Source of the DNA: Caldithrix sp.
Lineage (GTDB): Bacteria; Spirochaetota; Leptospiria; Turneriellales; Turneriellaceae
NCBI GenBank assembly: GCA_020722745.1
Contig: DYKF01000009.1
Span: 1 to 34,574 of the forward strand
Length of the DNA: 34,574 nucleotides
Direction of reading: 5' to 3'
Shown here: piece after piece, positions 1-34,574 of the stretch
Layout of the letters: each line of letters opens with the position of its first letter
Position numbering within the stretch: position 1 is the first letter of the stretch
The notes under the pieces: model-generated
Seen by the model: only the letters and a program-made list of their open reading frames with translations
Told to the model about the DNA's origin: nothing
The model's database searches: none
Made by a program: the position numbers and the translations under genes

Positions 1-14
1 AGCAAGCCGCAGGC

Positions 15-52
15 AAAAAGTCCACGGAGGGACTTTTTCAGAGGATACTTAA
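15..52 (+). repeat. 38-bp repeat, copy 1 (inverted partner at 2821-2858)
   Basis: The reverse complement of these 38 bases matches 2821-2858 at 37 of 38 positions. Each copy contains a hairpin with arms AAAAAGTCC/GGACTTTTT and a 6-nt loop (ACGGAG here, CTCCGT in the partner). The two copies are in opposite orientation and enclose the FadL-type gene and the prohibitin remnant. Confidence 0.85.
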
Positions 53-240
53 ATATATTTGGAGAGAAAACGCGCCGGTGAGCGGGGTAAATTCAATGAA
101 TTAGAAACAAAATACCTGCCGGCAGGAGCCTGCAAAACAACCAAACCCGCCAATGGCGGGTTGGATTCATTAATTTTGAAACTTCCCCCCAGAGGGAGGG
201 GCGCCCGCAGGGCGGGGTGGCCCCCCCCTGCGGGGGACCG

Positions 241-276
241 TTATAAAAACCCAATCCCGCGAAGCGGGATTGGGTT
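241..276 (-). terminator. Rho-independent terminator of the FadL-type gene
   Basis: Read on the minus strand, a 13-bp perfect stem (arms at 264-276 and 248-260) with a 3-nt loop is followed by a T-rich tail at 247-241. It lies about 36 bases beyond the stop codon of the outer-membrane protein gene, which is where its transcript should end. Confidence 0.75.
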
Positions 277-311
277 AAATATATTTGGAAAAAAAACCCG
301 CCAGCGGCGTG

Positions 312-1646
312 TTATTTTTCCTCGTTCGCTTCTGTTTCGGCTTTGTCCATCATGTCCGCAGCTGCTGCATTGGCAGAGCCCAGGTCCATTTTGTAGCCTA
401 CGCCGAGGGCAACAGCCCAGTTGGATTTGGATACGGTTATAGTTGCTGGGTCTGTGCCATCAATGTCTGTAGTGTTATACATTGTATAAGAACCTGCAAG
501 CGTAGCTTCCAGAGCGTCTGATACAGTGTAACGACCACCAAGATTGAATGTCCAGCTGTCAAGACCTGAAGCTGTTTCTTCAACGGCAACATGGTCTGGA
601 GCATCATTCATTGCACCGTTTTTTGTGTAGAAAAACCCGGCACCCATGCGCAGCGGTGCGTGGAACATGCACTGCCAGTCTGCGCCAAGACCTGCGTCAT
701 AGCCATCGTGGTAGTTCTTTTTGCCCCACTGGGTAAGTGTATTCACGTAATATGTAAAATTTGGCTGAATGCTCAGTTTGTCAGATACTTTGTACTCAGC
801 ACCAAGAGCTATCATTTGGGGGAGAGTGGCATACACAGTTGCGCCGTCAGTGTACTTGTCTTTAAAAGCATTTAGTGTAATTCCAGATATCGCCGTATTT
901 CCATGCACCGTTGCTTCTTCCTTGGTGTAATTTCTCTTCAGAGCCATTACATCGTTCCACTGGTACCGAAGGCCCACATTAATTTTATTCGTTGGTTTTA
1001 CATCCAGACCCAAAATAACGCCATAAGAGCTGCCTGTTTCTTCAAAATCTGCCGCTGTTTTTTCGCCGTTATTAAAGCTAACCGATCCATTTGTAGTATT
1101 CTTCGCGTAGTAGTAGGTTCCACCAACAGAAGCTGCAAACATATCGTTAATAGCGTACGCAAAGTTTGCCACCCCACCAAGATAAGCAGAAGAGCTTTTT
1201 AAGCTGATATCTTCGATGGCTGTTGAATGTGCACCGGCTGCTAAGGCGATATCGTTATACATAGACGGCAATGCATCTGCAAAATCAACGGAACCGCCCC
1301 CACCAACAACGAGGAAGCCGGCAGAAATAGCCATGGCTCCCGTTTTGTAAACGCCATACGCATTAGGGATCAATGGGCTAATTACATCTGACTTATATGT
1401 TTTGCCATCTTTTACTTTTGCTGTTCTGGTTTGACCAGCAACCTGGTTAGACACATACAAATGAAGCCCGTCTGCCAAAAAGGCTGTACCCGCCGGGTTG
1501 TAAAAAGTAGAATCCGCTGCAATAGAAGCATTGCGGTTACCCGTTTGCGCCCATTCTGCGGACTGGTTTGTGTTCTGCTGTACACCACCGGCTACAAGTG
1601 AGCCCGTGAGAGCAATGACAGAAAGTGTTGCAATTATCTTTTTCAT
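312..1646 (-). CDS. FadL/OmpP1/TodX-family outer-membrane protein
   Basis: Predicted outer-membrane beta-barrel of the OmpP1/FadL/TodX family, which moves long-chain fatty acids or other hydrophobic compounds across the outer membrane. The 444-residue product starts with a signal peptide (MKK, then a hydrophobic stretch to about residue 20). The family's N-terminal hatch region is recognisable near residues 38-58, with the hallmark NPAG motif in a STFYNPAGTAFL context. The rest alternates short aromatic strands and polar turns, as expected of a barrel. The ATG is preceded by a good Shine-Dalgarno sequence (AGGAG, 1653-1657 on the minus strand). The last barrel strand seems to end near GVGYKMDL and is followed by about 24 Ala/Asp/Glu-rich residues, an unusual tail because these barrels normally end at the last strand. 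The gene stands alone between repeat zones with its own terminator. The substrate cannot be told from sequence. Confidence 0.85.
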   Translation of the reverse strand: MKKIIATLSVIALTGSLVAGGVQQNTNQSAEWAQTGNRNASIAADSTFYNPAGTAFLADGLHLYVSNQVAGQTRTAKVKDGKTYKSDVISPLIPNAYGVYKTGAMAISAGFLVVGGGGSVDFADALPSMYNDIALAAGAHSTAIEDISLKSSSAYLGGVANFAYAINDMFAASVGGTYYYAKNTTNGSVSFNNGEKTAADFEETGSSYGVILGLDVKPTNKINVGLRYQWNDVMALKRNYTKEEATVHGNTAISGITLNAFKDKYTDGATVYATLPQMIALGAEYKVSDKLSIQPNFTYYVNTLTQWGKKNYHDGYDAGLGADWQCMFHAPLRMGAGFFYTKNGAMNDAPDHVAVEETASGLDSWTFNLGGRYTVSDALEATLAGSYTMYNTTDIDGTDPATITVSKSNWAVALGVGYKMDLGSANAAAADMMDKAETEANEEK

Positions 1647-2038
1647 TCAATACTCCTGTTAGATTTTTCCGGTTTTACCGGGTTCACGCGCTGTTTAACG
1701 CGTGCAGCGTTCACATGCCATAGTCAGTTTAGTTCTGCAAGCTTTTTTTGCCTGCAAAAGGGCATTGACAGTCCCCGCTCTTGAACGGGATTTTTAAGGG
1801 GCTTTCGATACGTCTGCTTTGCAGACTACTCAAGCTAAACTCGCAGCTCTTGAATTAGTTTACCCCGAGCGAAGTCGAGGGGCCGGGAGGCACAAGGAAC
1901 GGCCCAACATAAAAAAGACCAATTTCACAAAATAAAATACATCGCAATTCAATAATAACAAAAAGCCCACCGCAGGTGAATGGACAATAGAGCTGTGACT
2001 ATCTCCGGCAAAAAATTATCCATTCAAACGACAACTGC
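1647..2038. other. Intergenic region with small palindromes
   Basis: No gene is seen. It holds the ribosome-binding site of the FadL-type gene, small hairpins (CCGGT/ACCGG near 1670-1682; GTCTGC/GCAGAC at 1812-1817/1821-1826), and a segment at 1858-1883 containing CCCCGAGCGAAGTCGAGGGG. A close relative of that segment recurs at 2945-2966 (CCCCGAGCGCAGCCGAGGGG), so it looks like a dispersed intergenic repeat. I found no -35/-10 pair with good spacing for the FadL-type gene. Confidence 0.5.
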
Positions 2039-2446
2039 CTACTTTCCTACTCCAATAAAGGGAACCGCGTTCGACGTTACCTGCGGCATTTTTCCATCCC
2101 ATTTGTATATGGCTTTCATCTCGGCTTCAATGCGGCGGAGTTCTACCAGCTGCGGTGTAATCACGCTTCTCTGTAAACGAAGGGCCTCTGCCTCGGCGCG
2201 GGCCTGCGTAATTTTTTGCTTGGCCTCAATTTCTATTCTCTTGAGATCGTTTTCTGCCTTGTTAGCAAGCTGTTCAGCTGTCTGCTTTTGTTCAATGGCC
2301 TCAGAAAACTGTTCAGAAAATTCAAAATTGACAATTAAAAAATCAGAGACAAGTAAATTGTATTTAGTAAGACGGGTATCCAGCATCTGCTTTATCTCGT
2401 CGCGCACGGCTTCGGCAAAACTTGCGTGCGGATGGTTAATATCCAT
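2039..2446 (-). pseudogene. N-terminally truncated prohibitin/SPFH-family remnant
   Basis: The 135-residue frame matches the C-terminal half of prohibitins: the end of the SPFH (band 7) domain (residues about 10-50, with SDFLIVNFEFSEQFSEAIEQK resembling the prohibitin segment around the conserved F-x-E-A-x-E-x-K-Q), then a charged Glu/Ala/Lys coiled coil, then the short tail ending in KMPQV. A full prohibitin is roughly 270-300 residues and begins with a membrane anchor, which is missing. An in-frame TAA lies two codons before the first ATG, no Shine-Dalgarno is visible, and the upstream 370 bases hold repeats rather than the missing half. I read it as a decayed gene. A short functional protein cannot be excluded because the frame itself is intact. 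Confidence 0.65.
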
Positions 2447-2820
2447 GTGTTATTTTGCTGCAAGCTTTTGGTTTGAAAAGAAGATTTGACGGGCGCGCCC
2501 GTTCATCTTTCATCAACTACGTACACTTCGCGTCGAGCAGCTTGCCAAAGGCAATCTACAACTTCGTCCACTGCCCCTCGGCTCACTTCGTTCTGCACCT
2601 CGACAAGCTCGGTGTAAACTAAGCAGCGACGCAGTCACAAGCTCACTGCAGGCCGCTTGGGGTAAAATCAAGGGAATCCGCTTGACAGTTCATTTCGCTA
2701 CACTCATTTCGTGGCTATGTACGCTGTCGTCTTTGATCTCGATACTTTCTGCCACGGCGAAGCATATACCATACGCCATCGGCCAATAACGCGCATGCAG
2801 AACATTCAGGTAAGAAAACA

Positions 2821-2858
2821 TTAAGTAACCTCTGAAAAAGTCCCTCCGTGGACTTTTT
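2821..2858 (-). repeat. 38-bp repeat, copy 2 (inverted partner at 15-52)
   Basis: It is identical to the reverse complement of 15-52 except for one base. Here the internal hairpin extends to 12 bp (CTGAAAAAGTCC at 2832-2843 and GGACTTTTTCAG at 2850-2861). Confidence 0.85.
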
Positions 2859-2978
2859 CAGATCGCAAAACACGGGCAAAGCCCGCTGTTTTGCTCCAAA
2901 ACGCTGCGAAAACCGGTGTTTTCTCCGCGTTTTGCCGGTAAATTTACCCCGAGCGCAGCCGAGGGGTCCATGTACCGG

Positions 2979-3011
2979 AAGTAAGCTCTGAAACTTTTTC
3001 AGAGCTTACTT
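2979..3011. repeat. 15-bp perfect hairpin with 3-nt loop
   Basis: The left arm AAGTAAGCTCTGAAA (2979-2993), the loop CTT and the right arm (2997-3011) are exactly complementary. It resembles the CTGAAA...TTTCAG core of the 38-bp repeat. It lies 42 bases upstream of the small gene at 3054 and could terminate or insulate transcription in either direction. Confidence 0.7.
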
Positions 3012-3032
3012 AACTAAAAAAATGATCAACTT

Positions 3033-3041
3033 TGGTCTAAT
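3033..3041 (+). promoter_or_regulatory. Possible extended -10 promoter for the 3054 gene
   Basis: TG at 3033-3034, one base, then TCTAAT (3036-3041, five of six consensus bases) forms an extended -10 element. No good -35 box lies 16-18 bases upstream. Transcription would start near 3048, giving a very short leader before the ATG at 3054. Confidence 0.3.
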
Positions 3042-3053
3042 CAAGGTAAAAAA

Positions 3054-3284
3054 ATGAAAAGGGAAAAAGAAACAGAGAAATACAGATCTTTAATTAAAAC
3101 AATAGAAAGTCAATTATCTGATACCTTGGAGCATATTCAGGAAAAGCCTCTTTACGATTATTTGAAACCATTTACCAGCAAGGGCGTAAAATCCTGGTTC
3201 CCTCTTATTGGCAGAGGAAACGTTTTAAGGGAAAAGACTATCTCCCACTCAGAAATTGATGCCTGGATAACAAAAAATTTGTGA
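3054..3284 (+). CDS. Small protein of unknown function (76 aa)
   Basis: I do not recognise this family. The product is a short charged protein: an N-terminal Lys/Glu-rich helix (residues 1-30), a middle with aromatics (YDYLKPF, SWFPLIGRGN) and a final helical segment ending AWITKNL. There is no signal peptide or membrane segment. The start is supported by a purine-rich AAGG about 7 bases before the ATG, and the stop overlaps the next gene's GTG start by 4 bases (GTGA), a typical sign of translational coupling. The gene and its partner are more AT-rich than the genes on either side and follow directly on the repeat cluster, consistent with acquisition by transfer. The coupling is the main evidence that it is a real gene. 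Confidence 0.6.
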   Translation: MKREKETEKYRSLIKTIESQLSDTLEHIQEKPLYDYLKPFTSKGVKSWFPLIGRGNVLREKTISHSEIDAWITKNL

Positions 3285-3898
3285 CAATAACCATGAAAGG
3301 CAATCCCCAGAATTTTAAATCTCTTTTTAAATTCTATTACGATATTGTAAAACCTCTCTACGCTTCTGTTTCTGCTGACAATATACTTCCGCAAGAGGTT
3401 TTATTTGAAATCAATGCTGCCTTTGATCATATTTCCAGAAAGTGGCAATACAATGAAGATGAAAAAGAGGTTATTGAAAAAGCTTATGGACACTTAAAAA
3501 GAAGTGTCCTTGATATCTTTAAAATTCGAGTAAAGCGGGTTCATGAACAGTTTGCTGAAATGACAAAATACCATATTGGCATTATCGATAATGGAACTTT
3601 CGAACAGGAACTAAGAAAACTTTTCCAAGAGATTAAGACCAAAGCCAGCGAAGCAAGAATATTTGAAGGACAAAACAAAAACGACCAGAGAACTCTATCC
3701 CCAGATGCCTTTGACAAATGGTATCCTGTATACGAGCTCTGTTTACTATTCGAGAAAGAGTTTTATTATAGCGAAAAAATTGACTGGGGAAAAATCAGGG
3801 GAAAAAAGTTTAGCATTAGCCAAATGATTATATCTTTCATTGCTGGAATTTTTTCCAGCCTGATTGCCTCGGTAATATGGACCATGGTTATCCGTTAA
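3281..3898 (+). CDS. Unknown protein with C-terminal membrane anchor (205 aa)
   Basis: I do not recognise this family. The 205-residue product is mostly charged and helical (residues 1-172). It ends in one hydrophobic segment (about 180-203) with only an Arg after it, so it looks tail-anchored in the inner membrane with its bulk in the cytoplasm. The GTG start at 3281 overlaps the preceding stop; an in-frame ATG at 3293 is an alternative. Codon use is AT-rich like its 5' partner. Together they look like a two-gene unit, with one soluble and one tail-anchored protein. The arrangement would fit a small accessory or defence module, but no motif supports a specific role. Confidence 0.65.
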   Translation: MTITMKGNPQNFKSLFKFYYDIVKPLYASVSADNILPQEVLFEINAAFDHISRKWQYNEDEKEVIEKAYGHLKRSVLDIFKIRVKRVHEQFAEMTKYHIGIIDNGTFEQELRKLFQEIKTKASEARIFEGQNKNDQRTLSPDAFDKWYPVYELCLLFEKEFYYSEKIDWGKIRGKKFSISQMIISFIAGIFSSLIASVIWTMVIR

Positions 3899-3907
3899 GG
3901 ATTTATC

Positions 3908-4642
3908 GTGTCCTACCTCAACATTTATAAATCCACTTCCAGTAATCCGGGACACAATCTCTCCCTCGAAGAATATCTTCTCGACACCCATAATCCGGAA
4001 AGTGCCGACATGCATCTTGTCCTGTACGAGAATTTTTCTTCCATTATCCTTGGCCGCACATTAGACTGCACGCGAGAAATATATCCGCACAAAAAGCATC
4101 CCCCGGTGTTCCGGCGCAGCTCTGGTGGGGGCTCTGTCGTTCACTTTCCAGGAAATTTAAATTACGGCATTATTGCATCCTCTAAAGCATATCCCGAGCT
4201 GGCCTCTATTCCCGATTCCTACCGAATTTTTTCGCAGGCTTTGGCGGAATTTTTTCCAGCCCATAAAAAGCCTGTCCACAAAGGGCATTCTGATTTATCC
4301 GTATTCCAAAATGGAGACTGGAAAAAAGTATCCGGCAATGCCCAGCGCAGGCGCAGAACAAACATTCTGCATCATGGAACATTTATATTTCATCCGGAGC
4401 CGCTCAAAAAGATTCGCTATTTTCTGCAATCTCCTCCCAAAGAACCAGAATACCGCAGGGGGAGAACGCACAGCCAGTTTTTGATTCGCGTGCCTCCCGT
4501 GTCCTCTGCAGCCCTGTTAACCCGCCTGCTCCAACTGGGTCTTGCGTCTCACTTTTCTTTGACTCTAAGGCAACCCCCGCTGCCCGATTTTTCTCCAGAC
4601 ATTCAAAAGTACTTGACCCTTAAATGTGCTTTGGACTTGTAA
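3908..4642 (+). CDS. lplA: Lipoate-protein ligase A-like protein
   Basis: Member of the biotin/lipoate ligase fold (BPL_LplA_LipB), which attaches lipoate or octanoate to the lysine of 2-oxoacid dehydrogenase and glycine cleavage subunits. The family landmarks are in order: RRSSGGG (residues 69-75) followed by VVHFPGNLNYGI, then HSDLSV (127-132), then KKVSGNAQR (139-147) with the adenylate-binding lysine, then LHHGTFIF. At 244 residues it is shorter than classical LplA (over 300 residues) and lacks the C-terminal accessory domain, as in many small LplA proteins. No cysteine sits where the octanoyltransferase LipM keeps its catalytic one, so ligase is favoured. The start is GTG at 3908 with AAGGA 6 bases upstream (3897-3901). 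The next gene starts 3 bases after the stop. Confidence 0.75.
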   Translation: MSYLNIYKSTSSNPGHNLSLEEYLLDTHNPESADMHLVLYENFSSIILGRTLDCTREIYPHKKHPPVFRRSSGGGSVVHFPGNLNYGIIASSKAYPELASIPDSYRIFSQALAEFFPAHKKPVHKGHSDLSVFQNGDWKKVSGNAQRRRRTNILHHGTFIFHPEPLKKIRYFLQSPPKEPEYRRGRTHSQFLIRVPPVSSAALLTRLLQLGLASHFSLTLRQPPLPDFSPDIQKYLTLKCALDL

Positions 4643-4645
4643 ACC

Positions 4646-5890
4646 ATGGATCGCAGCATTTTGCTTGTAGAGGATGACACCGTTAGTGCAACCCTGCTGA
4701 AAACTATCATTACAAACGCCGGCTACGAGGTTACTCTTGCGAAGAACGGACGGGAAGCTCTCGCTCTTTTTCACAATGGGGAATATCCTGTTGTCGTCAC
4801 TGACCTCAACATGCCGGAGATGAGTGGCGAGGAGCTCATAAAAGAAATTCTCAAAAACTCACAAAAACCCATGATTATTGTCGAGAGCGGGGTTCAGGAT
4901 ATTTCTGCCGCCATTGACATCATGAAAACGGGCGTTTTTGACTATATTCTGAAGCCCATCAATCAGACTGAATTTCTCCTTAAAATAGACAAAGCATTTC
5001 AGGCCCTGGAAATGCGCGAAGCCGAACAGGCAATAGAGAGAGACCGCGAGCTCCGCATACAACAGCAGCTCCAAACCCGCCACACCGTAGAAAAAATTCT
5101 TACCCGCGATTTTAACAAATTTGATCGCGAGCTTTTCTCCAACCTTAAAACAAGTTTTTCTCAGGGCGGTGGATTTGGCGGACTCGTCGCTTTGATTTCT
5201 CTTATTTCCCACAGCGCCCTAAAAGAAAACGGTAAGTATATTATCAGCGAAGAGCTCATGGATCTCGTCATTCAAAACGCTAAAATGGGCGAGCGCGCGC
5301 TCCAAGTTTTTGGAGAAATAGACGACCTCATCAATGCCAAACTTAAACTGGAGAGCCTTACCCTGCGCGAATTCCACAGTTTTGTAACGGCAATCGTACT
5401 AAATCTTTCTGATATAGCTACCATCGAAAACCACACCGTAAAAATCAGCGATGCCTACCTGGACGGCATTCCCGAAGAAATTCTCATTGACCGCGAAAAA
5501 ATGACACAGGCACTGCGCGAAGTCTTTATCAACGCTTTCAAGTTTTCCGTGCCGGGCAGCTCCATTCTCGTCATTTTTAACCACAAGCCCGCCGTACTCA
5601 CTTTGTCTATCATGAGCAAACCCGTTGACAACAAGGGTGATATTGTAGGGATTCCCAAAGAATACGAGAGAGTCGTGTTTGAACCGTTTTTTCGCTTAAC
5701 GCGAACAGTCGACGAGCGTTATGGAACTCTGGAATTTGGACTGGGTCTCACGATGGTTGACAAAGTTCTGCACCGCCATGGAGCTAAACCCTTCATGAAG
5801 AACGTTCGCGATTTTCTCGAAATTGGCAAGGCAGACGCAAGCCGGGTAAATTTTGAAGTGGAATTTCCACTCGAGAAATCAACCCGCTGA
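4646..5890 (+). CDS. Receiver domain fused to a degenerate histidine-kinase core
   Basis: The N-terminal receiver domain (1-120) looks competent: acidic pair E9-D10-D11, phosphoacceptor D53, S81 and K103. A coiled linker (120-160) leads to a region laid out like a HisKA dimerisation domain (163-237): LFSNLKTSF aligns with the usual NMSHELRTP segment, and LKLESL with the usual exit helix, but the phosphoacceptor His is replaced (T169 or S170). The HATPase part keeps the N-box (REVFINAFKF, N296), the F-box (VFEPFFR) and G2 (GLGLTMV, 365-371), while G1 is distorted (D328 to G334 with extra residues). It is therefore probably a receiver-controlled pseudokinase or a scaffold, not an autophosphorylating kinase; this is inference. 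It follows lplA by 3 bases, and its last 12 bases overlap the end of convergent lpxC. Confidence 0.75.
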   Translation: MDRSILLVEDDTVSATLLKTIITNAGYEVTLAKNGREALALFHNGEYPVVVTDLNMPEMSGEELIKEILKNSQKPMIIVESGVQDISAAIDIMKTGVFDYILKPINQTEFLLKIDKAFQALEMREAEQAIERDRELRIQQQLQTRHTVEKILTRDFNKFDRELFSNLKTSFSQGGGFGGLVALISLISHSALKENGKYIISEELMDLVIQNAKMGERALQVFGEIDDLINAKLKLESLTLREFHSFVTAIVLNLSDIATIENHTVKISDAYLDGIPEEILIDREKMTQALREVFINAFKFSVPGSSILVIFNHKPAVLTLSIMSKPVDNKGDIVGIPKEYERVVFEPFFRLTRTVDERYGTLEFGLGLTMVDKVLHRHGAKPFMKNVRDFLEIGKADASRVNFEVEFPLEKSTR

Positions 5891-6784
5891 CTGTGAAATA
5901 AAAAAGTTGAGCTCGGATTCCTGCGTAAAGTTTTTGAGTACCTTTTTGCCAAAAGCCACGTCCAGCGCATGCCCTGCGCGCGAGCCAAGCACATGGCCAA
6001 TTAAAGGTCTGCCTATAAGAGCCAGGTCTCCAATTAGATCGAGCACTTTATGGTGCAGGGACTCTCGGTCGAACCTTGGCTCGTTGAGGGTATCCGTTGG
6101 CGTGTAGATGAGAGCGTTCTGCTCTGACCCGCCCTGAGCAAGCCCTTTGGAGCGCAAATACTCTATGTCTTTTAAAAAACCAAAAGTGCGGGCATGACCA
6201 ATTTCACGACGGAATACGTCCTTTGTAAAAGAAAGCTGGATATATTGATTTTTTAGATGCGGATGCGGGTAATCAATAGAATAACTGATCAAGTAATCAT
6301 CTGCCGGCAGGCCGACAATATAGCGATCTCCGTCGCTCACGCTTACAGGCCTGGTGATCCGGATGGGCTCCCATTCGGCGTGCAGCTCATGCGTCTCGAG
6401 AGATCCAAACAGATCGAGAAATTCTTTGGCAGAACCATCAAGGATCGGAATTTCGGAGCCTCCCTGAACCTCTATCACGAGATCTGTGATTCCCTCCACA
6501 AACAAAGCATAGAGTAAATGCTCTACCGTCTGAACGTGCATGTCTGCATTGCCCAGTGTTACGGCCAGCGAAGTATCCAAAACATGGCGAAGGTGAACCG
6601 GCAGCAATACATCTTTTCTGCCCACCTTTTTGTAAAATACGAGTCCCGTTCCCTCTGGCGCAGGATGAAACAGAATATCCATATTGATCCCGGAATGCAG
6701 GCCAACTCCGCTTATCCCTCCAGGATTTTTGAGAGTTCTTCTGAAAATGGGACCCGAAAAAGCTGTCTTCTGTCGTTTCTTCAC
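5879..6784 (-). CDS. lpxC: UDP-3-O-acyl-N-acetylglucosamine deacetylase LpxC
   Basis: Zinc deacetylase for the first committed step of lipid A synthesis in the cytoplasm. Motifs present: GVGLHSG (27-33), TVEHLLYAL with zinc ligand H89, ILDGSA (115-119), and HKVLDLIGDL with ligands H245 and D249, then GHALD (271-275) with the general His. The length of 301 residues is typical. The start is GTG at 6784. Most LpxC proteins begin about ten residues later relative to RTLK, and no Shine-Dalgarno is visible, so the exact start is uncertain. A TGn-TATTTT-like element 7 bases upstream of the GTG would make this a leaderless or near-leaderless message. It is transcribed toward the receiver/kinase gene and overlaps its 3' end by 12 bases. 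Presence of lpxC shows that the organism makes LPS. Confidence 0.95.
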   Translation of the reverse strand: MKKRQKTAFSGPIFRRTLKNPGGISGVGLHSGINMDILFHPAPEGTGLVFYKKVGRKDVLLPVHLRHVLDTSLAVTLGNADMHVQTVEHLLYALFVEGITDLVIEVQGGSEIPILDGSAKEFLDLFGSLETHELHAEWEPIRITRPVSVSDGDRYIVGLPADDYLISYSIDYPHPHLKNQYIQLSFTKDVFRREIGHARTFGFLKDIEYLRSKGLAQGGSEQNALIYTPTDTLNEPRFDRESLHHKVLDLIGDLALIGRPLIGHVLGSRAGHALDVAFGKKVLKNFTQESELNFFISQSAG

Positions 6785-6838
6785 TGTTTACAAAATAGCA
6801 ATTCTTGACGCTCTGACGAATATTTTTTTTGCATTGCC

Positions 6839-7459
6839 ATGGAAATACATTTGCTTCTCGTTGCTTTTCTCTCCTATTTAACTGGCTCCATACCCACAGC
6901 CTACTGGATAGGTTTGAGCCTGGGAAAAGATATCACAAAAGAAGGATCGGGCAATGTGGGGGCTACCAATGCTTTGCGCGTCCTCGGCAAAAAATGGGGC
7001 GCTATCACTCTCGCAATAGACATTTTGAAAGGATTTTTACCAGTCTTTGCTACCATGCACATTTCGGCACTGCGCGGCTCGCTGGACCCATCTCTTGCGG
7101 CCATGGTGGCGGCAGGCTTTGCCATTCTGGGACATTCGTTCAGCTTCTGGATACGGTTTAAGGGTGGCAAAGGAGTGGCTACGGGTGCCGGAACTGTTTT
7201 GGCTCTGGCTCCACTCTCCGTCCTTGTCGTACTTCTGGTTTTTGTTCTGGTTGTGGCTACTACCCGCCTCGTTTCCCTAGGCTCCGTTACTGGTGCCGCG
7301 CTGCTATCACCGCTGTATGCGCTTGTCTACCGAGAGAGTTTTTCATGGGCCATTTTTGGTTTTTTGATCGCCATTTCTCTTTTTATTATTTACAAACACA
7401 GGCAGAATATCAAACGATTGCCTTCGGGAACAGAATCCCGGATTTCCTTTAAACAGTAA
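6839..7459 (+). CDS. plsY: Acyl-phosphate:glycerol-3-phosphate acyltransferase PlsY
   Basis: Integral inner-membrane enzyme that transfers the acyl group from acyl-phosphate to glycerol-3-phosphate, making lysophosphatidic acid for phospholipid synthesis. The family motifs are all visible: GSIPTAYWIG (N-terminus), GSGNVGATNALRVLG, the LGHSFSFWIRFKGGKGVAT segment, and a C-terminal HRQNIKRLPSGTE. About five to six hydrophobic segments are present in 206 residues, the usual size. The ATG at 6839 begins the first membrane helix; no Shine-Dalgarno is visible. It is divergent from lpxC, with 54 bases between the starts. The downstream exported-protein gene begins about 50 bases later. Confidence 0.93.
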   Translation: MEIHLLLVAFLSYLTGSIPTAYWIGLSLGKDITKEGSGNVGATNALRVLGKKWGAITLAIDILKGFLPVFATMHISALRGSLDPSLAAMVAAGFAILGHSFSFWIRFKGGKGVATGAGTVLALAPLSVLVVLLVFVLVVATTRLVSLGSVTGAALLSPLYALVYRESFSWAIFGFLIAISLFIIYKHRQNIKRLPSGTESRISFKQ

Positions 7460-7499
7460 TCTTCAGAAGGGCTGCAGGGATTCCGATATTTATGAACGC

Positions 7500-7504
7500 A
7501 GGAG
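7500..7504 (+). promoter_or_regulatory. Ribosome-binding site deciding the start at 7510
   Basis: AGGAG lies 5 bases before the ATG at 7510. An earlier in-frame ATG at 7492 has no such site and would add six polar residues ahead of a clean signal peptide. Confidence 0.75.
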
Positions 7505-7509
7505 AAATT

Positions 7510-7950
7510 ATGAAACGCATTGTATTTACCGCAACTCTGGGGCTATTGGCATCATCTCTGTTTGCCGGTCCCATCATGGAAGAATATTACAAATTAGAGA
7601 AAGAGATTGCCGACTCCAGAAAAACGGACGAATCCCAAAAGAAGCAACTGGAAACAACTCTCCTGAAGTCTCTGCAACGCTCCCTTGCCCGCTACTATAA
7701 ATATAAAGATGCAGAAAAGCTCACAGCGTCTGATTTTCAATACGAAGCGTCAGAAACCGACCCCAATACATTCTTCGTAAAATTCAAGGATTTTACAGGA
7801 TATTTTTCTTACCACAACGATCCCCGCCTGTATACTTCTTTCCCTTGGGACGAAAAACTGATCGTAAAGCCAGGCACGGAGTTTGAAAAAGAAGAACTCC
7901 CTATCGACAACAAAAAGAAAGAAGACGAAAAAACTTCTGAAACCAAGTGA
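7510..7950 (+). CDS. Small exported protein of unknown function (146 aa)
   Basis: I do not recognise the family. The product begins with a standard Sec signal peptide (MKR, hydrophobic core, cleavage likely after SLFA). The mature part starts with a Lys/Glu-rich helical region (PIMEEYYKLEKEI and on), continues with a short aromatic region (FFVKFKDFTGYFSYH; SFPWDEKL) and ends in a very polar Lys/Glu tail. There is no lipobox Cys, so it is probably a soluble periplasmic protein. The ATG at 7510 is chosen because of its AGGAG and because the signal peptide begins there; 7492 is the alternative. Its TGA overlaps the GTG of cutA by 4 bases, so the two are probably co-translated. Confidence 0.75.
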   Translation: MKRIVFTATLGLLASSLFAGPIMEEYYKLEKEIADSRKTDESQKKQLETTLLKSLQRSLARYYKYKDAEKLTASDFQYEASETDPNTFFVKFKDFTGYFSYHNDPRLYTSFPWDEKLIVKPGTEFEKEELPIDNKKKEDEKTSETK

Positions 7951-8255
7951 ACCCAGTTGTCGTACTCACCACCACAGAGAAACGCGAGGATGCCGTTTCT
8001 CTGGCTTCCTTGTTAGTTGAAAACAGACTGGCTGCCTGCGTGAATCTCTTTCCTGTAGAATCTTTTTACAGGTGGGAAGGGGAAGTCCAACGTTCAACGG
8101 AATACAAGCTCATCATAAAAACAGCAGAAGAAAAATGGACAAAACTCCAGAGTTTTCTTCACGAGCACCACCCCTACTCTGTTCCCGAAATGACAAAAGT
8201 CAATACCGAAATGTCAGAGTCCTACCTTGCCTGGCTTGCGAACTCTCTTACCTGA
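7947..8255 (+). CDS. cutA: CutA-family divalent-ion tolerance protein
   Basis: CutA1 is a small trimeric ferredoxin-like-fold protein, structurally related to PII, linked to copper and divalent metal tolerance. The 102-residue product shows the family pattern: VVLTTTEKREDAVSLASLLVENRLAACVN-type N-terminus with the conserved AACVN, an FYRWEGEVQ segment, E-x-K-L-I-I-K-T, then HPYSVPEM, and YLAW near the end. The GTG start overlaps the previous stop (GTGA). The last 42 bases overlap the 3' end of the convergent copper-ATPase gene ccoI; both products relate to copper, though the opposite orientation argues against co-regulation. Confidence 0.9.
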   Translation: MNPVVVLTTTEKREDAVSLASLLVENRLAACVNLFPVESFYRWEGEVQRSTEYKLIIKTAEEKWTKLQSFLHEHHPYSVPEMTKVNTEMSESYLAWLANSLT

Positions 8256-10727
8256 ATTCCATGTTCTGGCAAGCTGTAGCGAATTGGTGACAACCATGAT
8301 GGAACTCAGCGACATGAATATGGCGCCATAGAGCGGTATTATTTTTCCGGCAAACGCGAGCGGCAGCAGAAATAGATTGTACAAAAAAGACAGCACAAGG
8401 TTCTGAATAATTTTATGTCTTGTTTTAACCGCTAACTCCAGAGCATCTGCCAGCAACGTAAGATCCTCGTGCAGAAACAACATGCTGCTGCTGTACGTAG
8501 AAATCTGCGCTGCCTGCGCAAAACTGACTCCTACGTGGGAGCGAGCCAGCGCAATGGAATCGTTAATTCCATCTCCCACCATGACCGTTCGCAGTCCCTG
8601 GTTTTCCAGCGAATCAATAAATTCTTTTTTGTCTTCTGGCTTCTGGTTGGCGTAATATTCCGATATGCCGAGATCGCCAGCCACCCTGGCAGCGCTCTCC
8701 ACGTGATCTCCCGTGAGCATCACAATGCGATACTTTTTGCGCAGTCTCTGGATCAGCCCTGGAGCTTCTTTGCGAATCGTGTCCGAAAGTTGAAAACGGG
8801 CAAGAACAACCACTTTGCCATTGCGCATACCGGAAAGGTAAACGAGAGTTTCATCGCTGCTCTGCTCTCCCTCTAAAACAATTCCGATCTCTTCCATAAA
8901 AAGGCGCGAACCGGCATAATAGGTTTCGCCATTGTAGACACCGCTTATTCCCCGGCCTGGGATTGTAACCAGGGAATGAACTGAATCCGTACCCACCGTG
9001 CCGTTGTAAGCAGCCGCAAAGGCCCGCGTGATAGGATGATGAATCCCGGAAGCTTTTTCTAACGCGCACGCCAACTGAAGCAAATCTGTTTTTTCTTCTG
9101 TGTAAAACTTCTGTCCTTTAATAGACATTTTGCCTTCTGTAATTGTACCGGTTTTATCGAGAACAATGACATTCGCCTTGTACAACTCATCGAGGACAAT
9201 TCCTCCGCGTAACATAATGCCACGCGTAAATGCCTTTTGCAAAGCGACTATAAAGGCAGTAGGAATTGAAAGATTGAGAGCACAGGGACAGGCTACTATC
9301 AAGAGGGAAATGGTGTGCAGCAAAGCCGGCTCAATTCCACTCGATTGGAAAAAATACCAGAAGATAAAAGTAGAAATGCCGGCGAGGAGTACAAAGAGGA
9401 TAAAAATTTCACTGGCTTTCTCTGCAAGTTTCTGGGTGGCCGGAAGTTCGCGGAGACTTTTTTCGGCCAGTTTGGTTATATGACTCAGAGTGCTGTTTTC
9501 GTGCGTGCTGGTCACCTGGAGAACCATACTGCTTCCAAGACAACGCGATCCGGCAAGAATTACATCGCCCCGCGTTTTAAGCAGCGGCTTGAACTCCCCC
9601 GTAATCATGGACTCATCTGTCTCTGCTGCGTCCATTTCCAGAGTTGCGTCAAGAGGCACAAGCTCTCCCGGATGAACTTCAATGATATCGCCCTGTTTAG
9701 CAGAGTCTATCTGCTCATCGACTGTTTGTCCGTCCCGGCGAACATGAATAATCTGTGGCAGCCCGCTACCAAGATTTTCCAGATACGTGAGTGTTTTCTC
9801 TTTGTACTTTGTTTCAATAAAACGACCTATCAATATGGCAAAAGTGACAAAGGTGACAGAATCAAAATACGTCTCCCCTTTCCCGGAAAGAGTAACATAG
9901 ACGCTGTAAAAATAGGCCAGCGACAAACCTGTCACCGTAAGTAAATCCATACTGAGAACGCGCTGCTTCAGTGAATGCCATGCGTTCAGAAAAAACGGCC
10001 AGGCTGAATAAAATAGAACGGGAGTTGCCATGAGCCAGCTGACAACGTGAAAGAAAGTTTTCGTCATCTGGTCTATAAAAGAAAAATAACCGGCGTACAA
10101 TGCAACGCTGATCAGCATAATATTGCCCATAAAAAAACCGGCTACGCCCATTCTGCGAAGCATGGTGTTGGACAGTTTTCTCGCCTCTTTTTCGTTTGTC
10201 TTTTTTACGGGAATGGCCAGATAGCCAATGGCTGCAATCACGTCGGCAATGCGACGCATGTTGATTAGTTTTGGATCCCATGTAACCGAGGCCCGATTGG
10301 TGGCCAGCTGTACTTCTGCACTCAATACTCCAGGCTCCTGGTTCAATATTTTTTCGTTGAGCCAGACACAGCTTGCACAATGAATTCCCTGAATCAGAAA
10401 TATGGCGGTTTTATATCCATTCTCGTCGGGTTCTATTTCCAGATCCCAAACCTCGTACGGCCATTTGTCTATAGTATTGCCCTCTGGTTTAGGTGCAAAC
10501 TCTGTTCTGTAACTGTAATAATTTTTGTTACCAGAAGATTCGATGATCTGAAAGACCTGCAAACAGCCATTACAGCAGAACCGCAAAGTGGACTCTTCCT
10601 TTTTTCCGGATTCTGTAGTCATCTCGCGGTGCAGCTCGTGCACTACCCCGGAAGGAATTTCTTCACCGCAATGATAACAAATATTCTGACTTTTAATTTC
10701 AGAATATTTAATAGTAGATCCACTCAT
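8214..10727 (-). CDS. ccoI: CcoI/FixI copper-exporting P1B-type ATPase for cbb3 oxidase
   Basis: Inner-membrane copper pump needed to assemble cbb3-type cytochrome c oxidase. The N-terminus has the FixI-type Cys-rich domain (CYHCG at 17-21; FCCNGC at 50-55), followed by a heavy-metal-associated domain with HCASC (C117, C120). After the first membrane helices come TGE (376-378), the CPC transport site (C480-P-C482), the phosphorylation motif DKTGT (D524), HP (564-565) and GDGIND (718-723), then two final helices. The length of 837 residues fits the family. A clear AAGGA precedes the ATG. It is the last gene of the rhomboid-like/ccoS/ccoI operon, 27 bases after ccoS. The basic tail beyond LQLARTW (about 17 residues) overlaps cutA on the opposite strand. 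The oxidase genes ccoNOP are not in the window. Confidence 0.93.
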   Translation of the reverse strand: MSGSTIKYSEIKSQNICYHCGEEIPSGVVHELHREMTTESGKKEESTLRFCCNGCLQVFQIIESSGNKNYYSYRTEFAPKPEGNTIDKWPYEVWDLEIEPDENGYKTAIFLIQGIHCASCVWLNEKILNQEPGVLSAEVQLATNRASVTWDPKLINMRRIADVIAAIGYLAIPVKKTNEKEARKLSNTMLRRMGVAGFFMGNIMLISVALYAGYFSFIDQMTKTFFHVVSWLMATPVLFYSAWPFFLNAWHSLKQRVLSMDLLTVTGLSLAYFYSVYVTLSGKGETYFDSVTFVTFAILIGRFIETKYKEKTLTYLENLGSGLPQIIHVRRDGQTVDEQIDSAKQGDIIEVHPGELVPLDATLEMDAAETDESMITGEFKPLLKTRGDVILAGSRCLGSSMVLQVTSTHENSTLSHITKLAEKSLRELPATQKLAEKASEIFILFVLLAGISTFIFWYFFQSSGIEPALLHTISLLIVACPCALNLSIPTAFIVALQKAFTRGIMLRGGIVLDELYKANVIVLDKTGTITEGKMSIKGQKFYTEEKTDLLQLACALEKASGIHHPITRAFAAAYNGTVGTDSVHSLVTIPGRGISGVYNGETYYAGSRLFMEEIGIVLEGEQSSDETLVYLSGMRNGKVVVLARFQLSDTIRKEAPGLIQRLRKKYRIVMLTGDHVESAARVAGDLGISEYYANQKPEDKKEFIDSLENQGLRTVMVGDGINDSIALARSHVGVSFAQAAQISTYSSSMLFLHEDLTLLADALELAVKTRHKIIQNLVLSFLYNLFLLPLAFAGKIIPLYGAIFMSLSSIMVVTNSLQLARTWNSGKRVRKPGKVGL

Positions 10728-10754
10728 GGTATGTCCTTAAAAAATCCCACGGAA

Positions 10755-10949
10755 TTATTTTTCCTTTTTTGCTTTCGGGGCTTTGGGCTGCATGCTTCTG
10801 TCTACATCATCTTCATCGTCCATGACCATCTTTACGGCAGTCATTTCGGGATCGTCGTAATCGCGGTTCTTTACGCTCCAGAAAAAAAAGATAAGAAATC
10901 CAAGAGCCAAGAGAACCGTAACGGGAAGCATAATTGATAAACCTGGCAT
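10755..10949 (-). CDS. ccoS: CcoS cbb3 oxidase assembly protein
   Basis: Small single-pass membrane protein needed for cofactor insertion into cbb3-type oxidase. The 64-residue product has one N-terminal helix (LSIMLPVTVLLALGFLIFFFW) and the family signature FFWSVKNRDYDDPE...VMDDED, followed by a Lys-rich tail. The start at 10949 is chosen because AGGAG (10955-10959 on the minus strand) lies 5 bases upstream and the family begins right at the helix; a longer frame reaching 11024 overlaps the upstream gene and adds unrelated residues. It sits between the rhomboid-like gene (1 base gap) and ccoI. Confidence 0.88.
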   Translation of the reverse strand: MPGLSIMLPVTVLLALGFLIFFFWSVKNRDYDDPEMTAVKMVMDDEDDVDRSMQPKAPKAKKEK

Positions 10950-10950
10950 T

Positions 10951-11607
10951 TTATCTCCTGTTGTTTTGTTTATACTGGCGGGCGCGCCACCAGCTTTGTA
11001 TTTGTCCGTAATGATACACTCCAAAGAAAAGAAGATAGTTCAGATAAACAAATAAAAAGTACAATCTATCTAAATTAGAATCTGCAAAAATGATTCGCAG
11101 CAATAAAAAACCGGCAGTGACAATAGCTATGTAAATCATTTTTACCGGGAAAATAAAAAAGAGCAGAATTTCAGTGGATGGGTTCAGCATAGCCATAGCT
11201 AAAAATAAACTGATTTCTATGTCGCCAAACGTGCGCACGGGATAATTAAACAAAAACGAAAAAAGAATGGTGAACAGAATGGCAATAGCCAGATACAGCG
11301 TAAGACGAAAAGCGCCCCACTGCGCCTCCAGATTGGAAACGATAAAATACAGAAAGACGAGGAAAATAGCCATGAAAATAAAATTTCCATCCATGGGCAC
11401 AGCTAAAAACGTAAACAACCGCCAGACTTCCCCGCTCATCACCAGCCCTGGCACCAGATAGAGATTTGTAATCATCTCTGGTTTAGTCATATAAACAATA
11501 AATCCAAAAACCTGTAGTACGATTAAATAAAGAGCCATATTATCCAGGGCAAAAAATGGAATTTTTCGCGAGAGCCAGTTCACCCACGATGGATCTTTGT
11601 ACATCAT
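10951..11607 (-). CDS. Rhomboid-like multi-pass membrane protein, probably inactive
   Basis: Polytopic inner-membrane protein of about 218 residues with roughly six hydrophobic segments. The layout recalls the rhomboid/derlin superfamily: a first helix after DNMALYLI, then a VMSGEVWRLFTFLAVP segment like the WRL.T loop of rhomboids. However, the catalytic GxSG serine motif is not present, so any protease activity is unlikely. The start at ATG 11607 is preferred; a TTG at 11640 would add 11 residues, but that TTG belongs to a candidate -35 box. It is first in an operon with ccoS and ccoI, and its last bases contain the ccoS ribosome-binding site, so a role in membrane-protein or oxidase assembly is possible but unproven. 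Confidence 0.65.
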   Translation of the reverse strand: MMYKDPSWVNWLSRKIPFFALDNMALYLIVLQVFGFIVYMTKPEMITNLYLVPGLVMSGEVWRLFTFLAVPMDGNFIFMAIFLVFLYFIVSNLEAQWGAFRLTLYLAIAILFTILFSFLFNYPVRTFGDIEISLFLAMAMLNPSTEILLFFIFPVKMIYIAIVTAGFLLLRIIFADSNLDRLYFLFVYLNYLLFFGVYHYGQIQSWWRARQYKQNNRR

Positions 11608-11612
11608 ACAGG

Positions 11613-11640
11613 ATTCTGAAATGCACTTACCTGCCGTCAA
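11613..11640 (-). promoter_or_regulatory. Candidate promoter of the ccoS/ccoI operon
   Basis: On the minus strand TTGACG (11640-11635), 16 bases, CAGAAT (11618-11613). The -10 box ends 5 bases before the ATG at 11607, so the transcript would start at or next to the start codon. Confidence 0.4.
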
Positions 11641-11713
11641 GAATAGTTTTTAGATGGATATGCCACCGCAAGCGGACAGACATTAGAGCGGTTGCCACTT
11701 TAGCGAAAAATTT

Positions 11714-11742
11714 CTTACGCAAAAAAGCGCTACCTGCGTAAG
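11714..11742. promoter_or_regulatory. 8-bp inverted repeat between divergent promoters
   Basis: CTTACGCA (11714-11721) and TGCGTAAG (11735-11742) are perfect reverse complements separated by 13 bases, giving about two helical turns centre to centre. It lies between the divergent kinase and ccoS/ccoI promoters and could be a dimeric regulator site. No T-run follows on the plus strand. Confidence 0.4.
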
Positions 11743-11792
11743 GCTCCCCGCTTAACTCTTTTTGAAACTCATACTGCGATGACAAAATAGAC

Positions 11793-11821
11793 TTGACATT
11801 GCCCACAAAAAGGCCGATAAT
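11793..11821 (+). promoter_or_regulatory. Sigma-70-type promoter of the CheA operon
   Basis: TTGACA (11793-11798, perfect -35), a 17-base spacer, GATAAT (11816-11821, five of six). Only TCACC separates the -10 box from the ATG at 11827, so the expected start site falls on or beside the A of the ATG. No Shine-Dalgarno is present. Confidence 0.75.
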
Positions 11822-11826
11822 TCACC

Positions 11827-14766
11827 ATGGTTGAAGTTCAGGATCAGGACGAATTGCGCATTTTTCTCGAAGAACTCAATGAAAACCTGAGCTTTCTCGA
11901 CAATGCCATTATTGCTCTCGAAGAGAATCCCACAAACAAGGAAATGATCCAGGAGATTTTTCGAGTTGCGCATACCGTAAAAGGCAATGCAGGATTCCTT
12001 TCCATCAAGAATCTGGTAGACCTGGGCCATGCCATGGAAGAGGTATTCAAAGAATTCGAGAAGGGCAATATTCCGGTCACCAGCCCCGTTATTGATACTC
12101 TGCTGGAATGCAAGGACGCCATTTCTGCCATTGGAGCAAGGCTGTCCGAAGGTACAGACCCCGGTGCAATACCGGTGCAGCATCTCATTGAAAAGGTGAA
12201 CAGTTTTGTAGGCAAAGGTTCACCAGAGGCGCCGCCTTCTGCTTCTGGCAGTGTGCAGATGTCCGATGAAGAAATCCCGGAATATGTCCCCGGCGCAGGG
12301 CTCATTCGCGTCTGGATTTCTCCCAATGAGCCGGCTCCTTCTGTTCGCGCCTTTCTGGTCCACCAGAAAATAAACAGCTTTTCTGAAATCATCCGCCACG
12401 CTCCGGGTGACGAAGAACTGGAGTCTCCCGATTTTGCTGCCAGTGAACGCGAACTTCGCTTCTGGGTTCACACAGCTCTCACTCCGGCAGAGATTCCAGA
12501 CTTTATCAACATAGATCTCATTGAGCGCATTGAATATATCGAAGAAGACGATCTTCGCAAACTGAACGAACGCAAGAATCCTGAAAGCGTGGTGCAGGGG
12601 GGTGGCAAGCAGCAACGGGAAGACCTCAGCATTTCTGATACCGTCCGCATTCCCGTCGCAAGACTCGATACACTTCTCAACCTGGTTGGCGAGCTCGTTA
12701 TTGCAAACAGTGGACTCATCCAGATACAGGAATATATCAAGGACAGGCCGGAATTGGCGGATGTTGACCGCCAGGTGCGCGATCGGGTAAAAGAGATTTT
12801 TAGAATTTCTGGAGACGTACAGGAACTCGTCATGAAGTCTCGCCTGGTTCCCATTGGACAGGTATTTTCCCGCTTTAAGCGCTTTGCCCGCGACTATTCT
12901 TCCCGTACGGGCAAAAAAATCCATCTGGAACTCGAAGGCGAAGAAACAGAAATAGATAAAAAAATCATCGACGAGATGATTAAGCCTCTGACGCATCTCG
13001 TTCGCAATTCTGCGGATCACGGACTCGAAGACACAGAAGAGCGAAAAGCTAATGGTAAAAATGAAACGGGCCTCATTCGCCTTGCTGCAAACCAGGAAGG
13101 CAATTACATTAACGTAATCATAGAAGACGATGGGCGCGGCCTCGATTACAATAAAATAGTGAGCAAGGCTATTTCCAAAGGCCTCATCACGAGAGAAATG
13201 GCTGCAACCCTCACAGAGGAAGAAGCTAAAACTCTTATTTTCTCACCGGGCTTTTCTACCAAAGATACTGCCGACGATATTTCCGGGCGCGGAATTGGAA
13301 TGGATATTGTCAAGCGCAGCATTGAGCTTCTAAACGGCACCATAGATGTCCAAACGGAAAAAGGAAAGGGAACTAAAATCACTGTTAAGCTCCCTCTTAC
13401 TCTGGCTATCATCAATGCCCTGATTGTTCAGGTGGGAGATGAAAAATATTCCGTGCCCATGGGTGCCATCGTAGAGACTCAAAAAATCCGCCGTGAGAAT
13501 ATTCTCATGATAGACGGTAACGAAATGGTTCGCCTGCGCGACATTCTGATCCCTCTTATTCGCCTGGATAAAATCTTCCAGCTCGATATTTCTAAAAACA
13601 GGCAACAGGATACTTATCCAGTTATTGTTGTGGAGTATAATGACACTCTCGTTGGTCTTCTCGTCGATCAATTCCTGACCCGTCACGAGATGGTAATTAA
13701 ATCTCTCGCAGAACACTACCGCCCCATTGAAGGCATTTCGGGTGCATCCATCATGGGCGATGGAGACATTATTCTGATTCTCGATGTTCACGGAATCATT
13801 CAGCTTTACAAGCAACTATCCAGCGGACATATCCTTTCAGAAAATGCCCCACGTATCATTGTTTCGCGCAAAAGAAACAAAGAGCAGGAAACCGAAAAAG
13901 CAGCTGCGCAGAGCGCTAAAGAAACTCCTTCCACAGTGCAGGTCAGCGCAAAGCCAACCCAAGAAACCAAAGCCGTCAGAGAGCCATCAAAAGAAATCGA
14001 AAAGCCTATGAAAGAGCCAATGGAAGCGCCCCCAAAATCAGAGAACGATAAACAAACGCTGGTAGATGAAATTATCCGCCAGGCGAAAACAGGCGCTCCC
14101 ATTGTAAATATTGACGATTTGGATATACAGGAAGATGCGGCGCTCTCCTTCCACAAAGATGAAGACAAAGAACAATCCCTGCAAAAACTAAAGGAAATTT
14201 TTGCCCCAGAAAATAGAGATATGCTCAAAGAATGGCTTCGGCAGGGCAATTACCGGGCCATCCACGGAATCCAGGCCCTGACTGGTACGCACAATATTAA
14301 ACTGGAAAAAAGCAAGGGGCAGCAGATAACCGTGGAGAAGATAGACAACATTCTCGACCGCATCCGAAAAGAGCCCGGCAAGATGATTGACTTTTCTCTG
14401 CCGATTAATCCGCTCGACGGCGCCGTGCATTTTTTACTGAACGAAGAAAACGCACACAAGATTGTCAAGCTGTTGCTGGAACAGGCGGGTCTCGATGTTC
14501 CCGAAGAGCTGGAGTATGAACCCCTGATGGAGGTAACGAACATTCTTGGTTCTGCGTATACGAACAGCCTGACACAGATTACAGAGGTTCCCGTAGAACC
14601 CGGAGTACCAAAAATCATTGACGACAAAGACGAAATTATACAACATATTAAATCCCAGATTTCTGGCCCCCCCATGGAAATTTTATATATTGAAAATAAG
14701 TTCCTGTGGGAACAGGAAGATATTAAAGCAGAATTGTTAATTCTCGTGCCAGAGATAAAGATTTGA
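11827..14766 (+). CDS. CheA histidine kinase with C-terminal CheC/CheX-like phosphatase domain
   Basis: The 979-residue hybrid reads, in order: Hpt domain (1-125) with phosphoacceptor H49 in AHTVKGN; a region (150-245) that may be a response-regulator-binding P2; dimerisation helices (270-345, VARLDTLLNLVGELVIANSG); ATPase (380-525) with N-box RNSADHGLE (393-401), G1 DDGRG (434-438) and G2 GRGIGMDIV (487-495); CheW-like domain (525-665); an acidic, Lys/Pro-rich linker (680-770); a helical segment (775-850); and a C-terminal domain (855-979) resembling CheC/CheX. That domain has LPINPLDGAVHFLL and E902-x-x-N905 followed after exactly 22 residues by P928, the spacing known for CheC/CheX active sites; the usual D/S four residues before the Glu is E898. 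Only one such site is present, as in CheX. The message is probably leaderless. The cheY-type gene follows. Confidence 0.88.
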   Translation: MVEVQDQDELRIFLEELNENLSFLDNAIIALEENPTNKEMIQEIFRVAHTVKGNAGFLSIKNLVDLGHAMEEVFKEFEKGNIPVTSPVIDTLLECKDAISAIGARLSEGTDPGAIPVQHLIEKVNSFVGKGSPEAPPSASGSVQMSDEEIPEYVPGAGLIRVWISPNEPAPSVRAFLVHQKINSFSEIIRHAPGDEELESPDFAASERELRFWVHTALTPAEIPDFINIDLIERIEYIEEDDLRKLNERKNPESVVQGGGKQQREDLSISDTVRIPVARLDTLLNLVGELVIANSGLIQIQEYIKDRPELADVDRQVRDRVKEIFRISGDVQELVMKSRLVPIGQVFSRFKRFARDYSSRTGKKIHLELEGEETEIDKKIIDEMIKPLTHLVRNSADHGLEDTEERKANGKNETGLIRLAANQEGNYINVIIEDDGRGLDYNKIVSKAISKGLITREMAATLTEEEAKTLIFSPGFSTKDTADDISGRGIGMDIVKRSIELLNGTIDVQTEKGKGTKITVKLPLTLAIINALIVQVGDEKYSVPMGAIVETQKIRRENILMIDGNEMVRLRDILIPLIRLDKIFQLDISKNRQQDTYPVIVVEYNDTLVGLLVDQFLTRHEMVIKSLAEHYRPIEGISGASIMGDGDIILILDVHGIIQLYKQLSSGHILSENAPRIIVSRKRNKEQETEKAAAQSAKETPSTVQVSAKPTQETKAVREPSKEIEKPMKEPMEAPPKSENDKQTLVDEIIRQAKTGAPIVNIDDLDIQEDAALSFHKDEDKEQSLQKLKEIFAPENRDMLKEWLRQGNYRAIHGIQALTGTHNIKLEKSKGQQITVEKIDNILDRIRKEPGKMIDFSLPINPLDGAVHFLLNEENAHKIVKLLLEQAGLDVPEELEYEPLMEVTNILGSAYTNSLTQITEVPVEPGVPKIIDDKDEIIQHIKSQISGPPMEILYIENKFLWEQEDIKAELLILVPEIKI

Positions 14767-14796
14767 CAAACTGCAACCACAATTGAGGAGAGGAAA

Positions 14797-15171
14797 ATGG
14801 CCCGCAACACCAAAGTGCTTATCGTAGATGATTCCGGTTACATGCGCCAGGTAATTCGCAAACACCTTGAAAATAAAGGTTTTGAAATTTCCGGAGAAGC
14901 TCAGGATGGCCTGGAGGCAATCCAAATGTATCCAGAAATACAGCCAGATATTGTAACCATGGATATTTCCATGAAAAAAGTTGGTGGCATTGAGGCCACA
15001 AAAAAGATCAAGTCTATAGATCCAGCAGCCAAAATCATTATTGTATCTGCTTTAGGCGAAGCCCGCTTTATCAAAGAAGCCATTCAGGCGGGAGCTCATG
15101 ACTTCATCATAAAACCCTTTGCTGAAGAACGCCTTATTTCTTCCATTACTAACGCACTTAAATCCGGCTGA
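14797..15171 (+). CDS. CheY-like single-domain response regulator
   Basis: Stand-alone receiver of 124 residues, the usual CheY size. Key residues: D11-D12, phosphoacceptor D56 (VTMDISM), S84 in IIVSAL and K106 in FIIKPF. The MDISM.K..GIEA pattern around the phosphosite is that of chemotaxis CheY proteins. A strong ribosome-binding site (GAGGAGAGG) precedes the ATG, in contrast to the kinase gene. It begins 30 bases after the kinase stop and ends 2 bases before the REC-REC-PilZ gene, so it is the obvious phosphoacceptor for the kinase and a likely substrate for that protein's CheX-like domain. No output domain is present, so it must act by binding another protein. Confidence 0.92.
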   Translation: MARNTKVLIVDDSGYMRQVIRKHLENKGFEISGEAQDGLEAIQMYPEIQPDIVTMDISMKKVGGIEATKKIKSIDPAAKIIIVSALGEARFIKEAIQAGAHDFIIKPFAEERLISSITNALKSG

Positions 15172-15173
15172 TT

Positions 15174-16265
15174 ATGCTTACCGGCAGAAAACTTGACGAC
15201 AAAAAAATTCTTCTCATTGAAGATTCGCGAGCCTCCTCAAATATCATAGAAACCCTCGTAGAAGAGAATGGTGGTACTCTTGAAGTATATAATGATTTAT
15301 CTAACCAAGATCTCATTCTCGCGGAAATTTTTGATATTGCCATTCTCGATATATTCCTCAAAAATGAATCCACACTGGAATTTATTAAGCTGCTAAAAAA
15401 ACGCTCACCGACTACGCGCATCATAGTCGTTTCATCGAGCACCTCTGTTCTCGCGGAAGATCCCGAAGCAGCAGCAAGTGTGGATTATCTTGTAGAAAAG
15501 CCTTTTACGTCGGATAAGATGCTTTCGGCCATTGATGCCTCTTTGTACCTTCCGTTAAAAAACAAAAATGTTCTCATTGTTGACGATGCCAAAGTGAGCC
15601 TCAGGGCCTTAGGCCGAATTGTCGCCAAACTTGGTGGAATAGCAGATTCATATGCCGATCTTTCCGCAGAAAATGAAATTCTCAAAAACAAATACAGCCT
15701 CGCCATTCTCGATCTCATGCTAAAGGACGGCGTTACAACCATCGACTTTATTCAAAAGCTGAAAAACGCTCACCCGGAGACATTCATATTTGTTCTTTCT
15801 GCTATGCCGAGTGCGATGCATGCTTATCCGGAAATACTATCCAATGTAGCGTTTATTTTCCAAAAGCCAATCTCTGACCAGGTTCTCGAAAGAAATTTAA
15901 TCAAGACAATAGAACGGCCTTATGCAGATCGCAGAAAAAACCCGCGTAAACCAGGAATGGCACAAGTCTGGGTTGCTGAATACAACCTAGAAGAAAAAAA
16001 AGCGGAACTTTTTGAATCGCCAGCTCTTCTCGATTTATCGAACCATGGCATCTCTTACCAGTCGTTCCTTACATACGAAGAGGGCGAATATATTATCTGC
16101 TGGATCAATTATGAGGGCGCCATTGTTGAGATCATTGCCAAAATAATCTGGAGCAAGCCCGCAGAAAAAATGACTCAATATGGGGCCGAGATTATTCCAA
16201 AACTTTCGAGCGGCTTTTCAAAGCTTCAGGAATTCGTAACGCGCATTACTATAGACGAAAACTAA
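15174..16265 (+). CDS. Tandem receiver protein with C-terminal PilZ domain
   Basis: The 363-residue protein has two receiver domains and a PilZ-type c-di-GMP-binding output. REC1 (about 10-125): E16-D17, phosphosite D59 (AILDIFL), S88 or S89, K109. REC2 (about 131-245): D137-D138, D180 (AILDLML), S209, K231. The PilZ domain (about 252-363) carries the ligand motif RRKNPR (R254-x3-R258) followed by DLSNHG (D287-x-S289-x2-G292), the two hallmarks of c-di-GMP binding. Both receivers look able to be phosphorylated. It starts 2 bases after the CheY stop, so the operon joins kinase, phosphatase, CheY and a second-messenger output. It ends 10 bases before the end of the convergent lptF-like gene, with no terminator between. 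Confidence 0.88.
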   Translation: MLTGRKLDDKKILLIEDSRASSNIIETLVEENGGTLEVYNDLSNQDLILAEIFDIAILDIFLKNESTLEFIKLLKKRSPTTRIIVVSSSTSVLAEDPEAAASVDYLVEKPFTSDKMLSAIDASLYLPLKNKNVLIVDDAKVSLRALGRIVAKLGGIADSYADLSAENEILKNKYSLAILDLMLKDGVTTIDFIQKLKNAHPETFIFVLSAMPSAMHAYPEILSNVAFIFQKPISDQVLERNLIKTIERPYADRRKNPRKPGMAQVWVAEYNLEEKKAELFESPALLDLSNHGISYQSFLTYEEGEYIICWINYEGAIVEIIAKIIWSKPAEKMTQYGAEIIPKLSSGFSKLQEFVTRITIDEN

Positions 16266-16275
16266 AATCTGTTTG

Positions 16276-17460
16276 TTATCTACGCAATAGAGTTGCCCAA
16301 AAAACAGGTGGTGAAAACTCTGCAATTCGCTGCAAATACAATACAACCGCCACAACCATATAAATAATATTACCGACCCAAGCAGATAAATAGCCGGGAA
16401 CCCCAAAACTGGCGATGGCATCTGACAATAAATAAAGTGTAAAATAGAGAAAAATAAGAACAATGGCTATCCCAAGCCCGGCTCCTTTACCCGCACGTAT
16501 ATTCGAAATGCCAAGCGGAAACGCCGCGATGGTAAACAGGAGAGCAGCAAAACCAAGAGCAGTTCGTTTACCCATTTCTGTATATGCTTTCGTAACCAAT
16601 TCGTTTTGCTTTTCACTCTTCCATGAATCGATTTTTTGCATTAACTGACCGTTAGAAAAAAAAGCAACTTCTTTTTCCTCTGGCGTATATTCCGCAAAAT
16701 TAGACTCTACCAGATATAGATCCGTATAACCAGTAGAAAAATCTATGATAGTATAATCCTGTTCCGTTTTATATAAAATATAGCCATTGCGCAATCGTAT
16801 TGCTTTTCGGTTGCCTGTCTTAATCTTCTCACCAGTATCAGCAATAATGAGTCTTTCTAATCGTAAATATTCATTCTCTTTGACATGGGTTTGAATTTGA
16901 ATATTTTTTAGTATGTCAAATCCATCCTCTGTTCTTTCCATTTCATCGATATAAATACTTTCTTTTTTGGTTTCGTCATCTATGATCATGGTAAACTGGC
17001 CGGGTTCTATCACAGCAGCGGGGTCAGCCATTACGATTTTTTTGGTCTTCGTGAGAACCTGGCCATACAACCCGGGAACGACAAAGTGATTATACCATAA
17101 AAGAAATCCGGAAAGCAATAGTCCCACCATAACGTAAGGCCAGGATATTCTGCGATACGAAATTCCACCGGCCCTCATCGCAATCACTTCGGAGTCGGAA
17201 TTATGAGCACTGACCGATAAAATTACAGAGAGTAAAATTGCCATGGGAATTGTCATTGAGAGTGTCCATCCAAGGCTGTAAGCCATTAGTTCACCTACAA
17301 GGAGAAGAGAAAGATTCTTCTCCATTGCCTCGCGGACAACCTCTTTCAAGTAAAAGACAAGAATAATTGTCGTAAAAAAGATTGTGCTGATTAGCAGAGA
17401 AGGGATATACTTTACGAGAATATAGCGGGATAGCGACGTCAGCCTTAGAATATACTGCAT
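16276..17460 (-). CDS. LptF/LptG-family LPS transport permease
   Basis: YjgP/YjgQ-family permease, the membrane half of the LptB2FG ABC machine that extracts LPS from the inner membrane. The 394-residue product has the family layout: three N-terminal helices (with SRYILVKYIPSLL and SVILSVSAHNSDSEVIAMRAGGISYRRI, the coupling helix region), a long periplasmic beta-jellyroll-like part (about 130-290), and three C-terminal helices starting near TALGFAALLFTIAAFPLGI. Whether it is LptF or LptG cannot be settled here, and its partner is not in the window. Its ATG overlaps the preceding lipoprotein stop by one base (TAATG), so translation is coupled. It is the last gene of the long minus-strand series. 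Confidence 0.87.
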   Translation of the reverse strand: MQYILRLTSLSRYILVKYIPSLLISTIFFTTIILVFYLKEVVREAMEKNLSLLLVGELMAYSLGWTLSMTIPMAILLSVILSVSAHNSDSEVIAMRAGGISYRRISWPYVMVGLLLSGFLLWYNHFVVPGLYGQVLTKTKKIVMADPAAVIEPGQFTMIIDDETKKESIYIDEMERTEDGFDILKNIQIQTHVKENEYLRLERLIIADTGEKIKTGNRKAIRLRNGYILYKTEQDYTIIDFSTGYTDLYLVESNFAEYTPEEKEVAFFSNGQLMQKIDSWKSEKQNELVTKAYTEMGKRTALGFAALLFTIAAFPLGISNIRAGKGAGLGIAIVLIFLYFTLYLLSDAIASFGVPGYLSAWVGNIIYMVVAVVLYLQRIAEFSPPVFWATLLRR

Positions 17461-17855
17461 TATGGGTTCTCCAGCGAAAAGACAGCCTTATCTTTTCCGG
17501 CATAATAGAAAACCACTTTGGACCCGGCAATTGTTATTCCCTCCGCCGCTGCAGCTTTTGCATCCCGGGCAACCGCTTCTTTGAGATCCGGCTCTGCCTT
17601 GCGTTTGCCATACATTTCAAGCAGCTCAAGAATCACCTGTTTTTTTTTTACACCCGCATATTTAATGTCAACGTACACAATTTGAACAACCCCGGCAGAT
17701 TCCCGTGGCACAACGACAGAGAACATTTGGTCACCCACAAAAACGGTCCTCGCTAAATCCGGAACAGGCTTTTTATCAATGATGGCACCGGTCGAATTAC
17801 AGCCTGCAAAAATCAGAGAAATAAAAACGGAACAAACCAATCTACATCTGCGCAT
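17460..17855 (-). CDS. Small lipoprotein of unknown function (131 aa)
   Basis: The N-terminus (MRRCRLV, hydrophobic core, LIFAGC) is a lipoprotein signal with the modified Cys at residue 19. The mature part has strand-rich sequence (FVGDQMFSVVVP; GVVQIVYVDIKYAG) and a helix (LELLEMYGKRKAEPDLKEAV) before a final FYYAGKDKAVF strand. I do not recognise a family. It overlaps coaX upstream by 14 bases and lptF/G downstream by 1 base, so it is firmly inside the operon. Adjacency to an LPS-export permease suggests an envelope role, but that is only context. Confidence 0.7.
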   Translation of the reverse strand: MRRCRLVCSVFISLIFAGCNSTGAIIDKKPVPDLARTVFVGDQMFSVVVPRESAGVVQIVYVDIKYAGVKKKQVILELLEMYGKRKAEPDLKEAVARDAKAAAAEGITIAGSKVVFYYAGKDKAVFSLENP

Positions 17856-18615
17856 ACAAATTCAACCCCCGTAGAGTTAAATATCTGTCGACGACATCAA
17901 ACAGCTCTCCAGTAAAATTCATGCGAACAGACATACCGCCGGTTGCTATCTTAACGAAACTTTTCCCCCGCGCAAACGGATGCAAAGTAAGCTCTCGTAA
18001 AATCTCGCGCGTTAATCCGCGCCAGCCAAAATACACTCCATTTTCAATAGATTCAATGGTAGTGGAACCAAGTACATGAGCTTTATTCTTAAAATTAACC
18101 TGAGGCAATTTAGCTGTTCCGGAAAACAGGCTTTCTACTGCCCCCTGTATTCCAGGGGCAATCAATCCGCCCCGAAAAACTCTATCGGCTATAAGGCAAA
18201 ATGTATTGGCCGTTCCAAAATCTGCAATGATAATATTTGGTCCAAACAAAGAAATGCCGGCAAGCGCATTAGCAACCCGGTCAGCACCAAGAGTAGCGCG
18301 TCCCTCGTATTCGAACTGAACTGGTGTGGTAGACTGGCTTTCCAGAAATTCAACAGAAGGAATTCCCCATTCATACAAAGATTCCCTGAATATTTGATTG
18401 GCGACAGGAACAACGCTGGCAACTACCGCCTTCTCTATCCTGACAGGAAGACGAATCTTATCTTTTTCCTCGCGCAGCCATTGAGAAATGGCCCAAATCC
18501 ACTCGTCCTGCGATGAATAGCGTTTTGTGGACAAATGGGCCGTAGATAAAAGCCGATTGCCATACCACAGCCCTAGGACTGTTTGCGTATTGCCAATATC
18601 GGCGGTTAAAATCAT
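17842..18615 (-). CDS. coaX: Type III pantothenate kinase CoaX
   Basis: Cytoplasmic ATP-dependent kinase for the first step of coenzyme A synthesis (pantothenate to 4'-phosphopantothenate). ASKHA-fold motifs are present: DIGNTQTVLG (phosphate-1 loop, residues 6-15), GADR (pantothenate site), ADFGTANTF (phosphate-2 loop), GGLIAPG, and ATGG (adenosine site) near the C-terminus. The 257-residue length is normal. The ATG overlaps the stop of the upstream protease gene by 4 bases (ATGA), and its own end overlaps the lipoprotein gene by 14 bases. Confidence 0.94.
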   Translation of the reverse strand: MILTADIGNTQTVLGLWYGNRLLSTAHLSTKRYSSQDEWIWAISQWLREEKDKIRLPVRIEKAVVASVVPVANQIFRESLYEWGIPSVEFLESQSTTPVQFEYEGRATLGADRVANALAGISLFGPNIIIADFGTANTFCLIADRVFRGGLIAPGIQGAVESLFSGTAKLPQVNFKNKAHVLGSTTIESIENGVYFGWRGLTREILRELTLHPFARGKSFVKIATGGMSVRMNFTGELFDVVDRYLTLRGLNLYAQM

Positions 18616-19778
18616 TCCTCCTCTGCTCTCGCGGGCATTTCTGCAATTCTTATTTCAACGGTTTCTTCTTTGCGGTTGCTTTCTGATATTTTTTTAATTT
18701 TAATATTTTTTCCAGGACCTTTTTTCAGCACGGCTGTTTTAAGTACCTGAAAACTCTCTGCCTTTACCCCGTCTACTTCCAGAATAAAGTCATACTGGCG
18801 GATACCCGCTTTCCACGCAGGAGAACCATACATAACCTCACCCACGAGAATGCCTGTTTTCTTATCGAGATTCAATTCCTGAATTAATTCCTCGGACGGC
18901 TCAGGTATCACAGAAACTCCAATAAATCCCTGTTTAATTTCTTTTCCTGTTTTAAGTTTCTCTACAATTTCCATGGCATGGTTCACGGGAATCGCAAAAC
19001 CAATGCCCACAGATCCACCGGACTGCGAATAAATCATCTGGTTGATACCAATAACTTCCCCCCGTATGTTTAACAGAGGGCCACCAGAGTTTCCAGGATT
19101 AATGGCCGCATCGGTTTGAATGCGCTGAACACCATCGGCAGAATTCACATCCTGGCCCTTGGACGAAATAATGCCATACGTAAAAGTGGAAGAGAGGCCA
19201 AACGGATTGCCAATGGCGATGGCAAAATCACCGACTTCAATTTTATCAGAATCTCCAATATGAACGACCTTCAGGTCTTTGGCGCCATTCACCTTTAAGA
19301 GAGCAATATCCGAGGAAGGATCGGAACCAACAAGCTTTGCTTCGTACTGTTTGCCATTCGTTAGTTTTACGGTTATTTTATCCACTTTGGCTACAACATG
19401 ATGATTTGTAACAATAAATCCATCGGCGCTGATAATAAAACCAGAGCCAAGCCCGGTTTGTTTCTGGCTCTGCTGCTCTGGAACACCAAAGTAGCGACGA
19501 AAATAAGGATCATCAAAAAACGGATGAACAGGCATTTTTATCGTCTGCTCTGTTTCAATGCGTACAACGGCAGGATTTACCTCTTTGTAAATTTCCCGAA
19601 ACGCGTTCTGGACAACCATGGCTCCCTGAACTGAATCAGATTTGCTCAGCGGATTCAATGCTTCCGCACGAGCCGATGTATGATTTTTTTCGCAGCTTCC
19701 TGCAAAGGGAGAAAATGCCACCCCAAGAAGGAATACGAAAACAAGCAAATTTCCAAGTTGCAAAAACTTTAACTTCAT
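18612..19778 (-). CDS. HtrA/DegP-type periplasmic serine protease
   Basis: S1C trypsin-like protease with one PDZ domain, acting in envelope protein quality control. The catalytic triad is complete: H127 (TNHHVV), D157 (SSDIALLK) and S231 (GNSGGP). The PDZ domain spans about 285-375 (GFIGVSVI, then GSPAWKAGI and DFILEVDGV). Only one PDZ is present, as in DegS rather than DegP/DegQ; at 388 residues it is complete for that type. The signal region ends FAGSC, a relaxed spirochaete-style lipobox with Cys29, so it may be a lipoprotein rather than freely soluble. AAGGGG precedes the ATG. The gene starts 27 bases after nuoN ends and overlaps coaX by 4 bases. It is not next to a sigma-E-type regulator. 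Confidence 0.9.
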   Translation of the reverse strand: MKLKFLQLGNLLVFVFLLGVAFSPFAGSCEKNHTSARAEALNPLSKSDSVQGAMVVQNAFREIYKEVNPAVVRIETEQTIKMPVHPFFDDPYFRRYFGVPEQQSQKQTGLGSGFIISADGFIVTNHHVVAKVDKITVKLTNGKQYEAKLVGSDPSSDIALLKVNGAKDLKVVHIGDSDKIEVGDFAIAIGNPFGLSSTFTYGIISSKGQDVNSADGVQRIQTDAAINPGNSGGPLLNIRGEVIGINQMIYSQSGGSVGIGFAIPVNHAMEIVEKLKTGKEIKQGFIGVSVIPEPSEELIQELNLDKKTGILVGEVMYGSPAWKAGIRQYDFILEVDGVKAESFQVLKTAVLKKGPGKNIKIKKISESNRKEETVEIRIAEMPARAEEE

Positions 19779-19805
19779 TTAATAACCCCTTTTGTCTATT
19801 TTTCT

Positions 19806-21335
19806 TTATTGAATCAATTCAGAAGCCACTCTCGCAAAATTAAATATGGATTCGGAGTAAAACCCGATTCCAAGAACAAGAACAGCTGTCACAATGGCAG
19901 CGCTCCAAGCAAATATTCCTCGGAAGGGCGGAAGAGTTCCCGACCTTGCATTTTCATCCTCAAAATCCCAGTACGCGTAAAACACGATGCGGATGTAAAA
20001 GTAAACGCCAACGAGAGATGTTACAATCATGACAACAGCCAGATAGTAATATCCCGCCGAAATGAGAACCTTCAAGAGAAAGAGTTTTCCAAAGAATCCC
20101 GCGAGAGGTGGAATTCCTGCAAAGGAAAGAGCAGAAACAGAAAGCAAAAATGCCGCAAACGGATTTTTCTTGCTTAGGCCTTTCAGGTGGTCAAAAGTAA
20201 GCCCTCTCTCCTCTCCGTTTTCGAGATACGCAATCGTCGCGAAAGCAAGAATAGATGTTAGCGCATAGGCAAGAATGTAGAAATACAACGCGGACGAAGC
20301 CTCTGTTCTCAGTGAAATCGCCTTAAAGCTTTCCGGAAAAAACATGAACATGGTGATAATATAACCTGCATGCGCAATCGATGAATACGCGAAAACTCGT
20401 TTTAAGTAGTTCTGGTTCAAAGTCGCCATATTACCATATACCATAGACGCAACTGCAAAAACGATAATTCCCGTGTTCAGAATCATGTGCATGTCTGGCT
20501 GCATGAACTGTAGAATGCGAAATACGGCCCCAACAGCAGATATTTTTACGATAGAAGCCATGGCTGCTGTAATAACAGAAGGAGCCCCGTCGTATACATC
20601 GGCCACCCAGCCGTGAAAGGGAACCACGGCTATCTTAAAGAGAAACCCACCGATAATGAGAAACCAGCCAGCCGCAAGAAGTTTATACGAAAACGAATCT
20701 TCTGCAAAAACGACTGGAAGGACTTCCGAGAGCCTTGTCGATCCAGAACCACCATAAACAAGGGCAATGCCGAGCAGCATAAACGCGATTCCTATAGTAG
20801 AGAGGAAATAGTATTTTACCGCAGCTTCTGTTGCGGTCGCTCTCCCTCTATCCCAGGCCGCCAGGATAAAAAACGGCAGCGAAGAAAGCTCCAAACCAAT
20901 AAACATGGTCATGAGGTCATTCGCACTTACGGTAAAAATAGAGCCGGCACCAATGTAGAGGAGAAACTGGTATACCTCGGCAAGTTCGAGTTTCTGCTCA
21001 GAAAAAACTCTTTTGATAAAAAAGAGCATTATCGTAACTGCTAACAGTATTAAAAACGAATAATGCTGAATATAGCTATTCAAGCGCAGATTTCCCTGAA
21101 ACACAGTACCACCTTCCGGATTACCACTCAACAGCCCATAAAAGGCCGTGCCAGGAATACCGTAAGTAACGACATAAAGCGATGCAAAAAGCGAAATCAG
21201 CGCAATGTAGAATGCCAGCACCCTTCTAAAACCGGGTAAAACAACTTGCAGCAGAAGAATGAGGAGAGCCCCGGAAATGAGAATCATTTGGGGGGCCGAA
21301 AGAATTAAATCCTGAAACTTAAAAATATTTTCCAT
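19806..21335 (-). CDS. nuoN: NADH-quinone oxidoreductase subunit N
   Basis: Antiporter-like membrane subunit of complex I, one of three proton-pumping modules. The 509-residue protein has about 14 hydrophobic segments and the family's conserved charged helices: LGLELSSLPFFILAA (Glu on TM5), KIAVVPFHGWVADVYDGAP (Lys on TM7, the HxWxPDxY-like loop) and KRVFAYSSIAHAGYI (Lys on TM8). A GAGGAG-type ribosome-binding site precedes the ATG, 10 bases after nuoM ends. It is the last subunit in the cluster; the protease gene follows closely. Confidence 0.94.
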   Translation of the reverse strand: MENIFKFQDLILSAPQMILISGALLILLLQVVLPGFRRVLAFYIALISLFASLYVVTYGIPGTAFYGLLSGNPEGGTVFQGNLRLNSYIQHYSFLILLAVTIMLFFIKRVFSEQKLELAEVYQFLLYIGAGSIFTVSANDLMTMFIGLELSSLPFFILAAWDRGRATATEAAVKYYFLSTIGIAFMLLGIALVYGGSGSTRLSEVLPVVFAEDSFSYKLLAAGWFLIIGGFLFKIAVVPFHGWVADVYDGAPSVITAAMASIVKISAVGAVFRILQFMQPDMHMILNTGIIVFAVASMVYGNMATLNQNYLKRVFAYSSIAHAGYIITMFMFFPESFKAISLRTEASSALYFYILAYALTSILAFATIAYLENGEERGLTFDHLKGLSKKNPFAAFLLSVSALSFAGIPPLAGFFGKLFLLKVLISAGYYYLAVVMIVTSLVGVYFYIRIVFYAYWDFEDENARSGTLPPFRGIFAWSAAIVTAVLVLGIGFYSESIFNFARVASELIQ

Positions 21336-21345
21336 TGTTTACTCC

Positions 21346-22944
21346 TCAGTGGTGTTCGGCGTGTCCTTCAACAGGTTCTGCTTTGCCGATTTTGGGGGCG
21401 ACAAACGATCTATCGATTTCTCTGAATTGTATTTTTTCGAGAGAGGCCCTTACAGGGGACAGAACGAGATCCGGTTTAAAACCAAGCCAGAAAATTAACA
21501 CTAAAAACGGAACCGAGAGCAAAATTTCCCGGCTGTTCAGATGCAGGCTTACTTTGGCATGCGCAATTGCTTCGCCCGGTTCGCCAAAGAAAACGGCCTT
21601 ATACAGTTGGAGCATATACACGGCGCCAAAAATGACTCCGGTTACAGCTATCGCACCTATAAGCATGTTCGCCTCAAAGGTTCCAAGAAGAATCAGAAAC
21701 TCTCCCACAAATCCATTGGTTCCAGGTAATCCTACCGAACTTAATGTCGCAATTAGAAAGATGGTGGCAAAGACAGGCGATTTTTGTGCAAGACCACCAA
21801 ATTTTGCAATGTCTCGCGTATGAACGCGATCATAGACAACCCCAACGAGCATAAAGAGAAGACCTGTGGTAATCCCGTGGTTGATCATTTGGAGATAAGA
21901 CCCGGCAAGCGCGTTGGCGGTTCCCGCAAACATGCCCATGACAATATAACCCATGTGAGAAACTGACGAATAGGCAATAAGCTTTTTAAGATCATCCTGC
22001 GACCAAGCGAGCCAAGCGCCATACACAATGGCAACGGCTCCTATCCACATAAACAGTTCCGAATATGCGTTCGCAGCTTCGGGAAATAATGGTATGGAGA
22101 AACGGAGAATACCATATGTACCGAGCTTAAGCAGCACACCAGCGAGGATAATGGATCCCACTGTAGGCGCCTGTGTGTGAGCGTGGGGCAACCATGTGTG
22201 AAATGGGAAAGCCGGAATTTTGATCAAAAAACTGAGAATAAAGGCCCAGAACAGATAGCGCTGGATGTGCGATGGAAGCTGTGCTGCATTCTGGTACAGG
22301 GCAAGACCAATATCAAAATTTGTTCCATTGGACCATTGGGCGTAAATCAGGGCAACCATGCCGACCAGAAGAAACACAGACCCGGCAAACGTATAAATAA
22401 AGAATTTAATAGTGGCATACTTTTTGTCAGATCCACCCCAAATGCCGATCAACAGTGCCATGGGCACCAGCATAATCTCCCAGAAAGCATAGAACGTGAC
22501 CAGGTTTTGAGCAAGAAAAACACCTATAACAGAAGCTTCCAGGAAAAGCAGAGAAATCCAGAAAAGCTTTTCACGGCGCGGTGAAATTCCCTGTTTAGCA
22601 TTAACGAGAAAACTGGCATAGGAATAATATATCCCAAGAGGAAACAAAATCGTTGTCAGCAGATATAGCCCCAGACTGATTCCATCTACCGAGAATACCC
22701 AGTTGATGGCTTTGCCTTCGGCGGGAAACCATACTTCGTGCAATTGAAATTCTGCCGACTGGCCATTAAAGGAGGAGGCTGCCAAGAGAGATGCCAGCAT
22801 AGCCACCAGAGAACCAATCAGTGCAACATTCATCATCCAGCCATTTGGTTTATGGCCAGAATCTTCTCTGTAATTATTTCTGGCCGGAAAAATCCAGACC
22901 AGAATGGCAGCAACCAGTGGAGCAAGAATACTTAAGGTTAACAT
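21346..22944 (-). CDS. nuoM: NADH-quinone oxidoreductase subunit M
   Basis: Second antiporter-like pump subunit of complex I, 532 residues with about 14 helices. Diagnostic stretches are FYAFWEIMLVPMALLIGIWGG (essential Glu in TM5), KIPAFPFHTWLPHAHTQAPT (TM7 Lys and HTWLPxAHxxAP) and LKKLIAYSSVSHMGYI (TM8 Lys). It ends in a His-rich VEGHAEHH tail. The start is ATG at 22944, one base after the TGA of nuoL. Confidence 0.95.
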   Translation of the reverse strand: MLTLSILAPLVAAILVWIFPARNNYREDSGHKPNGWMMNVALIGSLVAMLASLLAASSFNGQSAEFQLHEVWFPAEGKAINWVFSVDGISLGLYLLTTILFPLGIYYSYASFLVNAKQGISPRREKLFWISLLFLEASVIGVFLAQNLVTFYAFWEIMLVPMALLIGIWGGSDKKYATIKFFIYTFAGSVFLLVGMVALIYAQWSNGTNFDIGLALYQNAAQLPSHIQRYLFWAFILSFLIKIPAFPFHTWLPHAHTQAPTVGSIILAGVLLKLGTYGILRFSIPLFPEAANAYSELFMWIGAVAIVYGAWLAWSQDDLKKLIAYSSVSHMGYIVMGMFAGTANALAGSYLQMINHGITTGLLFMLVGVVYDRVHTRDIAKFGGLAQKSPVFATIFLIATLSSVGLPGTNGFVGEFLILLGTFEANMLIGAIAVTGVIFGAVYMLQLYKAVFFGEPGEAIAHAKVSLHLNSREILLSVPFLVLIFWLGFKPDLVLSPVRASLEKIQFREIDRSFVAPKIGKAEPVEGHAEHH

Positions 22945-22945
22945 A

Positions 22946-24946
22946 TCAGATCACTCCTCCAATAAGAATCATTCCCAGAAAAGACATTCCCAGGAATATG
23001 TATAAAGCGTAGTCGCCGATAACACCACTCTGAAAACTACGGAAAAAGTTTCCGATGGCAACGAGAGCGGCAGCAATCGCATCGAGCGTGTTATCAATAA
23101 TTTTTACATCCACTATTTTGTAGGCGAATTCAGCTAATTTCTTCATGGGCCGTAAAATCAAGAATTCGTAAAGTTCGTCCACATAGAACTTGTTATAGCT
23201 CCATGCCTGATAGAATGGGCGGGCTGCCCCGTCTGGCAGTGGTCGCGCATTGCCTTTCTGGTACATCAGGAAGGCAATCAGGAAACCAATCACAGCCACG
23301 AGAATGGATACTCCCATAAGCACCTGCTCTTCGCTTTCGGTTGGATGGTTCTTCCATGCATGAGAGGCCTCAGAAGGCGATTTGCCCTCAGAATATTCAA
23401 GAACCTTATCAAAGTACGAGACAATCGCCGGTGTTTCGTGGGTAAAAAGATGCGGAAGCCCTACATAACCGCCACCAATAGAGAGCAAAGCCAAAACAAC
23501 GAGCGGAGCTTTCATATTCCAGGAAACGGGAAGAACGCCATGGTGATCACCGTGCCCATGATGATCGTCATGGTGGTGTTCCATGTCCGCTACGCCATCG
23601 TGGCGCGTATGGAACGTGAGAAATATAAGTCGGAAAACGTAAAAACTGGTGAGCAGGGCTGTGAGTAAACCCATTCCGAACAGAACCGGACCGCCATTTT
23701 TGAATGTATAGGCCTGCTCCAGGATCATATCTTTGGAGAAAAAGCCAGAGAGACCGGGAACACCGGAAATAGCGATGGCACCAATCCAAAAGAGAACGGC
23801 AATCAACTTGAGGTGCTTAAAGAGCCCCCCCATTCGGCGCATATCCTGCTCGTGGTGCAGAGCGATGATGACCGCACCAGAACTGAGGAATAGCAGGGCC
23901 TTAAAGAAGGCATGTGTCATTAAATGAAACATCCCTGCTCCATAGGCCCCTACACCCATTGCCATAAACATGTACCCCAGCTGGGATACCGTTGAATAGG
24001 CCAGAACCTTTTTTATATCTGTCTGTGTGAGTGCAATTAAGGCAGAGAAGAGTGCGGTAGAGGCCCCAATATATGCGATCATGGTAGACGCTTCCGGAGC
24101 ACCCAGAAAAACCGGCGAAAGGCGCGCAATCATGAATACGCCCGCAGTCACCATGGTTGCAGCGTGGATGAGGGCAGATACGGGCGTAGGGCCCGCCATG
24201 GCATCGGGAAGCCATACATAGAGAGGGATTTGAGCACTCTTTCCCACAGCCCCAATGAACAGGAATACCGCTATGACATTCAGCAGATCCGCTGCCACAC
24301 TGTGAACAGAAAAGAATTCGAGAATCCCGGAGTATTGGAGAGTTCCTGTTAGCTGGTAGAGAAGGAACATGCCAATCAAAAACCCGGCGTCACCAATTCT
24401 GTTTGCAATAAAGGCTTTTTTTCCGGCGTCGGCGGCAGAGTCCTTATGCACGTCAAAGCCAATCAATAAATAAGAAGCAAGACCAACCCCCTCCCAGCCA
24501 AGGAAAAGAATGACGAGATTATTGCCCATAACGAGATGGAGCATCGCGAAAATAAATAGATTCAGATAGGCAAAGAATCGAGAAAAGTCTTTTTTCTCCG
24601 CATACATATATCCGATGGAGTACACGTGGATCAGGAATCCGATTCCCGTGACAATCCAGGCCATAAAAATGGTAAGACCATCAAGCCGGTAACCAAAATC
24701 AATAGAGAAAGTCCCTGTACTCATCCAACTAAAAAGGACGAACTCCTTCATTTCTTCTGTCAAATGAAGAATGTCGAGATTAAAGGTCAAATACGCAAAT
24801 ATGGCAAAAGGTGCCAGAACGCCGGCAATGCCGATGCCCGATACAAGCGACTGGTTCGCAGGCTTTGAACGCAGACTGAGTAGACCGTTCAGAACAAAGC
24901 CTGCAAGAGGAAGCCACATGGCAAGAGTGATTAACGTTTTTTCCAT
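22946..24946 (-). CDS. nuoL: NADH-quinone oxidoreductase subunit L
   Basis: Largest antiporter-like subunit of complex I; its C-terminal lateral helix spans the membrane arm. The product is 666 residues from ATG 24946, slightly longer than the E. coli protein. Motifs: FLGWEGVGLASYLLIGF (TM5 Glu), SAQIPLYVWLPDAMAGPTPVSALIHAATMV (TM7) and KKVLAYSTVSQLGYM (TM8 Lys). A His/Asp-rich loop (about 450-475) of the sort common in NuoL lies before the last helices. A frame extending to 24988 would run through the end of nuoK; the ATG at 24946 starts the first helix region and is chosen. Confidence 0.94.
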   Translation of the reverse strand: MEKTLITLAMWLPLAGFVLNGLLSLRSKPANQSLVSGIGIAGVLAPFAIFAYLTFNLDILHLTEEMKEFVLFSWMSTGTFSIDFGYRLDGLTIFMAWIVTGIGFLIHVYSIGYMYAEKKDFSRFFAYLNLFIFAMLHLVMGNNLVILFLGWEGVGLASYLLIGFDVHKDSAADAGKKAFIANRIGDAGFLIGMFLLYQLTGTLQYSGILEFFSVHSVAADLLNVIAVFLFIGAVGKSAQIPLYVWLPDAMAGPTPVSALIHAATMVTAGVFMIARLSPVFLGAPEASTMIAYIGASTALFSALIALTQTDIKKVLAYSTVSQLGYMFMAMGVGAYGAGMFHLMTHAFFKALLFLSSGAVIIALHHEQDMRRMGGLFKHLKLIAVLFWIGAIAISGVPGLSGFFSKDMILEQAYTFKNGGPVLFGMGLLTALLTSFYVFRLIFLTFHTRHDGVADMEHHHDDHHGHGDHHGVLPVSWNMKAPLVVLALLSIGGGYVGLPHLFTHETPAIVSYFDKVLEYSEGKSPSEASHAWKNHPTESEEQVLMGVSILVAVIGFLIAFLMYQKGNARPLPDGAARPFYQAWSYNKFYVDELYEFLILRPMKKLAEFAYKIVDVKIIDNTLDAIAAALVAIGNFFRSFQSGVIGDYALYIFLGMSFLGMILIGGVI

Positions 24947-24953
24947 ACCAGCA

Positions 24954-25259
24954 TTACTCCTTGAGTGCCTTAATGTCCATTGTGTCAATGGAGTGGTAGT
25001 TTCTGTGAAGAGCGATTACAATAGCGAGACCAACGGCAGCTTCGGCAGCTGCAATGGCCATAACAAATAATACCATTACTTCTCCGTTTAGATCCTGAAA
25101 ATAACGCGAGAAAGCGATGAATAAAAGATTCACCGAATTTAACATAATCTCCACAGACATAATCATGACAATAATATTTCTGCGCGTTAAGACACCCAAA
25201 ATGCCAATGGAGAAAAGAACAACCGTTAGAAAAATAATTCGAATAATTTCAATTTCCAT
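24954..25259 (-). CDS. nuoK: NADH-quinone oxidoreductase subunit K
   Basis: Small three-helix membrane subunit, part of the proton path between the quinone module and the pumps. At 101 residues it has the normal size. The conserved glutamates sit in MSVEIMLNSVNLLF (TM2) and AAAEAAVGLAIVIALHR (TM3). It ends 7 bases before nuoL and starts 14 bases after nuoJ ends. Confidence 0.94.
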   Translation of the reverse strand: MEIEIIRIIFLTVVLFSIGILGVLTRRNIIVMIMSVEIMLNSVNLLFIAFSRYFQDLNGEVMVLFVMAIAAAEAAVGLAIVIALHRNYHSIDTMDIKALKE

Positions 25260-25273
25260 GATAATCTCCCTGC

Positions 25274-25846
25274 TTATTGAAGAGTTTCCCTCTTGTGCTT
25301 GGTCAACAAAATTCCACCCAGAACGGCAACCAGCAGAACAAGAGAAATGAGCTCAAACGGCAGCAAATATTTCTCGAACAGAGTGTACGAGATTACTTCT
25401 GCATTTCCTTTAATGAGCAATTTTTCTCCTGTCGTATAGTTCATTACCTCGGTAGAATAAGGAGCCGCGCCATTAACGACATGCTCACCTTGGGATTTCA
25501 TAAAACCACCCAATAATACCCAAAACTGCAGCGAAAACGCGAGAACGAGAACAGCAATAATCACGGTTCTGCCCGCGTTGCCACCCATGTTAAGCAGTGC
25601 CTCCTCGCGCACGGAAATAAGCATAATCACGAAAAGGAACAAAACCATAATGGCTCCAACATAAACGAGTACCTGTAGAGTCGCCATAAACTCTGCACCG
25701 ATAAGAGCGTACATCGCAGCAAGCCCTACAAAAAACAGCACGAGAAACATGGCAGACTTAACTGGATTTCGGTGGAATACAACGCCAAAGGCAGAGCCTA
25801 CCAGTATAAACGTGAAGGAATAAAATAATATCTCAGGTATATTCAT
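25274..25846 (-). CDS. nuoJ: NADH-quinone oxidoreductase subunit J
   Basis: Five-helix membrane subunit of complex I, 190 residues. Typical features are the RNPVKSAMFLVLFFVGLAAMYALIGAEF segment with the conserved Glu, and LVYVGAIMVLFLFVIML, where the pi-bulge helix lies. The C-terminal helix is followed by GGILLTKHKR. It starts 7 bases after nuoH. In most clusters nuoI sits between H and J; here the two abut. Confidence 0.93.
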   Translation of the reverse strand: MNIPEILFYSFTFILVGSAFGVVFHRNPVKSAMFLVLFFVGLAAMYALIGAEFMATLQVLVYVGAIMVLFLFVIMLISVREEALLNMGGNAGRTVIIAVLVLAFSLQFWVLLGGFMKSQGEHVVNGAAPYSTEVMNYTTGEKLLIKGNAEVISYTLFEKYLLPFELISLVLLVAVLGGILLTKHKRETLQ

Positions 25847-25853
25847 AGCAGCC

Positions 25854-26912
25854 TCACTTTAGATATACATAAATCCCGGCAATAAAAACAACCATGAGGG
25901 ATGCCGGGAGCATCACTTTCCAGCCTATATCCATGAGCTGGTCGTAGCGAAATCGAGGAACAGACCAGCGCACCCAGACAAAAAGGAACACAAAGATAAA
26001 AGCCTTCAACAAAAACAGCCCTATTCCAGCGGCATGCTGCAACCCCACATTGGAGATTGCCGACGAAATAAAATCTGGCAGTGTCCATCCTCCGAGAAAG
26101 AGAATCGTTGTCAGCAGGGAAAGGGTTATCAGATTCATGTACTCTGAAATCATGAAGAACGCGAACTTGAATCCCCCGTATTCTGTATGGTAACCCACAA
26201 TCAACTCCGATTCTGCTTCTGCAAGGTCAAATGGCATTCGGTTAGACTCCGCAAAAATGCTTACCAGAAAAACCCAGAAAGCAAGAAAGCCAGGCAGGGT
26301 AAATAGAAACCAGTTGTTCTTTTGAGTCTCTATAATGGTATAGAGATCCAGAGAACCGGTCATCAGAATGATGGGGATTATGCTGAGTCCAAGGCTTAAC
26401 TCGTAACTGATCATCTGGGCTGTTGAGCGCACAGAAGCCAAAAGCGAATACTTATTATTGGATGACCAGCCTGCGAGTAGAATTCCGTACACAGCAAGCG
26501 ATGAAATAGCAAACATGTACAGGATACCTGCATTCGGATTGGAAACCTGGAGAATAAAGAATTCAGAGCCGGTATTTTTTTGCGCAGCCTCGGACAATTC
26601 TATGAGCGGGGTAAAAGGAATGGCCCCCCAGAGCATAAGGGAGGTGACAGTTGAGATTGCCGGGGCAAGCATAAACAAAAACAAATCTGCATTGCGCGGA
26701 AAGGTTTCCATTTTGAGAATAAACTTGATTCCGTCGGCAAGAGGCTGAAACAATCCCCAAAACCCCGCTCTGTTTGGTCCAAGCCGCATTTGAAAAAAGG
26801 CAGCCCAGCGGCGCTCTGCAAGCGTGTAATAAGCTCCACCCGTTAGCATTACAAAAAGTATTACGGCTACTTTTACGATAACCCAAAAAATTTCAGTCTG
26901 GTACCAGGCCAT
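25854..26912 (-). CDS. nuoH: NADH-quinone oxidoreductase subunit H
   Basis: Membrane subunit that forms much of the quinone-binding chamber at the foot of the peripheral arm. The 352 residues include AERRWAAFFQMRLGPNRAG near the N-terminus, GLFQPLADGIKFILK, the glutamate-rich third loop (SNRMPFDLAEAESELIVGYHTEYGG) and a final WVRWSVPRFRYDQLMDIGWK. All are hallmark NuoH stretches. It starts 3 bases after the nuoF stop. Confidence 0.95.
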   Translation of the reverse strand: MAWYQTEIFWVIVKVAVILFVMLTGGAYYTLAERRWAAFFQMRLGPNRAGFWGLFQPLADGIKFILKMETFPRNADLFLFMLAPAISTVTSLMLWGAIPFTPLIELSEAAQKNTGSEFFILQVSNPNAGILYMFAISSLAVYGILLAGWSSNNKYSLLASVRSTAQMISYELSLGLSIIPIILMTGSLDLYTIIETQKNNWFLFTLPGFLAFWVFLVSIFAESNRMPFDLAEAESELIVGYHTEYGGFKFAFFMISEYMNLITLSLLTTILFLGGWTLPDFISSAISNVGLQHAAGIGLFLLKAFIFVFLFVWVRWSVPRFRYDQLMDIGWKVMLPASLMVVFIAGIYVYLK

Positions 26913-26915
26913 AAT

Positions 26916-28220
26916 TTATTTTCCCTCCCCCGATTTTCCTTTTTCAAGGTAATACAGGAACTCATCGTAAAATTTTTCTACAATGGGAACAACTCCCATC
27001 ACATTGGCATCAGCAAAAGGACAAATCGTTGTTCCATTGCCCATATTCTTTGTGAAGCTGAGCAATGTTGTAAGATCTTCCTCTACAGCATTACCATCAA
27101 TCAAGCGGTCGATAATATCGGCTATCCATTTGGATCCTTCCCGACACGGAGTACACTGCCCGCACGATTCATGGGCATAAAAATCGGCGAGTCTTTTTGT
27201 CAGCTGCACCATATCTGTACTGGAATCCAGAACAATCATCCCGCCTGAGCCCAGAAATGTGCCAATCTCTGCCATGGACTCATAGTCAAGCTTTGCACGC
27301 ATCGCTTCCTGTCTGGTCATGACCGGAGTAGAAGAACCGCCGGGAATCACTGCCTTCAGTTCTTTGCCGGGTCTTATACCACCTGCTGTCTCGTTAATAA
27401 AGTCAATAAGGCTTATGCCCATGGGTACTTCGTATACACCTGGTTTCATGACATGGCCGGAAACAGAGAACAGCTTAGTGCCTCCCGATTTTTCATTGCC
27501 AATGCCAAGCTTTTTAAACCAGTCGCCGCCATTGTTAATAATGTGCGGGATGGCAGCAAAGGTTTCCACGTTATTTACGGTTGTGGGAGATCCGTACAAT
27601 CCTTTTACTGCGGGAAACGGCGGCTTCAGACGTGGGTGCCCGCGTCTGCCTTCCAGACTTTCGAGCAGAGCTGTTTCTTCCCCGCAAATATAAGCGCCAG
27701 CGCCACGGTAGGTCGCGAGGTGAAAGGTTTTTCCGGAGCCAAGAATATTCTCACCCAGATATCCCTTTGCGTAGGCTTCCTGTATTGCTGCGTCTACGCG
27801 CTGCCAGCCTTTGTAAAATTCGCCGCGAAGATAAATATAACCCTGCCCGCTCTCAAGAGCAAGCCCGGCAAGAATCATTCCTTCGATGATGGAATGAGGA
27901 AGGTCTTCAAGAATAACGCGGTCTTTAAAAGTACCTGGTTCAGATTCGTCGGCATTGCAGACTACGTAGGTCGGCTTGCCTGTATTGCGTGGTACAAAGG
28001 ACCATTTAAGACCGGTGGGAAACCCTGCCCCACCGCGCCCCCGCAAATTAGATGCTTTTACTTCATTAATTATCGCATCGGGCGTCCATTTATCTTTTTC
28101 GGATATGAGAGCCTTTTTGAGAGCAGAATATCCACCACCCGCCTCATATACGGAGAGAGTGTGCGAGTCCGGTTTACCATAATCTGCAAGTATTATTCTT
28201 TTTTCCAGTGGTGCAGCCAT
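26916..28220 (-). CDS. nuoF: NADH-quinone oxidoreductase subunit F
   Basis: NADH-oxidising subunit of the peripheral arm, binding FMN and the N3 iron-sulfur cluster. Motifs in the 434-residue product: GRGGAGFPTGLKW (61-73) for NADH/FMN, CNADESEPGTFKDR (88-101), GAYICGEETALLESLEGRRG (175-194), and the 4Fe-4S ligands C353, C356, C359 (ESCGQCTPC) with C400. The start is placed at ATG 28220, 3 bases after GGGAGGG; a longer frame to 28352 would overlap nuoE by over 100 bases and encode residues with no NuoF counterpart. It lies 17 bases after nuoE. Confidence 0.95.
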   Translation of the reverse strand: MAAPLEKRIILADYGKPDSHTLSVYEAGGGYSALKKALISEKDKWTPDAIINEVKASNLRGRGGAGFPTGLKWSFVPRNTGKPTYVVCNADESEPGTFKDRVILEDLPHSIIEGMILAGLALESGQGYIYLRGEFYKGWQRVDAAIQEAYAKGYLGENILGSGKTFHLATYRGAGAYICGEETALLESLEGRRGHPRLKPPFPAVKGLYGSPTTVNNVETFAAIPHIINNGGDWFKKLGIGNEKSGGTKLFSVSGHVMKPGVYEVPMGISLIDFINETAGGIRPGKELKAVIPGGSSTPVMTRQEAMRAKLDYESMAEIGTFLGSGGMIVLDSSTDMVQLTKRLADFYAHESCGQCTPCREGSKWIADIIDRLIDGNAVEEDLTTLLSFTKNMGNGTTICPFADANVMGVVPIVEKFYDEFLYYLEKGKSGEGK

Positions 28221-28223
28221 TTT

Positions 28224-28230
28224 CCCTCCC
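28224..28230 (-). promoter_or_regulatory. Ribosome-binding site deciding the nuoF start
   Basis: GGGAGGG on the minus strand, 3 bases before the ATG at 28220. It supports this start over an upstream one inside nuoE. Confidence 0.7.
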
Positions 28231-28237
28231 TGTCGAC

Positions 28238-28735
28238 TTACGAATTCCTTTTTAACTGCTCTATCAATGTTTCGAGCTTTTGCGGCGTCATGCTTTCGTG
28301 GTAATCTGCGTTTACCTGTACAACCGGAGCAGTCCCGCAAGAGGCAAGACATTCTCCCTGTCTGTTATACGTAAACAGTCCATCGGGCGTTGTCTCGCCT
28401 GGACGAATTCGCAAATGGTTCTCTATAGTTTTTTCTAACTCGTCTGAGCCTGCAAGCCAGCACGATGCGTTTACGCAAACCTGCAAATGAAATTTCCCCA
28501 TGGGTTTATCGTGAAACATGGCGTAAAAACTGATCACTCCCTGCACATGCGATCGAGAGACTCCAACGCGTTCTGCAACGTATGATATAGCCGATGGAGG
28601 AATATATCCAGCGTCCTCCTGGACAAGATGCAGAGCCCATAGTACGAGGGATTCCCGCTCAGGAAACTGTGTCTCGAGTTTCTTAAAACGCTCTTCTGCC
28701 TTTGCTGAAAAAGTGTAATTCTCTACTGCTCTCAT
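28238..28735 (-). CDS. nuoE: NADH-quinone oxidoreductase subunit E
   Basis: Thioredoxin-fold subunit carrying the 2Fe-2S cluster N1a, next to NuoF. Four cysteine ligands are present in the right pattern: C87 and C92 (CVNASC), C129 and C133 (CLASC). The 165 residues also show an N-terminal helical bundle and the VQGVISFYAMFHDKP segment typical of the family. GAGG lies 6 bases before the ATG. It begins 8 bases after nuoD. Confidence 0.94.
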   Translation of the reverse strand: MRAVENYTFSAKAEERFKKLETQFPERESLVLWALHLVQEDAGYIPPSAISYVAERVGVSRSHVQGVISFYAMFHDKPMGKFHLQVCVNASCWLAGSDELEKTIENHLRIRPGETTPDGLFTYNRQGECLASCGTAPVVQVNADYHESMTPQKLETLIEQLKRNS

Positions 28736-28743
28736 ATTTTACC

Positions 28744-30021
28744 TCAACCGTCCAATTCGCCAGCAATAATGTTCATGGAACTCATGGTAGCAATGGCATC
28801 AGCAATCATATCGCCTTTTACCAGTTCAGGGAACGCCTGGTAATACCAGATGGATGGGCGACGCATGGACACCCGCCATGGAGATCTTTTTCCGCGCGAG
28901 ATAATGGTGTATCCCAATTCGCCGTTGGCAACTTCGGTTGCAAAATAGTGCTCACCCGGAGGCACTTCTATTCCGTGCATGATAATTTTAAAATGGTAAA
29001 TAAGGTCTTCCATGGATTTATACACATTTTCTTTTTTAGGTAAGTAAATGTGCGGCAATTCTGCATGGTGTGGTCCTTCCGGAATATGATTCACAAGCTG
29101 CTCAATGATACGCAGCGACTGACGCATTTCTTCTATTCTCACGAGGAAACGATCGTAAACGGATCCGTTTTCTCCCACAGGCACATCAAAATCTACCTGG
29201 TCATAGAACATATATGGATTTTCTGTTCTGACATCGTGAGGAACACCTGCTGCTCTCAGGTTAGGACCCGAAAAGCCGTATTCCAATGCTCTGTCTGCTG
29301 AAATTTTAGATATGTTTTTCGTTCTTTCGTAAAAGATTCTCGATTTTGTAAGGAGCTTGTCATTCCATTTTAGAATTTTAGGCATCTCTTTAACAATCTT
29401 TTTTACATCGGCAACAAACTCTGGATATACATCATGCTCTAATCCACCAACGCGCGCAAATGTAGTAGTGAGGCGCGCACCGGTAGTCTTTTCAAGAACC
29501 TGGTAGATCTCTTCTCTTTCGTGGAACATGAAAAGAAAAGAAGCGAACGCACCAAGGTCTACCCCGAGAATTCCCATGGAGACAATGTGGTCGATAATGC
29601 GGGACAACTCCGCAATAATCATTCTCACAACGGTTGCCTTGGCAGGAACCTCTATGCCGAGCATGCTTTCGACAGCGAGCACCCAGCCAATATTGTTCAT
29701 GGCAGAAGAAACATAGTTCATTCTATCCGTACAAACAAGAAACTGGTTGTAACCATAGTGTTCACCAAGCTTTTCAAAAGTTCTGTGAACATAACCAATG
29801 TTTGGTTCAGCAGACTCAATCGTCTCCCCGTTTACAATGATTTTGTTTTCCAGAATTCCATGTGTTGCAGGATGAGAAGGCCCAAGGTTGAGCTGCATTC
29901 TTCCATCGGGCAATTCCCGAACAACCTGTACACCAGGATGATCCACTCTGGTCCAGGCTTCCTCCGATTTTGCATCGGGCTGAATAATATTTCTGTTTTT
30001 TGCAATGTGCATGTCTTTCAT
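28744..30021 (-). CDS. nuoD: NADH-quinone oxidoreductase subunit D
   Basis: 49-kDa-type subunit that with NuoB forms the quinone-reduction site; related to NiFe hydrogenase large subunits but without the metal cysteines. Recognisable stretches are [12 protein letters not shown] (quinone-site His), [58 protein letters not shown] and the C-terminal [33 protein letters not shown]-type end. The 425 residues include a 30-residue N-terminal extension. The ATG has a perfect AGGAGG at 30027-30032. Confidence 0.95.
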
Positions 30022-30036
30022 GGTAACCTCCTGCGG

Positions 30037-30756
30037 TTAATCATTCAGAAGTCTATCGGTAAGCAAATCTTCTATGAGATAGTCTTCGCCAATTCCGCCA
30101 ACGGGGAAATCTTTCCGAAGCGGAAAGCCGCGATAATTTTCTGGCATGATAATTCTTCTTAAATCCGGGTGCCCCTCAAACTTGAGACCAAACATATCAA
30201 ACACCTCGCGCTCTGGCCAGTTAGCGCCCACCCACAAAGACGTGAGAGAGGGAATCAGTTCGTCTTCGTTCACGGGAAGAAGAACGCGAATAGTAAGGCC
30301 CTTAAAGGCGGGTTTATCGGGATGCAGAGCACGCAACATATAGAGCACTTGAAAGCGCTTTCCGTTGTTTCGGACTGCATCGTTAGGATCGGGACTGTTT
30401 AGAAAGTCTACCGCAGAAAGATGCAAAAGAAAATTATAATTGTATTCGGGAGCTGTTTTCAGCAGCTTCATTAAGTCAACGAGATGCTCACGTTTAACAT
30501 ACAAAGTTGGAATATCGAGACGAAGCGCATTCCGGGCATCTCTTTCAATGGGCCGTTCCTCTTCTCTCGGTGTCGCCGTATCCAGCTGGTCAAAATCGGG
30601 CGAGAAAAAATCTGGCCATTCAAAAACAGTCACCCACGATGCAACTCTGGCATCTGTCTCAAGTGCTATTTTCTGCTTTTTCCAGGTTCCGAGCATTTGC
30701 CTGCTCACAAAAGCTGGCAGTCTTCCCTCTTTCTTATTAGAAAACTTTGATCCCAT
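30037..30756 (-). CDS. nuoC: NADH-quinone oxidoreductase subunit C
   Basis: 30-kDa-type subunit of the peripheral arm. The family core is in the second half: HLSAVDFLN, VLYMLRAL, LPSLTSLWVGANWPEREVFDMFGLKFEGHPDLRRIIMPENYRGFPLRKDFP, a run that is diagnostic for NuoC. The N-terminal 80 residues are less typical. ATG 30756 is chosen; a TTG three codons upstream is possible. A promoter with good boxes lies upstream, so the nuo genes can be transcribed independently of pgsA. nuoA and nuoB are not upstream of it here. Confidence 0.93.
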   Translation of the reverse strand: MGSKFSNKKEGRLPAFVSRQMLGTWKKQKIALETDARVASWVTVFEWPDFFSPDFDQLDTATPREEERPIERDARNALRLDIPTLYVKREHLVDLMKLLKTAPEYNYNFLLHLSAVDFLNSPDPNDAVRNNGKRFQVLYMLRALHPDKPAFKGLTIRVLLPVNEDELIPSLTSLWVGANWPEREVFDMFGLKFEGHPDLRRIIMPENYRGFPLRKDFPVGGIGEDYLIEDLLTDRLLND

Positions 30757-30785
30757 AAAGGTCAACCTACAAATCTTTGATAGTT

Positions 30786-30814
30786 TTTATAGCAATTTTT
30801 TGATCTGCATTCAA
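30786..30814 (-). promoter_or_regulatory. Sigma-70-type promoter of the nuo operon
   Basis: On the minus strand TTGAAT (30814-30809), a 17-base spacer, TATAAA (30791-30786, five of six). It is in the 64-base gap between pgsA and nuoC and would give a leader of about 20 bases before the ATG at 30756. Confidence 0.6.
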
Positions 30815-30820
30815 TATCTT

Positions 30821-32667
<1,847 letters not shown>

Positions 32668-32994
32668 TTAGAAACGTGCCAGGGCATCCTTGCGCGAATC
32701 CGATATTTCGAATACTTTACTCAACATTGTAACTTTAAATAGCTGCATGAGCTCGTCTGAATTGACAACCAGTTTAATGTCCCCACCATTTTCCTGCATG
32801 GCCTTTTTGTAGGCCACCAGAATCCCAAGAGCGGACGAACTGAAATGCCTTACACCGGTTAAATCTACCACCACTTTCGTTTTTTTCTCGGACAATAGTT
32901 TATCGAGTTTTAGCTCGAGTGCCTCTGTTTCATCCAGATTAATATTGCCTTCTAATTGCAGAATTGTTTTTGCCCCTGAATTAATGACCTTCAT
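32668..32994 (-). CDS. STAS-domain anti-sigma factor antagonist
   Basis: SpoIIAA/RsbV-like STAS protein of 108 residues; such proteins bind an anti-sigma kinase when dephosphorylated, freeing a sigma factor. The core [20 protein letters not shown] holds the likely phosphorylated serine (S52 or S53). The start is ATG 32994 because GGAG lies 6 bases upstream (33001-33004) and the domain's first strand begins there; a TTG at 33030 would add 12 residues. It overlaps trpB by 14 bases. No kinase or phosphatase partner is in the window, so the controlled sigma factor is unknown. Confidence 0.85.
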
Positions 32995-34192
32995 TTCCTG
33001 CTCCGTCAAGAATTCTCTGAGCTTCTGCAACGTCTTTGTCGCCCCGACCGGAAAGGTTGATAATAACGAGAGGCTCTTTGAGGCCTTTCTTGCGGGCTTT
33101 TTTGATCCAGTCAGTGGCCGCTGCTACCGCATGGGATGACTCCAGCGCCGGAATAACTCCTTCTACCTCGGACAGTGCACGAAAAGCTTCCAATGCCTGC
33201 TCGTCCGAAATGGATACATACTCTGCACGACCTATAGATTTAAGATAGGCATGCTCCGGCCCTACTCCAGGATAATCGAGGCCGGCAGATACGGAATGGA
33301 CGGGTGAAACAATTCCAGACGAATCCTGCAATAAATACGTGCGCGCTCCCTGCAATATACCCGGCACGCCTCGAGAAAGAGAACTGGAATGCTGACCGGG
33401 ATTATCCCCTCTGCCGCCAGCCTCCGCACCAAGAAGAACGACATCATCTTTAACAAATCCAGAGAATATGCCTATTGCATTGGAGCCCCCGCCGACGCAG
33501 GCAGACACCAAGTCAGGAAGCCGTTTTTCTTTTGCTAAAATCTGCTTTCGAGCCTCTTTTCCTATTACCGACTGAAAGTCGCGAACAATCCGAGGAAAAG
33601 GATGAGGGCCAATAGCAGACCCAACAATATAATGCGTGTCATCTACGGTTCTCGACCAGTCGCGGAGAGCTTCGTTAACGGCATCCCTGAGGGTTCCTGT
33701 GGGGCCACCTACTCCTTCCACCGTAGAACCAAGCAGGCGCATGCGAAATCCATTGAGAGCCTGCCTGCGAAGATCTTCCTCTCCCATGTAAACATGTGCC
33801 TTGAGGCCAAGAACGGCTGCTGCCGTTGCCGTTGCGACGCCATGCTGACCAGCTCCGGTTTCGGCAATGACGCGTTTTTTCCCCATTCGGCGGGCAAGAA
33901 GAGCCTGGCCAAGCGTATTGTTAATTTTATGAGAACCGGTGTGCAGAGTATCTTCCCGTTTAAGATAAATTCTGGCTTTATGAATGGCCGAAAGATTGGC
34001 TGCAAAGTACAGGTGTGTTGGCCTGCCCGCATAGTCGTGCAGAAGGGCCTGGTATTCTTTTTTATAGGATGGATCTTTTATGGCCTTTTTGTATTGCTCC
34101 CAAAGCTCGTCTAGCGCAGGAATCAACAACTCGGAAACGAAGCGCCCGCCAAACTCACCAAAATAGCCTTCTCTTTTAGCCATAGGCAACAT
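32981..34192 (-). CDS. trpB: Tryptophan synthase beta chain
   Basis: PLP enzyme making tryptophan from indole and serine. The TrpB1 signature is clear: [13 protein letters not shown] at the N-terminus, [15 protein letters not shown] with the PLP lysine K89, [13 protein letters not shown] (catalytic Glu), GGGSNAIG (phosphate loop) and the C-terminal SGRGDKD. The 403 residues are normal. ATG at 34192; a second ATG three codons on is equally possible, and no Shine-Dalgarno is visible before either. trpA does not follow; instead a STAS gene overlaps the 3' end, so the two tryptophan synthase subunits are not encoded together downstream of trpB. Confidence 0.95.
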
Positions 34193-34574
34193 TTTTTATT
34201 TGAAGAGTAACTGTAAAGACGTTTTAACAAGCCTTGAATATCGGGCGGGGCTGTGCGGCAGAAAGCGTATTAAAGTGCGAAGGTCGTCAGAGGGGAGGCC
34301 CTTCGGGCGGATACGGATTACCAAAAGACAAAGCAAAGACCCAGAAAGGCAACCGTTCTATTAAATCTTTATTAATAGGATAAAATTAAGGTGCTTATTA
34401 TATCCAGCAAAATAATTTTCCGCTGGCGATTCTTTCTTCGCAAAGCGGTCAATAAAAAGCAGATTCTTTATACAGATAATTTTTTTACTAACAAATAAAT
34501 TTCGTTCGCAAAAGTGTGATTTGACAATTCCGACACGCGCTTACCTTAAGGCAACCTTCTAATCTTCCAGAATA
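34193..34574. other. AT-rich intergenic region upstream of trpB
   Basis: No gene is seen to the window edge. The stretch should contain the trpB promoter, but no -35/-10 pair on the minus strand is convincing (TACAGT near 34209-34214 with a poor -35 is the best). On the plus strand a perfect TTGACA at 34521-34526 lacks a good -10. No attenuator-like leader peptide with tandem Trp codons is visible. Confidence 0.45.

Follow-up and report, generated by a model that had tools for sequence, protein, structure and literature searches.

A spirochete CheA kinase with a C-terminal CheC-type domain that conserves one of two phosphatase motifs

The window, by which we mean the whole stretch of 34,574 nucleotides that was analysed, contains an open reading frame in which the domains of a CheA kinase are followed by a polar linker and a C-terminal CheC-type domain, with a gene for a stand-alone CheY close behind it (Table 1). 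The original prediction had described this frame as 979 codons long and had placed E898, E902, N905 and P928 in its product, and each of these particulars is exactly as claimed. The kinase portion carries the domains that define a CheA (Hpt, dimerisation, HATPase and CheW-like, in that order) together with the optional P2 domain, and all five score above their Pfam cut-offs. A check of sequence motifs places the phospho-acceptor at H49, within an AHTVKG motif that begins at residue 48, and finds the ATP-site motifs of the CheA core in place as well.

Table 1. Features of the cheA–cheC locus and the genes that follow it (coordinates are those of the window; residues are those of the fusion protein)
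Feature	Coordinates	Strand	Description or evidence
CheA–CheC fusion protein	11827..14766	+	979 aa; stop codon included in coordinates
Hpt (P1) domain, residues 10–100	11854..12126	+	Pfam E 1.7e-13
P2 response-regulator binding domain, residues 160–236	12304..12534	+	Pfam E 2.1e-9
Dimerisation domain, residues 270–337	12634..12837	+	Pfam H-kinase_dim E 1.9e-14
HATPase kinase domain, residues 387–525	12985..13401	+	Pfam E 1.3e-17; N, G1, F and G2 boxes
CheW-like (P5) domain, residues 531–659	13417..13803	+	Pfam E 2.7e-25
Polar K/E/P/S-rich linker, residues 660–783	13804..14175	+	Sequence; no family above Pfam cut-off
Full-length two-halved CheC domain, residues 784–979	14176..14763	+	NCBIfam, AlphaFold2, Foldseek
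Degenerate first site, D798-x3-E802-x2-R805	14218..14241	+	Alignment columns; N replaced by R
Second site, E898-x3-E902-x2-N905	14518..14541	+	Motif, alignment, AlphaFold2; predicted helix 897–919
P928 of the N-x22-P motif	14608..14610	+	Invariant in 55/55 fused domains
CheY, stand-alone receiver, 124 aa	14797..15171	+	Pfam Response_reg E 9e-30; D11, D56, S84, K106
363-aa protein, two receiver domains, weak PilZ-like C-terminus	15174..16265	+	After cheY; outside the fusion

The cheY gene starts 30 bp downstream of the fusion gene. The order of cheA followed by cheY is kept in nine relatives (L082–L089 and L094), with CheY 75–100% identical, and no cheY like that of the window was found in the flank of the six Turneriella-group loci that have downstream sequence (L091–L093 and L095–L097). 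The downstream CheY is likely the partner of the fusion protein. Several relatives carry a second cheY in tandem after the first (L086:7021-7356, L087:7021-7356, L088:5025-5360, L089:7039-7395 and L094:7108-7446), whose product is about 45–52% identical to the window's CheY and which is absent from the window. The two-receiver protein encoded next has relatives close to the fusion gene in a number of the order's families and is possibly linked to c-di-GMP. Elsewhere in the window, positions 4646–5890 of the forward strand encode a receiver joined to a HATPase domain, with no dimerisation domain recognised.

The identity and extent of the C-terminal domain required more than a single comparison. 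The original prediction had placed a domain of CheC/CheX type at residues 855–979; the CheC assignment stands, and the CheX assignment and the starting point do not. Against these 125 residues in isolation, the Pfam profiles of both families score below cut-off (CheX, E 2.2e-4, 21.7 of 27 bits; CheC, E 0.039, 14.3 of 22 bits), and as a single sequence the segment matches a CheC in the PDB at E 0.15 only, so that a family profile was needed. A profile of 18 relatives matches Thermotoga maritima CheC (1xkr/2f9z) at E 1.3e-5 and a Haloarcula CheC at E 5e-4. Likewise, the NCBIfam model CheC_Thtogales aligns with residues 796–975 of the full protein along positions 7–187 of its 201 (E 1.1e-8; 35.3 bits, below the equivalog cut-off of 250), and because it spans these residues the C-terminal domain is a full-length CheC. 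The window's domain thus falls below the curated cut-offs for CheC; distant relatives of the same fusion pass that of Pfam CheC.

The predicted structure points the same way. An AlphaFold2 model of residues 784–979, built from 17 sequences (pLDDT 90.7, pTM 0.85), has the two-halved fold of about 200 residues expected of a CheC, and its top Foldseek matches in the PDB are the CheC structures 3qta, 1xkr and 2f9z (TM 0.67–0.68 over 187–194 aligned columns). The stand-alone T. maritima CheC shares this fold (TM about 0.67) and differs from the window's domain in that the latter is fused to CheA and has a degenerate first site. The CheC-like domain of FliY (4hyn) has the same fold as well (TM 0.63–0.67), but FliY is a motor protein that also has a FliMN_C domain; the identification of the fused domain as FliY was rejected, since Pfam finds no FliMN_C domain in the fusion protein and the genome encodes a separate FliY. 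Matches to the middle domains of FliM reach TM 0.47–0.66. CheX (1xko; 3hzh for the CheX–CheY complex) is a member of the same superfamily with one E-x2-N site per chain, but its fold match is lower, at TM 0.50–0.51 on the query, and a profile–profile comparison (hhalign) with 17 spirochete CheX proteins gave no significant match (probability 2.6%). With CheC at the top of the fold matches, CheX weaker and the CheX profile comparison null, the domain is, on the evidence of the model and the profiles, of CheC type, and a CheX identity was rejected. The 855–979 boundary was also rejected in favour of about 790–979, given the span of CheC_Thtogales, the AlphaFold2 model and the Foldseek alignments; the residues omitted from the shorter span contain the degenerate first half-site.

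When the fusion protein is shuffled, the motif [D/S/E]-x3-E-x2-N-x22-P arises in about 5% of cases, or in 2.6% if the first residue must be D or S, and for this reason it would on its own be weak evidence; it is homology that lifts the domain above chance. CheC proteins normally have two related half-sites. In the window's domain the first of these, D798/E802/R805, has lost its asparagine, and the second keeps E902, N905 and P928, with glutamate rather than D or S as its first residue. Because site 1 is lost, the fused domain has one intact site and not the two active sites of a typical stand-alone CheC, and we classify it as a single-site CheC-type domain, which bears out the single-site description that it had been given. 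This arrangement is uniform: among 55 aligned fused domains (54 of them distinct, one genome being represented twice), drawn from the order and class of the window and from further classes of the phylum, the E, N and P of site 2 are intact in all 55, and E and N are present together at site 1 in none. In the same alignment, both sites are intact in six of seven stand-alone spirochete CheCs. Most of the fused domain has diverged to about 20% identity while these three residues have stayed invariant. Of the 184 positions compared across the first 30 fused sequences, just six never vary (A811, E902, N905, N913, P925 and P928). A model that places invariant positions at random, and takes no account of phylogeny, gives a probability of about 2e-5 for the three motif residues being among them. 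It had also been claimed that only the first motif residue, E898, departs from the consensus. The departure is real, and it looks like a tolerated lineage variant, found mostly in the window's order, and not a defect of this particular protein: the aligned fused domains have S at this position in 42 cases, E in 11, and G and L in one each, and E also occurs in two of the seven stand-alone CheCs. Profiles, fold and conservation together support the central element of the original prediction, a CheA joined to a C-terminal CheC-type domain with one intact site.

It is informative to consider how widely this architecture occurs. In a first search, each of the 18 genomes from the window's order gave a strong match to the fused domain, 17 of them in long ORFs of CheA size, the exception being a partial ORF in a genome that is 54% complete; a genome of the same genus keeps the full-length architecture, its domain being 95% identical. 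When 296 Spirochaetota genomes were searched with a profile, almost every class member covered had the domain in a long ORF, and so did 45 genomes outside the class, from at least 11 Spirochaetota families (counted from the table of that search). Eight of these outside-class proteins were checked with Pfam: all eight have the five CheA domains, and their CheC matches lie above the cut-off in five and under it in three. In a domain tree, the stand-alone CheCs group together, so that a single branch separates them from the fused domains. The tree is compatible with one fusion event but does not prove it, given its several long branches and the lack of a fixed root.

The fusion itself is already in the literature. 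Although the original prediction regarded it as an undescribed architecture, fusions of CheC/CheX with F1 CheAs in the class Leptospirae, and a proposed dual kinase/phosphatase role for them, are described in the survey passage of Berry, Andrianova and Zhulin 2023 (PMC10782961). The nearest named relative of the window belongs to the same genus and is labelled a Turneriella parva metagenome assembly; another relative is filed as Turneriella sp., and since NCBI taxonomy puts Turneriella in the class Leptospiria of the Spirochaetota, the window comes from the class that these authors covered. The present protein resembles theirs in spirochete class, in joining CheA to a CheC/CheX domain and in its proposed dual role; the surviving catalytic site and the spread outside Leptospirae, both addressed here, are not covered in that passage. 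A search of the literature on Leptospira CheA and CheX found nothing beyond this paper.

The other chemotaxis proteins of the genome bear on what the fused domain might do. No match to CheZ was found in the window genome, nor a stand-alone CheC (there is no PF04509 match above cut-off, and the sole match to a broad CheC profile is the fused domain), nor a stand-alone CheX by either family (PF13690) or profile search. By the same family and profile searches CheX was likewise not found in genomes G001 and G003, whereas relatives G005 and G006 do carry it. The PF13690 scan missed the fused domain itself, and the absence searches were redone with family profiles; the absences of CheX, CheC and CheZ rest on first-pass filters and on an assembly that is 98.9% complete, fragmented into 430 contigs and of metagenome type. 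FliY is present as a separate 373-aa protein (contig C226) that has both core motifs, DVITEILN and also STLSELVN, the latter with N-x22-P, and another CheY-P phosphatase therefore probably exists. Two further CheAs are encoded on contigs C187 and C266, in ORFs of 739 and 1058 aa.

In CheC and CheX catalysis, the glutamate of the site makes contact with CheY, while its asparagine orients the water that attacks the phosphate. The order of the domains, the CheC fold, the conserved second and lost first site and the linked cheY are established by the present analysis. From the biology of CheC, CheX and FliY, and from the CheX–CheY complex (3hzh), we infer catalysis, substrate and location for the fused domain, and the most likely reading of the sequence and the model is that a kinase and a CheY-P phosphatase share one polypeptide. 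More specifically, we think it probable that the CheA carries a tethered C-terminal CheC-type CheY-P phosphatase, with only its second site catalytic, that acts on the neighbouring CheY at the receptor array. The kinase core would phosphorylate the CheY encoded next door, and the CheC domain, held at the C-terminus of CheA by a flexible linker of about 120 residues, would strip the phosphate from CheY-P, probably by the CheC/CheX route, using only the second of two ancestral sites. The result would be a phosphate drain at the array beside FliY at the motor, with a probable effect on signal lifetime. Weighing against this phosphatase reading are the glutamate at position 898, the Pfam matches below cut-off, the presence of FliY and the Turneriella-group loci with no such cheY.

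The CheC proteins of Bacillus subtilis are adaptors as well as enzymes, and on that precedent the fused domain might bind CheY-P or CheY without catalysis, recruiting CheY to the array or feeding back on the kinase. The loss of one of two sites in all fusions would fit such a role, and FliY could supply the phosphatase activity; nonetheless we consider it unlikely, as E, N and P928 are invariant in 55/55 domains amid about 20% identity and mere binding does not obviously need both the E and the N. Less probable still is that the domain mainly docks the deamidase CheD, tying receptor deamidation to the state of the kinase with phosphatase activity secondary: each of eight genomes tested encodes CheD, and T. 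maritima CheC binds CheD in 2f9z, which is among the best fold matches, but the one CheD of the window genome is on contig C187, with another CheA (that of 739 aa) about 4 kb away, and the invariant positions fall on the phosphatase site. A spurious or decayed appendage, whether a frameshift join, a misassembly or a dead domain, can be dismissed even for a genome in 430 metagenome-type contigs, being refuted by the conservation, by the recurrence of the same architecture in the same-genus genome, throughout the 18 genomes searched in the order (apart from the one partial ORF) and in much of the phylum, and by the lack of internal stops.

If the tethered domain is indeed a phosphatase, its distribution invites speculation. 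We put forward only tentatively that this may be a phylum-wide invention, in which one ancient fusion was accompanied or followed by the loss of site 1 with site 2 kept, and in which some lineages, this genus among them, retained no CheY-P phosphatases other than the tethered CheC, at the array, and FliY, at the motor. How long the signal lasts, and what shape it takes, depend on where in the cell CheY-P is broken down; this is important in spirochetes, which have motors at two cell ends to coordinate. A kinase with a tethered putative phosphatase, in a lineage with no detected CheZ or stand-alone CheX or CheC, offers a clean system in which to compare dephosphorylation located at the array with that located at the motor.

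The fusion is genuine and occurs widely among spirochetes, and both its architecture and the idea of a dual function are already known. Since it has been published, the value of the present analysis lies in details, above all the consistent loss of one site and a spread wider than in the published survey passage. What is added to Berry et al. 2023 is the identity of the domain as CheC and not CheX, its revised limits, the finding that every aligned fused domain has lost site 1 and strictly kept site 2, the broader distribution within the phylum and the failure to detect CheX, CheC or CheZ in the genus, although some of this may be partly implicit in that paper.

Variants of the architecture were also seen. 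A genome of the same family encodes a second CheA of 894 aa (L129, G008:C455) with a very diverged C-terminal domain, which matches the fusion profile at E 1e-26 yet receives no Pfam CheC call. Two loci, L089:2545-6585 and L094:2506-6585, encode CheA–CheC fusions of about 1350 aa, some 370 residues longer than that of the window, and the extra residues sit between the CheW and CheC domains.
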